A stretch of DNA of 64,000 nt from Acorus gramineus (taxonomy: Eukaryota > Streptophyta > Magnoliopsida > Acorales > Acoraceae), in the NCBI GenBank assembly GCA_030737835.1, contig CM060849.1:20444074-20508073 (forward strand), read 5' to 3'. Below are positions 1 to 64,000 of the stretch, in pieces. The number at the start of each line of letters is the position of its first letter. The stretch's first letter is position 1. The notes beneath the pieces were generated by a model, which was not told where the DNA came from, did no database searches, and saw only the letters and a list, made by a program, of their open reading frames with translations. A program made the position numbers and the translations under genes.

Positions 1-1102
1 TCAATGAAATTTTTTTCATTTATTGCAAATAATAATATAGATCTGATTTCTTTAAAAAGAATATAATTATTTTTCAGCTCCTGCAATTAAAATATAACGG
101 TGACATATCACATCATCAGTAAATAATCTTTGTCTCTCTTAGAACAAGAAAGCCTACAAGCCAAAAAACCCAGGTTAGGGTTTGTAGTGGCAACTATTTT
201 TTTTATTGATAAAAATACTAATAAAAAATTGTTTAAGTAATAATGTAGATCCAATTTCTTTAAGAAGAAAAATAATTATTTTTCAACTCCTAACAAAAAA
301 TTCATTTATGATAATGTCAGAATTAATGCAGTTCCATGTATAATCTACACATCTTTTGAATGTTTTTAAGGTGTATATTTTTTTGTCATAAAATATTTAC
401 TTTCATAAAAATAAATTTTATATTCACATGAATTGTATAGATCAACAAAAAAAAAAAAAAAAAAAAAAATTACATATTGAATCTGATCAAACATATATAT
501 CTCGTTTGGTGACACTAGGATTTCATGACACTAGTTGTCAAGTAGGGCAAACGAAATTGATTGGAAACTTCAAGACATTGGAGAATCACAGAAGAATGGA
601 TTGATGGCAATCTTATTCTATCTTGTCAATATAATATCAATCAAAAAAATAAATATACACGTGTAAGGCCAGGGAAGGGTTGGTAGAAGAAAAAGACCAC
701 CAGTTATGGATGGGACCATATAAGAAAAGAAAATACAAACAACCAACCCATATCAAGGGAGGACCACTTGGTCTCCATCTCCATGTTTAGGTTTAGCATA
801 CCAAACTCCAATTGTTAACCCCAATTTTCAGTATACATGTATTTTAATTTTTTTAAAAAATAATATACCTCATACCTCATCTAATGAGGCACATGTATTT
901 ATAAAAAATGTAAATTTTTTTTTTAAAAGTATATTCTTTGTTAATACGAGCATATGCTCTATTAATTACTTAATTTTCTATCGACACATATAAGACTGGA
1001 ATTGAGACTGAAAACAGATCTGAGTGTAACAGCACTCTTTATATATGTATATGGATTGGAGAATAAGCCAAAGATGGGATGACTGGGTTGTTAATGTTGT
1101 GT
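1..1102. other. AT-rich intergenic DNA with a MITE-like copy
   Basis: No gene is supported here. The stretch holds a poly(A) run at about 447-469 and, at about 820-1046, a copy of dispersed family A. That family also occurs near 8120-8320, 14520-14775 (inverted) and 61843-62090. Family A copies carry a segment reading roughly gcatatgc...cgacgcatat and end in a stretch like gagtgtaacaacac. Confidence 0.5.
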
Positions 1103-1119
1103 GATCTCTGGGTTTTTAT

Positions 1120-1583
1120 TTTTTTTTAAATGGTAGATCAAAGCTACCTTGATTGCATTAATCGATAAACTTTGAGCTGAATGAGGTACAAGAAAGGGAA
1201 GAACTAAGCAACATAGATAAGGTAAATAAAAGAGAAAAAAACTCAGAATGCTTGCGTAGTTGAAGAGAATTCAACTCGCGCACGTATCCCTTCTACCACC
1301 ATCCTTATGCCATGATTCAAATGCCATCCCTCTTGATGTCCACCCTCTTAGCACCACCTAATACCTTGCCCCATTCACATGCGAGTCCGACGAAGGAATT
1401 CCATAAGTTCTCAAAATAAAACCGTTGCGCTTGGAATATGACTGCGTTGCGCGCAGTCCAAATGGCCCATAAGCCCGCCGGAATGAGGGCACGCCTAACT
1501 TCCGCCATTGCCGATCTGTCGCTGTGACCTGCAACATGGGATGCTGATCTCCAAACCTCCTAGATTGAATGCATCTCCAAGTT
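1120..1583 (-). mobile_element. 5'-truncated LINE (L1-like) 3' fragment, copy 1
   Basis: On the minus strand, 1508 to 1317 encodes a 63-residue fragment containing LWAIWTARNAVIF. This resembles the tail of plant L1-type reverse transcriptase ORFs, where a W-x-IW-x-x-R-N motif is typical. The minus-strand 3' end reads ggtagctttgatctacc followed by an A-rich tail ending near 1120. The fragment is flanked by near-identical direct repeats, gatctctgggtttttat at 1103-1119 and gatctctggtttttat at 1584-1599 (one base of length difference), which fit a target-site duplication. The copy is short, 5'-truncated and inactive. The 3' hairpin matches the LINE at 58797-60215, so both probably belong to one family. 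The protein match is weak alone, but the flanking repeats and tail make the call fairly firm. Confidence 0.78.
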
Positions 1584-1599
1584 GATCTCTGGTTTTTAT

Positions 1600-2917
1600 A
1601 TTCTGTATATGAAACTGTCTCCTAATTGCAAACCTATATGAAACTTTGGTTGTCTAAAAGTAAAAAATAAAAAATCTTCTTATGAGTATTACTTTATCTC
1701 CTGCAACAACAGCTGAAAAGGCCTCAACATGCAACAACACACAATCTTTTGTGTCAGAAACAGTTGGACACACCAAGGAGTCCTTCCTTGACCGTACGAT
1801 CTTTACTTAACCCTGCCCCTTGTACCTCTCAAAAAAAAAATAAAAAAAATAATTGTATGTTTACACATTTAACACCCACACAAAGTCAAGATTTAATTTT
1901 AGTACTAATAATTAAGTTAGAGTGACTAATATTTTGAACAATTTGATGGCTCAAATTGAATTTCAACAATGATAAATAAACAGTCATCTTAAATTTATTT
2001 TTATTTTTAAATTTTGCTTATGTTAACTCTTCCAATGTTCTTTCTCATGTTTGTCATATGCTACTGTTTTAAAATTCTATCATGTGTGTAGTTTAACTGT
2101 TTTATTACATGTTAACATGAAATATAGGGGGATAAATCTAGTTCTAGATATTTATAAGGGGACATTTATTTTATTTTGTTTTGTTTTCAATGTTTTTTTG
2201 TTGGTTGAGTGCCTTAACAGCCTTCGGTTATATCTAGGGGGTAATTGCATGGATACTACTATATAACCCAAAAATATATAAAAAGGTAACCGATTATTAT
2301 TCTTAATTATTAGTATTATTATATTGGTGTCATACGGCAAATGTCATAAGAAACCAGAATCACTCACAAACCCTGTAAAAATTCAAAATTTGAGATCCAT
2401 TTGAAACAAACACATGGCTGTATCTAAAGAGCTAATCATGTGTGAGATCCTTACCATGTTAGTTTTAAGACTTTTAGATGTCATTCTAACATTCAATATG
2501 CACACCATCAAATTAGAATCTAAAAAGATCATATCATAAAATAACTCTCAAAATCTCTGATTCCATCCATACTCCAACTTATGATCAGAACCATCCATTA
2601 CTTGTCCCTCTACAAAAACCATTGGAGTTCCATTATAACACAAACATATTATATGATGGTTGATGGATATATATACTAGGTATAACAGTCATGCAACAAA
2701 GAAACTGAAAATTACCACAGAACACTCAACAACTCAGCTCAATAGAACAGCAAGTCTCCTTAAAAAAAAAAGAAAATCTCTCAATCACTCACTAGTCTGT
2801 CATAACTGAGACAAACAAAACACTAACCAAAACATGTCTTCTTCAGAACAAGATCTGGCACAATTAAGAAAGAAAAAAAAAAAAAAACAGAAAGAGAGAC
2901 ACATCGAGCTTTCAAAA
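1600..2917. other. Intergenic / SPL8-like 3' flank, no gene seen
   Basis: AT-rich sequence with A- and T-runs. No coding similarity or obvious repeat boundary was recognised. The part adjacent to 2918 should hold the 3' UTR and polyadenylation region of the SPL8-like gene. Confidence 0.4.
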
Positions 2918-5026
2918 TCAAAGAAGATCGACCTCAAACATGGCCTGCCCGAGCTGGAGCAGATTCTGCAGCTCCTCCGGGTTGTGATTGGAAGCGGCAC
3001 CGCCCGAATTGGAGGCCTCTCTCGAGGAGAAGAGACTGTGGTGGTGAAAGTACATCCCCGATGAAGGCGAAGAATGCGTGGAAGGCGAGAATTGGGTCGT
3101 TGTTGCCGAGTCTTCGGATGCCAGCATGTGCCTCTGCTGGCCTCCAAGTGACAAATATTGGGTTGCCTTGTCTTGATTATGCTCTTGATATTGTTGGCCT
3201 TCTTCGGCGGCGTTGTTATTCGAAGATTCGCTTGTTTGACCACCTCCGCCGCCACTCGATAGCATTAGTGCTGAAAATGTTGAAGAGAGGGTAGAACAAG
3301 ATCAGGGTCTTGGATAAGATAATCTTATACACTCAGTCATTCCTGCAGTCATGGCCTACTATGCGCTATCAATTAGAAAAAATGTAAAGGCATATGCGTT
3401 CGATTTAATCCCAGTATATACATATTGGGATTGCAGCATAAGTGATGGCATGAAATGATTATCCCTAACATATTCTTAGAATTATAATAAACACTTGATA
3501 GATTAGTGTTCTCTTTAGTTAAGCAAGTACTGTTGTTTGAATTATTGGATGTGGATGAGTCGGAGGTGGTCGGCTGAGACTTTCTTCTCCGTCGGTTGTG
3601 GTCCGCCAAGCGCTTTCGGCAGCTCCTCTTTGATTCGTCGAACTCAGCCAGTACATGGAACCTAAACATGAGTAAAAAAAAATGCATGATTAGGGAAACT
3701 CATTTAGAGAAAAAACTATTACATGTTGTTGTTGTTGTATTAGAAGAAGAAACCAGTACACGAAGAACATATGATCTCACACTGAGAAACAACAGTCACT
3801 TACATGTGGTTCTAAAGAGTACCACCACCACCACTACCAGTAGTCAAGTGAATTCAAGACCCCCCACATTGAGAAATTGTTGGACTGACCCCCATTGATT
3901 TTACAGATCTGGGGAAGGATTTGTTAGGTTTTGGACAGAGCACGAAAACCGATGCAGGTTCACGGAAATCAAAGGGCCTCACCCCCAACATCCCCTCTAT
4001 TTCATTTTCCAAAGCATTTGATTCAAATTAAAAATTAAATTTTTTTTTTATTCCAAGTAGGGGAATCAGAGGGAGAACATGTAAAGAAACATTGGTTTTA
4101 AGTCATGCACATATTGTTGTGGGTGTTTCCACTGCACTGAAATCCTCGTCACTCCCCCTTTGACATGACAACAAATCAAAGACTTCACAAGCAAAATAAA
4201 TCAAGTAGCTTGAGAGAATCCCATTTAAAAAAAAAAAACATACAAAATTTTATAAAAGAAGCTCCTTTTCCAAGAAATCACTTCCAAAAGATCTTAGGAT
4301 GGAATATTTTATGAACAAAGGTTGATGAAAACCCTAAGTTTGTAAGCACCCAAACCTCCATTTCCAAACATGAATCAAAACAAAACAAAAAAATCAAATC
4401 TTTCTCACAGAGAGACATGTTTGTTCTGAAACAGACCTGCTACATTGTTGGCAGAACCTCTGCTGGAGACCACCAGCAATAACAGCAGTGGCCTTTGAAT
4501 GGAACCCACAGACCTTGTGCCTTCTGTGGTAGTGCTTCGCATTCGACAAGTCCACATTGCAACCCTCGGCTTGGCAGCGCGGGACAGCTTGACCGGCGCC
4601 GTATACCCCTCTGGACCTCCTGAACAGCCTGTCTATGGCGGCGACATCGCCGGCAGAGAAGTATGTCCTCCTCCCGAGGTTCAACCCAATCGACCCACAC
4701 TGATGGTAGTGGTGGTTGTGGTCTTCTTCACTCTTTATGATGCCTAGTGGAGGCAGAGAAGAGGTGGTGGTGATTTGGTGGTAGTCAGGGAGGAGTTGGG
4801 AGGGGTAGAGAGGGAGTGGTGGTTGGGGAGAGGTTAAGAAGTCATTGGTGGTGAAGAAGTGGTGGTGGTGAGAGGAGGAGGTGGTGGTGGTGGTGGTGGT
4901 GGGTGTTTCACAGTCAAGCCAGAGAGGCTTTTGAGAGGTGGTGCTCTGTTGATGATACTCAACAAAGGGGAACACCATGGAAGAAGGGACATAGGTTTCT
5001 GAAGGAGTACTACTTGAGTTGTTCAT
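2918..5026 (-). CDS. SPL8: SBP-box transcription factor, SPL8-like
   Basis: Encodes a squamosa-promoter-binding-protein-like (SPL) factor, a plant-specific nuclear protein that binds GTAC-core DNA through a two-zinc SBP domain. My model has three exons: 5026-4437, 3661-3531 and 3270-2918, with GT-AG introns and matching phases, giving 357 residues. The SBP domain spans about residues 150-224. Zinc ligands visible are C151, C156, C173 and H176 for site 1, and C192, C195, H199 and C211 for site 2, followed by a basic [13 protein letters not shown] nuclear signal. The first intron splits the Arg of CQQCSR, the conserved position in SPL genes. The segment just before the domain, [13 protein letters not shown], closely matches SPL8 proteins, which act in anther and reproductive development. 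Low-complexity Thr/Ser/His runs lie at 42-60. The reading frame stays open upstream to 5368, but that part is low-complexity, so the Met at 5026 was chosen. The second donor is uncertain (3531, or one about 39 nt downstream in the same phase). No miR156 site was seen in the coding exons. Confidence 0.9.
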
Positions 5027-5335
5027 CTTCTTGTTCTTCTTCTTCCCATCAAAAGAAAAGACTCTCAAAAGGGGGAAGTTGGTTTTGGAAAAGCTTTGTC
5101 TATGGTTTTTGTTGTTTTTGTTGTTGTTGTGTATATATATATATATATGCACACACAACACAACACTCACTACATATACACATTGGGTTCTTCTCTTTTT
5201 CAATGGTGGGTCATCTAGAGTGATAGAAAAGGTGAAGTAAAAGATGTTTTTTTTTTTTAAGTGGGTGTGGAGAGGGTCGAATTTTACATGCAGGGACAGT
5301 GGGAGCAGTGATGTCTCCGTCGGTGACAGCAGAGA

Positions 5336-5357
5336 CAGAGAGAGAGAGAGAGAGAGA
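5336..5357. repeat. GA/CT microsatellite in SPL8-like 5' leader
   Basis: An uninterrupted (GA)n run on the plus strand, CT-rich in the sense of the SPL8-like transcript, about 310 nt upstream of its start codon. CT-rich tracts are common in plant 5' leaders. A run of 13 G follows at 5402-5414. Confidence 0.85.
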
Positions 5358-5401
5358 CCTTTGAACAAACCAAAACGTTTGAAGGATGTCTGATTGGTTG
5401 T

Positions 5402-5414
5402 GGGGGGGGGGGGG
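5402..5414. repeat. Poly-G run (13 G)
   Basis: Thirteen consecutive G on the plus strand in the upstream region of the SPL8-like gene. Its length is likely to vary or be hard to sequence. Confidence 0.9.
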
Positions 5415-7974
5415 AAGAAGTAAATGAGTGATCTGTTGAGCTGGTTTGATTGCAGCCTTTGCTTTCCATTTTTTTTCTTCCTCTGAAACTGAAAAAGAAA
5501 TTATTATAAAAGAAAAATTGTTTTCAGAGATTTCTTTTTGCCACTTTTTTTTTTTTTTTTTTTTTGGCTTCCATATGATTCTGTCAGAGGGGGTAGTGAT
5601 CTTTGTACGATGTACAGTGTTCTGTGACCCCCCCAATCACCATCTCTCCATCTGTGTCTACAATAGTTTGAATAGTTGGTTGATTAGACACTTTTTACCG
5701 TATATCAATTGAAAATACAAATGTGTAAAAAAAAAAAAAAAATGTCCTTTTTATTTTAAACCCTCCATGAACCTTGTGAGTCCCCACCCCCCTTTGTATA
5801 AAGTGACTGACTGTTCATTTCATGGGTCCAGCAGATTTAGCTTGGCTAAGTTTTGAGAAACATATCTCATGTTCCACTCATAAGTGTTTGAAAGCCTTTT
5901 TTTTTGTGACAAAACAAAAACATGTGATGGGAGGGGAGATTTATTTTTTGTAGAATCAGAGATCAAACAAGTTGATCAGAACAATATCTTTGCCCATGGA
6001 CTTTGAATATATTTGTATGCAGTGAAGAGTGGTTGGTTATCATATATGCCTACACTGACCTGATGAGAAGATTCTTAAAGAAAAATTAAAACTTATCTTT
6101 TTAAACATTTTTTTTTTGGTGTAACTTTCTAAACGTGTTTTGTTGTCTTCAAGACAGGGATCATGCCAAAAAACAATGACTTGTGCTTTAAGAAAAACAG
6201 CTTATACTACCACTACTAATAGTGTTTTTTTTTGTATGATGTTAGAATCACTGGTTTCTTTAGTAGTTAAAGTATGGTTTGTCAAGGACTGATAATGATT
6301 GCTCACAATTGTCGTTGTTTGTTGTCTTGAGTATGTCAAGTAAAGAAAGATGCACTAATCAATCTCAATCATAATAAAATTCACTTCTCAAAAAATAAAA
6401 ATCACAGTAAAATAGAACGTTCTCCAAACAAAATTTTATATTTTGAATTATGCATTTAGTATCTTCATGATCTGGGTATTCATTTAATTTAGATGATTTA
6501 CCATATTCTTTGTTATTTTAAAAGTAACGCTAATTGTTTCTATTGTCTTCACATATAAAAGCTTTACAAAATATTTTTTCGTACCAGCGATCATGATACA
6601 TCTATAAAATGGTTTAACTATCTTCATTTTTGTATTGTACTTAATTATTTTTATCATCTAAGAATGTATACCAATGCAGAAAATTTACAGCACATGAACT
6701 TTGTAATGAGTACGAGTGTACAAATAAATAAGTTGTACCCATTACACTATTCCTCCCTTTATAGTACATAACTAGATACAGTGCATGCTACATTAAGGAC
6801 TTGTTTGCCACTTATAATTCAAATGTGAACGATTATGGTATGAAAGAATGTTGTGCTGTGAATCGACACCACTTGTAATACAATTATTTCTTTTACAATT
6901 CTTCTTTTCTTTTCCAACATGAATTCTTGAACTGTTCCCACTTCTACAATAAGAACATAAGGAGCTTGAGCCATTATATTGTCAGTAGGTTTATATAATA
7001 ACTGCAAAGACTATATATATATACATATACATAACTCAGACCTGTGACAGTGATCTTAGTTGATTATTGATAGTATCTGGACCCATGAACAGAAGATTAA
7101 ATTAGTGTTCTAAAGTTTCTTGTTTGAATCCCAAGTGAAATCTGGCACCTTGAACTCAGAAAACAAAGTGTGTCCAACTTGTGATATACTGCTGAGAAAA
7201 AGAAGGACTTTGTGATGTGATCGAGCTCTCTCTTTTGAGAGTCACTTTTTGCCCGATGAGGACATACGTGTCGTCCCAGGGGAGTCGATCATGTCATGCA
7301 TTGCAAACCAGGCAATTTTTTTTTTCCTGTAATGGTGTTCATGGTGTAATTGTACAAAAAAAAGAAAAAAAAAAGAAAAAGGTCTTTTCAAATAGTGGGT
7401 TCATGTGTAAAATTAATTATTTGTCGTTAGAGACATAAATAATAGTGTTTTAGTATGAATAAAAAACAAATTATTTTTGTTTTATTATGTTTTTAATTAT
7501 TTTTTTCAAAAACATATAATAATTAAATTTTTATTATTTAGGTCATTGATAAGTTATGAATAAATAATCATAAAAAAAAAATGATAGGACATTCATAAGT
7601 GATTTGATACGTGGATTTTTTTTATATCAGTTAAATAGATTAAATGAGATTACATGATTCTAAGAGATCTGAAGAACGAATACATACCGATACCAATTTA
7701 GGATCACCTGTTTTGACATATATAGGTGTATCCCCTCATTTCTTTAGAATCTATTAGGATTGAGAATTAAATTATTCTGAGATTTATAACTATTCTAGTA
7801 TACATGAATAATAAATATTTTTTTTTGTTTAGTTGTGTTTTTAATTATTCTCGTTGAAAAACATAATAATAAAGTTTTTGTAAAAGATTTATCAAAGATG
7901 AAAAAATGATTTGACATACGGACCGCCTGATTTATAAGACATGGTGACAATTGATTTGATAGTGGGGTACACAT
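5415..7974. other. SPL8-like upstream region, AT-rich, no gene
   Basis: Should contain the promoter of the minus-strand SPL8-like gene. No coding sequence is supported. A moderately GC-rich patch at 7215-7310 contains the imperfect hairpin-like string ctctctcttttgagag, but I could not assign it. The rest consists of A/T runs and fragments of dispersed repeats. Confidence 0.4.
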
Positions 7975-8740
7975 GGCCAACCCTGATTATAGGCCCGGTA
8001 GGCGACCGCCTAGGGCCCCTTCTTCAAAGAGGGCCCCCAAATCCAAGATTTTTTTTTATATTAAACTTTTGAAATTAAACTTAATAATAATTTTACATCC
8101 AGTCTATTTTGTAGCCCTAAATTCAATTTAAAAGTGTTTTGATTTTTTTTAAAATAGTATACATCATCTAATAAGGTACATGTTTTTACAATAAGTGAAG
8201 CATATACCTCTAATAAATAGCATATATGCATTGCTAAGGTCAGTATACGCTTTGATAATTTTTCATCGACGCATATGAGACTGGAATTGAGGCTGGAATA
8301 AAAACTATGTGTAACAACACTCTAAAATTAAATTTTTTTAAAAATAACTTGAATATGTCTTCCTATTTATTTTAAATTTAAATTTATAAGTTTTATTTGA
8401 AAATGTAATCTTTGTTGGCATCATTATGAAAAGTATTTTTTTTGTGATTTTTAAAAAATTTCATCTGTATCTTTATATATTTAATATATTTTTAGTATAC
8501 TCTATTTTATAGGGATTTATTTATTTTCTATAAAAGAAATGATCTTATTTTTGTGATTTTTTTTTCTTTTTAAAGAAGAACTCTGATGAATTTTTTTGCT
8601 TAATCATGATCTTTTATTACTAACATGATTAAAACATTTACTCAAAAATTTCAATATACATATATAGGACTCCATTTTATGAGCTGACCAAGGGCCCCAC
8701 CTAGATTTTCTTATCTCAGGGCCATATTCAAATGTGTTGA
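7975..8740. mobile_element. Possible old hAT-like element with inverted GGGCCC ends
   Basis: The left edge has a GC-rich block, taggcgaccgcctagggccc, at about 7990-8020. The right edge at about 8690-8725 contains the inverted counterpart, aagggccccacctag and cagggcc. The AT-rich interior has no ORF of note and includes a family A copy at about 8120-8320. The inverted-end arrangement and GGGCC-rich termini fit a decayed non-autonomous hAT element. The alignment is imperfect and no target duplication was found. Confidence 0.35.
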
Positions 8741-9289
8741 ATAACCTAGAATTACTTAATTCTAAGAGGTAACAGGAATAATTATATCACTTTATACCAG
8801 CTAATTCCAACATGCAGATTCTCATTCATTTCAACATTTCAAACACTTACTTTATCATTGTTCAACCTTATCCCAATTTATTAACCAAACACGGTCTCAA
8901 AAACAAAAACAAAAGAAAATCGAACTTATTCGCCTCTCTTCCATCCTATTCTTCATTCAGCTATCCAAACAGTGGAAACGGAGATCGAAAAAAAAAAAAA
9001 AAAAAAAACTGAAATATGGTGAGATGAGTACGTTGTTAATTGGAGTCCGAACCCAAAGGAGGTGTTCGTGCGAGGTCTGCAAGGTGTGAGGGGTCGAAAA
9101 AACAAGCTGTCTCTTGTACTAGCAGTAATAACAGGAGCAGATGTTTGTGTGGTTTTGGGAGCCACTGCATGCAATTTATTATCTGTACATTAATATTGAT
9201 ATATATGTATCCCCTTTTATCATTAGGGGTAATCAATTTAGACTTTGATATATTTATGTGGACATTATTTAAGTGGAGGATTTTCACAG
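8741..9289. other. Intergenic, no gene; one less AT-rich block
   Basis: Sequence at 9040-9175 is less AT-rich than its surroundings, with open frames on both strands, but none resembles a known protein. It could be a retroelement remnant. A poly(A) run lies at 8988-9008. Confidence 0.3.
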
Positions 9290-9545
9290 ACTTTGTAGAC
9301 TTTCACATACTTTTGTAAACTTTTACAAATTGTCTCTCATATACTTTTGCAGGCTTTCATAGACTTTCATATATTGACTCTCATGGATTTTTACAGACTT
9401 TTGCACACTTTCACAGACTGATTCTTATGGACTTTCATAGATTTTTCAAGCTTTCACATATTAATTCTGATGGAATTTCACAAACTTTTGTACACTTTCA
9501 TAAATAGATTTCTATTGATTCTGGTAGACTTTTGTAGATTTATTT
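9290..9545. repeat. Degenerate minisatellite of GACTTTCA / ACTTTTG units
   Basis: Short related units (gactttcatagactttca, acttttgcacactttcacag, tctcatggattttt) repeat imperfectly across about 250 bp. The higher-order period is roughly 60 bp. Copies differ by many substitutions, so the array is old. It encodes nothing recognisable. Confidence 0.75.
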
Positions 9546-10632
9546 TTATATTTTTAAAATAACAAATATTCTAATTTAACATGAATTATTTACACCCAAC
9601 ATAAAATATAATTTAATATAGTAAATATCGATCTTCAGGTATATGAAATGTGTACGGTTACAAAAAAAAAATCGTTTAAATTTATTAATGGGTAATTAAT
9701 TTAATTCATGATTTCAAATCATTTAAATTTATAATATTTACTCTTCAAATCATTTAAACATGTGAGTTGTAATTTTAGATGTTTTTACATGGTTTTTTTT
9801 TTCCATTTAATATAAATATGAGAATTCAAGATATTAATACCTTTTAAAAGCCAATAAGGGGCTTTGTAAAGTTATTTTTCTATGTAGATTCTTATCTAAA
9901 AGTCACTCTTTTTTTATATTAATGGATGTCATTCTATATTTTGTGCTTTCTTATATGCTGATTTATTTGTTGTGTTTGGGATTTGATGTGTTCCCATGAA
10001 GTTGAATGTGGGTTTTCTATCTTCACCTCTATAGTCAGTTTTTTTTTTCTTTATATTGTATTCTTTTAGAAACAATGCAACTCTGTGACCTAGCTACTTG
10101 TGGGTAATTTCATAATTAAGAGTTTGTTGTATCATAAGTATGTATAATGCACAGTAAAAATCAATGCAAGAACAATATGCTTTAGTTTGAAAAAGAAAAT
10201 AATGGTAGGTGATCTAGGTATATATTATATAATATACAATAATGAAATGATTTATTGCAACATAAGCAAATCCACTATTTTCAGATATTTATCAAACATA
10301 TGAGATGATATGAATATTTCATTCATCTATATATTCATTAAAAAAGATGATAAATAGAGAAAATATGAAAAAAAAACTATGAATAAAATATGAAAGACAT
10401 TAGATAACTATCATCCATAAAATAAAAGAATTTTGTTAGAAGAAAAAAAAGAAGATATTCACGATGCTATAATAAAAGTCCATGAGAATCCCACCCATTT
10501 GGGTGGGATTTTGAAATGATTTTTTCCTTTATATTTCTCTTTCTAAAGTCCACAAAAATCTATCACTTAAGAAAGTCTTTACAAATCCTGTTTAAATTGA
10601 ATAACACGTGACAAAATGTTTACTATGAGGAG
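9546..10632. other. AT-rich intergenic DNA, no feature seen
   Basis: Long A/T-rich tract without credible coding potential. It contains the palindrome cccacccatttgggtggg at about 10490-10506, probably the edge or hairpin of an unidentified repeat. Confidence 0.35.
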
Positions 10633-10822
10633 TCTCAATCAAATAATGATGAACTTTTTATCCACGAAAAATGTCTTAATCGAATAACGCTAGACTCTTT
10701 GTCCACGAAATAATGTCTCAATCGAATAACACTAGACTTTTTGTATATGAAATAATATCTTAATCGAATAACGATAGACTTTTTATCTATGAACTAATGT
10801 TCTAATTGAATAACTCAAAATT
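10633..10822. repeat. Tandem repeat, about 42-bp unit, 4.5 copies
   Basis: Units beginning tctcaatcgaataac or tcttaatcgaataac start at 10633, 10674, 10716, 10758 and 10800, so the period is 41-42 bp. The unit also contains tagactttttgt followed by tatgaaataat. The copies diverge by several bases, and the fifth is truncated. Confidence 0.88.
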
Positions 10823-11423
10823 TATAAATCCGTAGACATAGACTTTTTTGTACCCAAAAATCCTAATCACTAACCTATGTTATTTTTATTTTCTTTCGCA
10901 CCCACTGTAGCCGGTTTTTAAGTGAGAGGGAACACTAGATTGCGAGATAGATCTTGATTTGGTTGTCACCTCAGAAGGAATCAATCAGATCTTTTCTTTC
11001 TTTAGGGGTGGGGACATGCATGACCTTCAACTTCTCAACATTCATTGCAATTTTTTAAAAAAGAGTGCTGTTCCCTTCATTTTTTTATGAGAATAAAAAT
11101 TGAACAGTAGTTTTATTCATTATCCACGTTTTTTATATATATATACCCAATTTATCTAGAATCTTTACTCAAAAACTTATACTGGGTTAATTAAACAAGA
11201 AAAATTTTATTTTTTTGTTTCTCAATGAAAATAATAATAAAAAAAAACACAATGAAAATGATTTATTGCACTAGTATAATCATCTACACTGAAATTGTTA
11301 TCTATCATGCAAAAACTTATTATGCTACTCAAACGCGGCCAGAATCTAGTTCATTAAAACATAGTATTGAACCTGAATGAAATATATATCTTGTGGATGT
11401 AATTTGTGAATGTCTCAAAGGAG
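10823..11423. other. Intergenic, no gene seen
   Basis: AT-rich sequence with no coding similarity. No repeat boundary could be set. Confidence 0.3.
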
Positions 11424-11702
11424 TCTGGGTTCAATCAGGTCTAGGTATCATCAATATCATCAATATCAAACTTCACAATTTATTAATCGAACTACACATC
11501 CTATAAATCGAACAATACAATCAATTGTTGGGTACTGATGTCACTTTCTTATTGGATACTGATGATACTGACCAAATTCAGACATGTCAATAATTGACTG
11601 TGTAGTTCGATTCATAGGTTGTGTAATTCGATAAATAAGTTGTGCAGTTCGATACTAATTGTATTGATGGTACTCAAGTCTAACTAGATTTGGACCCATC
11701 TT
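11424..11702. mobile_element. MITE-like element, family G, copy 1
   Basis: The ends are imperfect inverted repeats: the left reads gggttcaatcaggtctaggtatcatcaatatc, and the reverse complement of the right reads gggtccaaatctagttag...accatcaatac (each written only in part). Inside, phrases such as aatcgaactacaca recur in inverted form. A related element sits at 48590-48818. No ORF is present. The structure fits a non-autonomous DNA transposon, but the superfamily was not determined. Confidence 0.65.
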
Positions 11703-13445
11703 ATATTTTTCTCCCATATGGTGGGTAGATGATTGCATCTCTTGCTCAATTGGAAGAGAAAGCTATCCACTTTGTGACTCAACAAGAAAATGTACAACCA
11801 ATCTATAAGTCAGTTTCATGTGCACAAGCAAATTTCAGTTGTTGATCGATGACTTGCATTTTAGCATAAAAGATCAATTGCTCATATTTTTAGTCTTCTA
11901 CATCTTTATTTATATAATCTATTCATTGTTAGGATTAAAAGAAATTATTATTTTTGAGAAAGACATGCAGCACGGAGAGTTGATTTCAGAGAAGAAGGTT
12001 CAGTGAAGAAAGAGAGATTGAAAAGTTTACATTGTATTTTGATTATTGATTGATATTGAACCGATCCTTCCTCTCCTCCATGGATTGTCCAACCATGTAA
12101 AAAAAAAATTTCAGTATTTTTATTTATTTATTTTAGCAAGTGCATAGGAGGAATTGCTGAGTTGACAATGAAGCATCACATTAGTAATATTTTTAATTAG
12201 TTGTTTGTAAGGACTTGTATGTATGTATGTATTGTTTTCGGTATTACATATTTACATGTAATGTCAGGGGATCTCTACTGACCAAAAGAGACCAAATTAA
12301 ATGAGAGTGGATAGACACAAAGAATTGTACATTGTTATCATATTATTGTACATATATATGATGAAGAAAAATAGCTTTGTTCTTCCATGAATAATAAATT
12401 CGTTTCATATTGTTATATTCTTTTGGATAGTAATACACTCATACATTTCTACAAACTTTATGTCATTTAACTCAATATATGAATTCTCTAATAGATCAGT
12501 AGATGATCTATATATCATTATCTACTTTATTACAAAAATTATAGTAATGTGTGCATTTAATTGATTTAGTTATATAGTTTATTTATTTTTGAAGAATGTA
12601 TTCATTAGATATATTTCAAAAAATATTTCAATTTGGCTTGCATATGTAATCACAGGAATGACTAAGAAATAATTTAGCGTTTATTCTTATTCTCATTCTC
12701 ATTCTCCTTCTGCTGAAACACCCAAAAAAATTTGTGTTTGGAATCATCCATTCGTATGTTTATTCTCAAACATTCTAAACAAATTTTTTTTAACATGAAA
12801 TCTATCAGAGTTAGATTACTGAAAGAGAAGAATTTCTTTCTAGACCTAAAATACCAAAGTGGTTCTAAGTGTCCTGTTCCATTGTCAAAACACAGAATGA
12901 TCATAATAATGGCTTGTAGGGAATCAAATAAGGAAAAGTATTACACACAGCATCAGTCTTGTTTGTACTTCAATGCGTGAAAAGTATAACCAGACTTGTA
13001 TGCTTCATTTCATGAAATCAAAAAGCATGTAAACCATTGGCAGGACTATAAAGTGAAGTGTGCGCAACAAACAAGTCCTGACTTTTTCAGTCTCCATATG
13101 CATTTAGGGAAATGAGGTTTAAATTGGGGGCTGATCAGATCATCATCTTTAAATATGTATATATGTTGGTCACAAAGTATTTTCACAAACTAAGTATATA
13201 TCATCATTTCCCCAATGCAAATGCATTGAATACTTACTAGAATCATTTCTGATCTAGCACTGTTGCATTCAGACATTTATGCAGTTGTTATACCATGTAA
13301 CACAATATCGAAATCACATAACATAATATATAATTTGCAATGTCAATATATATTCTACTAAGAAAAACAATAAAAACAAAAAAATGTTTGCATGTTTTTT
13401 TGGGTAAAAGTAAAAGTATGTGTTTCATTGGGTAAATGTGTAGGA
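11703..13445. other. AT-rich intergenic DNA, no gene seen
   Basis: No coding similarity on either strand. There is a short tgta/tatg simple repeat near 12220-12230. Nothing else was recognised. Confidence 0.35.
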
Positions 13446-13662
13446 GTTATTAAACTCAGTCATTTTTACAGTCTAAAATACAGTCATATACGCATCGTTA
13501 GATGAAGTATTTGCATCGTTAAACTTTTTTTTTACATGATCTATAAATGAATTCATTTAATTCGAAATAGAGCGATATACACTTTTTTCTTATCAATTGT
13601 TTTAAAAATAAAAACATATGTGACATGCATTTTAGACTGTAAGAAGTACTGAGTCTAACATT
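13446..13662. mobile_element. MITE-like element, family B, copy 1
   Basis: The left end (ttaaactcagtcatttttacagtctaaaat) and the right end (attttagactgtaagaagtactgagtctaac) are inverted copies of each other; each is described from about 30 bp. The interior carries aaatagagcgatatacac, which recurs in the other family B copies (13965-14215, 15024-15302, 19940-20140, 23110-23312, 62262-62548). No ORF is present, which suits a MITE. Confidence 0.7.
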
Positions 13663-13964
13663 TTCCTAAATATATGCTTCAATTCAAAGTATGTGGGGGT
13701 CTGCAAAAATGCCTGCAATAGTAGAATGACATTTCTCCCATGTGCGAGCTCAACTAGGCCCGTGTTTCCAAATAGAAAAGCCCATGGGCTTCTTCACTTT
13801 ACATTAATAAAAGAATAATGTTGCATCCAGCGTCTAAAAAGATGGAAAATGTTAGACTCAATCATTATTACTAACCAAAGCTAAAATGATACAGCCGGGT
13901 TGGGCCGTAGTGAGGGCTCCACATGAACTTGGTCCATAATTGTTTAACAAGCTGAATTAACAAT

Positions 13965-14215
13965 TTCCGGCTGTTATACTCTTTAAGTTTTTTTTTTTTA
14001 TAGTTCAAAATATAGTTCTATATACTTCGTTATGCATATATCTCGTTAAAGTTTTTCTTACACTTACTAAAAATGAGTTCATTCAACTCAAAATAAAACG
14101 ATGTACATTTATTATTAAAGTATGTATTTCATTATATAATTTTTACTATTTTTTAAAATTGAAAATACGTGTGATATGAGTTGTGATTAATAAAAATGAT
14201 TGACTCTAACATAAC
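13965..14215. mobile_element. MITE-like element, family B, copy 2
   Basis: Shares with the other family B copies the order: ttcaaaatatagt, a cgttatgcatatatctcgtta segment, aaaatgagttcattcaactca, an aaacgatgtacatt segment, and a final gactctaac. The termini are more degraded than in copy 1. Confidence 0.55.
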
Positions 14216-14519
14216 TGTTAGAAAATGTTAGACTCCCCTCAGATACAGTCCACATCATTGTTTTTATTTTTTAAAAAATAATATACGTCATGAAGTATAA
14301 ATTTTAATTTATAAAGAATGATTGTGTGTGTGTTCTAATTGTACATGGTTTATACCTCATGTGGTATAAACCTTAAGTTATAAAGAATGATTGTGTGTGC
14401 TTGTAATTGATTGTGTGAATTCATGTACAGAGCGTGTAAAATTTTTGTGGGCCAGGCCCATTACATGATTCCCATTGTGTTTTCATTTTGGAAGAATTAT
14501 ATTTCAGTCATTTTATCTA

Positions 14520-14775
14520 AGGGCGTCGCCACACTCAGATACATTTTTAGTTTCATATGCGTCAATAGAAAATCAACGACGCATATGCTCACATTAACAA
14601 GGCATATGTTTTAAAAGAATTTTTTTACATTTTCTACAAATACATTCATACAACTCATTGAAGTATATGATTCATTTTTTATAAAAGCATGTATCTCATT
14701 AGATGAGATATACTATTTTTAAAAAATTCAAAATTTATGTAGATCGAAATTGATGCTGAAAATAAAGTTGAAAAT
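14520..14775. mobile_element. Dispersed repeat family A copy, inverted orientation
   Basis: Contains cgtcaatagaaaatcaacgacgcatatgc, the internal block of family A, in the opposite orientation to the copies at 820-1046 and 61843-62090. The paired gcatatg/catatgc elements and the end near gaaattgatgctgaaaat match the inverted termini of the other copies. No ORF. Confidence 0.55.
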
Positions 14776-15023
14776 AATATTATCCTTTATCTAAACATCC
14801 TTTCTTCATGAAAAATTAGATGCTTTTCATTCTCTCCATTCTCTCTTTTATCTGAACATCCTATCCTCCTCATGTTTAATTGTCTTTTTTTTTTTTTTTT
14901 ATGTATCTGTCAGTGATGACATATCCATGGCTTTAAACACAAAATAATGTGAGCTTGTAAAATTTTAAACGAAAGCCCATACTTTTCTATTTTAATCCTA
15001 TGAGGCTCCGATGCACTCCATTG

Positions 15024-15302
15024 TTGTTACACTCAGTTTTTTTTTCTTAGTTCAAAATATAATCCCATATAACTCGTTAAAAATTTAATAAAACATGTAT
15101 CTCATTAGATGTTGTATATATCTCATTAAATATTTTATTACGTACACGTACTAAAAATGAATTCATTCAACTTGAAATAAAGCGATATGTGTTTTTTATC
15201 AAAGCATATATATCATCAGATAGTGTTCACTATTAAAAAAAAAAAAAACAACACGTAAGGTCTGAATATGTTTTGGTTAGTGAATATGACGTAGTCTAAT
15301 AT
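15024..15302. mobile_element. MITE-like element, family B, copy 3
   Basis: Has the family B order ttcaaaatataatccc, a catgtatctcattagat segment, aaaatgaattcattcaactt and aaataaagcgatatgtg, followed by tagtctaatattttc at the end. Located about 530 bp downstream of the IBH1-like stop codon. Confidence 0.6.
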
Positions 15303-15835
15303 TTTCTTACTCCTACTCCAATTGTCTCATATACAACAAAAAATTATACATATCATAATCATGACCTGATAAAATCACAATCAAATTCAACTCCCAATAA
15401 AAATTTGCTTGCAATATTTGGAAATTTGCAAATCCATAGAAAAGCTAACATTGAATCCTTTTCCCCATCAATGTGTAGCCCAAAAAAAAAAAAGCACTCA
15501 AAACCATGACAATGAAAGTGATCCCCACCTCAGTGTGGTGGCATCTCTCTCCCTCTCTTGCTTTTTTTTGCACTGGAAGAACTGTGAGAAGAGACTCTTC
15601 AACAGTGCAAAACAGCAACACTGAAATTGACCATCCAAATTAAAAAAATAATAATAAAAAAAAATTGTATCTACAGTTATACGAATTGAAAGACAAACAA
15701 TAGAAATCCAACAATCCCCTGAATTACTATTCTCATCCACGTGTTAGTCCTCTTCCACCAAAACCTCCCCAAGAATCCACCAAACACGCATGAAATGAAA
15801 ACACAAACAGCTTTTGAAGTGGGTATGTGTTGTGT
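15303..15835. other. 3' flank of the IBH1-like gene
   Basis: AT-rich sequence between the family B copy and the stop codon of the IBH1-like gene. It should hold the 3' UTR and poly(A) site of that minus-strand gene. No separate gene is supported. Confidence 0.4.
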
Positions 15836-16408
15836 TCAATATGCACCAACCAAGGATCTAAGGATGCTGACCTGCAATTCAAGGCAAACCACATAACTCT
15901 CCACTTCAGTGAACAATTCACACACCCCCATCTCATCCCCACCAGGCAAAAGCCTTCTTAAGGTCCTTATGCGACAGCCCGACTCTTCATCCTCCCCAAC
16001 AATGGTGTTTGAGTCTGTGTTATTATTAGGAATCAATGGCCTTGGAACAAGTGGTGGACGAACGAGCCCTTCGAGCTTCTCGACGATGAAAACGAAGCCA
16101 TGGGAGGTTTGGGTTTGTTCGTCTTTGCCTCGCATGAGCTTGTGTTTCAATGCGGTGCTCCAATGGAAACCTTCGGCAGATATGGCTAGTGCCATGTCCA
16201 CTTGGAACCTAATGTTCTTCTTCTTCTTGTTGGTGGTGGTTTCGTCGTATTTGTTTGGAGTTTTAGGAGGTTTGGAGTCGTTGGCTTCGATTAGGGCGGG
16301 TAGGAGATAATGCACGTACTTCTGCGAGAATGAGTAGGATTGTGTTGTGGCGTATGGATCGAAGGGGTAGAGTCGCCTTCGCTTGCTTATTTGTCGTTGC
16401 ACCTCCAT
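15836..16408 (-). CDS. IBH1-like atypical bHLH transcription regulator
   Basis: Single-exon gene for 190 residues. The C-terminal part, about residues 146-187, reads RIRTLRRLLPGGDEM...ELFTEVESYVVCLELQVSILRSLV. This is the helix-loop-helix of the IBH1 / IBH1-like group. These proteins lack the basic DNA-contact pattern of canonical bHLH factors and, in Arabidopsis and rice, restrain cell elongation by dimerising with growth-promoting bHLH partners in brassinosteroid signalling. The N-terminal region has a basic KRRRLYPFDP start, a conserved-looking FSQKYVHYLLPAL stretch (about 27-39), a Lys-rich patch at 61-65 and an ALAISAEGFHWSTALKHKL stretch (73-91), all usual in this group. A TATA-like element lies at 16636-16645 and an uORF at 16431-16526. 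Family membership is confident; which paralogue it is cannot be decided without a tree. Confidence 0.88.
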   Translation of the reverse strand: MEVQRQISKRRRLYPFDPYATTQSYSFSQKYVHYLLPALIEANDSKPPKTPNKYDETTTNKKKKNIRFQVDMALAISAEGFHWSTALKHKLMRGKDEQTQTSHGFVFIVEKLEGLVRPPLVPRPLIPNNNTDSNTIVGEDEESGCRIRTLRRLLPGGDEMGVCELFTEVESYVVCLELQVSILRSLVGAY

Positions 16409-16430
16409 TGAAGTTACTATATATGTTCAA

Positions 16431-16526
16431 TCAATGGAAAGAAGTATATGTCATGAGTAAAAATGTAAAATGTTTGTGAATATAGTGTGAGAGGAGCAAT
16501 AACAAGAACAATGTAGTACAAGACAT
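16431..16526 (-). promoter_or_regulatory. Upstream ORF of the IBH1-like gene (31 codons)
   Basis: Reading from the ATG at 16526, an uninterrupted frame of 31 codons ends with TGA at 16431, 22 bp before the main ATG at 16408. A second in-frame ATG lies at 16454. The peptide starts MSCTTLFLLLLLSHYIHKHF and is strongly hydrophobic. If transcription starts about 30 bp downstream of the TATA-like box at 16636-16645, the uORF lies wholly in the 5' leader and could limit translation of the main ORF. The transcript start is inferred, not seen. Confidence 0.5.
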
Positions 16527-16635
16527 ACAATATTAGCGAGTGTTGGACATAAAATAAAGAGAGGATGAAATCTAATTCACAAAGAATACACATGGATGTA
16601 GTGGACTTGATAAATGATGTTTAGTAAACTAGTAG

Positions 16636-16645
16636 TTATATATAG
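16636..16645 (-). promoter_or_regulatory. TATA-like box of the IBH1-like gene
   Basis: The minus strand reads tatatataac here, about 230 bp upstream of the start codon at 16408. This is a plausible TATA position for a leader of about 200 nt. Confidence 0.45.
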
Positions 16646-16699
16646 ATAAATGTTGGTTTAGTAGATGTAGAAGAGCAACAAGAAGAGAGCACAAAAGGA

Positions 16700-18335
16700 A
16701 ATCTTACAAACAAAGAAGAATTGGGGATGACAACAAGCAAAGGCTTCACCTTTGGTGGTGTTGGTAGGGGAAGAGAGGAGAGGGATCTTGTGATTGCTTT
16801 ATATGCTTATTCAAAGATTGAAGGAGTATGGCTCTTCATTTATGCTATTCTAGTGGGGAAGGAAAGAAAGCACAAGGCGCCAAAGCTTCACCTTATCACA
16901 CAGTCCCAGCCCATTAAACTCCAAAAGACTCCATTTTCAAGTAAGAAACCTTATGGAGTCCACCACCCCCAAAAATAATTGAAAGCCAATGCAAAACAAG
17001 AAAGTTTGTTTTATCAATAATAATACAACAATGAACAATGAAGGAGGATAATGTAGTGGTGAAGAGTAAGGCATGGAGGATTTAATAAGGGCCAACTCTA
17101 GAACTTTTTTTTGAGGTTATGAGATGCATGTGATCCAATCAAATCTCTCAATCTCTAGTAATAGACTAACATGTAATAAAAATTATCATAAAATATTAAT
17201 GTAACATGTGATGATCCATCACAAGTCAGTCTCCTATTGTAGATTAACCAGATTGATGAGATCGATCCAGTCCAAACCAATTCCATAGAAAGGTTACCCA
17301 TGCAAATGATCTTGAATGCAAAACATGGAGAGGGAGTGAAGGAGGATTTTTCTTTTCCTTTTTCTTCTTTTTTTCTCTCCTAGAGGAGCACATGGTGGCA
17401 CATGCTTGGCTTTTGCAAGACCCACAACCACCCAAAAAGACAGTCTCTTCTCTCCCCCATGTGCAATTCAGGGAACAAAACAGCCACCCCTCTATCAATG
17501 CCCTCACATGACTCCAACCGACCTACCCATCTTTGCCTCCCCTCCATAACAAAAACAAAAACCTAAAAGCAATTATACCCACACTGGAGGCTCTCACTAA
17601 CAACACATTTTCAAAATCATCCAACAAATCTCACTCTCATTTGGCCTTTTGTGAGGCAATTGGCCTAAACCACAATCTCTTATGGTCATTGAGACCCACA
17701 AAATCCTTCCAAATTGCTGATTGTGAGGGGGACCTGATAACTAGACCTAATAAATGATGCAGGGCGCCACAAGATTATTGCAAAGCACGAGGAGCCAAAA
17801 CTGTGACAATGAGGCGTCGGCCGAGCCTACCTGGAGATTGGAATTATTGAATCGATCGGGGGATATCGATCGATCCACGTGTGAAGATCAGTCCAATAAT
17901 GAGGTGTCTAAATCATCCATGTATGTAAACTCCTTGTATAGATTCCTGTATTGAGTCACTCTCTCCTTCTGAGATCTTATGACAAGTTGATATGAGACGT
18001 ATGATTGGATACTATCATGTTTGGTCAATCAAAGACTGACTTATGACAATCTAAATGTGAGATTGTTAAAGTTTTTCAATTGTACTTCTTGTCATTCCCA
18101 TCCCATTTAATTTATCCTTCTTCATTAGGAAAATATGAGTAGATAGAACAAAAAGACATTGGTGATAACTAGCTACCTCAATAATTAAGAAACCTTTACA
18201 ACTTGTGAATTATGATCTCCACAAAAGGAACAAAACTGCTTATAGAATTTGTTTGTAGTCAGTATTAAGTGCCTAAGAGATCCTGATTATTCATTTTTGT
18301 AGAGGTCATTAAAAAAATGCCCAGAGGACATGAGT
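16700..18335. other. Intergenic, no firm gene; less AT-rich blocks
   Basis: The block at 17250-17520 is less AT-rich, as is 17750-17960, which contains ggcgtcggccgagcctacc and a cgatcgatcgggggatatcgatcg string. The second block ends in sequence that reads like an LTR transcript region (aactccttgtatagattcctg), so it may be an LTR-retroelement fragment. No frame shows recognisable protein similarity. Confidence 0.3.
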
Positions 18336-18828
18336 GGATTCAGTTAAACCTGTCAATTATCCAAAAAAAATCATAATCCGTGTTCAAAAAATCAAAAATA
18401 TCCGATATTCAAAGATCCGGAGTGCGGATATGGATATCAGTCTATCTGATCAGAAAAATATCTGTATCCAACATATATTATAAAAAAATATATATTTGAA
18501 TTATATATTACACATATTGTTATCCTGTATGATTAAACACAATGATAATATATTATAATACTATTAAATTTTTAATGTATAATATTTGAAAAAGAGAATA
18601 AGCCTCAAAAATCTCAATTTTAATTTTGATATCTCTTTAAAATATCACTTAATTATCTAAATTAATGTCAATATTTAAACTTGTCAATTATCCGAAATAT
18701 ATCCGTATCCGATCCGTATTCGAAGGGGTCCGAATCTGAAAATTAATATCCATATCTAAATCCAAAAATTAGGATATGGATATTAGCATATCTGATCCGT
18801 ATCCATTCAATTGACTGGCTTAGATTCA
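18336..18828. mobile_element. hAT-like MITE rich in GGATATGGATAT
   Basis: The left end reads attcagttaaacctgtcaatt, and the reverse complement of the right end reads tgaatctaagccagtcaatt, giving imperfect inverted termini. The body is filled with ggatatggatat and its complement atccgtatccg, subterminal repeats seen in non-autonomous hAT-type elements of many plants. A related fragment (caatcggacggatacaaatcggatatg) lies at about 56658-56690. Confidence 0.55.
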
Positions 18829-19939
18829 GTGTTTGGGACCTATTGAGATTCTTTATTATTCTTAATCAGGGAATAATGGCTTCTAAGATACAGTTGAAAA
18901 CATGCCCAAGTCCTTGGACATTAGTACTCCCTTATGTTTGTTTCTTTCAGTGGGGGCATAGCTACCAAGCAATATCTTTTTGACACAACATCAGTGAGTG
19001 ATGGGTGTAATAAATTATGAAAAGCTGGCATTGTCTCTGAATCTGGGGAAGCCTAGTCCCCCTATGACTTTGGGTTTCATATCCATATCAGGGGAGGAGT
19101 ACTTATATGGATACCTGTAAATGACACACATGGATAACACGAGTTCTACACATTAATTATTGATCAAAAAGTATAGGCTCCCTTGTGGCAACCAGGGCAC
19201 CTATCAAAATGTATAGTATTTAGTATTTTGAAACTGTTGTAATTGCTCTGGTTTCAGTCTAACCAAAAAAAAAAAAAACTGTCATAATATAATGTTATAT
19301 CAAGTAGAGTAAGATTTTTTTAAGTTTTTTTTTTATTTGGTTTTTTTAAAAAAAAAAATTGGTGCCCAAGGGTTCTCTAGACCTCCATTTCAAAGAGCGC
19401 TAACTGACTTAACTAAAACTTATTCTTTTGTTATGTTCATTAGAAAATGCAAGTCATCTTTACAGTTGGTTCAATGCTCACATTAAAATAAATCAAAGAT
19501 TAAAGAAATTTATGAGCTTATATCTTTTAAGATGATTACTCTTATATTAGTCGTTTGAGTTAGTATTTTGTGAGTTGGGACACATGGGAGAGAGAGTTAG
19601 ATGATAAACAAAAAATGATGTAATAATATTTAATTCACGTGGAAAGGATATTCTAACCTCTTTAGAATTCTATACCTTTCAAATTGCTACCAGAATTTAT
19701 ATTAACTAATCTAGATATAACTTATTGAATTTTAGTCTATCGAGCTTTTTTTCATACTAGCAAAATCTATCAAACTTCACCCAGTAATTATATATGGTAT
19801 TGTATGAGTTTTTTTTCGTTTCATATAAAGGTAAAAGCTAATTGTAAGTTTAAAAACCATAGTAATCTTTTTTTAAAAAAAAATTGCCCTCTAACAGCAA
19901 TCCAACATAATTAGCATGTGACAGTATGAAATACTAATT
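18829..19939. other. Intergenic, no gene seen
   Basis: AT-rich with A/T homopolymers. No coding similarity recognised. Confidence 0.35.
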
Positions 19940-20140
19940 ATGGGCGTTGTTAGAAATACAGTGCTACCTTGTTAGAAATCTAATTAAACATGTATTTCAT
20001 TAAATTTTTCTTATACTTATTAAAAATGAGTTCATTCAACTCAAAATGTAGTAATATATACTTTTTATTAAAGTATACATGCGTGGTCTGAGTTTTGTTT
20101 GATAAAAATGATTGACTTTAACGTTTTCTAAAATTTATTG
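19940..20140. mobile_element. MITE-like element, family B, copy 4
   Basis: Contains the family B blocks aaacatgtatttcatta, aaaatgagttcattcaactcaaaatg and aatatatactttttattaaag, and ends near attgactttaacgttttc. The left end starts near gggcgttgttag, also present at the left of other copies. Confidence 0.55.
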
Positions 20141-23109
20141 ATATAAAAATTATCCACCGACATTGTACAAAACCATGCAGCCTTTCAAGACCTTGATAAC
20201 ATGAATCTTAATATTGTAATGTTCAATGATTACCCTATAAAACTACAATCGATCAAACAATAACTTTATAAATGGGATCTACTACTGATATCTTATTCCA
20301 CCTGAGTTATACATGTCATCACTGGTGAATCCCCAGCTCAGAATAGAATAATAAACTGCACCACCAAAAAATATATATCTTTTCGAAAGTGTAACTAATA
20401 GATCAAACTTAAAGTTACCCTATAAGATGAGAAAAAAATAAAAGAGCCAAATAATCCAAAGTAAGACTTTGGAGATGTCATAAATAGTAGGGTCCAAATT
20501 GCATGTCCTGCCTTATGTGTGTGTGACTGCTAAGAGAGAGAGAGTGTCCAAATGAATGTGTTATGCTTTTTTTTTTCTTTCTTTTTCTTTTTTTTGTATA
20601 AATCTAATCATTAAGTTATTGTTGTTTTCATTAAGTTTGTGTTTCTACTAATAATCCCTAAAAAACATACATTGTATTTTGTTGAATTACCCCCCGTTGA
20701 AACAATATTTTCAGGAATACCCTAAAAATCATTTAAGTTGTACACAAATGTCATTCTGTTATAACAAATATTCCTGGAAATATGATTTCAAAGAAAGTAT
20801 TGTGATAGAATAATATTTTTGGTTTTTTTAATGCAAAAAGCCCTTTTAATTTGTTTGCATTTAGAAGTTAATAGAGAGGGTCCCATTTTCAAAATTATAG
20901 AAGGAAAACAAAACAGACAGTCCATTGATGGAAATTTGTCCCCCATTCATATATGCTCCTGCAATAATATTTGTCAGTTTAGATGGAATGGATGAGAAAA
21001 GTAATGTTCACCCTGGAGGGATTTGGGCAACTGGAACAATAAAATCACAAAACAATATATCAATGAAAGGGTGGAAATTAATTATTTTATATTTATTTTT
21101 TGGTAGGGAAATATTAATCATGGCTATTTTTATTTAAAATGATTAAAAAGAAATGAAAAGATTGATAATGGATGGCACTCTAGAATTTTGAAAAATGAGT
21201 CTGAATTGAATCAAATAAGAAAAAACACAGATACAAGTCCAATTTACATGGTTTCATAAAAGATTGTGTATTCTACAAAATATAATAATAATTTTTTTAG
21301 GCCAGGCTCTCTTACTTTGCAGAGTGTAAAAGACATCATCTGCTATGTTTCTCATATAAATGTGTTTTTGGTTAATTGATCAAAGATAGTTTAGCTTAAA
21401 TATAAGTGATATAGTCATATAGTCAAAGAGATAAATTTGTGGCAACGATGCAATATGAAAGCGCTGGATATCTTGATATTATCTATGTAAACAGGACACA
21501 TGAATAAAGTGATAACTGTGTCACTTCTCTAAAACATGTATCCTAAAAAAAAAAAAAGCCACCGAATTTTGAGAAAGCTGTGTCCACAATCATGTAGTGC
21601 TCAAAACAAGTTCCAGCTAGGTCTTCCACATAAAGAAAAACCATGGAGACAGCTCAGCCTTTAATGAACATCACACATACATTTCCCAAAATGAACATTC
21701 CACATGGACTAACAAAATGCATATTCTTGAATTGTTTTAAGCTTTTTTTTTTGGAAAATACTACACTATGTCATTTCGCAATTGATAATGCTCGGACTCG
21801 AATTCATAATCTCTTAATTGTAAATTCTCTTATCAATGGGTACAAGTCTCACTTAATTAGGAATTTCACATAATGAGTTATTTTTTTAAAAAAAATACAA
21901 GAATGATTAAAAATCGGTTCAATCTTATTCTTCTTCTACTAAAACCTTCATGTTGAAGGTGCGCATTACCTCCAACAATCAAATGTGGGACCGTTGCTCC
22001 ATCTCCAAATGTCGATCCGAACCTCATGAGAGCAAACTTACACTAAGAGAATATTTGACACTGACATCAATGTGATGCCGACCAAAGATACTCTTACGCT
22101 AAAGTCAGTAATCAATACCATCTGATATTGCAAGAATATAATAGAACAGATAATCAAGAGTCTATTACCTTCTTTCGCCCCTCTCGTCCCCTCTTATGGC
22201 TGGAAAACAATAAATTCCCTGTTAGAGAAGATTCCACGAGATATAATACCGATCGATTTATTATGATGTCATGGCCATGTGACGTTAAACCATACGTGCC
22301 AACTAGGACTTGACCAGTTTCCTGATTGGGTACAAATCGCGCCCCTCCACTATGCTGGGCAGGGTGGTCACTAGCTCCCTTTAGCCATAATTAGGTTGAG
22401 GTGGTCCCCAGCTCTCAATAGCCTATATTAGGTATGGACCTGACTGATTGGCTCGGGGACACTATGGTAATTCTATCCTCAAAAGATTGACGCAACTGGT
22501 CATATGGCTACTCGGGGTGTGATCAGTCTGGTCTTTCTCTCTACCTCGACAAGTCTTATGAACTGTCCTCCTCAGGCAGCAGGTCAAGTGAGTGAGTGAT
22601 TTCAGGTCTAGGATAAATGCAGGATTTCCCTCCATACATTTGGAATTTTCATCTTGTGTGATCATTCTTGACATCCCAGGCAAAATATTCTTTATCCATT
22701 GTTTTTCACATAATATACCAATTGGATTAGAAGAGAACAAAAGACCAGAGTTTTTCCCCCCTCTTCCCTTACGCGGATGAACTATTATAGGTATTGGAAT
22801 TGGACCTTGGAAGGTAGGGGATATTTGAGATTCCATTTTATCTTTTTGCATTGATACAAAATCATTTTTAAAAAGTGGATATTTTCAAGAAAAGTTAATA
22901 AAAACCTTTCAATTTTTTTTTGGTCTAGCATTCTCCATCTGCAATGAAAACCCAAAATTTGAATATCAATTTTACACTCATTAAGCCGAACCAATCAGTC
23001 CAACACCACCAATGTCACATATGCCCATCTGTTTTTTTATCATGGTCTGGATATAGACCTACACTTGTAAGCCCAGATCGAACAACCCAAAACTGCAAAG
23101 TTGTCATTC
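20141..23109. other. Intergenic; unexplained less AT-rich block at 21950-22860
   Basis: No gene is supported. Sequence at about 21950-22860 is clearly less AT-rich than its surroundings, with open frames of 60-130 codons on both strands (the longest on the minus strand, 22851-22462), none of which I recognise. Strings such as gagtctattaccttctttcg and a paired ccccagctctcaatagcc / ccctttagccataa arrangement hint at an old LTR-retroelement fragment, unproven. Confidence 0.3.
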
Positions 23110-23312
23110 TCTCGTTAGCCATGCAGTCCCATATAACATCGCTAGAATTTTCTTATACTTATTAAATATATATTTATTCAATTCAAAATAGAGCGATATA
23201 CAGTTTTTATCTAAACATATATCCATTAGACGATATTTACTACATAAAAAATTTAAAAACAAGTGTTATATATATTTTGAACCATATAAAAGATTTGAGT
23301 GTAACATTTTCC
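23110..23312. mobile_element. MITE-like element, family B, copy 5
   Basis: Shows the family B interior: cagtcccatataacatcg, aaatatatatttattcaattcaaaatagagcgatatacag and a terminal gagtgtaacattttcc. It lies about 590 bp downstream of the ATPase stop codon. Confidence 0.55.
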
Positions 23313-23899
23313 TTTTGGGATTGCAACCTTTCATTTCAGTCTCCATATGGACAATTAGATATGATTTCCAAGTCCACGGATTCAATTGAATTGATGTAAC
23401 AAAGTCATACAAGTCTTTTTCACTATTTCTATGAGTGCCATGTTTGACGCCTAACATATTTCAGGCTCAGATGGACATTAAAACAATGAAAACATCCATT
23501 AAACGTCAAATTCCTGTCAAAAACGATTGCAACTGACCTGCTACCATCATTTTCTTAGTTACAGATAAAGTAACACACTTAAAATTTGCAAAAAGAAAAA
23601 GTTGATCATACATTCGAGAACAATTCAAAAACAACAGGAGAGAGAGAAAACAGGCTTACATCCAAATTTAGTAGCTGCTTCCTCTTAACAAGAAAGGGAA
23701 ATAATTGCAAACAGGGTGATCGAACAAAAAGGGATTAAAGCTAACAAAAAAACCATTTTGACTTGAAAGGGGGGGGAGAGAGAGGGGAAGAAAGAGGAGT
23801 CCATAACTAAGTTAAAATTCCATCCTCGTCTTTGAGTGTTCACCTTCACCACCACCGCGCCTCTTCTCACAAGATTCAAGGTCCATATTCTTGTGTTGG

Positions 23900-26800
23900 T
23901 TACACGGTGTAGTGTTGTTGGATGGTATCGATGTCGAGCCCCTTTAGTTTCACAACAGACTCAACATGTCCCTTCAACGTGTGAAGCTCCCGAAGCCTGC
24001 AGAGTTCAAACATTGATTCAATGTAAGGGAAAAAAAAAAGTATTACATGTTGAAAAATGGTTGTTTGTGAAGAAATGACACTGACGGTGCTGGCCTGCTG
24101 GGGAAAATTCAGCCCCCATGCTTACCTATAGTAAACAAATTATTCAGAGAGTTTTGTGGCAATGGGTGTGATGGGTGGGTGACTCAAAAGGCAAATGGCC
24201 AGAATTCACTCAGCAAAAAACTGGATCTCTAGCTTCTACGTGGACATTCAATTTCAATGAACTCTTTATCTTTTAGCAGACCCAACCAACTAGGTTTTTT
24301 TTTTTTTTTTTAAATGTATGTGAGACCCACACATTAAGAATTTTTTCCCCATAAGTGGAAATGGTATTAAACAGGAATTTCAATAAGTTTACAGTGTAAT
24401 ACGCTAAATAAGTCTAATGGATCAAGTCCTCTTAACTTTCAGGATCACATGACTAAATCTTAATTATCTGTTATGTTGATGTTTATGACAATGGACTATA
24501 TCTAGGCAAGCCTATCCTGATAATAGGTTCCATAATTGCATACCTTGCAACCTCTGCACGCCTCTTTGCCTGCTCTGCAATCTCCGAAAGCTCTCTGTAG
24601 CTACTCTTGTCTGAGAATAGGTTGCCAGTATCAGGTGGCTGAAGACCATGCAAGGTCCTCTGTGCCATGGCCCACTGGGCTTCCCTCTCCTCTCTGCCAT
24701 AATCTTTCTTGGTGGTGAAAGCAGTCTGTTATTCCGAGCAAGCAAAAAAATGCCAGAGTTAAGAGGACTTCGATCAAAAATGATATAGTCCACTAGATGG
24801 TCTAAAAAAAACAGGCGAGACGGATGGTTACCTTGTTTTCGAGGAGGGTATCCCAAGCCTTTCCACTGAGGATGTAGCGGGTAGCAAATTTGAAAAGGTC
24901 AAGAGGGACATAAAACACAATACTGTAAAGCCAGATGACACCAGCCCAGCCCCACCCAACTCCTTTGATCCTTGCGAAGCCCCAGTTGGCATAGACAGCA
25001 ATGAGGGTTGCCACCTATTACCACATCAAACAGTGAAATTTAAAGAATAAAAAAGCTTATCCGCTCAATTCAACTTCTCACACTTAACAGGTGAAACATT
25101 GTAGTTGTCCAAAATAGTAGGATGAAGATGTGTCACCAGAAAGGGAAAAAAAATTCCCAATATGCTTTCACTACGCAACATGATAAAAAAGACTAAATGA
25201 AGTTTAATAGCCATGCAAAAGCTTCTTGAATCAAATAAGTGTGTGCTTTGAAAAGAGAAGCTCAATATTTGCTGTCATTATCAGTAAATCACTCCACGCC
25301 ATCCAGCATGCTTATCACTGAGCACGGGGTCTACCTTGAAAAGCCTTATCAAAATCCCATATTTTGGATGGTCAACTAAGGCAGGCAGTGGTCCACGGAA
25401 AGGTTCATCAGTGACCAAAACTTTTTAGTCCACAGAAGGCACATGGTACAAGAGATGATATGGAAAGTAATGTATAGATAGAGGACAATATGTGACCGAT
25501 ATTCTGGTCCACTATGAAAAGTGATTCGCACTATGTTCTTCTGGCAGATATCATTTTTAAAAAGAAGAATAAAACATTATTCCCTTTCTTTCCTTTTCTT
25601 TTCTGTTTTCTTTTCCAAAGCCAAACTATAGTGTAAACTACATCTCTTAAGATGAATAGAAGATGCATGCAATCTTGACAGTCACGTAATGAATCAGTTC
25701 AACCTAACTTTTCTCAGTGAAATTTTATCATGGCCCATTAATCAGGCGGTTGAAGGCCAAGTGGCATGTAAAAGGAATATACAAGAAATCTTGGGAGAGA
25801 ACAAAATGCAAAATGAGGATTGTTGATTTGGGGATAAACCCCAGGGGCTACCATGGGCAAAGATTTCTTTTGGAAAGAAAAAAAAATAAACAAAAGGGGG
25901 AGAAGGATCTTACCAGCTGCGCGATCATGAAGGCAGTGACCAAGAGAAGTCCAGGGCGTTCTAACCATGACCAGCTTCGAGATCGTGTTACAAAAATGAG
26001 AGCTTGACTCACAATACTCACTTGTAGATACAAAGCAGCCATCATTTCGTCAGGGCTGTGCCTCAACGATCTGACTTGGAACTTGTCCTGCATTATTCAA
26101 CAAACAATGATAATGGTTAAAGGTTGTCAGGAGAGAATAAGCTACATTGCTGAACAAGAATTTCACAACATAGGAGGACCCCAATGGCAGTAATATGTAT
26201 TGAATTACCAGAAAAATCAATCCATAGATGGAAAATTAGATGCATGATGCAAAGACAGAAAAGCTTACTGAGAAGAAATCAGTTTCTTTCATGGCCCAGA
26301 AAAAAATAACAGTCATCACCGCCAAATAACCACCCAGAACCACACCAGTGGCGAATATCTCTTTTAGCTTCCAACTGTCTGGCGTGGGAGATGGTTTCAC
26401 CCTATCCTTTGAGATGGTCATAATTGTACCTGTGTGGTAACAATCTTGATTTAAGAAGATGAAGAAAGAGAACTGCTAATACAACTTAGCAACTTCTTAG
26501 TTGAGAACAAACCATCATTCAAAATTGCAATGATCAAAACCATAAATGGGGAGAAATCGAACTTCCATATCAATGCTATAAGCATGAAACCGAGCTACAA
26601 AAGTAGAAAAAGAACAAACCAATTAGGAACATCAATTGTTATAATTTATATAAAACAACATTAATGAAGTGTTTTAACAATTCAATTGCTGCCTGATTCC
26701 ACAGAAGTCAGGGTTCTGGGACACAGGATATTGTCCCATTGGTCAGATCACATGGTGGAGTATCCATGTTTCAAACCATTAATATCCATTGTGAGAAAAA

Positions 26801-29800
26801 TTGAGAAGTTATGGGATCATATGGTACTTACAACAATACGGATAGTGATGGAAACCGCATATATCTGTGAAGAACATAACAGAAAGGAGCAATTCAGTTC
26901 ATTGTTCAACGAAACAAACAGAGTATAAAATACTACGTATGCGTATAGATCTTACGGTGTAATTTTTCATCCTCTGGAAAATTGCTCGACTAGTCAGGAC
27001 AGCACTGATAATGACGCTAAGCCCTGGCTCTGTCAATACAATATCAGAAGCACCCCTAGCAGCATCTGTGGCATCAGCAACAGCTATACCAATATCAGCC
27101 TTCTTTAAGGCAGGAGCATCGTTCACTCCATCTCCAGTCATACCACATATGTGCTTCTTCTCTTGCAACCTCCTCACAATTTCATATTTATGTTCTGTTC
27201 ACCAAAACCAACCAGCTATTAGAAACAATCATGGCATTTGAAAGGGCGGATAAAATATTTAATTGAAAAAGAAATAAGAACCCACCAGGAAATACTCCAG
27301 CAAACCCATCTGCCTTCTCAATCAATTCATCAACTGGAAGACCTGCAATGGATGAGTCCTTATCCTGCCCAAGCAAGGATGAGGATGGATACATGTTTGT
27401 ACCCATTCCAAGTCTCCTTCCCGTCTCCTTAGCAATGGCTAACTGATCCCCTGAAAACAGATGATGTCGTAAATATAAATATACACCACAGGAAGTAATG
27501 AAAAAAAAAATCTATAATTCTAACACACGAGAACAAATCATTACCAGTGATCATCTTTACATTAACACCAAGGTTAAGGGCCCTGCGGATGGTTTCAGCA
27601 CTATCATGCCTGGGAGGGTCGAAGAGAGGCAACAGCCCGACAAATTGCCATGGAGCACCATGACTCTCTTTTGTTCTCTCTGGCACTTCCTGTCAATGAG
27701 GTAGATTGAAACCAGAGATGAGAAAGATAGCTATCACATCAAACAGTAAAAGACTGTGCAAGATAACAAACCTGTCTTCCAACGGCCAAAGATCGCAGTC
27801 CACGCTCCGCAAATTTGTCGATCACAGAATGGACCCTCTGGCGAACATCTTCCTTGCAGTTGCACAGGTTCAAAATCTGTTCCAATGGCCAATTTAAGTA
27901 AGCAAATCTACAATGTTCATTGATCCTCTTTTCTTTTCTTTTCTTTTCTTGTTTTTTTGAATAAAACAGTAGGCAGCTTCCCTCTATATATTCATTCAGG
28001 GAATGCCCAAAAGTGAGTACAGTAACAAGGACAAGAAAAAATTGTCCGAGATGACCCTAGTAGAAGAGGTCACTACTAGGGCCAAAACCTTCTCTTAAGA
28101 GAAACACAAAAATGAACAAAATTAAAAACCTGCTCAGGAGCACCCTTGCTAGATCGGTGCCAGTGGCCATCATGATCAATGTAAGTGAGGGCAGTTCTCT
28201 TGTCCACAGGGTTAAATGGCAAAAAGTGCACCTCCTTAACCCCAGCTCTTGCCTGCCCAAAATTCACCAATTTTTAGTTACATCCATTTTCGAGAAGCCT
28301 AAAAACAGCATTTAAAAAAAAGTTTTAAAATCAATACCTCCTTTGGATCAGCAAGCATGCCAACAATAGCAGCATCAATGGCATCCTGATTTTCAGTCCT
28401 CGAAGCCCTTGCAGCGAGCAATATGACATGCTCCTTGTCAACACCCTTAGCAAACACCTCAATAAGATTCCTGTCAACACTGAGCTTGTTGAGGGTCAGA
28501 GTCCCAGTCTTGTCACTGCAAAGCACGTCCATGCCGGCCATCTCCTCGATCGCAGTCATCCTTTTGGTGATGGCTCCCTGCTCAGACAGCCTGTGGGAAC
28601 CGATAGCCATCGTGACCGACAAGACCGTCGGCATGGCAATGGGAATCCCTCCAATCAATAGGACGAGGAGGTTATCAATTCCATCACGATATTTACGGTG
28701 CTGGATCGGGTACATGACGATAATCTCAATGACAATCCCGATTGCGATGGAGCAGATACAGAAGTTCCCAATGGCGGTGAGGACCTTCTGGAAGTGTCCG
28801 ACCTGATTGGTACTGTCGACCAGGTGGGCAGCCTTCCCGAAGAAGGTGTGGACTCCCGTGGCAATAACAACTGCCTCAATCTCACCCTGCTTGCAGGTTG
28901 AGCCCGAGAAGACCTCGTCCCCAGGGTGCTTGGTGACAGGTAGAGACTCGCCCGTCAAGGCAGACTGGTCGATCTTTAACGGATCACCCTCAAGAAGGCG
29001 AGCATCAGCAGGGACAATGTCGCCCAATTTGATGCTGATGATATCTCCGGGCACCAGAATTGCAGCGTCTTGTTCACTCCATCGCTGGTCTCTCAGCACC
29101 TACAGACAGCGAAAACAACATAACCCACATCAAACACCTAAATTTCATGACTGAACTATAAAAGGAGCAAAATTTGAGGACTATTTACCTTCGTTTTGGG
29201 TGCGAGACCGGCCATGAGGGCGGCGGCGGCGTTGCCGGCGTTATTCTCCTCTATGAAACTGATGGTGGAGTTGATCACAAGCAGCACAACAATCCCGACG
29301 AAGTCCTGCCAATCCGGAGGCTTTCCGTCGCCGTTGGCGAGTGCGATCGCCATGATTGCGGCCATCTCCATGACCCACGAAAGGGGGTTCCACATGAAGC
29401 CCAAAAATTTCAAGATCTTGCTCTCCTGTTTTCATGGAAACCCATAAAACCTTTAGATTCATCGAAGATGAAAACAAATTACAGAAACCGAAAAACTCGG
29501 GGAGAGGGACAGAGATTAGAGGGACCTTCTTCTCTTCGAGTTTGTTGGGTCCGAAGATCTGGAGACGGCTGGCCCCCTCGTCGGAGGTGAGACCCTCCTT
29601 CGTGCATTTCAGCTGCTCGAACACCTCCTCGATCGGGATCCTCTCCTGAGATTACCACACAAAAAAATAAAAGACAGAGCCCTTCAGTACGCGTTTGACA
29701 GCGTGTCCGTACGAAACTATAAACCGATCGGAGAAGAAGGCGAGAATCGTGATATTCTCGTTAATTTCTCGTTTAGCCCGTTTGGATACGAAATAATCTA

Positions 29801-30900
29801 GAATAAAATAAAATAAATAATTTTTAGGTTTTGAATGTATTAAACATCCTTGGATAACATGGGGGTAGCATAAACTATTATAAAATCAATTATCATCTTT
29901 TTTTTTTTTTTATATTGTATAAATTTTTATTTTTATTCACATTTTATTTGTGTTTTATTTAAACAAACAAAAAAAAATCATTATTATATTTTACAATAAA
30001 AATAATTTAAAATATAATTAAACACATAATCATTTATAGAGTAACCTTAAAATAAGTTACACTGTATGTCCAAGCAAAAGAAGAACAAAAAGGACGTGGA
30101 GAATATCAAAACAACCAACTTTAATGAAACCAAAATCCAATGAATAATAGTCGTACGATGCTAATCGATCGGCTATCAGGTGAGAAGACGAGATATCGCC
30201 GAGAAAAACAGCCGATATGAAGAGAAGTGAACGGACGGTACGAAAAGTACCCAAAACCGTACCTCGTCAGGCCAAGTAAACCCAAAAACCAGAAATGGCG
30301 ATGACAGTGAATGAAAACAAACGATTAAACTAATCCTAACAAACGAGACACTTTAAATCGCGAGGAATCTCGCCGTGTTTTCCAACAAACAAAAATTAAA
30401 AAAAAAAAAAAAAGTCCCCGGAAACAAAGCCGTCATTTCTTCAGTTTGCCCCCCCCCCCCAGATTCCGTCCCTGCTTCGCAAATACGCAAAGAATTTTTT
30501 TCTAAAAAAAAAAAAAAAAAAAAAATCTCTTTCACTTTAATTCGCTAAAAAAAGAAAGTACGATTTCTTAAAAGAAGAAAATTACGATATGTTTATGAGA
30601 AACCGCACAGGAGGACCAACCGACAAAGTAAGACATCATGCTTTTAATCTCGCTTTATCGATCTTACAGAGAAGTCGCCAAAGAAAAAAAAGAGTACGAG
30701 AGTTTCATCTCTGTAACTACAGATCCTCCCAAAAAAAACAATCAACGAAGGCTCACATAACAAAATCAAGCTAAACAAAACACAGTCGTAAATTCAACAA
30801 AAACAGTGAAAAAAAAAAAACAAGGAATCTCAAGAAAGCTCACCAGATCCACCGATTCGTTCTTGATCTCCTCGAGACTGATCGCCTTTTCGCTTGCCAT
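23900..30900 (-). CDS. Plasma-membrane H+-transporting P-type ATPase (AHA/PMA family)
   Basis: P3A proton pump that hydrolyses ATP to export H+ and energise the plasma membrane. I traced 16 exons, all GT-AG with matching phases: 30900-30844, 29645-29526, 29425-29189, 29099-28338, 28252-28130, 27876-27772, 27689-27545, 27450-27286, 27194-26956, 26864-26832, 26594-26513, 26429-26269, 26087-25914, 25014-24832, 24725-24544, 23996-23900. The sum is 2865 nt or 954 residues, normal for the family. Key residues: TGES at 187-190 (dephosphorylation), Asp334 in DKTGTLT (phosphorylation), GDGVNDAP at 592-599, Arg660 and Asp689 (proton path, equivalents of Arabidopsis AHA2 R655 and D684), and Asn111 (N106 equivalent). 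The C-terminal autoinhibitory domain is intact and ends YTV with penultimate Thr953, the 14-3-3 site. The FQVRS and [10 protein letters not shown] segments look closest to the AHA1/AHA2 subfamily. Exon 10 is only 33 nt. No defect was found, so it is probably functional. Confidence 0.97.
28055..28081. repeat. Perfect 9-bp inverted repeat in ATPase intron 5
   Basis: ccctagtag at 28055-28063 is matched by ctactaggg at 28073-28081 with a 9-base loop, inside the intron at 28129-27877. The surrounding intron, with a gaataaaacagtaggcagct string next to a TTTTC run (27931-27950), resembles the reversed 3' end of a LINE. That origin is only a suggestion. Confidence 0.5.
29776..30075. mobile_element. 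MITE-like insertion in ATPase intron 1
   Basis: The left edge reads agcccgtttggatacgaaat, and the reverse complement of the right edge reads cttttgcttggacatacagtg with ttattt inside. These are loosely inverted termini around a very AT-rich core. GTTTGGATA-type ends are common in plant MITEs. Intron 1 is about 1.2 kb, and this insertion explains part of that size. The boundaries are approximate. Confidence 0.4.
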
Positions 30901-30998
30901 CTTCACAGCAGAACACCAGAGCTCCTCCAACGGAACCCCTCCTCGAAAACGAAAACCAACAGAAACAACCCCTCCCCCCCAAAAAAAAAAACCCTAAA

Positions 30999-31031
30999 TC
31001 AGATCAGAGAGAACAAAAAGACGCTCGCCAT
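30999..31031 (-). promoter_or_regulatory. 10-codon upstream ORF in ATPase leader
   Basis: From the ATG at 31031 the minus strand reads ten codons, MASVFLFSLI, and then TGA at 30999, 98 bp before the main ATG at 30900. With the TATA box at 31146-31152 the transcript should include it. Short uORFs in the leaders of Nicotiana plasma-membrane H+-ATPase genes are known and affect translation, so a similar role here is plausible but inferred. Confidence 0.6.
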
Positions 31032-31110
31032 TTGTAGTCTCGCTCTTTCGTTCTCCACCTCAAAAAATCAAACAAAAAAAAAAAGAAATCCCACAAATCG
31101 AAGGTCCTCT

Positions 31111-31127
31111 CTCTCTCTCTCTCTCCA
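31111..31127. repeat. CT microsatellite near the ATPase transcript start
   Basis: A plus-strand (CT)n run that is GA-rich in the sense strand. It lies about 20-35 bp downstream of the TATA box, so it sits at or just after the inferred start of transcription. Confidence 0.75.
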
Positions 31128-31145
31128 ACCAAGCCCACCACCTCC

Positions 31146-31152
31146 CTTTATA
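31146..31152 (-). promoter_or_regulatory. TATA box of the H+-ATPase gene
   Basis: The minus strand reads tataaag in the context gggtataaaggg, within the last GC-richer stretch before the gene and about 250 bp upstream of the start codon. It predicts transcription starting around 31115-31120 and a 5' leader of about 215 nt. Confidence 0.65.
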
Positions 31153-31159
31153 CCCTAAA

Positions 31160-31794
31160 ATACCCCTCGCGGGACCCACCCCGAACATTTGCTTTTTCGG
31201 AAAGGTGACCGGTTATAGCCGGTGATTTGGGGGTCACCGCCCGCCTCGAGAGGCGAAAACCTACCGCTCTCTAAAAGCCGCCTTCCACGTGGCGTGCTTT
31301 CATTGGCTGTTTAGTGACTCTTTTTTTTCCCTAATTGTGATGTGATTTATGTATTTTAATTAAGGCAAGTCGTCGTTTTTGTTTTTTAAACTAGGCTTCA
31401 ATAATGGAGAGGGACCACCATTACTGACCGTTCGATCCAGCGAGGACCGGTAGATTTTTTGGCTTCTTTTATTATTTTGGAATTAATTTATTGTCATTAC
31501 AGCGCACCTGGACTTTTTTTTTTGAGTCTTTTGACAGGCGTATCGGGCACTAAAACACTTAAAATAGTGATATTTAAAGAAGGAAAGAAAATGTATTGAA
31601 AATGTTAGTTACAAACCATTCTTGGAATCCATTTTATGGTTTTTAACATGTTATGAATTTTATTTTAAAATTATCTTAGATTCAATTCTCTTTTTAACTC
31701 TAAATGCACTCCATATCTTTTTTTTCTTTTAAGAATATATCATATCATTTAATTAGTTATATTTTTTTATAATATATATATATAAAAAATAAAT
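31160..31794. other. ATPase promoter region and flank of the MULE
   Basis: GC-richer sequence from 31160 to about 31300, containing ccttccacgtggcgtg with an ACGT-core (G-box-like CACGTGG) motif at about 31286-31293, is the probable proximal promoter of the H+-ATPase gene. Beyond it the DNA becomes AT-rich up to the MULE end at 31795. Confidence 0.5.
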
Positions 31795-31916
31795 GGGGAA
31801 ATTAATTAGGGGTCCCTGACCCTATATTCATAATAACAATAAGTCCCTGGACTGTTTTACAATAATGATAAGTCCCTAAACTCAAAAGCTATTATCTTTG
31901 GGTCCCTCAAACTAAC
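31795..31916 (+). repeat. Left terminal inverted repeat of the MULE
   Basis: Begins ggggaaattaattagg and continues through gtccctgaccctatattc. Positions 31795-31849 are identical to the reverse complement of 41473-41419, and 12 mismatches fall in the remaining 67 bp by my alignment. Confidence 0.95.
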
Positions 31917-32062
31917 AAAGTTACTAACTGTCATTGAAAATCCCCTTTATACCCCTCCCACTTAAAACCCTCTCCCCCCCCCTTCAAAACCTTTCATTCC
32001 CTGTGTAAACCCTCGTCTCACCACCTCCCCCCATCTCCACTATCCTCCCCTATTAAACCTGG

Positions 32063-32150
32063 TGTCCGACGGTGTTCGGGGAGGTCGAGTCGGCGGTGAA
32101 GAAACCCATTTGTCGGACGGAGTTCGGGGAGGTCGAATCGGCGGCGAAGA
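32063..32150 (+). repeat. Tandem pair of a GC-rich approximately 45-bp unit
   Basis: The segment ttcggggaggtcgagtcggc near 32074 is repeated as ttcggggaggtcgaatcggc near 32123, each followed by ggtgaagaa or ggcgaagaa. It lies in the leader or promoter side of the plus-strand MULE gene. No function is assigned. Confidence 0.7.
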
Positions 32151-32153
32151 ACA

Positions 32154-32172
32154 CCCCCCCCCCCCCCCCCCC
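32154..32172 (+). repeat. Poly-C run of 19 bases
   Basis: Nineteen consecutive C immediately after the GC-rich tandem pair, inside the left non-coding arm of the MULE. The exact length is suspect in any assembly. Confidence 0.85.
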
Positions 32173-33421
32173 GTTTTAACTTGAGCGAGGGTTTGGATCA
32201 TAGGAAGGAGAGAAGGTCAAGATTTTCTTCTTCTTCTTCGAGTGAGAGAGAGAGAGAGAGAGAGGTCGTCGTTCCCCAATGCCTTCTTCAAAAGCTCCAC
32301 TACTCTTTGAAGGTCCTCTCCCTATCTCTTTGTATATCTCTGTCTGGACTTCAGCAGTTGTTGATGAAATGTTGTTATTGTGTGTTTCAGGGAATCTTGT
32401 GTTGTTTTAATAGTTGAAATTTTTAACAAAGATTGGTTCTTGACTGGCCCTTGATTGAATTATTGGGGTTATTTTTCTCTTAAGATTAGTATCTTGTTGT
32501 GGGTTTTGGATTGCAGGGAGATCTAGATTTAGATAGGGGTAGCAATTTTTAAGGTCGAGATTGATTTCTCTTCTTTGTTTTTTAGAATTTAGGGTTTGGC
32601 ATTGGACATTGTCATCATGTGTTGGGTAAATACATCTAGTATACCAGGTAAATACATCTAGTATACCAAGGACAGTTTCAGTCACATGTTTCACTGGATC
32701 AACATATATGTAGAAGTTGTACGACCTGGAAAATTTCACTGCCTAATTTTAAGGTTTGAGAAAATGTGGCTTTTAATCTTGTCTATGAACAAGTACAATG
32801 TGGAACCCTCAATTGTTGAATAATCCTGTTCAAAATTTTTGAGTGTGCCGTCCGTTTTTGTCATGTTTTTATAGCTGAACCCAATTGTTTGAGTTGTTCT
32901 TTGGCCCTGTTTATATATTAAGTATTAGATTTAGTGTGAAGTAATGAGTAACTAATGATTATTTTTTGGAGTAGTGGGGTGTTATTTGTATTCGCTGTAA
33001 TGGGCTAGTAAATGCTACATGGCCTTGAAACTGGAGCTCTTAGGCTCCCATGAAGTGGGTAAAAATGGAGGTCTTTCCGTTATTCTCTTCCTGTACATTG
33101 TTATGCTTCTTTGATACACTGTTATCAAAAAGAAAAACAGTCAATGACTCCATGCTAATTCTTTAAACATTTTTCATCAAAGATCTCTGTTATATTTTCA
33201 AATATTTGGCTTATGTTTTGTATTTGTTTTTCAAATTTGTTATTTCCCAAATTCCTTTTTTTTGTACACTGTTATTCTCTTCCTGTACATTATTATGCTT
33301 CTTTGATACACTGTTATGCTCTATATGTATATTGATAAATCATTATTCTAATTATGTAGTATGACGGACTGTTCACCACCTTTTCCAACATTTTTTTTCC
33401 ATGTTGTTAGGTTGAAACATA
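32173..33421. other. Left non-coding arm of the MULE (promoter/leader of the Ulp1-type gene)
   Basis: Contains a GA microsatellite at about 32244-32261. Between about 33090 and 33320 there are several copies of the element-specific motif (tgtacattgttatgc, gatacactgttat, tgtacactgttattc). An intron in the 5' UTR is possible. No coding sequence was recognised before the ATG at 33422. Confidence 0.5.
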
Positions 33422-36400
33422 ATGGCTCGTCTGCAGAAAATCACACCACGACGAAGTTCTCGAAACCAAAAAGCAGTAGTCTCTAAAGAGGATGATCCTT
33501 TTACCTCCACTAGAAAGACTCGGGCATCATCATCAAGAGATCCTCAAAATCCCAAGAAGACTCGGGAAAAGTCCAAACCAAAGTCAGCCACTAATACGAA
33601 GTCCAAATCGAAGCCATCCACCATGAGGAATAAAAAGGAACAAGGCAAACTCCTAGTCTCTAAAGAGGATGATCCTTTTACGTCTACTAGAAAGACTCGG
33701 GCATCATCATCACGAGATCCTCAAAATCCCAAGAAGACTCGGGAAAAGTCCAAACCCAAGTCAGCCACTAATACGAAGTCCAAATCGAAGCCATCCACCA
33801 TGAGGAATAAAAAGGAACAAGGTAAACTCTTATTACATGCACTGCACAAGATTAAAACACATGTGTACACTGTTAAAATGATCTGTGCACACCATTGAAG
33901 TGGTTTTGTACACTCTTAACATACTTTTGTACACTATTAACTCTTTGGTACTATCTTATAATAGGGACAGTGAAACCCTTTCTACCCAAATCGATGCTGG
34001 TGCAGCATAGGTGCTTCCCAATCTATTACATAACTGCCATGGATGGGATGGAAGTCAGAGAATGCCACAGAAGATTGATGAAGAAGACACCATTCAATAT
34101 TTTGGTTAATATTCCGAGGATACAGTTCCAGTCAGAGTTACTTGATGTCATCGTTAGCAGCTACAAATCTGATGGAGATTTCTTCGAGATAGGTGGGCAG
34201 CCGATATCTTTGACTCCCGAAGATGTTGCCCTCATCATAGGGCTGCCAGCCTTTGGGGAGACCCCTAACTTGAACTCATCATCTACAAAGTCCGAATTGA
34301 AGAAGCGGTTCTTCAGTGATACTTCCATCATCACCAGGGCAGCCTTGAAGGAAAGTATGTCTCACTTGATGAACTCTGACGACCCTAAAGACATCGAAGA
34401 TTTTGTGAGACTTTGGATAGCTTTCATATTTGCGTCGTTTCTGTTTCCGATTGGACACTACAATTGCCCAATTCCTCTTTTAGGATTGTTGGATAATCTG
34501 AAATCCACATGGAAGTATGCATGGTCCGTTGCCATCCGCGATCAACTGATGGAGGGCGTACGGAAACAACGAGCCTGCATAACAATGAGGGACGAGGGCC
34601 AATATTCCAAATCATCAATGGGATACGTTTTTGGTTGCACCGCGGTTCTCTGTGTAAGTATCACATCACTTGAAAAAATGTAAATGTTTTTTTAATTATT
34701 AATTTGTCAGAAGAATTAATGAAATAATTTTTATAGGCTTGGTTCTACGAGCACACAAGAACAACTAGATGGATGCCTACAGCTCACCATGTCTCCCCAC
34801 GATTATTCAAGTGGGCGATGAAACTGAAGAGGAGAAGGGGGGAGAAAAATGCTGACCCCTTCAGGGTAACCGCGGCTGAGGTAAATAACTCATAATCACA
34901 ATTATATATATATGAACTGTTATGCATACATATGTAAACTTATTCAAATTATCTGAAATAGTACACTGTTATTTAAAATCTGTACACTATTATTTCAAAT
35001 ATGTACACTATTAAGTCATCTGTGTGCACTAGTTGAAGACATGTGTACACTAAAGATGTACATTATTATCTTCTGTGCACACTGATTGAGCACATTTGTA
35101 CATTACTAATTCAAATGTGTACACTACTATATATGACCTGATCTACTCTGTATAATATTGACATAGATTTCCTTTTGTGTTGTAGGTTATGATAGCCCTC
35201 AAGGTTGACGATGGAGAGAGATGGCTCCTCAATGGGGGTAGGATGGATAAAATTCAGGGGAGGAACACTCCCTTGAATTATTGGAAGGAGGAGGATGAAC
35301 AACAACACCAGAGCTAAAAAGATGTAGGAGATTGGCTAGTGCAGTTCCCTCTATCTCATTGAAGAGGAAATTGGGGTCACTTCGTCATTATGGAGGAAGT
35401 AGACTAAGGAAGAAACTAAAAGAGATGAAGGGAGAGATGGAGGTGCTTAAGTCAAAGGTGGAGTTGTTGACGGCTCAAAATGCCCAGCTATCTAAGGAGC
35501 TTCAGAAGAAGGGGGAGGGAGAAGAGGGGGGAGAAGAAGAACAAAACTTGAAAGAAGGGGAGGAGGCCTCTGAAAATGATGAATACTACATAATTAAGAG
35601 ATGCGAATTTGATGGTGTAGATGAGTCATGTGGGGATGATGTCATAGGTGGAGCTAGTGAAGATGGGTTTGACAAAGAACCCTATAGCATTGTGGATGTT
35701 AGCTCCCAGGAGATGGACTTATCCATTGTTCCATTCAGTCAGGATCCCGACGAAGTGTTTTCTGTCATTCCTTTCAGTCAGAATCCTGATGAAGGGATCA
35801 TTCAGGGGGTTCCAAAAAAAGCCTCCTATGTTGAGAGATTGAAGAGGAGAAACAGGATGTCCTCATATTTACTGCGGTCTCCATACTACCATGGAGCTGT
35901 GAAGAAGGAGTTGCTCAAGGCAATGGATAATGTAGTGCAAGAAACTGAGCTGTTGTTGTTGACCCCCCCATCACCAAAAGGAAAAAAAATGACTAATGTA
36001 CTATTTAAAATCCCAAAGAGAAAGGTAAGCAAAATACAATCTTTGCTTAAAAATTCAGAAATTAAGTGAAATAATATAGCCATTTTTCATGTATTATAAT
36101 TTGCAGGTCCTCACAGAGAAACGAAGAAATTATCAAGGGAAGAGGTTTTGTCCGCCGAAGATGATGAGTTGATTAATCAGTTTTTGTCATTACCAATCAC
36201 AAGGTATATATATAAAACATTTAAAAATATTTTTTAAATTTGATAAACACTGTTAACAGTTACCTATATGCATGATGTACATTATAGGGATCCATACTTG
36301 TGCATTGGGGAAAAATGTATTAACGCCTGGCAAATACGAGATGTGCTTTTCAAGTTAGAATTGGAGGATGACGTAAGTGAAAATATTTACAATATGGTAA

Positions 36401-37375
36401 TGTGTGTGTTTAATAATTTATCTAATGATTTGAACTTCTGAGTACTTGTGATAGGCTTTGGATATGTATTTTGGTATCCTTGAAGAAGAGCAATCTCCTA
36501 CAAAATGGTATTACGTGAGTTCTTGGGCTCAGGTAAATTCATAATTCATTGTCCTATTATAAGTTTTTAGACAATACATGCGTCTTACACCTTCATATTT
36601 ATTTTTTGGTCATGATGTGTAGAAGACACTTAAGGACAGTCATCCCCTTTTAGAAGACGCTGCGTCGGCAGAAGCTTACATGAATGCTTTGACTGGATTC
36701 TTCAGGGGTTGCACCACAGCAACATTGATGGACCTTGACATGGTTCTTATGCCCGTCCACTCTGATTTCAAAGGGTGCCAACATTGGCATCTATTGATGG
36801 TGGATTTGAAAGGCCATCGATTCGTAGAGTACAACTCTATGAGAAATGTTGCTGGATTTGAACAATCGACAGACAAATTGGTGAGTATTAAATTTTGTTA
36901 AAGTCCTCATGTACATTGTTAAAGTCCTCATGTACACTGTTAAAATTCCTCAAGTACACTATTATAAGTATATGTACACTGATAGTGTGAGATTACAATG
37001 TGCAGGTTCAATGGCTGAAGATGTATTTCCAACTTAATCATTTCATCTACAATGTTGAAGACTGGCCAATCATAAGGGATGATCAATGTCCACAACAATC
37101 TAATGGGTCAGTGTTATTGACATAATTTCATTATTAATTTATGCAAGAACGTGATAAGATAATATGCTTATGTTGTTTGTAGGGTTGATTGTGGCATGTT
37201 TGTGCTTAAATACGGCGAGCACCTCATAAAAGGAACAAACATGGATTTTCAACAAAATGACATTCCAAGGTTCCGAGGGGAGTACGCAGCCAAAGTCATT
37301 CGAAAAGCTAAAGAGAGTGAAAATCGGATAAAAAGAATACAAGAAGAGTGTGAAACATATAAACAGCAGATGTAA
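33422..37375 (+). CDS. MULE-borne plant-mobile-domain / Ulp1-like cysteine protease gene, frame probably broken
   Basis: Exons I can trace: 33422-33821, 33965-34653, 34737-34880, 35186 to about 35316, about 35317-36024, 36107 (or 36127)-36203, 36288-36372, 36455-36532, 36623-36880, 37006-37106, 37183-37375. The product starts with a basic, Ser/Lys-rich region. Next is a domain like the plant mobile domain found in transposon and MAIN-like proteins (PFNILVNIPRIQ..., IGGQPISLTPEDVALIIGLP), then a coiled-coil Lys/Glu segment, and finally a Ulp1/C48 peptidase. Protease motifs: HWHLLMVDL with the catalytic His (exon at 36623), PQQSNG with the oxyanion Gln, and VDCGMFVLKYGEHL with the catalytic Cys. 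The triad Asp is replaced by Asn in VEYNSM. Ulp1 enzymes cleave SUMO; the substrate here is unknown. Two frame problems exist: a TAA at 35314-35316 followed by an open frame shifted by one base, and a phase mismatch at the 36024/36107 junction unless acceptor 36126 is used. It is either a damaged gene or one with unusual splicing. Confidence 0.72.
33479..33832 (+). repeat. 177-bp (59-codon) tandem duplication inside the first exon
   Basis: Copy 1 is 33479-33655 and copy 2 is 33656-33832, in frame, with only a few substitutions. The encoded unit begins VSKEDDPFTSTRKTRASSSR and is rich in Lys, Ser and Arg. At the end of copy 1 the DNA reads gaacaaggcaaac; at the same place in copy 2 it reads gaacaaggtaaac, which serves as the splice donor. 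Confidence 0.93.
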
Positions 37376-38118
37376 TGTGTTTGTAATATAATTTGGTGGT
37401 GTTGTAATGTGGTATACTGTTTTACATCGGTGGTGGTGAAGTTTAATATGGTGCTAATGTTTTATATATGTTGAACAATGTAATGTGGATTAAATCTTAC
37501 AGGTTTTATCTGTTACTGTTATAAATGTTACAGGTCATATCTATTGCATTATGTACACTGTTATGCAGCATGTGTACACTGTTATAAATGCTACAGGTTA
37601 TGTGTCTTACATTGTGCACACTCATATGCAGCATGTGTACACTGTTATTAATCTTACATTTTTTATAAATGCTACAGGTTTTATTTGTTACTATTATAAA
37701 TCTTACAGGTTATATAGCTGTTGCATGATGTACACTATTATGCAGCATGAGTACACTGTTATAAATGCTACAGGTTCTGTTTGTTACTGTTATCAAGGTT
37801 ACAGAATGTCTGTTACACGTGTACATTGTTATGCAACATGTGTACTCTGTTATAAATGAGTCAGGTTCTGTGTTTTACAATGTGTACACTGTTATGTGGA
37901 ATATGTACATTTCTATGCGTAATATGTACACTGTTATGTGGCATATGTACACTGTTATATATGTTACATGCTCTTTAGTACGATATGTTATACAGTATGT
38001 GTAAACAGATAATGTTCTAAATGACATAAGCATAGGTATAAATTCAAACATAGATGAATATATCATTAATGTTATACATCATAAAGTTCTCCAATACTAG
38101 ATTGTGAAAGATACATCA
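37376..38118. repeat. Array of TGTACACTGTTAT motifs between the two MULE genes
   Basis: Between the convergent stop codons (37375 and 38119) the sequence from about 37540 to 38000 is built of irregular units of roughly 40-80 bp combining tgtacactgttat, gcagcatgtgtac and ttataaatgctacaggtt. The core TGTACA is palindromic. The same motif recurs in introns of the plus-strand gene (33840-33950, 34950-35135, 36240-36290, 36900-36985) and in transposase non-coding DNA (40020-40070, 40620-40665, 40795-40830). Confidence 0.85.
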
Positions 38119-40408
38119 TTATTCAACGGCCACAGGATTCCTGCATGTCTTCTTGTTGTGTCCAAATCCCTTACATCTCGAACATCGATTATGAGTTATC
38201 GCATCTGGATCTGCCTGTGACTCTATTCTCTTTTTCTTCTTCCTCCCTGGCCTGATCTTTGTAAACGGAGGTTTGATGGATATGCTTTCTTCCTCCTCTG
38301 TCGGTTTTTGAACACCCACCACAAGTAGGATTGCACCTGCATATGCTTGGCGAAAAGTATCCGATAGAAAATACGACGAACAATAATCATAGATGGAGCG
38401 GTTTATTTTCCATACTGCAGCACAAGCATGGATACAGGGTAACCCAAACACTTGCCAGCCTCTACATGTGCACGTGCGATCATTGAGGTTGACTGCTTCA
38501 CCTCGTCGCCCACAGATCTCGAAATGATTTCCATCTGAACACAACACTTGCAAACCACGACACCCTACTTGATGCTTCTCCATTTTTTCCATTATTGATG
38601 GGCATAAGTAAGTCTCCCACTCGCTAGCCTCATTACGTCTTTTGTACATCATCTCCATCATTTGAACCCTTATATGATCAATCATCTGAACTATTGGGAG
38701 ATTGCGGGCTTCAAGTATCCATGAATTGAAAGACTCAGCACAGTTAGAGTACAATTCTCCATATCTTTCCCCTGGAAATAGGGCATTTGTCCAATGGTTT
38801 GGATCAGAATCTTCAACACATTTTGTGGCTTGTTGAGAGAAACACTGCATTTCGGCTATGGCTTTTGTGTAATCTTCGATCCTCAATCCATAAGCTGCAG
38901 CATCTAGTAGTTGAAGCAATTTCCTTCTAACAGAAATATTGAATTTTCCAGTGATCGTCTCTTTAAAATTCATCTTCAAATGTCGTAAACAATGAGAATG
39001 ATATGAGTCTGGAAAGACTGAAGGGACAGCTGACATTAAACCCTTACCCCTATCAGAAATGAATGTGATTCTTCGATCTGAAGATATGATCCCTCGTAAG
39101 CATGTTAATGTCCATGCCCAATTATCTTCTGTCTCTTGATCCACAACTGAAAATGCTAATGGAAAAAAACCGTCATTCCCATTCTTAGCAATGATCGCAA
39201 GCAAAATACCTTGGTACTTAGATTTTAAAAATGTTCCATCTAAAAACAACATGGGCCTACACCCAGTCTCAAAGCCAGCAATTACAGCACCAAAACTTAC
39301 AAATACTCTTCGAAATCTATGATCTTCAGGAGTGCATTCCAACTCCACGTAGCTTCCAGGATTCGTATTCATTACCGCTGTAGCATACCATCGGAGATGA
39401 TCAAATGAAAGTGCTTCATCTCCATGCAAATCCTTACAAGCTATCTCTTTTCCATGCCATGCCTTGTGGTAAGGTAAATTGATGCCATAATCTCTAAATA
39501 CGTCCTTCACTATATCGCGAGGTCGATATAACGGAGAATCTATCAACTTCTTTCTTGTAATCTCACCCACCCATCTTCGTGATGCTCTAGGATGACCGTT
39601 TGTTGATATTCCTCCACCACATGAGTGAACGTTCAAATCATCGTCTTGATTTGAAAGTAAGGACCCAACCCCACTCTAGAGCAATGTACACGCCATCCAC
39701 ATGAAGGAATCTTACACTTAACTGTCACCCTTACTCTGTCATTCTTCACGTACTCAAAATCAAATGAATGTGCTATGGCATAATTGGTCAGCTGAATTCG
39801 AAATTCTTCGACATCTTCAAACTGTTGATTGATTGAATGAATGCAGTTATCCCAAAAACTTGTGAGCATCCCACTTGACGTACTCCCGCAAATGGCTTCC
39901 CCTTGGGTGACCATACTACAAGATGTAGGTGCAGTATTTGTCATGTTCATTTGGACTGTGTTGGACATCCTGCAATTCATTTCAATTATAGGATGCATTA
40001 GGTATAATAATATATACAAAATTTTATCACTGTCTATGTACACTATTAGTAATCTGTGTACATTAATAAAATTCTTACGAAATGACTATGAAAGAGTATA
40101 ACATATTTTTACCTTATTCCTTCATCTCCGTCACAAGTTTGTCCATCATTGAGGGTAACATAGATTTCGACTACCATAGCCCCACACATCTTATGGATGT
40201 CGTACATCTTCTCTACGGCCTTATCGTTCCCAATAGTGGGTTTAATCATTGTTTTCCCTGGAATTTCATACTTCATAATAACTTTGGCCGCATCGAACCC
40301 CCATCTTTCCACTAATTCATTGACAATGTAAGCATACGTTGTTGTTCTACATATACTAACTACCTCGGCATCTCCCATATACGTACAAGCAGCCATGATT
40401 GGTTCCAT
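38119..40408 (-). CDS. MuDR-family (MULE) transposase, apparent frameshift
   Basis: Exon 1, 40408-40113, starts at MEPIMAACTYMGDAE and ends on a GT donor in phase with exon 2 from 39969. Exon 2 encodes the N-terminal DNA-binding region of Mutator transposases (about 39860-39650: FEDVEEFRIQLTNYAIAH ... CGWRVHCSRVG). The frame then stops at about 39633, and the rest (39636-38119, 505 residues) continues one frame over, so a small indel is likely near 39633-39650. The second part has the MULE catalytic domain with DGTFLKSKYQG and ISDRGKGLMSAVP (DDE-type Asp residues), a later ESFNSWILEARN region, a SWIM zinc finger CTCRGWQVFGLPCIHACAA, and a C-terminal CCHC knuckle CSRCKGFGHNKKTC. The enzyme would cut and join the element ends. 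The order and spacing are typical. Exon 1 resembles the variable N-terminal region of this family. Confidence 0.9.
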
Positions 40409-41351
40409 TCTTCAAAAATGATAAATTAATCTGCAAATTAAAAGGCAATTAACATGAATTTCATGTTAGTAACTTATTATAACATGCAATTACATTCAAC
40501 CATTTTTCACACATAAACTGACAATAATCTCTTGTTATAAAGAACATATTTTTTTGTTTTCATCATATTGTAACATGCATACACATTGCCTAATAAACAT
40601 AGAAAACACACAATGTAGTCAATGTACATTGTTAGGTTCACTGTGCACACTATTAATATTCACACTTTGAGAATCTCTTAGTTCAAAAATATATACAATT
40701 ATATAAAGAGTGAAACTTTAAAAATTTCATAATTTCAGAACATGCATGACTACATAAAACTGAAAATCATCGCACACTATGTCATGTACTGTATTTGTAC
40801 ACTGATAAGCGAACTGTGTACACCCTTACACTTTCATATTTCTAAAAACTCTTCAGTACATTTATACAAACATCTAAGATGCATAATCCAACACCCACTT
40901 CCAAAAAAAAAAAACAAAATCAAAATTCAACACAAAAAACAGATCTCACATCCACAAAAATAAACCTTATAAAAATAAACATCCACAAAAATATTGTCCG
41001 TGAGCAGGGGAGGCGGCAACCCTTACCGCAGAGGAGAAGGTGCGCCGCCTGGGAGGGACTAGTAGCGGCCTTCACCGTGAGCAGGGGAGAAGCAATCGAG
41101 GAGGAGAAGCGATCGACGAGGAGAAGTGGCAGAGAAGTGATTGACGAGGAGAAGCGGTCAAGGAGGAGTAGCAGCGTCAATGGAGAAGCGGTCGAGGAGG
41201 AGAAGCGGCAGTCGACAAGGAGGAGAAGCGACGGTCCACGAGGAGGAGTGGCTAAGGTTTTTTTGGGGGAGAGAAGGGAAGAGACGAGGGTCTCTGGGTC
41301 GACTTAATTGGGAGGGTAGAATAGGTACTGTTAACGGACGTTTGAGAAGGT
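40409..41351. other. Right non-coding arm of the MULE (transposase leader and promoter)
   Basis: Holds a few TGTACA-type motifs (40620-40830). At about 41010-41250 there is a GC-rich degenerate repeat of gaggaggagaagcgatcgac type, which is CTCCTC-rich in the sense of the transposase transcript. The Arg/Glu-rich open frame on the plus strand is a by-product of that repeat. Confidence 0.6.
41010..41250. repeat. Degenerate GAGGAGAAGCG repeat
   Basis: Imperfect units such as gaggaggagaagcggtcga recur about ten times with spacing of 20-40 bp. Because it lies upstream of the transposase it is probably transcribed as part of its leader. Confidence 0.75.
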
Positions 41352-41473
41352 GTTAGTCAGAGGGACCTAAAGATAATAGGTTTTGGGATTGGGGACTTAT
41401 GATTAAGGTAAAACATTGCAGGGACTTATTGTTATTATGAATATAGGGTCAGGGACCCCTAATTAATTTCCCC
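41352..41473 (-). repeat. Right terminal inverted repeat of the MULE
   Basis: The plus strand ends agggacccctaattaatttcccc at 41473. The reverse complement of the 122 bp aligns with 31795-31916 without gaps, with 12 mismatches, all in the inner half. Confidence 0.95.
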
Positions 41474-43484
41474 TAAAATATTCTATGGAGTCATTTATAA
41501 AACGTGTGATAAATTTTTTAAGGAATATATAATTTAATACAAGTGACTAACAATGTAATGAGGTTTTAAAATGAGCCGAGTGTAATTTATAAAGATTTTT
41601 ATAAAGTACATAATTTAATTTTATGGAAAAATGAGATTTTTCTATACTTAATCTATATACTATATTAAGGAAATGTAGATACAATAAAAATTATGTAGGA
41701 CGAATGATTGGGTATCTGATATCTTGTATAAATAAATATACTTAATTATGTACCTACACACATAAATGTGAATATCTATCTATATATTTAAATGTGTGTA
41801 GATATGGGTATACAAATATACAATTTAATGTTATGTGAACTGATATCTTTCATTTTAATTAAACTAAGTGCATAGATCGGTTTTTCAATAATATATCAGA
41901 TATTACTATTCAAGGGGCAAAAAAAATTGCATGATTTCTATCATCAGAGGACAAAATGCAGATACTCAAATAAATAGTTATTATAATCCTAAATAAATGA
42001 TACGTCACACACATATAAATATATAATCCATTTAATGACAAATTTTGACAGAAAGCCGTCTTTACTTGAAAGGTCTGAACAAAGAGACAGGTTTAGGAGA
42101 CGATATTGAAACTTTTCTGAAACTTTGAAACTGTTCTACCCATGTGGGATTGAAAAGAAAAACCTTAGAATATGTTAAGACTTGAAAATATATTAATTTA
42201 CCTACCGTTGCTGGAGAGGCACCATGAAATTGATCCATCAAAGATATTAATTTGGAGGGGCTTAATATAAAATAAAATATATATATGTCATGTCTCAGCC
42301 ACCTTATCCGGTAGTGTTTTAACCCAACATGGTTACTACATCATGTAATGTATTGAGAAATCAAAACAATATTGATAACAGTGAACGATTGAGCAGGTTG
42401 TATGTGGGTCCGGTGCCTGATGAAAGCGTTACAGGTGTGTATATTATAAAATTAAGAATAAATATTATTAAAAAATATATACAACCGGGTACTTGATTTA
42501 TTTAATTTGATACGCACGGCGCATGCGCGGCGGGTTTAAGAGGACCGTTGAGTCGAAGATGGATGGTTTAGATTTGATTGGAGTTGTGTATTAGGTGAAT
42601 TTGTTGGGAATTGTTTGACTTAACCTTTCATTGTCCCGGCCGTATTGTATATGATTTTTCATTCGAAATAATTGAACTCGATCCACATCTATATAAATAT
42701 ATATAAGCATTTGCAATGCTTTCACAAAGATGATTATATCTCATGATGTAATCCATGGTATAACTTTTGTTTAAATTTTTAATTTTTCAAAATTTGATTT
42801 ATGATTCACATATGCTTGAAAGTTTTATTTGATTGAAAGTATAGTCACATAGTACATTAAATTTTTTAAAAATTTTAAGAAAATATTTCTATCAGAAACC
42901 ACATGTGTGATGTGTCCATTGGATGAATATACTTCTGTTTAAGGAAGTGTGTCTTTAGTATATTGAAAATCATGGTATTTATTTAAATTGGTTGATTTAT
43001 TATATTTTTCAAACTTTAAAAATTTAATTTTAATTTTCATCATATATCGCTGCATTCACACTCAACATATAATTTTTTGCATGTATTTTTATGATATTGA
43101 TCGAATATATCTATAAAATAGTTAATTATATCATGCACATTACATTATGCGTTGCGAATATATACGCACCAAATTAGATGGATGGAACACTTCCCGGCAA
43201 TCTACCATACATGAATTTATTATTATGATCAAAAGTTCAAATAAACTCAATAGATGTGATATGTTATTTTTAAATTTTCAACTTTCGAATGCTTGATAAT
43301 AATTCACAAATATTTAGCGTAAAAATCAATTTTGTTTTACATATATTTTGGAGAAATTAATTCCAAGTAACTTTTTTAATCTCTTACTCTTCGAGTCCTT
43401 CAAATTTTTAAGAATATAAAAACACCTCTAAGATAGTAGTTACATTTTTCTTTGCTCTTCTTTCCAAATATCATATGTCCATAT
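41474..43484. other. AT-rich intergenic DNA, no gene seen
   Basis: Very AT-rich. A small GC-rich patch lies at 42515-42545 (gatacgcacggcgcatgcgcggcgggttt), which includes the palindrome-like gcatgc. No coding similarity was recognised. Confidence 0.35.
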
Positions 43485-43890
43485 TAGGGCTGCAACCTGG
43501 GTCGAGTTGAGCAAGAACCCGACGGGTTGAATCCAATTTTTACATGGGTTGGGTTGATCAAATCGGGTTCGGGTTGGCTAATTCGAGTTGACTCATAAAT
43601 CGGGTTGGGTTCAGGTTGTCCTCACTCGCAACCCAACCCAACCGAAACCCGTAAACTAATAGTTAAAAAAAAAATCATAGCCGTTCATTCTGTAGCTTAT
43701 AATCTGGGTAGTCCAAATTTTAAGTAAACCTAGTTAATCTTACGGGTTGGGTCGGGTTGATTTATTTAATTTGCACGTCATGTTAGAAATTCGGTTTGGA
43801 TCGGGTTGGTCCAATTCAGGTTGAAAATCAGGTTGGATCGGGTTAGGGTTGAGTAGTTTAAAATTCAGGTTCACCCGAGTTGCAGCCCTA
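43485..43890. mobile_element. hAT-like MITE rich in GGGTTGGGT
   Basis: Starts tagggctgcaacctgggt and ends cacccgagttgcagccct followed by a; the ends are inverted copies. The body contains many gggttgggttg and cgggttggg subterminal repeats in both orientations and no ORF. Candidate 8-bp flanks gtccatat and gtatgtat agree at 5 of 8 positions, so any target duplication has decayed. This composition is typical of non-autonomous hAT elements in plants. Confidence 0.75.
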
Positions 43891-46409
43891 GTATGTATGT
43901 GAATTCTCTAAAATTAATAGTAGACAAATGAATAATAACATAGAAGTTAATGTAGAGCATCCCAAAAGACAGTTATTTTATTTATTTAACAACATATACA
44001 TATGCATAATAATATACAAGCATCCAAGAAAAAAAATTTGTTTAACACACGCATTGTTACAAAAGAGTATTTTTGGGAGAAAAGAAATGTACGGAGTGAC
44101 AATATTCATTTTTTTAAGAATTAGAAAAATAAATGTTAACTTGGGGATGCTTTTATATGTAAAAAAAAGAAGTTATAAGGTCCTAAAAAAATTAAAAGAG
44201 TAAAAAATTCATTCAAATTTCCCTTTATAACATTATAATAAATATTGTTTCACCCCACTTTTATTTTCTTTTTTTATTTTATTATTCTTGATCAAATATT
44301 CTTCTATTAACATGAGATAGACTTAAACTCAAAACTCTTCAACAAGGAGAGATACTTCTACTAACCTATCAAGATTTGATTGGATGTCTTTTCTCTCTCT
44401 CTCTTGTGTTCGTTTCTTTCATCTTTCTTGTCTCATAATGTCAAGGGTATTTTGTATCGGTTTGTTTTGTTTTGTTTTGTTTTTTTTATGATGAGAAGGA
44501 CATTGTATCGTTTGAAATAGATATGTTCACAATTCATCAAAAATAATTAAATCTTGTTTCACATGCATTTCATTAAACAGTGACAATTACATTTCAGCAT
44601 TCAATACCAAAACCTGGCTGATGTTTCCTTGACAACTCCAACTCCACAGTCAAGGTTGAATCATCTGCTTGTTTTTTTCTGTTTATATCTTATTTAATTT
44701 TATTGTGAAATTATCACATGTTCATAATTAAAAATTAAACAATTTTATAAATATATCATATCAAATCAAATCACGAAATGAATAAATAGGTTCATTTTTC
44801 ACGATAAATTTATAATGAATATGATCCTAATTAAATGAAAAAAAAAACATTTAAACTCCTCCACAGTCAGTACCGACGTCAAATCAAAAGTTCGTTATCG
44901 CCCCGCCAAGACCGCAAATCTTGACACGCGTCCTCCACCCACCATCGGACGGTCAAGATCGAAGCATCACCTTCTACCGTCGCGGGTATTAACGGGCATC
45001 ACGTCTCTCATAATGACGTCCGTCCGTGAACCCCCCCTCCCCCAAGTCAACTCTCCCTATCGTCCACCCCATCTCCTTATCGTTCACGCCAGACTCCCTG
45101 TTCGGTGTTCGGGTTATCATGGATTAGCTTGTGACGACTAAAGATATTCCAAAGATATCTTTATGAAACAAGCCAAACAGAAGGAGATAAGAAAAAAAAC
45201 GTGCGCAAAAGAACAAAGAACAAATTGCATGAAGAAGACGGCCCAGGATAGGCCTATCAAGTTGGACCGGTCAAGGGTCTCCACATAAAAATAAAATAAT
45301 AAAGGGTTGGACCGTCAAAGGTGCGGACACGGTACAAGTTTTGGATGGCTTGCCTTTATTGCCGTTCAATTTTGATGTGAAACCTATTGTTTTAGATTTT
45401 GGTTTGATTGGTTAGGTTATTGTTTTTTTTTTTTTTCCACTGTGGATTGATTTGGGTCTAACTTAGCCTTTGGAGAGAGGCAATGGTTTTGTGGTGAGAG
45501 TTTAGTAGAAATGACATGTTTGTCTTTCTAATCTCTCACTATAACTTTATGAGATGAGATTTACAAAGTGATGAATTTTATTAGCTTTCTTTATTGTTTA
45601 TTTTGAGATAGACACTTGATTAAAATTATTAAAATATTTACATATTAAAAAGTAAAGTTACAAAATGATTATGGACTTTTTTTTATGGACTTTTTTTATG
45701 GACTTTTTTTTTTGTGGACTTTTTTATGGACTTTTTTTTATAGACTTTTTTTTTTGTTTTGTTAATAAGAAAGAAAATCCCCATCATGTTACAAAATGAT
45801 TATAACCCAGTATTGAGCTCCACTTTTTTCTTTAAAAACTCAGCTGCTTTATGTTTCCAATAGTTTTTTTTTTAAATGAGGCCAATATATCATTATCATT
45901 AACTAATAAATGTCCCGCATACATATGTTTCCAGAGTTTGAGTGGCCTGCCCTTAAAACTTGAATTTTCTGTAGCATCTTGTCCATATCATGACATGAAC
46001 AATTGTTACAGTTCCTTTAATATGTTGTTTTTTGTAAAATTTCGTGGGTTGGTGATTTTTTGTGCTTTATATTTGAACAGCTCTGTGACCAGATGATATT
46101 CAACCAACGCATCTTGGAGGATCATGACTTGAAGGATCATGTTTTATATTTTGAATGCTATCTATTTTGGATGTAGACATGGTTTGATATTTATGTTATA
46201 TATTATAACCCCATTTTGGATGTAGACATGACTTGATGTTTATATTATACTCAAGATAGTGAGTTGTTGCTTGGCATTTTCAAATTCTCATAAATGAGAG
46301 AAAATTGATCTTTGTTGTTTTACAGGCTTAGCAAAATATTTATTTTTATTTTTGATCTTATGGGATCTACTGCATGTCTTTCTAAAATCTCAAATAAAAA
46401 TAAAAAAAA
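43891..46409. other. Intergenic; GC-richer island at 44865-45130
   Basis: The only unusual part is 44865-45130, which is clearly GC-rich for this neighbourhood and contains several gacgtc and tgacg motifs (44874, 45014-45025) and acacgcgtcc. It looks like a promoter or first-exon remnant, but no gene follows on either strand. At 45675-45760 there is a simple repeat of ttatggacttttttt units (about seven copies). Confidence 0.4.
45675..45760. repeat. Simple repeat of TTATGGACTTTTTTT
   Basis: About seven imperfect copies of a 12- to 16-bp unit built from atggac plus a T run. Confidence 0.8.
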
Positions 46410-46419
46410 ATAAAAACAT

Positions 46420-46745
46420 TATTTGCGACGGTTTAGGCCTCTGTCGCAAAAGTTAAAAAATAAAAATAAAAATGTTTTTTGCGACAGCTAGTTTATCCGT
46501 CGCAAAACATGTAGTTTACACTACTATAGTAAAAAGGAAGTTTTTGCGACGGATTATTTGCGACGGTAGCAAAACCGCTATAAAAGATATTTGCGACGGC
46601 TAAAAACCGCTGCTATTCTTTTGCGACGCCGTTTGGTACGACGGAACCCAAACCGCCGCAGAACCGTCGCAAAAGGGTATTTGCGACGGTTATAGAGACT
46701 ATTTGCGACGGTTTCAAACCGTTGCAAAAAATGCTTTTTCTTGTC
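46420..46745. mobile_element. CACTA-like terminal fragment with TTGCGACGG subterminal repeats
   Basis: About eleven copies of ttgcgacgg or its complement ccgtcgcaa occur in 330 bp, often as facing pairs. The right edge reads gctttttcttgtcag, whose reverse complement (ctgacaagaaaaagc) resembles CACTA ends (cactacaagaaaa). Dense short subterminal repeats next to such an end are characteristic of En/Spm-type elements. No transposase sequence is present, so this is a fragment or non-autonomous copy. Confidence 0.65.
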
Positions 46746-47317
46746 AGTCCCTCTTTAAGAATAGACTAAAATTAATGGAATACTCATTGGATCACATCTG
46801 TAGTTCTACTTCATAAAAACTATATTTGTTGAAATCGGACGAGTTTGGGTCTAGTTGGGTTTTGTAGATAGAATAATGAAGTAATGATGTGATGAATTAA
46901 ATTATTTTTATCGTTAAAAATCACATCATACAAAATTATAATTCCAACCTGAATTAGCTAAGCATCTTAGAATACATAAAAAATTATAAAATTGATCAAA
47001 TAAAGCATTTGTAATGTCATCAAAATAACTCTGCATAACAAAAAATATTCAAAACATTGCAAAATCCATAACATAAAAGATTTTATCTAATCAAATTAAT
47101 ATGATCATTTTTTTATTGTTTTTAATCTCGGTTGGTTGGGTCGGATTCCAATTTCAAAACCCAAACCCAAATTATTAATTTCCTCATCATGTGATAACTT
47201 CCTTAAGAATGGGTCACTTGTTAAAATAATTTCAACACAGAGTGGGTACTTTTTGCCTAAAAGATAGAATCATTTGGTTTAACACGTTCAAGTAGTCGGA
47301 GGATTAGTCTTCGGCAG
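46746..47317. other. Intergenic, no gene seen
   Basis: AT-rich. Contains gaaatcggacgagtttgggtctagttggg and ggttggttgggtcggattcc, fragments similar to the hAT-like GGGTTGGGT family. Nothing coding. Confidence 0.35.
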
Positions 47318-47543
47318 CATTTGGTTGTTCAATTAGACAGTTTTTGTGTTTGTAGAAAACTGTTTCTGTAATTGTACAACCAAATAGTTTTACTGTAGCA
47401 GCTCCTACAGATAGATTTTAGACAAATAATGTACAAAAGCTACGATTTTCAAAAACTGTGAAATGAGCTTCCAGTAGAATCAGTTTTAAAAACCCAGATT
47501 CCTACAAAATCAATTTTACAATTGCGCAACCAAACACACCCGT
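47318..47543. mobile_element. MITE with TTTGGTTG termini
   Basis: Left cagcatttggttgttcaatt and right caattgcgcaaccaaacaca are inverted copies of one another, with smaller internal inverted pairs such as ctgtagcagct / agctac. No ORF. GTGTTTGGTTG-type ends are widespread in plant hAT-like MITEs. Confidence 0.6.
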
Positions 47544-48062
47544 AGTCTCAAAGGGTTTGGAATACATCTCATAGCAAAATAAAAAATAAAAAAAATAAAG
47601 TAAAATAATTTTGTAGCATCTATGTAACATACCCTCACTAACCCCCACAAAAATTTCATGATCTTCAACACATAGGATTGTCTCATTAGACAAAGGAGTC
47701 ATATTGACATTGTTTTACGTAAATATACAATTGCACAAAATAAATTGTACATTTGTAATTTGCCTACCAAAAAACCTGAATAAGACTATAACTGATCTAT
47801 GATCCAATCTTCAAGTTATGAAGATCTGATTCAAAAGGAATTACAGAAATAGATTGATTCAAGAGATCTTGCCTTTTGTTAAAAAATTTAGAAAGGAATG
47901 AATAATAACTAAAGAAAATTTATACCAGAAAATCTATCTTGGAGCCAAATGGAGATAAAAATTAAATGGAATATTTCATATATATTTGGAAAATGACATG
48001 TGCAGCCCTCATTGGTTTTCTTATTTTTGTAAAAAAACAAATATATGCTCGTTCATTGAAAT

Positions 48063-48366
48063 ATATATTGTTATAGCAATTAAACTATATATTAAGATAC
48101 ATTAATGTATTTTAAAAAAATTTCAGTCATATACTACAATATCGTAATGTATGGACTGCAAACGGAACAACAAAACAGCCTCAGTGTATCAATGTTCTTG
48201 GATAGTCTATTTATTAAAGTATATATTGTTATAGCAATTGAACTATATATTGAGATACACTAACGTATTCAAAAAAAAAAAAATTTGCAGTCATACACTG
48301 CGGTATTGTAATGTATGAACTGTAGATGGGACTACAAAATGAATTGAGTGTATTAATGCCCTCGAA
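48063..48366. repeat. Tandem duplication, about 158 bp, of a family C repeat
   Basis: The segment starting atatattgttatagcaattaaactatatatt at 48063 recurs at 48221 with a few changes. Each unit ends in a stretch like gcaaacggaacaacaaaac...gtgtatcaatg. Related single copies lie at about 50405-50640 plus 50935-51010, and at 55315-55600. Confidence 0.8.
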
Positions 48367-48367
48367 G

Positions 48368-48420
<53 letters not shown>

Positions 48421-48421
48421 T
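48367..48421. repeat. Compound (CT)n(CA)n microsatellite
   Basis: A CT run of about 15 dinucleotides is followed directly by a CA run of about 11. It is uninterrupted and probably highly polymorphic. Confidence 0.95.
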
Positions 48422-48589
48422 AGTGTATTAGGACTATCAGAGTTACATGATCCAACTATAACTTATTCCGGATTAGAAATTTATTAGAACCACCGTTCAT
48501 TTTATTAAATATAAGTTTATTCCACCATTGAAGGATGGTACATCATGCGAATATGGAAAGGGAGGATTCAATGATAAGCTCAAGCAACC

Positions 48590-48818
48590 CAATAACAGGT
48601 TCAGATATAGTCAGGTTGGATACCATCAGTATCGAGTTGTATAGATAATTAATTGAATTACACAGTTTAATGATTGAACTGCAGAGAGAGCTAGTGACAC
48701 TATACATAATAATTGGCTTTGCAGTTTGATGCATGGGATGTGTAGTTCAATTAATTGGTAGTACAATTCAATATTAATGGTACTGATGATACTCAGAACT
48801 AATCGGATCTGAACTCCC
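48590..48818. mobile_element. MITE-like element, family G, copy 2
   Basis: Left ggttcagatatagtcaggttggataccatc and the reverse complement of the right end (gggagttcagatccgattag...tgagtatcatc, given in part) form inverted termini. Both resemble the ends of the 11424-11702 element, and the interior shares ttgaattacacag / gtgtagttcaat phrases with it. Confidence 0.65.
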
Positions 48819-48922
48819 TAATAACCCATATAGTACACATATAAAATAACAAAACCAAAGTCTTCACATGGGAAGATTTATATAATATATACCATCCGCG
48901 TCACTCACCAATTCATTGATAA

Positions 48923-50375
48923 GTGATGATACCCAGGCCCCAACTTATAAGCCCCACTTACAGGCCTATGAGGTGTAATCACCTTATTGGTTGGCTTGTT
49001 GACTTTTGAAAATGGATAAAATGGTAAAATACTGATATGCCCTTCATTAAAAATAAATCTTATTAACCCAAATCCCCCTTTTTTCTCTTACTAATCTTTC
49101 ACATTAATTTGAATTTGTCTATTTTGAAATTTGCCTATTTTGAAAAATATATCCAACTCTAAAATTTGCTTATTTCAAAATTTGAATTTTGAAATTCTTA
49201 TGAATTTTACACGAAAACTTACCTAACTTACAGAAAAATTACCTAAATTGTTTTTCATCAAAATTACACCAAAACTTACTTAAATTACACAAAAATTGCC
49301 TAAATAACACACAAAAAAAAAATGTTCCAGTTTTTTTTTTTATGATTATAACTATTACAGAATGTAACAGTGTTGCATAAATGTAAATGTAATAATCTTA
49401 TGATTGTATAACTGTGCTGTATAAATGTAACAAATATATAAATTATTACATGTATACGATTGACTGTTATATTTACAAATATAACAAATACAAATCATTA
49501 TGTGTATGCGATTGAATGTTACATTTACGAATGTAACAATAATATACATTTAAGAATGTAACAGAATGTAACAGTGATGCATAAATGTAATATAAATATG
49601 TAAATGTAACAGTATATGACATTCATGTTAAAAAATGTTGTAAAAACAAAAAAAGAGGAGAAGAAATGTAGCGACTCCCCTGCAAACCAAATAGTCATGA
49701 ATAATAATATGATTAATCCTTGAAATATCCATGAATCCGCATGTTAAATAACATTACGTCGTTACAAGACTATTACATTTCAAATGTAAATACAAAAAAC
49801 AATACACACATTTACAAGACTGTTACATTTCAAATGTAACAAAATAACAAAAAAAATTGTGTATTTTCGCATCAAACCGCATTATTCATTAACTGTTACA
49901 TTTATAAATGTAACAGTATTAATCAATACACAGTTTTTACAATGTAAATACAACAAAACAATACCTGACCTCGCTTTCGATTTACTTCACCTTCTCCATA
50001 TCCAATGGCGACCTCGCTTTTGTGGTTATCCCGGACAGCCCGTCATTTAAAGATAGGAAGCTCTTCGACCGTCCTCTTTGTCTGTCTCAACGCTTCAAAG
50101 GTTGGAATCGATGTCGATGGGGTCGTCAAACCGAGCATATTCACGATCGTTTGAACTATGTAAAAAATAGATCTGCAATTGAAATCATAAAAAAGGATCG
50201 ACAATTGATACTTCTCCACGTTGTGAAATCCCATTAATTGTTGATGTCCCAAACAAAACGAAAGAAATAGTAACCGCCGGGTTTCCCAAAACAAAATTAA
50301 GGGTATAATAGACAATTTACACTTGCCACATCATGGGGCTTATTTGGGGCCTGTAAAAATAGGGCCTAAAAATCA
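48923..50375. mobile_element. Candidate non-autonomous TIR element carrying foreign-looking sequence
   Basis: The left edge has aggccccaacttataagccc; the reverse complement of the right edge has aggccccaaataagcccc preceded by taggcccta, so the ends are imperfectly inverted. The interior has a degenerate repeat of aatgtaacagt units (49360-49935) and a less AT-rich segment (49965-50240: tggcgacctcgcttttgtgg, atcgatgtcgatggggtcg) that looks unlike the surroundings and could be a captured gene fragment. No protein was recognised in it. Confidence 0.4.
49360..49935. repeat. Degenerate TGTAACAGT / AAATGTAA repeat
   Basis: Units such as aatgtaacagtgatgcataaatgtaa and ttacatttacgaatgtaac recur irregularly, with some in inverted orientation, over about 570 bp. 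Confidence 0.7.
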
Positions 50376-50634
50376 TTATTCTTCATTGATTGAGGTCCAT
50401 GTTGAAATTGCATTTTTAAAATGATACACTCGCCCAGTTTTTTTTAAAAAATGATACATCCAGCCTCCATTATAACTCTAATTGCAGTTCACACTGCTTT
50501 TTAGTTTTTTTAAAATCATACACTCTTTAAATGAAATACATGTTGTTATATAAAATATAGTATATACTGATATACATTAATACCTTTTTTTCAAATTAAA
50601 AAAATGATAAAAAAAAATTTGAGCCATATACTAT

Positions 50635-50944
50635 TTTTAGATTATATGTGTTATCTCATGATATGTGTAGCGTATTACTCGTGTAACTCCTATGTACTTA
50701 TATATAAAGGGATTAAACTCTAAATGGAATACAAGGATTCCATTATTTTATTATCTAATTGTAACATGGTATCAGAGCCACCATCTCAAAAGCCCTATTT
50801 TTTTTTTTTGAATCCTGCATCACCGTACCACCGCGTCGTCATTGCCGTCACTGTGCCCACCGACGCAGCTGCCATGCGCCCTGCCCCGCAGCCCCTGCGG
50901 CTGCCGCTGCCTCTGTAGCGCTGCAATAGAACCTCATATACTAT
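50635..50944 (+). mobile_element. Copia-type LTR end with primer-binding site, nested in a family C repeat
   Basis: At 50767 the sequence tggtatcagagcc matches the complement of the initiator-Met tRNA 3' end, the usual plant Copia primer-binding site. It follows directly on gtaaca, a typical LTR end in CA. A TATA-like tatataaag lies about 60 bp before. About 150 bp of leader (GC-rich ccaccgacgcagctgcc) follows, and then the insertion stops. The 10-mer catatactat occurs at both edges (50625-50634 and 50935-50944), and the sequence outside them continues a family C repeat, so this is a nested, heavily truncated insertion. No gag or pol is present. Confidence 0.7.
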
Positions 50945-53844
50945 AATAGCGCAGTACATACGATGTTATCATTGCATATGGGATGCAAAACAAACTGAGT
51001 GTACCAACTATCTTCTTTTTTTAACCTTGATTTTTTTTTTATCTTGCAAAAAGTATTTGTGTCCAATCAATAATTTTTTAGTAGTTATACATTCAACTAA
51101 TAGACACAATAATGTCAAATTAAAAAAACTTTATAGCCAGGCATTCGTCATAGTACTTATAATTATATATCATTCGTCATTATATAGTGTATGTGGCATG
51201 CACCAATGTCTAAACGGCTCTTCCATGGTCACATTGCACGCGTACGCATCCTATATATATAAATGTAGATGATTTCATTTGAAAACAAGTCTGCAATAAT
51301 TTTATTTGTCGATTTCACATTAAAGTCTTATTTTTGGACAAAGACACTCTGGGTCTCTGACGGTTTTGTTTTTAGGAGAATAAGTCCTTTCATATCTATT
51401 TAATTATGCTGATATATATAATTCAAATTCATTTCATATGTGAAACATTTGAATAATTATAGTTAGGGGAAAATAAATAAAAAATATGATAAATATTTAA
51501 TACTCAAAATCAATTTCTTTTGAAAAATATAACATAAAAAGTTTCATATGTTATAAATTAAGCAAATACATAACCACAAGAATACATTAAAAAAAAATCA
51601 ACAATAGTGAATAAGAATTCCTCTCTATCACTCTTATATTTATATATTGTTTGTGTATTTTACTTAGTTTAATTTATAACATCATTTACATTTTTTTATT
51701 ACATTTTTGTCATTTTTACTATTTTGTATAAAATTATCCCATTAAAATATATAGAAAAGTACACAAAAAAAAATTGCAAAATCACTTATATCTTATTTAT
51801 GGAATGAGATGTATCTAGTCACTATTGGGTCCGGATCAATACTCAAATGAGAAATTGATATATATCATCTCATTTGTTTAATGTGTAAGATTTTATATTA
51901 GTTTTTAGGTATGTGTCTGTTTTTAATTAAGGTCTAACTAAATTGAGGGATCAAACATTGATTATATCTCATCTCCTTTATTATGGTCCCTGTGACACGC
52001 ATGTTCTTAACAAAAAGTACATGAGCTATTCAATATTTTAAAATAATTTGTAATTTTTTTAATTATTAATGGATAAACAATGAGTTTTATTGTTTTAAAC
52101 CCGGTATTACAACATAAATCTTTCCACCCACTTAATGGTATTGAATATTTCAATTTATAGAAATAAATGCAAGAAGCTACAGGAAGTTATAAGTAGTTAC
52201 GAGGAGTTATAAATAGTTATAATTTATTATATCTAATACCCAGATTTCATAATTTTAAATTTTATTGTCCAAACTTTTCTTTTTTTGAATTTCACAAGAC
52301 ATGGCACCTAAAGGTTGATAGACGCCTAGTAAGGACAATATTGCAATCAACCTAGCTCATTGATTACAAATATTTCTAAATCTCTGTCGTAAGATTACAA
52401 AACACTCAAGTGTCATTGTAAAATTCTCTCTCACCTCTCACTAGGATAAAAAAAAATTCAGTGTTGTGTATCAAGACATCATATGAAAATATTAGAATAC
52501 ACATAATGATTTGATATAAATATGACAGTTCAGAAGGATAGAATAATCTCTAATTAAGTGTTTCTTGAGTTGGCTTTTAGAATTATGATGGGGACAAAAC
52601 ACTATGGATGGCTGACAATGGTCCAGATGGACCAAGGGTACTCTCTATATGACCCATGCATGTACTAACAAAGGAGAACTTCATGTCATGTTAATGTCAT
52701 GTTTTATAGGCCATTGAAATGGAAGTGGAGATGATCTTTAATATATATGTATGATTGGCATAGAAATGGAAGGTGAAATAAAATGAATAAATAAATAAAA
52801 AGCAAGAGAACTATCTCAACATGGATCTGTACCCTATGTGCCAAACATGACAATCCACTCACAACCTCAAGTAGTGGTGGTGGAGACTACTGTGCATTAT
52901 GACTCAAATCTCATGCGCCTGTCTCCTTCCTAATCAATTTTTTTCTTGACCTATATATATAAAGAGAGAGAACCAACAAAAGCAGAATTGGAGGATTGAA
53001 CCAATCAGGATTTCAAACATTAGGAAATGTTGGTAATCAACTGAAAGTTTATTTTTCCATCTAAGGAGCATGTTTGGAGATGAATTTAGACAATTTTTGG
53101 TGATCCAGTTTTTTTTTTTTTTTTCTAGAAATCATTCTTAATCCAAAATTCTGCTTTTAGTGTTTGAAAAAGTAAAGCTTCATCAAAAACCATTTTCAAA
53201 AGTTAATTTTGGGTGCGTTTAACTTGGAAACGTGTTTAAACACTTTTTTGTTTTTTTAAAGTGCAAATATGTTTCCAAACGTCCCTACGAAAGCAGACTT
53301 AATTAAAAAATTAATTATAAATTTTAATACAAAAAACATGCATTTTAAATGTTTATAGTACTAGTACCTACACAAAATGTTTAAAATCATCATGCATAAC
53401 ATTTCATATGAATCCTAATTAAAATGAAGGTAATTATAAAAGATTTTTTTTTGTTATATATGACAATGACAAGATTCTCCTTATTTGTTACACAGACTGT
53501 TAATGAGCCTGTTGAGCCCTAGTGAAGTAGTTGGTAAAATGTAAATAAAGTGTGGATAAAGGTTTATAAAATGTAAAAAAATGACGATGGTTGATTTAAC
53601 AAGTGATTTATAAAAAGTAATGACAGTTGATTTGATAGTAAGTCCACATATTCTTTAGGTAGAATAACCTAAAATAATTTTAATTCTAATGGTTGATTGA
53701 AATTCATATATCACTTTATACCAGTTTATTCTAACAGAGATTATACTAAGGTATTTTCTACATCAAAACAATAAAAAAATATATATTCTATTTTATTTTC
53801 ACTTATTTTTTTATGTTATTCCATGTCCTAACGGGGCTAGGGTT
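50945..53844. other. AT-rich intergenic DNA, no gene seen
   Basis: The first approximately 65 bp complete the family C copy. The region 53060-53290 has paired gtttggagatgaattta / tttggaaacg phrases suggestive of a MITE. Otherwise no feature was recognised. Confidence 0.35.
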
Positions 53845-54045
53845 TCAATCTTTCCATTTGTCAGACCATTTGGCATAGGGGATGGGCTTGGTCTCCTTTT
53901 CCAAGGCTTCCTCCAGCGGCAGCAGATGTCCTTCAAAGGACAACCAGGACCAAAACAGTTCATTGAAATTCTCAAAAATCTGTTTTGGGCAGAGCTTTAT
54001 TGTCTCCTCATCCAATAGTGGCCTACTTGCTATGCCCTTATTCAC
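53845..54045 (-). pseudogene. Isolated coding-like fragment, unknown protein
   Basis: A 66-codon minus-strand frame with protein-like composition (LDEETIKLCPKQIFENFNEL, then FEGHLLPLEEALEKETKPIP) stands out from the surrounding AT-rich DNA and ends at a TGA. I do not recognise the family. There is no convincing splice context, start or promoter. It could be one exon of a decayed or transposon-captured gene. Confidence 0.35.
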
Positions 54046-56790
54046 TCCACTGGATGAGGGCCATAAAAAAGATACATGAGATTTTGTTTTTTGTTTTTTA
54101 TGAAAAATGTTCGAAATAGAAAGAAAAATAGAAATTTTAATAATATTTAAAAATGAAAAACAAGAGTCAAAGGAGGATAACCCAAACCCAAACCCAACCC
54201 TGCTAGAAATGAAGAGAGCCCAATGTTAAGTTTAATAAAAAAAGTTTATACTCAACTTAAACCACTGATGCCACTCGAGATTGCCTTCTGAACACCCTCC
54301 AACCGTCATCTTCGAAGATACATGAAAATTACACACTCAAATCACTTTTATAATCTCATTTACAGTTTAAAAACAGTCCTTCAATTGCTTATATACCATG
54401 ATACTACAATGTATATTATACTATCACAATGTATATAAAAATTCATTTCTCCATAAAAAAAATACATTAGTGTATCTTAGCGTGCATTTTATTTTTTATA
54501 ACAGTATTTATTTCAATAAATAAATATATATTTTTTTATATAAAAAAAAAACCAAAAGCCCTAGATGAGACTACACACAAACATCATTTTCCAAAATATA
54601 TACAAATCCACAATATCCAAAGTCAGAAAAAGACACACACACACAGCAAAATCATATTGTGGGTATATGTGGAACTGCTCATATAATTCTCATGCAACAA
54701 TTCTTGACTATACTTTGCAATCAAAAGATGTCCTTAAAAATGGATGTAACATCACAATCGAAGACAAACATACCCAATGTAGGATGTCCGAGCACTCTTA
54801 ATGACTCTCATTCAACCAAACAGTCACACTTTCATGTGCATCGGCATCGACAAAAGGGGGAAGAGAAGGCCAAAAATGGGGGACCCATTTGAGAAAGTAG
54901 AGTTATCTCCATCAATAGAGATCTATTGCTCCCCTGGAAAAGAAGAAGAAGAAGTAAAAAAGTTGTCCCTAGTTGATAACATTAATTAGAAGGCTATGGA
55001 CATGAAAATTAGATGTTATCTTCTGCAATCAAAACCAAGCAAAAGGCGAAAAAAAAATGTATCATTAAATGTATGAATGGTGGTCCCCAGGGCTGATAGG
55101 CACTTGATAGAGGGACACCCCTCCCACTAGAAAGATAGATGATCAAATTTTGTTAGCAGTTGTTCAGTATTGAAATTGTGTACAAGCTTATATGATCTGT
55201 GCTTTATGGGCCTTTATTTACACAATTAATTGTATGGGCTAGTCATTGCTTAATAAGTCTCAATAGTTATCAAGTTTGGTTTGACATACTATTGTTAGAA
55301 GGAAAAAGATACACGTAGCCCATATTGCAGCCTCAATTACAATTTATTCTATTTTTTTTTTTTATAAAATTAGACACCCACCCTTTAAAATGCATGCTAT
55401 TATATGAAATGAAGTATATACTGAGATCCATTAGTATATTTTTTTTCATGGTAAAAAAATGAAAAAAATGAACTATATTATATACTATGATAGTGCAGTA
55501 TAGGTTATAATCGTGCAATATATATTATGTTATCATGGCGTATAGACTGCAAAACAGATTGTAAAAATGGATTGTGTGTATCAGCACTCATGTTAGAAAC
55601 TATATAGCTCATCAAAATCCTTATACTATAAAAAAAGTGTTGATACACAATCTTTGTCATGTCATCGAAAATAATATATGAAATTTCTAATAGAGCATGC
55701 ATAAAATCGATTTATTTTATGTGAAAACATTTAACAACACTTTACTTTAACAAACTTTCAAAATACTTTAGTCTATAGAACGATATCGAAATGACTTAAG
55801 TACAACATTTCTGAAAGAAAAAAAAAAAGAAAGAAAAAGAATGGTGAGAGTGACCTGCACTGCCCACTTAAACAAATGGGTGAATACATGATTGTTATAG
55901 CTCAGTCTATTGAACTTTTGTTATAGTGGAGAATCTTAATTTCTTTTTGGGACTTTTGAAGGAAGGATGTTTAGGGCTGCGGCCTACGAGGGAGATATAT
56001 ATAATCTGATGATTTTGATGTGTATATTCAAAAAGCAAATTATAACTCACAAGGGTTCATTGAATTTTGGGGAGGGAGGGAAGGGGTCCAAGACAAACTT
56101 GTTATTTGCCAGTCTCATCAATGGATTTAATGGTCCTCCACAATGATAATAGGAGATGCCATGGAAGCCGTCTGATGGAGATCAGGTTGTTGTGATGTTG
56201 ATCATCCCTCGAACAGATTAAGGATTTCGACCATAAAGTCACAAAAAGAAAACCATTTACAAGTGGCCTTCTTTCCTAATTAACTATCATTAATTAAAAA
56301 ATTATCAAAATAAGTAAGCTTTTCAACATTTTATCAAAATAGTCATATGGCCCATCATCTATGCCACTTGCCTTTTATATATATATATATTTTTTTTTTT
56401 CATTTTTGTCAGAAACGCCAACGGCAATAATTTTTTCACACTTTTTTTCTCTTGAAATGGCAAATGATTATTGGCGTTTTATTATGCAATATCATAAAAT
56501 GCCATTCAAATTGGCTGAGTGCATATGTTATTTACATATGTAGAAACAAATTGAGTATATATATACACTTTAAAACTATGTATTTACAAAAATAAATACT
56601 TAATTTTACAATGTATATACACAAAAACCCAAATGGGGTGAGGGTTGGCCATAAGCCTATCAATCGGACGGATACAAATCGGATATGTTAATATCCATAT
56701 TCTACCATTAGTCATAATGAAGTGTGTTTTGTTGAATTTCAATACATTGGTCAAAGCTAGAGTTGTGTATGCATTTTGATTTAATTTTCA
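54046..56790. other. Intergenic with a family C copy at about 55315-55600
   Basis: AT-rich. Contains an inverted family C-like segment at about 54340-54560 and a direct copy at 55315-55600 (gtatatactgagatccattagtatatt ... tatagactgcaaaac). Near 56658 is a piece of the GGATATGGATAT hAT-like family. No gene supported. Confidence 0.4.
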
Positions 56791-56794
56791 TTAA

Positions 56795-57396
56795 TTTGTA
56801 TGTTGATGGCGTTGATTGGAAAAAAATTTCCCTTAAAGAAGATTATTGTTGGCATGTTGAACACTCATGAGATGAATTAATATACTGACATTGATATGAA
56901 ATTTTAAAAGGGTTTAATACATATTGTTATGAACTACATTTAAACAATAATGTAATTCTAATTTATTCATGCTCCAATTAATCTAGTAAAGATAATTTAG
57001 AGAAAGTTAGGGTATTTGTAGAGAAATGAAGTGTGTTGGATGAATTTGAATGCTTAAAAATTGAAAGGTAGCGTTGTGAATGCATTTTAGTAACTCATTG
57101 AATTAAGTACTACATATTAGTCAAATTTTCATTTTTTGTATGTTGGTGGCATTGATGAATCTCTGGGTTTTTTTTCCTTTAGAGAAGAGTATTGTTGGCA
57201 TGGTGAGCTAGTACGAGCACCTTGGTACATGGCATGGTTTCAGATGATGAGCCACAATTCGAGACAGGGGACAAATATCAAGGCTACACAGAGAGTAGTT
57301 CGACACATGATATATTATTTGCAAGATGGAACACCACTTCATGACCCAACATCTGTGCGACGTATGTCAAAGCAAATGCACAATTGGCATGAATGA
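56795..57396 (+). pseudogene. Plant-mobile-domain / MAIN-like exon fragment with a duplicated 5' part
   Basis: After a tttttttccttt-ag acceptor-like site near 57181, the frame reads EEYCWHGELVRAPWYMAWFQ and continues through SRQGTN...RRMSKQMHNWHE to a TGA at 57394. The APWYMAWF...SR pattern resembles the end of the plant mobile domain in MAIN-like and transposon-derived proteins. About 340 bp upstream (56795-56860) a diverged copy of the same intron-exon junction occurs (gtatgttgatggcgttgattgg, then gaagattattgttggcatg), so a local duplication has taken place. No other exons were found. This is probably a remnant of a transposon-borne gene. Confidence 0.4.
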
Positions 57397-57929
57397 ATTA
57401 GTTGGTCCATGTTAAAATAAACTTTTCAATTTTTTTTTTGTGTCATAGATTTCAATGCCCACAAACAATTGGTGTTGAATCATCGTTTTTATGTGTTTTG
57501 TGATTTTAACTTGTATTATGTGTATCGAAATGGAAGTTTAAATGAAGCTATTTAGGTTTCAACAAATGATGGTATTATGATTGATTGTGCTTGGTAGAAC
57601 CTCATTATGTTTAGGGGTATATATGTTAATTAATGTGAATGTGTTTTGGGGAATGTGAATGTCTTATTGAATGTGAATGTTAAATGTGTTTAGAAATGTT
57701 TATTGGATAAGTAACTCTTGTTGAATTTGTGATTTTTTTTCTTATATTTCACAAGGAAACTTGATTCATGCAGGAATAGATAAATAAATTGTCTAGCAAT
57801 ATACCTATACTCAACACACGATGTGTCTAAACTTTTAGAAAATAATTAAAGCTTAATACATTTATGTGTTCGACAGTAACCGTCTCCAATTATTACAACA
57901 ATTGACATTGGTGTAGTTAAACACACAAC
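57397..57929. other. Intergenic, no gene seen
   Basis: AT-rich. The end (57780-57860) may hold one diverged unit of the tandem array that follows. Confidence 0.35.
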
Positions 57930-58295
57930 TCTATAACTCATTCCAGACCTATAGGGTTTTTTCTGTTTCCATCGACAGAGACATTGTCTAGAAAATATAA
58001 TTATGTAAACACTTTATGTGTCTAACTCATTCGAAAACCTACAGTTTTTTTTCTGTTTCCATCGACAGGGCCATTGTCTAAAAAATATAATTATGTAGAC
58101 ATCCATGTGTCTAACACTTTTCAGAACTTACGGGATTTTTTTTCTATGTCCATCGGCATATGAATTGTCAAGGAAATATAATTATATAGACATCTCATAT
58201 GTCTAACTCATTCTAAAACCTACCATTTTTTTTCTGTTTTCATCGACATGACCATTGTCTAGGAAATATAATTATGTAGACATCTCATGTGTCTT
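57930..58295. repeat. Tandem repeat, about 90-bp unit, four copies
   Basis: The landmark ccatcgacag (and variants) falls at 57969, 58059, 58150 and 58240. Each unit contains cattgtctagaaaatataattatgtagaca followed by catgtgtctaactcattc. Divergence between units is moderate. Confidence 0.88.
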
Positions 58296-58751
58296 AACTT
58301 ATGCCGATTACTTGGGTGGTGGGATTGACCTAGCCAATTATTTGAGGTGGTGAGAAGGGGAGGGTGGTGCCTTTAATGCATTTTTTGGAGTTATGCACGG
58401 ATGATAATATTGTAAATAAAGGGTGGTGTTTAACATAAATAGGGTGGTGGGAATATCGGCCCTCTTTCCAATTACCTATATTAAAAAAATCCCAAAACAT
58501 TTAAGCATTAATACATTTGAATCTACTATGGAAAATATTATTCAAGATTGTTCCATCTTTGAAAGGCATTAGCGATTGTTCGCGCAAATTAGAAATTGAT
58601 CAAATTCATTGTATCCATTATGATGCCCCTCTACTTGGGCAATCCATTTTTCATCCTTGATTGCATTTTATTGTTTTCATTGAGGGCAACCACCTAACCA
58701 GCACGAGTCACTTTTTAATCTGATATCATTATATCTATCACACATTTAAAT

Positions 58752-58796
58752 CATGCAGTATGATTTGAATTCTACAATACAATATGATATGTGATT
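58752..58796 (+). repeat. Target repeat left of LINE copy 2, with target-site duplication
   Basis: The sequence tcatgcagtatgatttgaattctac...atatgatatgtgatt matches the repeat at 60270-60315. The last 15 bp (58782-58796) recur after the LINE tail at 60216-60230 with one mismatch. Confidence 0.85.
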
Positions 58797-60215
58797 CTGC
58801 GTTCCGACGGGTGTAGTGAAACAACTAGATGTGATCCGCCGGAGGTTTTTTTGGCAGGGCGGTGTGACGACACCGCGAAAACCACACCTAGTGGATTGGG
58901 ACTCCGTTTGTCGGAGCAAAAGAGAGGGGGGCCTCGGAGTACTTGATCTCCGGGATATGAACACGGCCCTCCTCGCCCGCTAGCTATGGCGTTGGTTGGT
59001 GGACAGAAAACCGTGGGTTCAACTGTTCCAAGAGCGATATGGAGGTGGTGGACTGGGGGTTGGCCTAGGCTCACTGCGCGCTCGTCCTCTCTCTGTAAAG
59101 GAATATTTGGACGCCGCGTGGAGTTCTCCTCGGCCCTGAGATGGTCAATTGGAAAGGGTGATGAAGTACACTTTTGGCATGATCAATGGTGCGGTCCACT
59201 ATCGCTACGTGCGGAGGCGCCCGACATTTACAATCTAACCAGGCAAGTGGATGGTAATGTTTTCTCCTTTTGGTCTGGGGTGGGAAGCATCCAGGGCTGG
59301 GAAGTGACACTACGCAGGTCTCGTTTGAATGCGATGGAATCAACACAACTAGGTGTGTTGTCCGACCGATTGGCGGCGTGGAGCGGCAGCCTAAATGATG
59401 CGCAAGATTGCCCATGCTGGACTCCGAATCAGTCGAAGGACTACTCTATCCAATCAAGGTACCAGTGGTGGCGCAGGATGCTTGTAGCAACCTTGCAGGG
59501 CTGTGATCGATTCGTGTGTCTTTGGATGACCAAGACACCTTTGAAGGTTAAAGTTTTCCTATGGTTACTAGTCAGGAAGAGGCTACTCACAACAGCTTAC
59601 AGAGCCAGATGGTGCCCCACGGAGTCGGTTTCTTGTGTTTTCTGTGGTGAAGAACTCGAGACGGTGGTGCATCTATTTTGTCTTTGCAGGGTCTCAAAAG
59701 AATTCTGGAAGATGGTGAATGAAACAACCGACGCTACGCGCTAACACGCGATCGATCGAGGAGCTTTGGGAGGCTGGTAGGTTATTGAAATGCACGGGTT
59801 CCTCCAAGGTCGAGAGACAGGTCCTCCGTCGGTGGTGGTTGCGGGAGCATGGTCGATCTGGCGCGCCCGGAAAGACGCGGTTTTAACGCGTCTCGAGTTT
59901 ATGTGGAAAACATTTGGGAGACGACGGTGGTTTTCATTGTACAATGGGGCCGGGGTATCGCGGGGGCCCGGAGTGTGGTCTTCCACAGGGGAAGAATTAT
60001 TGTTGTCACGTAGTTTCGGGGATTTTCATCGGTGGAGATGGCGGTCCGGTAGACACCCCGTTTACTTGGGATCATATTCACTAAAATTTTATTTTGCATT
60101 GGCTTTATGTTGGTTTTCATGTCTTTCTTTACCCTCTCACCTCCAATTCAGAGTTGTAACCATTCTTCTAGCAATACAAGTTTGGTAGCAATATCTACCT
60201 TATTTTTTAAAAAAA
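58797..60215 (+). mobile_element. 5'-truncated L1-like LINE, copy 2, reverse-transcriptase C-terminal and zf-RVT region
   Basis: About 1.42 kb encoding the end of a plant L1-type ORF2. The early part, in frame from 58830, reads RRRFFWQGG...DWDSVCRSKREGGLGVLDLRDMN, the usual block before the RT zinc-binding region, and stops at a TAG at 58981. Another frame (to 59744) has GKGDEVHFWHDQWCG and then the zinc-binding domain: LWMTKTPLKVKVFLWLL, CVFCGEELETVVHLFCLC. A W-SIWRARKDAV segment follows at about 59850. The 3' end has ggtagcaatatctacc and an A-rich tail at 60208-60216. A 15-bp target-site duplication (58782-58796 versus 60216-60230, 14 of 15 identical) brackets it. Stop codons and frame changes make it dead on arrival or old. 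Confidence 0.92.
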
Positions 60216-60364
60216 ATATGATCTGTGATTTTCAATCTTGAATTGTGACACAAGAAAGAAAATATGTGAGTCATGCAGTACCATTTGAATTCTACAAATA
60301 ATATGATATGTGATTTTCAATCTTGAATTGTGACACAAGAAAGATAAAATATGTGATTCATGAC
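60216..60364 (+). repeat. 85-bp tandem repeat, LINE insertion target
   Basis: Unit 1 begins atatgatctgtgattttcaatc at 60216 and unit 2 begins atatgatatgtgattttcaatc at 60301. Both contain ttgaattgtgacacaagaaaga. Part of another unit lies left of the LINE at 58752-58796, so the LINE landed in a pre-existing array. Confidence 0.88.
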
Positions 60365-60612
60365 CATATAACCACTACTTGCCTTTTTCAGATTCTATAA
60401 ATGTGTGATTTTGATGTGCCAAACAAATAATGTGTTCATATGTTTTTAATAATAAATATGGGTAAAGCAAATCCGAATCAAACTTTGTAACTTTAGCTAT
60501 TATGGTGCCCTAAATATGGCTAGTTAAGTTACATAGTTTTGAAGGTGTCAAAATTTTGAACATCTCAACCACCAAACAATTCTACTATTTCAGGAAACTC
60601 TCAACAGAAACC

Positions 60613-60619
60613 TTTATAA
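60613..60619 (+). promoter_or_regulatory. TATA box of the small secreted peptide gene
   Basis: tttataa in the context acctttataaccatc, 109-115 bp upstream of the ATG at 60728, which would give a leader of about 75-80 nt. The context is typical for a plant TATA promoter. Confidence 0.55.
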
Positions 60620-60727
60620 CCATCTCTTCCAATTCCCATTTAAAACAGACCCCATCAAATTAAGATAAAATTAAAGGACCAACACCTTCTCCATGTTCTA
60701 ACTTTTGCTCTAAAAATTCATTCAAAG

Positions 60728-60949
60728 ATGGCCAATTCAATCACCAAGGCTTCCATTATATTGCCACTCATGCTCTTTGGGCTGCTTGTATATGCTTATA
60801 CAGCCCAAGCTGAGGCGCCCGCCCCGCCTTCGCCCAAACATCCACCACCGGAGCCGGAATTCAGGGTGGGTGTGCCGCTTTTCCGGCACAGAGACCGGCC
60901 CGGAGTCTTCACCGCCGAGCCGGACCTCAGGAAGGATGGGAAGCCTTGA
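60728..60949 (+). CDS. Small secreted proline-rich peptide, unknown function
   Basis: Encodes 73 residues. Residues 1-29 look like a signal peptide: MANSITK, then a hydrophobic run about 9-24 (SIILPLMLFGLLVYAY), and an Ala-rich cleavage region TAQAEA. The mature part of about 45 residues begins APAPPSPKHPPPEPEF, proline-rich, followed by a charged tail (RHRDRPGVFTAEPDLRKDGKP) with no cysteines. Codon use is GC-rich against AT-rich flanks, a TATA box sits at 60613-60619 and a possible aataaa signal at 61139-61144, all favouring a real gene. The C-terminal basic/acidic stretch could be a processed peptide hormone, but it does not match a CLE, CEP or PSK motif that I know. It is probably exported to the cell wall or apoplast. 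Confidence 0.65.
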   Translation: MANSITKASIILPLMLFGLLVYAYTAQAEAPAPPSPKHPPPEPEFRVGVPLFRHRDRPGVFTAEPDLRKDGKP

Positions 60950-61842
60950 TTTATATTCAACATTGAACTATTTTGGAAGATGGAAATATACATCTATCAT
61001 AAGGATATATGAATGTAAAGATGAATGGCTAAGCATATGTATTGTATTATTCATGCATTACTAAGCTTTTGAATGCATGGAAGTGGTTTGTTGTATTGAT
61101 GTATGCTCTAAGATAAATTGATGTTGGAAAAAACATGATAATAAACGGAAACTTGAAACCCTGTCTTGTAAAATGGGAATTATGTGTTGTTGAAGTAATT
61201 AAGTGGCATAATTTTATAATATATAATTTGTTATTTTTTGAAGTTTTGAATGAGTTCAAGTTTAGAAGGGATACTCGCGGTTTGGGTCCCATTCATTTTT
61301 TAAAAACTCCTATATCCACCGGGAGAGTTTAAGACAATCCACAATGATGATGAGCTTTTACATAGATGAAAAAACCTCAAATATCACAAATACACCCAAT
61401 ACATAGATAGATGCCGGAATATAAAATTCTTTTGGTGGAGAAGACCACAACTTTCCATTGCACCTGTCTCTCTGAATCTCTCCCCATGGACGTAGGAGGA
61501 TTACACCTCCGAACCACATAAATTTGGTGTTGCTCTTCCTCTTTTTTTTTTCATTTGCAATTTATTGCTTTGCCTATTATAACTATATTTATTGGTATGC
61601 TTTAAACATTGATGAGAGATGAAATAACTCGTATTTTAGATCCCATTTATTGACAAAAATCACAACATTATGTCGGTTTTTTTTTTTTATATAATTGTTA
61701 GAACTGTTGGATTTGATTAAATCCCAAATAAAATACTAACATATGATTGTTCATTATTAAAAATGACAACATCCAACACTACCTAGGTCCGGACATTTTT
61801 TATATTATTATTAGGATAATATTACATTTAGCCTTATTTTCA
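60950..61842. other. 3' flank of the small peptide gene and intergenic DNA
   Basis: Should hold the 3' UTR of the peptide gene. Farther on it is AT-rich without recognised features. Confidence 0.4.
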
Positions 61843-62090
61843 GTCTCAATTTCAGTATGCATATGTTTTAAATTTTTTAAAAATAATATATTACATCTAA
61901 TGAGATACATGCTTTTATAAAAAATGAAGTATATGCTCTAATAAATTGCATGGATACATTTATAGAAAATGTAAAAAAAATCTTTTAAAACATATGCCTT
62001 ATTAACATTAGCATATGCGTCGATAGATTTCTATCAACGCATATAAAGCTAAAATTGGGACTGAAAATAGATCCGAGTATAACAACGCCC
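61843..62090. mobile_element. MITE-like element, family A, best-preserved copy
   Basis: Left ttattttcagtctcaatttcagtatgcatatg and the reverse complement of the right end (gatctattttcagtcccaattttagc, in part) form inverted termini of about 30-35 bp. The interior has gcatatgcgtcgatag / ctatcaacgcatat, itself an inverted pair. No ORF. It defines the family found at 820-1046, 8120-8320 and 14520-14775. Confidence 0.7.
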
Positions 62091-62261
62091 TTATTATTAT
62101 TCAAGAGAACAAATCACCAAATCAAAGTACAACCCTGAAGATAAATCTGCCAAGGTAAGGACCAAAGTGGGTCAGTCCAAATCTTTTTTTGGCCCTTGCA
62201 ACCCAATCTAATTTAGGCCCCGAATAGAAAAGCCAGAGAATCAAATGCACTATAAAAACGT

Positions 62262-62548
62262 ACTACGTGTATCAACACTCTTAAATTTAATCTTTTTTTA
62301 TGATTAAAAAAAACAGATCACATATGTTATTATTATTTTTAAATAATAAATATCATCTAACGATGTATGTGCTTTCATGGAAAGTGTGTATCGCTTCATT
62401 TTGATTTGAATGAACCCATTTTTAATAAATGTAACAAAAAAATAAACTATGTGTATAGCTCCTCTAATGATGCATATGCTTCACTGGATTTCTAACTATG
62501 CATAAATGACTGTATTTTGGACTTAAAAAAGATTGAGTGTAGTGAGAT
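62262..62548. mobile_element. MITE-like element, family B, copy 6
   Basis: Opposite orientation to most copies: tgaacccatttttaataaatg, agctcctctaatgatgcatatgc and ctgtattttggacttaaaaaagattgagtgtag are family B blocks reversed. Confidence 0.5.
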
Positions 62549-63300
62549 ATATATTTCAATAAAAAAAAAAAAATTTCCGTAAAATTGAATATAATATGAT
62601 TCGATAGAATATAGACCTCATTTTATGAAATTACTTTAAATATCAAAACATATGAAAACTGCACGTGGGAGATCAAAGAGATGAAAATGGAAAAGAAAAT
62701 CATATTTGTAGATGAGTGGGTCACTGTTCTATTAATACTGGGAATCAAACACTATTAGATTCTAAAAGTGAACTAAAAATGTGGAGTGGTTTTCTAGAGA
62801 TTGATATCCTCAATTTTTTTTTTTTTTTTTTTTTTTTGAGAAGACGATAAATACCTCAGTTAAGACTTCAATTCTTTCCCACAATGGAAGCTTCTGATCC
62901 GCAAACTCGATTCATCCGATCCGGGCCCATTCAGGCTGACCCGTGGGCTTTCCTCTTCTTCTTTTTTTTTTTATTTATCTATTTATGCTTGGGGTTTGCC
63001 TGTAAGGGATGTTTGGGCGCCATTTTTTGTCAACCACAAATCTCAATCTAAATATATATGGACATGTTACACTCAATTTTTTTTTATAATCTAAAATGTA
63101 ATTATATGTACCTTGTTAAAAATTCAATTAAACAAATACATCGTTAGACGATGAAATATTCTTCATCTCTTAATAGAAATTTAACTTAGGATATTATATG
63201 GATTTATATATGTATTTTCAGAGGGTCATATGGACTTCACGAAAAGTCAGGTGGTTATATGAATTTCATGGATTTTTCCCTAAATTAGAATATACAATAC
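62549..63300. other. Intergenic, no gene; poly-T run and truncated family B piece
   Basis: A T run spans 62814-62837. A short family B-like piece with gttacactcaatttttttttataatctaaaatg lies at 63065-63160. No coding sequence. Confidence 0.4.
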
Positions 63301-63329
63301 AATAATTAAAAAAAAATTTGAAAACATAC

Positions 63330-63500
63330 CTGGGCCCGCGGCCCGCCTGGCCCGTTCAGGCCCGAGCCAGCGAGCCTGTCGTTGGCTTTGGGTTCAGGGT
63401 TCTTCCCAGCGGGCCTGTACAACTCGGGCCCACTATCCAGAAAAGTCCATGGGCTTGGACACACCAGGCTTGTGTTTGGATTTTACGGACCGGGCTGGCC
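63330..63500. repeat. GC-rich GGCCCG-type repeat block
   Basis: A patch with many gggcccg, ggcccgcctgg and cgggcctg strings in both orientations, very unlike the AT-rich flanks. This composition is typical of subterminal repeats in plant hAT-like MITEs with GGCCCG motifs. A smaller relative lies at 62918-62945 (gatccgggcccattcaggctgacccg). The ends could not be defined. Confidence 0.5.
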
Positions 63501-64000
63501 GGCCCATCTAATTGCTGATGCTTGGTAGAATGTCTTAGAAACCCTCGTTTGAAAAAGAAGCTGTAAATGGGTTTCTAACTGCGATTAGTTTAGAAATACC
63601 ATTCATTGAAACCCTGGGTTGATACCGAGTTATCCACCCCTGATGGTTATAAAGAGATAATTAACTATCCATGAAGTAAACAATTTTCTGTGATTTTTTT
63701 ATTATTATTCTCATTTAAAAGTATAAAAATAATTTTTTTTATAGGCTTAGTTTATTTAGAATAAAATGACGATAAATAATAGATAAGAAATAAATAAGAA
63801 TATATAAGTTTTTTACAATGATAATTTAGCATTATTTGTTTGAGTTTGAGAGATATGTGAGAGATATGATAGATACGACCCAGCATGTGATATTTTTATA
63901 ATATGACATAGAAAGATAATTTATCAATTAATAAATAAACTTTGATAAACAATTTCATTCCTTTAAGATAGTTATTAGGATTTTTGATAATTTATCTAAA
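63501..64000. other. AT-rich intergenic DNA, nothing recognised
   Basis: No coding similarity or repeat boundary seen up to the end of the window. Confidence 0.35.

Follow-up and report, generated by a model that had tools for sequence, protein, structure and literature searches.

A TIR-bearing Mutator-like element of Acorus gramineus with phased non-coding word arrays and a putative VANC-type anti-silencing gene

Introduction

In Arabidopsis, VANC21 and VANC6 bind short motifs in the non-coding DNA of VANDAL elements and remove DNA methylation (PMC5735166). The VANC21 motifs are dense, lie in a single orientation and come with tandem repeats, and VANC proteins are drawn with two domains, DUF1985 and DUF287, whose joint requirement is not stated in the accessible part of that report (PMC5735166). 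VANDALs typically lack TIRs or have degenerate ones (PMC6446971, PMC10398659); one survey places some TIR members in the VANDAL clade (PMC6446971). A review counts KIU among the VANC genes, as a type that carries Ulp1 and likewise recognises motifs in non-coding DNA (PMC13317346).

The element described here lies in a 64,000-nucleotide stretch of Acorus gramineus DNA (the window; contig CM060849.1, 20,444,074 to 20,508,073). An abstract by Sasaki in EMBO J in 2022 reportedly covers helical periodicity and how DUF1985, DUF287 and Ulp1 have been gained and lost. Like VANDAL21 (Hiun) with VANC21 and VANDAL6 with VANC6, the Acorus element is a MULE with a DUF1985 second gene and a short word in its non-coding parts; in both cases the words are family-specific and the variable protein regions contain tandem peptide repeats (PMC5735166). 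It further shares uniform array orientation and high density with the VANC21 system (PMC5735166). The word core CACTRTTAY is by eye one base apart from YAGTATTAY of the VANDAL system, which may be chance. In contrast, DUF287 belongs to the Arabidopsis proteins, for which Ulp1 is unmentioned in the accessible part of the report (PMC5735166). Unlike VANDALs proper, with their absent or degenerate TIRs, the element has TIRs of more than 120 bp with identical outer 55 bp, and therefore it is not filed as a VANDAL.

Two groups of Ulp1-carrying MULEs are also close. In Kaonashi elements (KI/KIU), as here, the Ulp1 gene is oriented opposite to the transposase; however, the Arabidopsis KI-MULEs are non-TIR, whereas this element carries long TIRs. 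Ulp1-carrying TIR-MULEs of melon and grapevine have a ULP sequence downstream of the transposase and 9-bp duplications, but the accessible part of the report describes no word array for them (PMC2528002). TnpA of maize Spm is likewise an element-encoded protein tied to demethylation of its own element (PMC10398659).

Structure of the element and its relatives

The TIR-bearing Mutator-like element occupies positions 31795-41473 of the window (9.7 kb) and comprises a transposase gene and a convergent Ulp1-domain gene (Table 1). An earlier note, made from the sequence alone, had described a Mutator-like element in which a MuDR-type transposase faces an Ulp1-domain gene, with identical outer 55 bp at both ends. 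Profile matches and the end comparison bear out the former claim, and the end alignment the latter. At the right end, only about 61-65 bp match in most other long copies. The genome search for shared ends that the note proposed found at least 40 places matching the left end in the 398.6 Mb host genome, a lower bound taken from the scored places among 256 candidates, with both ends of the window copy counted.

Table 1. Positions of the features within the window
Feature	Position	Strand	Basis or remark
Left TIR	31795..31917	+	Over 123 bp, 90% identical with the right TIR
Word array 1 (8 of 33 sites): Ulp1-gene upstream region and first intron	33092..33939	+	
DUF1985-type/Ulp1 gene, 10 exons	33422..37375	+	Homology to open C32 copy; window frame broken
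Basic tandem repeat near N-terminus, 59 aa, two 177-nt units 97% alike	33477..33830	+	Repeat family D7
DUF1985/PMD-like domain exon	33965..34653	+	Profile matches, relatives
Word array 2 (10 sites): Ulp1-gene introns	34960..36984	+	
Ulp1 (C48) exon: catalytic His kept, Asp position taken by Asn	36623..36880	+	Profile and SENP1 alignment
Final two Ulp1-domain exons, which encode the catalytic Gln and Cys	37006..37375	+	Homology and SENP1 alignment
Word array 3 (10 sites): between both convergent genes	37552..37957	+	
MuDR-type transposase: DBD, MULE, SWIM, C-terminal zinc-knuckle-like stretch	38119..40411	-	Profile search and homology
Word array 4 (5 sites): intron and 5' region of the transposase gene	40037..40828	+	
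Right TIR	41351..41473	-	Pairs with left TIR, 90% over 123 bp

A perfect 9-bp duplication (9/9) is present in five of the ten long copies with both ends found and in two of three short copies. The same check fails for the window copy, which has no clean 9-bp duplication (5/9 positions agree). Membership of the Mutator superfamily is indicated by the MULE/SWIM/DBD transposase, the long TIRs and, in relatives, the 9-bp duplication. The transposase matches the MULE domain (E 9e-20), SWIM (E 6e-9) and DBD_Tnp_Mut (E 5e-17), and its upstream exon spans 40109-40411. The note's description of the transposase as almost intact was generous; both genes are frameshifted in the window copy. The reading frame of the transposase is interrupted near 39636-39675; six other copies keep this frame open for 653-663 aa with zero stops, and open genes as well as perfect 9-bp duplications occur among the relatives in the host genome.

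The DUF1985-type/Ulp1 gene

The Ulp1 gene sits in the identical position in 12/12 long copies read, which had been picked for carrying it. A DUF exon lies within 20 kb of 10 of 12 full-length transposase loci; the remaining loci, C8 and C2:11.84 Mb, have no DUF match within that distance. The exons of the Ulp1 gene show dN/dS of 0.17-0.49 against two relatives, with 0.17 over 215 codons for the DUF1985 exon; these values are per exon, and close-copy values for the C48 region were dropped because their matches ran into introns, so that more codons were counted than the domain contains. Together, these observations uphold the view that the gene is part of the element. In the window copy, the exons near 35299-35316 and at 36108-36206 differ in length from their counterparts in every one of the 10 other long copies in which they occur. 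Four long copies match only 57% of the basic-repeat exon, as if they had a single unit.

The earlier note also saw a mobile domain and a coiled coil in this protein. In the window, the DUF1985 exon scores 19 bits for PMD and 16 bits for DUF1985, both below the curated cut-offs, and a whole-protein profile scan of the spliced 963-aa product of sister copy C32 at E<=1 listed C48 only, with neither PMD nor DUF1985; DUF287, the other VANC domain, is likewise absent from those matches. However, the DUF1985 profile matches 6/6 domains of the family at E<=0.1, two of them exceeding the curated cut-off that the window member does not reach. The mobile domain is thus weak in the window, but its relatives confirm it as of DUF1985 type. 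A single-sequence AlphaFold2 model of the exon has a mean pLDDT of 39.9 and is given no weight here. For the coiled coil, the profile search gave nothing stronger than weak matches such as bZIP (E 0.02).

By profile, the C-terminal part has the C48 fold: Peptidase_C48 matches a single window exon at E 9e-7 and the spliced C32 product at E 8e-23, and the solved chains closest to the domain are SENP1 (E 1e-12) and SENP2. Aligned to the known catalytic-residue positions of SENP1, His, Gln and Cys are retained in 12/12 long copies, whereas the Asp is Asn in all 12. The His-Asp-Cys triad of SUMO proteases is therefore not reproduced; papain uses Asn. Subfamilies A, B and C all have Asn at the Asp position, which in D is occupied by Thr.

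Word arrays and their pitch

The 12-bp word TGTACACTGTTA occurs at 33 sites on the + strand and one on the - strand across the element, compared with a mean of 0.7 and a maximum of 3 in 30 shuffles. Exons make up 52% of the element's length, yet none of the 33 sites is exonic. The words of array 4 keep the + orientation even though the transposase gene runs on the - strand, and the outermost 1297 bp on the left and 645 bp on the right are free of the word. Spacing is mostly 21 or 42 bp. Among close pairs, 22 of 30 lie at 20-22 or 41-43 bp, against a mean of 2.4 and a maximum of 10 in 500 jitters, a null without correction for tandem duplication, which the subfamily comparison and spacer diversity address only indirectly. 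The array is not mentioned in the earlier note.

Genome-wide, this word forms 465 exact pairs spaced 21 bp apart and none spaced 16 bp apart. The nine bases separating words vary, whereas word and pitch stay constant. For the related subfamily B, blastn against the window element gave eight matches, each lying 84-100% in exons, and the remaining non-coding DNA is unalignable, yet the copies keep the first word, with strand counts of 21:0 and 9:0 and 10/11 and 6/8 pairs in pitch. The distant subfamily C has a different word, TTCTGTAAY, again at a pitch of 21 bp but with sites on both strands; exact pairs number 128 at 21 bp and 2 at 16 bp genome-wide. This second word was found from 12-mer counts and then tested. 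Strand-bias counts had also been tried for finding it and were dropped, because T-rich introns and GAGGA-rich repeats confound them. Between A and C, the figures for the two proteins are 47-49% (transposase) and about 32% (DUF). The copies fC2 and C_C2b align with each other at about 87-93% and are hence not independent. Some sites, few in number and out of phase, do lie within coding matches whose bounds are loose (2/42 in C32, 1/21 in B_C7, 1/29 in fC7 and 3-5 in each C copy).

Family D (L044; DUF 27%) has its own repeats, and the 8 kb read there contained no transposase match.

Further word clusters were flanked by relatives of the element ends in 3/3 cases read. Three shortened copies keep the TIRs and the arrays, although most of the Ulp1 gene is gone and the transposase is largely or wholly gone; their word density is 5.96-8.34 per kb versus 3.41-4.80 in ten long copies. 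The earlier note had held that copies lacking the protease gene would argue against a functional unit. Such copies do exist, but they keep the array, and chance pairing is not favoured: the shortened copies fit derivatives moved in trans.

A candidate anti-silencing system and its alternatives

A DUF1985-type domain together with a helically spaced, subfamily-specific non-coding array points to DNA-binding, VANC-like anti-silencing with the protease as an accessory. Judged from sequence comparison, this TIR-MULE probably carries its own VANC-type, sequence-specific anti-silencing system. It has a DUF1985 second gene and a word array that is non-coding and in one orientation (on both strands in C). 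Against the VANC reading stand the sub-cut-off DUF1985 match in the window, the slightly better PMD score, the failure to find DUF287, the long TIRs, the use of both strands in C and the few sites within coding matches. The Ulp1-gene product would bind the word, several molecules lying adjacent on one DNA face, with the 21-bp pitch corresponding to two helical turns. Binding would make every array-bearing copy lose DNA methylation and become de-repressed, presumably short gene-less derivatives too, and the transposase could then work on the TIRs. The least certain step is that of the Ulp1 part, which may free chromatin proteins at the bound copy of SUMO or a comparable modifier, or may instead serve as a platform for binding. 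Thus, the earlier suggestion that the Ulp1 gene may counter silencing survives, but the SUMO-protease route proposed for it is not the best supported.

Many plant transposases bind short repeated motifs, and the word might be such a site for the transposase here, as subterminal repeats are in other plant transposons, with the Ulp1 gene as a passenger. The word does shift from A to C as the transposase diverges; because it changes along with both the transposase and the DUF, covariation within this genome cannot tell which protein reads it. However, the ends are word-free, the sites occupy introns and the intergenic stretch between both genes, and the Ulp1 gene is conserved along with the element, all of which makes a transposase site unlikely. 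Still less probable is that the Ulp1 enzyme weakens silencing through the host SUMO pathway generally, without sequence targeting, as the earlier note had it. The strength of the C48 match to the C32 product, the proximity to SENP1 and SENP2 and the invariant His, Gln and Cys would suit such an enzyme, but the replacement of the SENP1 Asp in A, B, C and D would not, and phased arrays would be left unexplained.

The words could also be remnants of a functionless 21-bp minisatellite expanding by slippage, since the array is partly tandem to the eye, site number varies among copies and the long copies are all closely related. Yet the inter-word bases differ while word and pitch stay, subfamily B keeps the array despite its unalignable non-coding DNA, the second word in C has the identical pitch, and arrays are denser in the shortened copies than in the long ones. 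We consider slippage the least probable of these accounts.

A fuller version of the VANC-type reading, drawn from the same comparisons, is tentative and on balance doubtful. The DUF1985-Ulp1 protein might line one DNA face at a fixed 21-bp pitch, with the word free to vary among subfamilies; its His-Asn-Cys Ulp1 enzyme might take SUMO or a comparable modifier off silencing factors at the marked element and nowhere else; and gene-less derivatives might persist as little beyond TIRs and a phased array.

If the VANC-type reading is true, anti-silencing of this kind, experimentally known from Arabidopsis VANDALs, extends to TIR-bearing MULEs of another plant. Two words at one helical pitch in a single host would separate what is apparently fixed (pitch and non-coding place) from what is changeable (the word). 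The subfamilies would form natural protein-target pairs that bear on site choice by such proteins, and the element would bear on what an Asn-triad Ulp1 domain contributes to anti-silencing.

Spm belongs to the CACTA superfamily and, unlike the element here, has subterminal TnpA sites. Its 12-bp TnpA site presumably resembles the ACACTCTTA variant of the Acorus word.

Element ends, copies and coding capacity

The Mutator-like element (MULE) in the window is bounded by inverted repeats with 90% identity over 123 bp and, as the earlier note described, an identical outer 55 bp; the pairing it reported of a MuDR-type transposase with an Ulp1-domain gene, on opposite strands, was also confirmed. The genome search that it proposed found the left end at 40 of 40 scored places out of 256 candidates in the 398.6-Mb host genome, that is, in at least 40 places. 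Twelve long copies were read (including the window copy; selected for gene matches). In every one, the C48 (Ulp1) exons are retained and the DUF1985-type (DUF) exon is present in whole or in part, with order and orientation conserved. Six Ulp1 exon pieces are missing from C62, and one, together with the upstream transposase exon, from C43; C2b is without the first piece and some of the second. A DUF match lies within 20 kb of 18 of 31 transposase loci (≥83% identity) and of 10 of the 12 full-length ones.

The expected 9-bp target duplication is perfect in five of the ten long copies with both ends found, but reaches only 5/9 in the window copy; the others show 8/9 (C10), 6/9 (C2b), 5/9 (C2a) and 4/9 (C6). 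Among three short copies, it is 9/9 in two and 8/9 in one. The right end was not found for C43 and C7b in the stretch read. Right ends of long copies are of two types: the window copy, C32 and C6 have about 160 bp in common, and in the other type six copies match in the outer 65 bp only and one in 61 bp. Inner terminal sequence has therefore been exchanged.

The main transposase frame is open (653-663 aa, no stop) in six other copies, at 98% identity in five and 96% in one, and in C32 the spliced Ulp1 gene encodes 963 aa, the sole stop being at the end. The window transposase frame is interrupted, and two Ulp1 exon pieces differ in length from those of all 10 other long copies having them. The earlier description of a nearly complete element thus holds for the ends and the presence of both genes, but not for these coding parts. 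Given open transposase and Ulp1 frames elsewhere and its own frame breaks, the window copy is, as judged from sequence, a damaged member of a recently mobile family.

Features of the window and of locus L044
Feature	Position	Strand	Remark
SBP-box transcription factor-like ORF	4394-5500	minus	by eye
P-type ATPase exons	~24.8-31.0 kb	minus	by eye, e.g. DKTGTLTLN; likely start near 30.9 kb
MULE	31795-41473		inverted repeats at 31795 and 41473
Word variant ACACTCTTA	33907		example
Ulp1 exon pieces of deviant length	~35299-35316; 36108-36206	plus
Interrupted transposase frame	near 39636-39675	minus
ORF resembling zinc-binding end of LINE-type reverse transcriptase	58947-59744	plus	by eye
L044 (family D)	C10:46256-54255		own repeats, including a 266-bp tandem at 6970-7975

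A phased word in non-coding DNA

An array of a 12-bp word, TGTACACTGTTA, had escaped the earlier note. At up to two mismatches, the element holds 33 plus-strand sites and one minus-strand site, and none of the 33 is exonic, though exons make up 52% of its length; shuffling yields a mean of 0.7 sites (maximum 3, 30 shuffles). The remaining 54 kb of the window contains six plus and two minus sites. Ten long copies carry 33-59 plus and 1-3 minus sites each, with 0-2 in the flanks. There are 1637 exact occurrences of the word in the genome and 125 of its reversed form.

In the window, 22 of 30 site pairs in the 10-70 bp range are spaced 20-22 or 41-43 bp (jitter null: mean 2.4, maximum 10, 500 runs). 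Exact pairs number 465 at 21 bp and 0 at 16 bp across the genome, and the nine-base spacers are variable. This pitch would correspond to two turns of B-DNA, placing neighbouring sites on the same face. Vector strength is 0.85 at a 10.5-bp period (100 pairs up to 110 bp; four copies, three lineages), but the helix link is an interpretation, because a 21-bp pitch alone must produce several high scores, here also at 10.25 bp (0.82), 7 bp (0.79) and 21 bp (0.72).

Related subfamilies and gene-less derivatives

Subfamily B (transposase 76%, DUF 58-60% to the window copy, which belongs to subfamily A) has eight blastn matches to the window element, each 84-100% exonic. The word is nonetheless present in B, at strand counts of 21:0 and 9:0, and 10/11 and 6/8 of the close pairs are phased, against nulls of 1.0 and 0.6. 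In the distant subfamily C (transposase 42-50%, DUF 31-33%), the A word is all but missing (0-2 matches per strand, two mismatches allowed), and a different phased word, TTTCTGTAAC, occurs. Its in-phase pairs in four copies are 17/31, 13/21, 13/18 and 21/37 (null means 1.4-3.1, maxima 6-10), and reversed TTTCTGTAAC gives none in any of the four. Exact pairs genome-wide number 128 at 21 bp versus 2 at 16 bp. Coding matches contain no phased C sites and three to five unphased ones per copy. Unlike the one-strand A and B sites, C sites lie on both strands. By eye, the two words share a CTGTnA core. L044, of the further family D, has a DUF at 27% to the window and an Ulp1 gene whose product has Thr in place of the SENP1 Asp; its DUF has many near-identical matches elsewhere in the genome.

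In three copies of 3.4-4.4 kb, selected for end matches without a DUF match, most of the Ulp1 gene is missing, and so is much or all of the transposase. Each keeps 25-28 plus-strand word sites, at 5.96-8.34 per kb versus 3.41-4.80 in the ten long copies. Three further word clusters, of five picked from the first hundred listed exact-word places, all lie between relatives of the element ends. They hold 10, 11 and 18 sites, every one of them within those ends and on one strand. One such element is 915 bp, barely more than ends and words, with CAATATTTT flanking both sides.

The Ulp1-gene protein

The DUF1985 profile matches all six DUF exons tested at E≤0.1, scoring 36.7 and 44.1 bits in two C members and 16.5 in the window member (cut-off 35.1). 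The related PMD model matches five of the six, none reaching its cut-off, and a scan of the whole C32 protein returned nothing but C48 at E≤1. DUF1985 is named for Arabidopsis VANC proteins, which counter silencing of VANDAL elements (PMC5735166, excerpts). A 59-aa unit stands in tandem near the N-terminus; variable VANC regions are often likewise repeated (PMC5735166, excerpts).

SENP1 and SENP2 are the nearest solved chains to the C48 part, in which Asn aligns with the SENP1 Asp. His, Asn, Gln and Cys are identical in 12/12 long copies, as well as in B_C7, fC2 and C_C5; some of these positions are missing in four further alignment rows. C_C10 and C_C2b also show His and Asn, D_C10 has Thr at the Asp/Asn position, and Ala directly follows Cys in C copies.

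With C32 as reference, dN/dS against fC7 is 0.17 for the DUF exon (215 codons), 0.26 for the next exon (48 codons), 0.36 for the first C48 exon (76 codons) and 0.18 for the transposase (632 codons); against L045, later C48 exons give 0.25 (26 codons) and 0.49 (59 codons). Some of the measured change is neutral, since fC7 and L045 are both damaged. Values for B and most C copies are saturated.

A predicted anti-silencing system

Arabidopsis VANC21 binds YAGTATTAY in VANDAL21 non-coding DNA, motif density matters, and VANC6 has a different motif (PMC5735166, excerpts). According to a 2026 review, KIU proteins, which are Ulp1-carrying VANCs, likewise recognise non-coding motifs (PMC13317346, excerpts). 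At the sequence level, the MULE family has comparable parts: the domain is there, words are arrayed in non-coding DNA and differ between subfamilies, repeat number changes, and the array persists in copies without the gene. By this analogy, we infer that the array is a binding site of the Ulp1-gene product with an anti-silencing role. The product would bind in register along one DNA face and could then lift silencing from array-bearing copies.

The main rival reading, that the word is a transposase site, is weakened by the absence of words in or near the terminal inverted repeats (TIRs); the outermost sites are 1297 bp from the left end and 645 bp from the right. The CACTATTAT core is one base from the VANC21 motif, possibly by chance. 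Chance may also explain the apparent resemblance of a word variant, ACACTCTTA, to the 12-bp TnpA site of maize Spm.

ULP genes in TIR-MULEs are already published for melon and grapevine (PMC2528002, excerpts), as are VANC-type systems in eudicots (by title and in the review PMC13317346). The present family was not found in the literature searched, with terms other than the host name. What sets the family apart is its long TIRs, the use of two natural words with a common pitch, and the Asn triad.

Window neighbourhood

The P-type ATPase gene probably encodes a plasma-membrane proton pump. The MULE is a gene-near insertion: it sits upstream of the likely start of this gene, less than 1 kb away.
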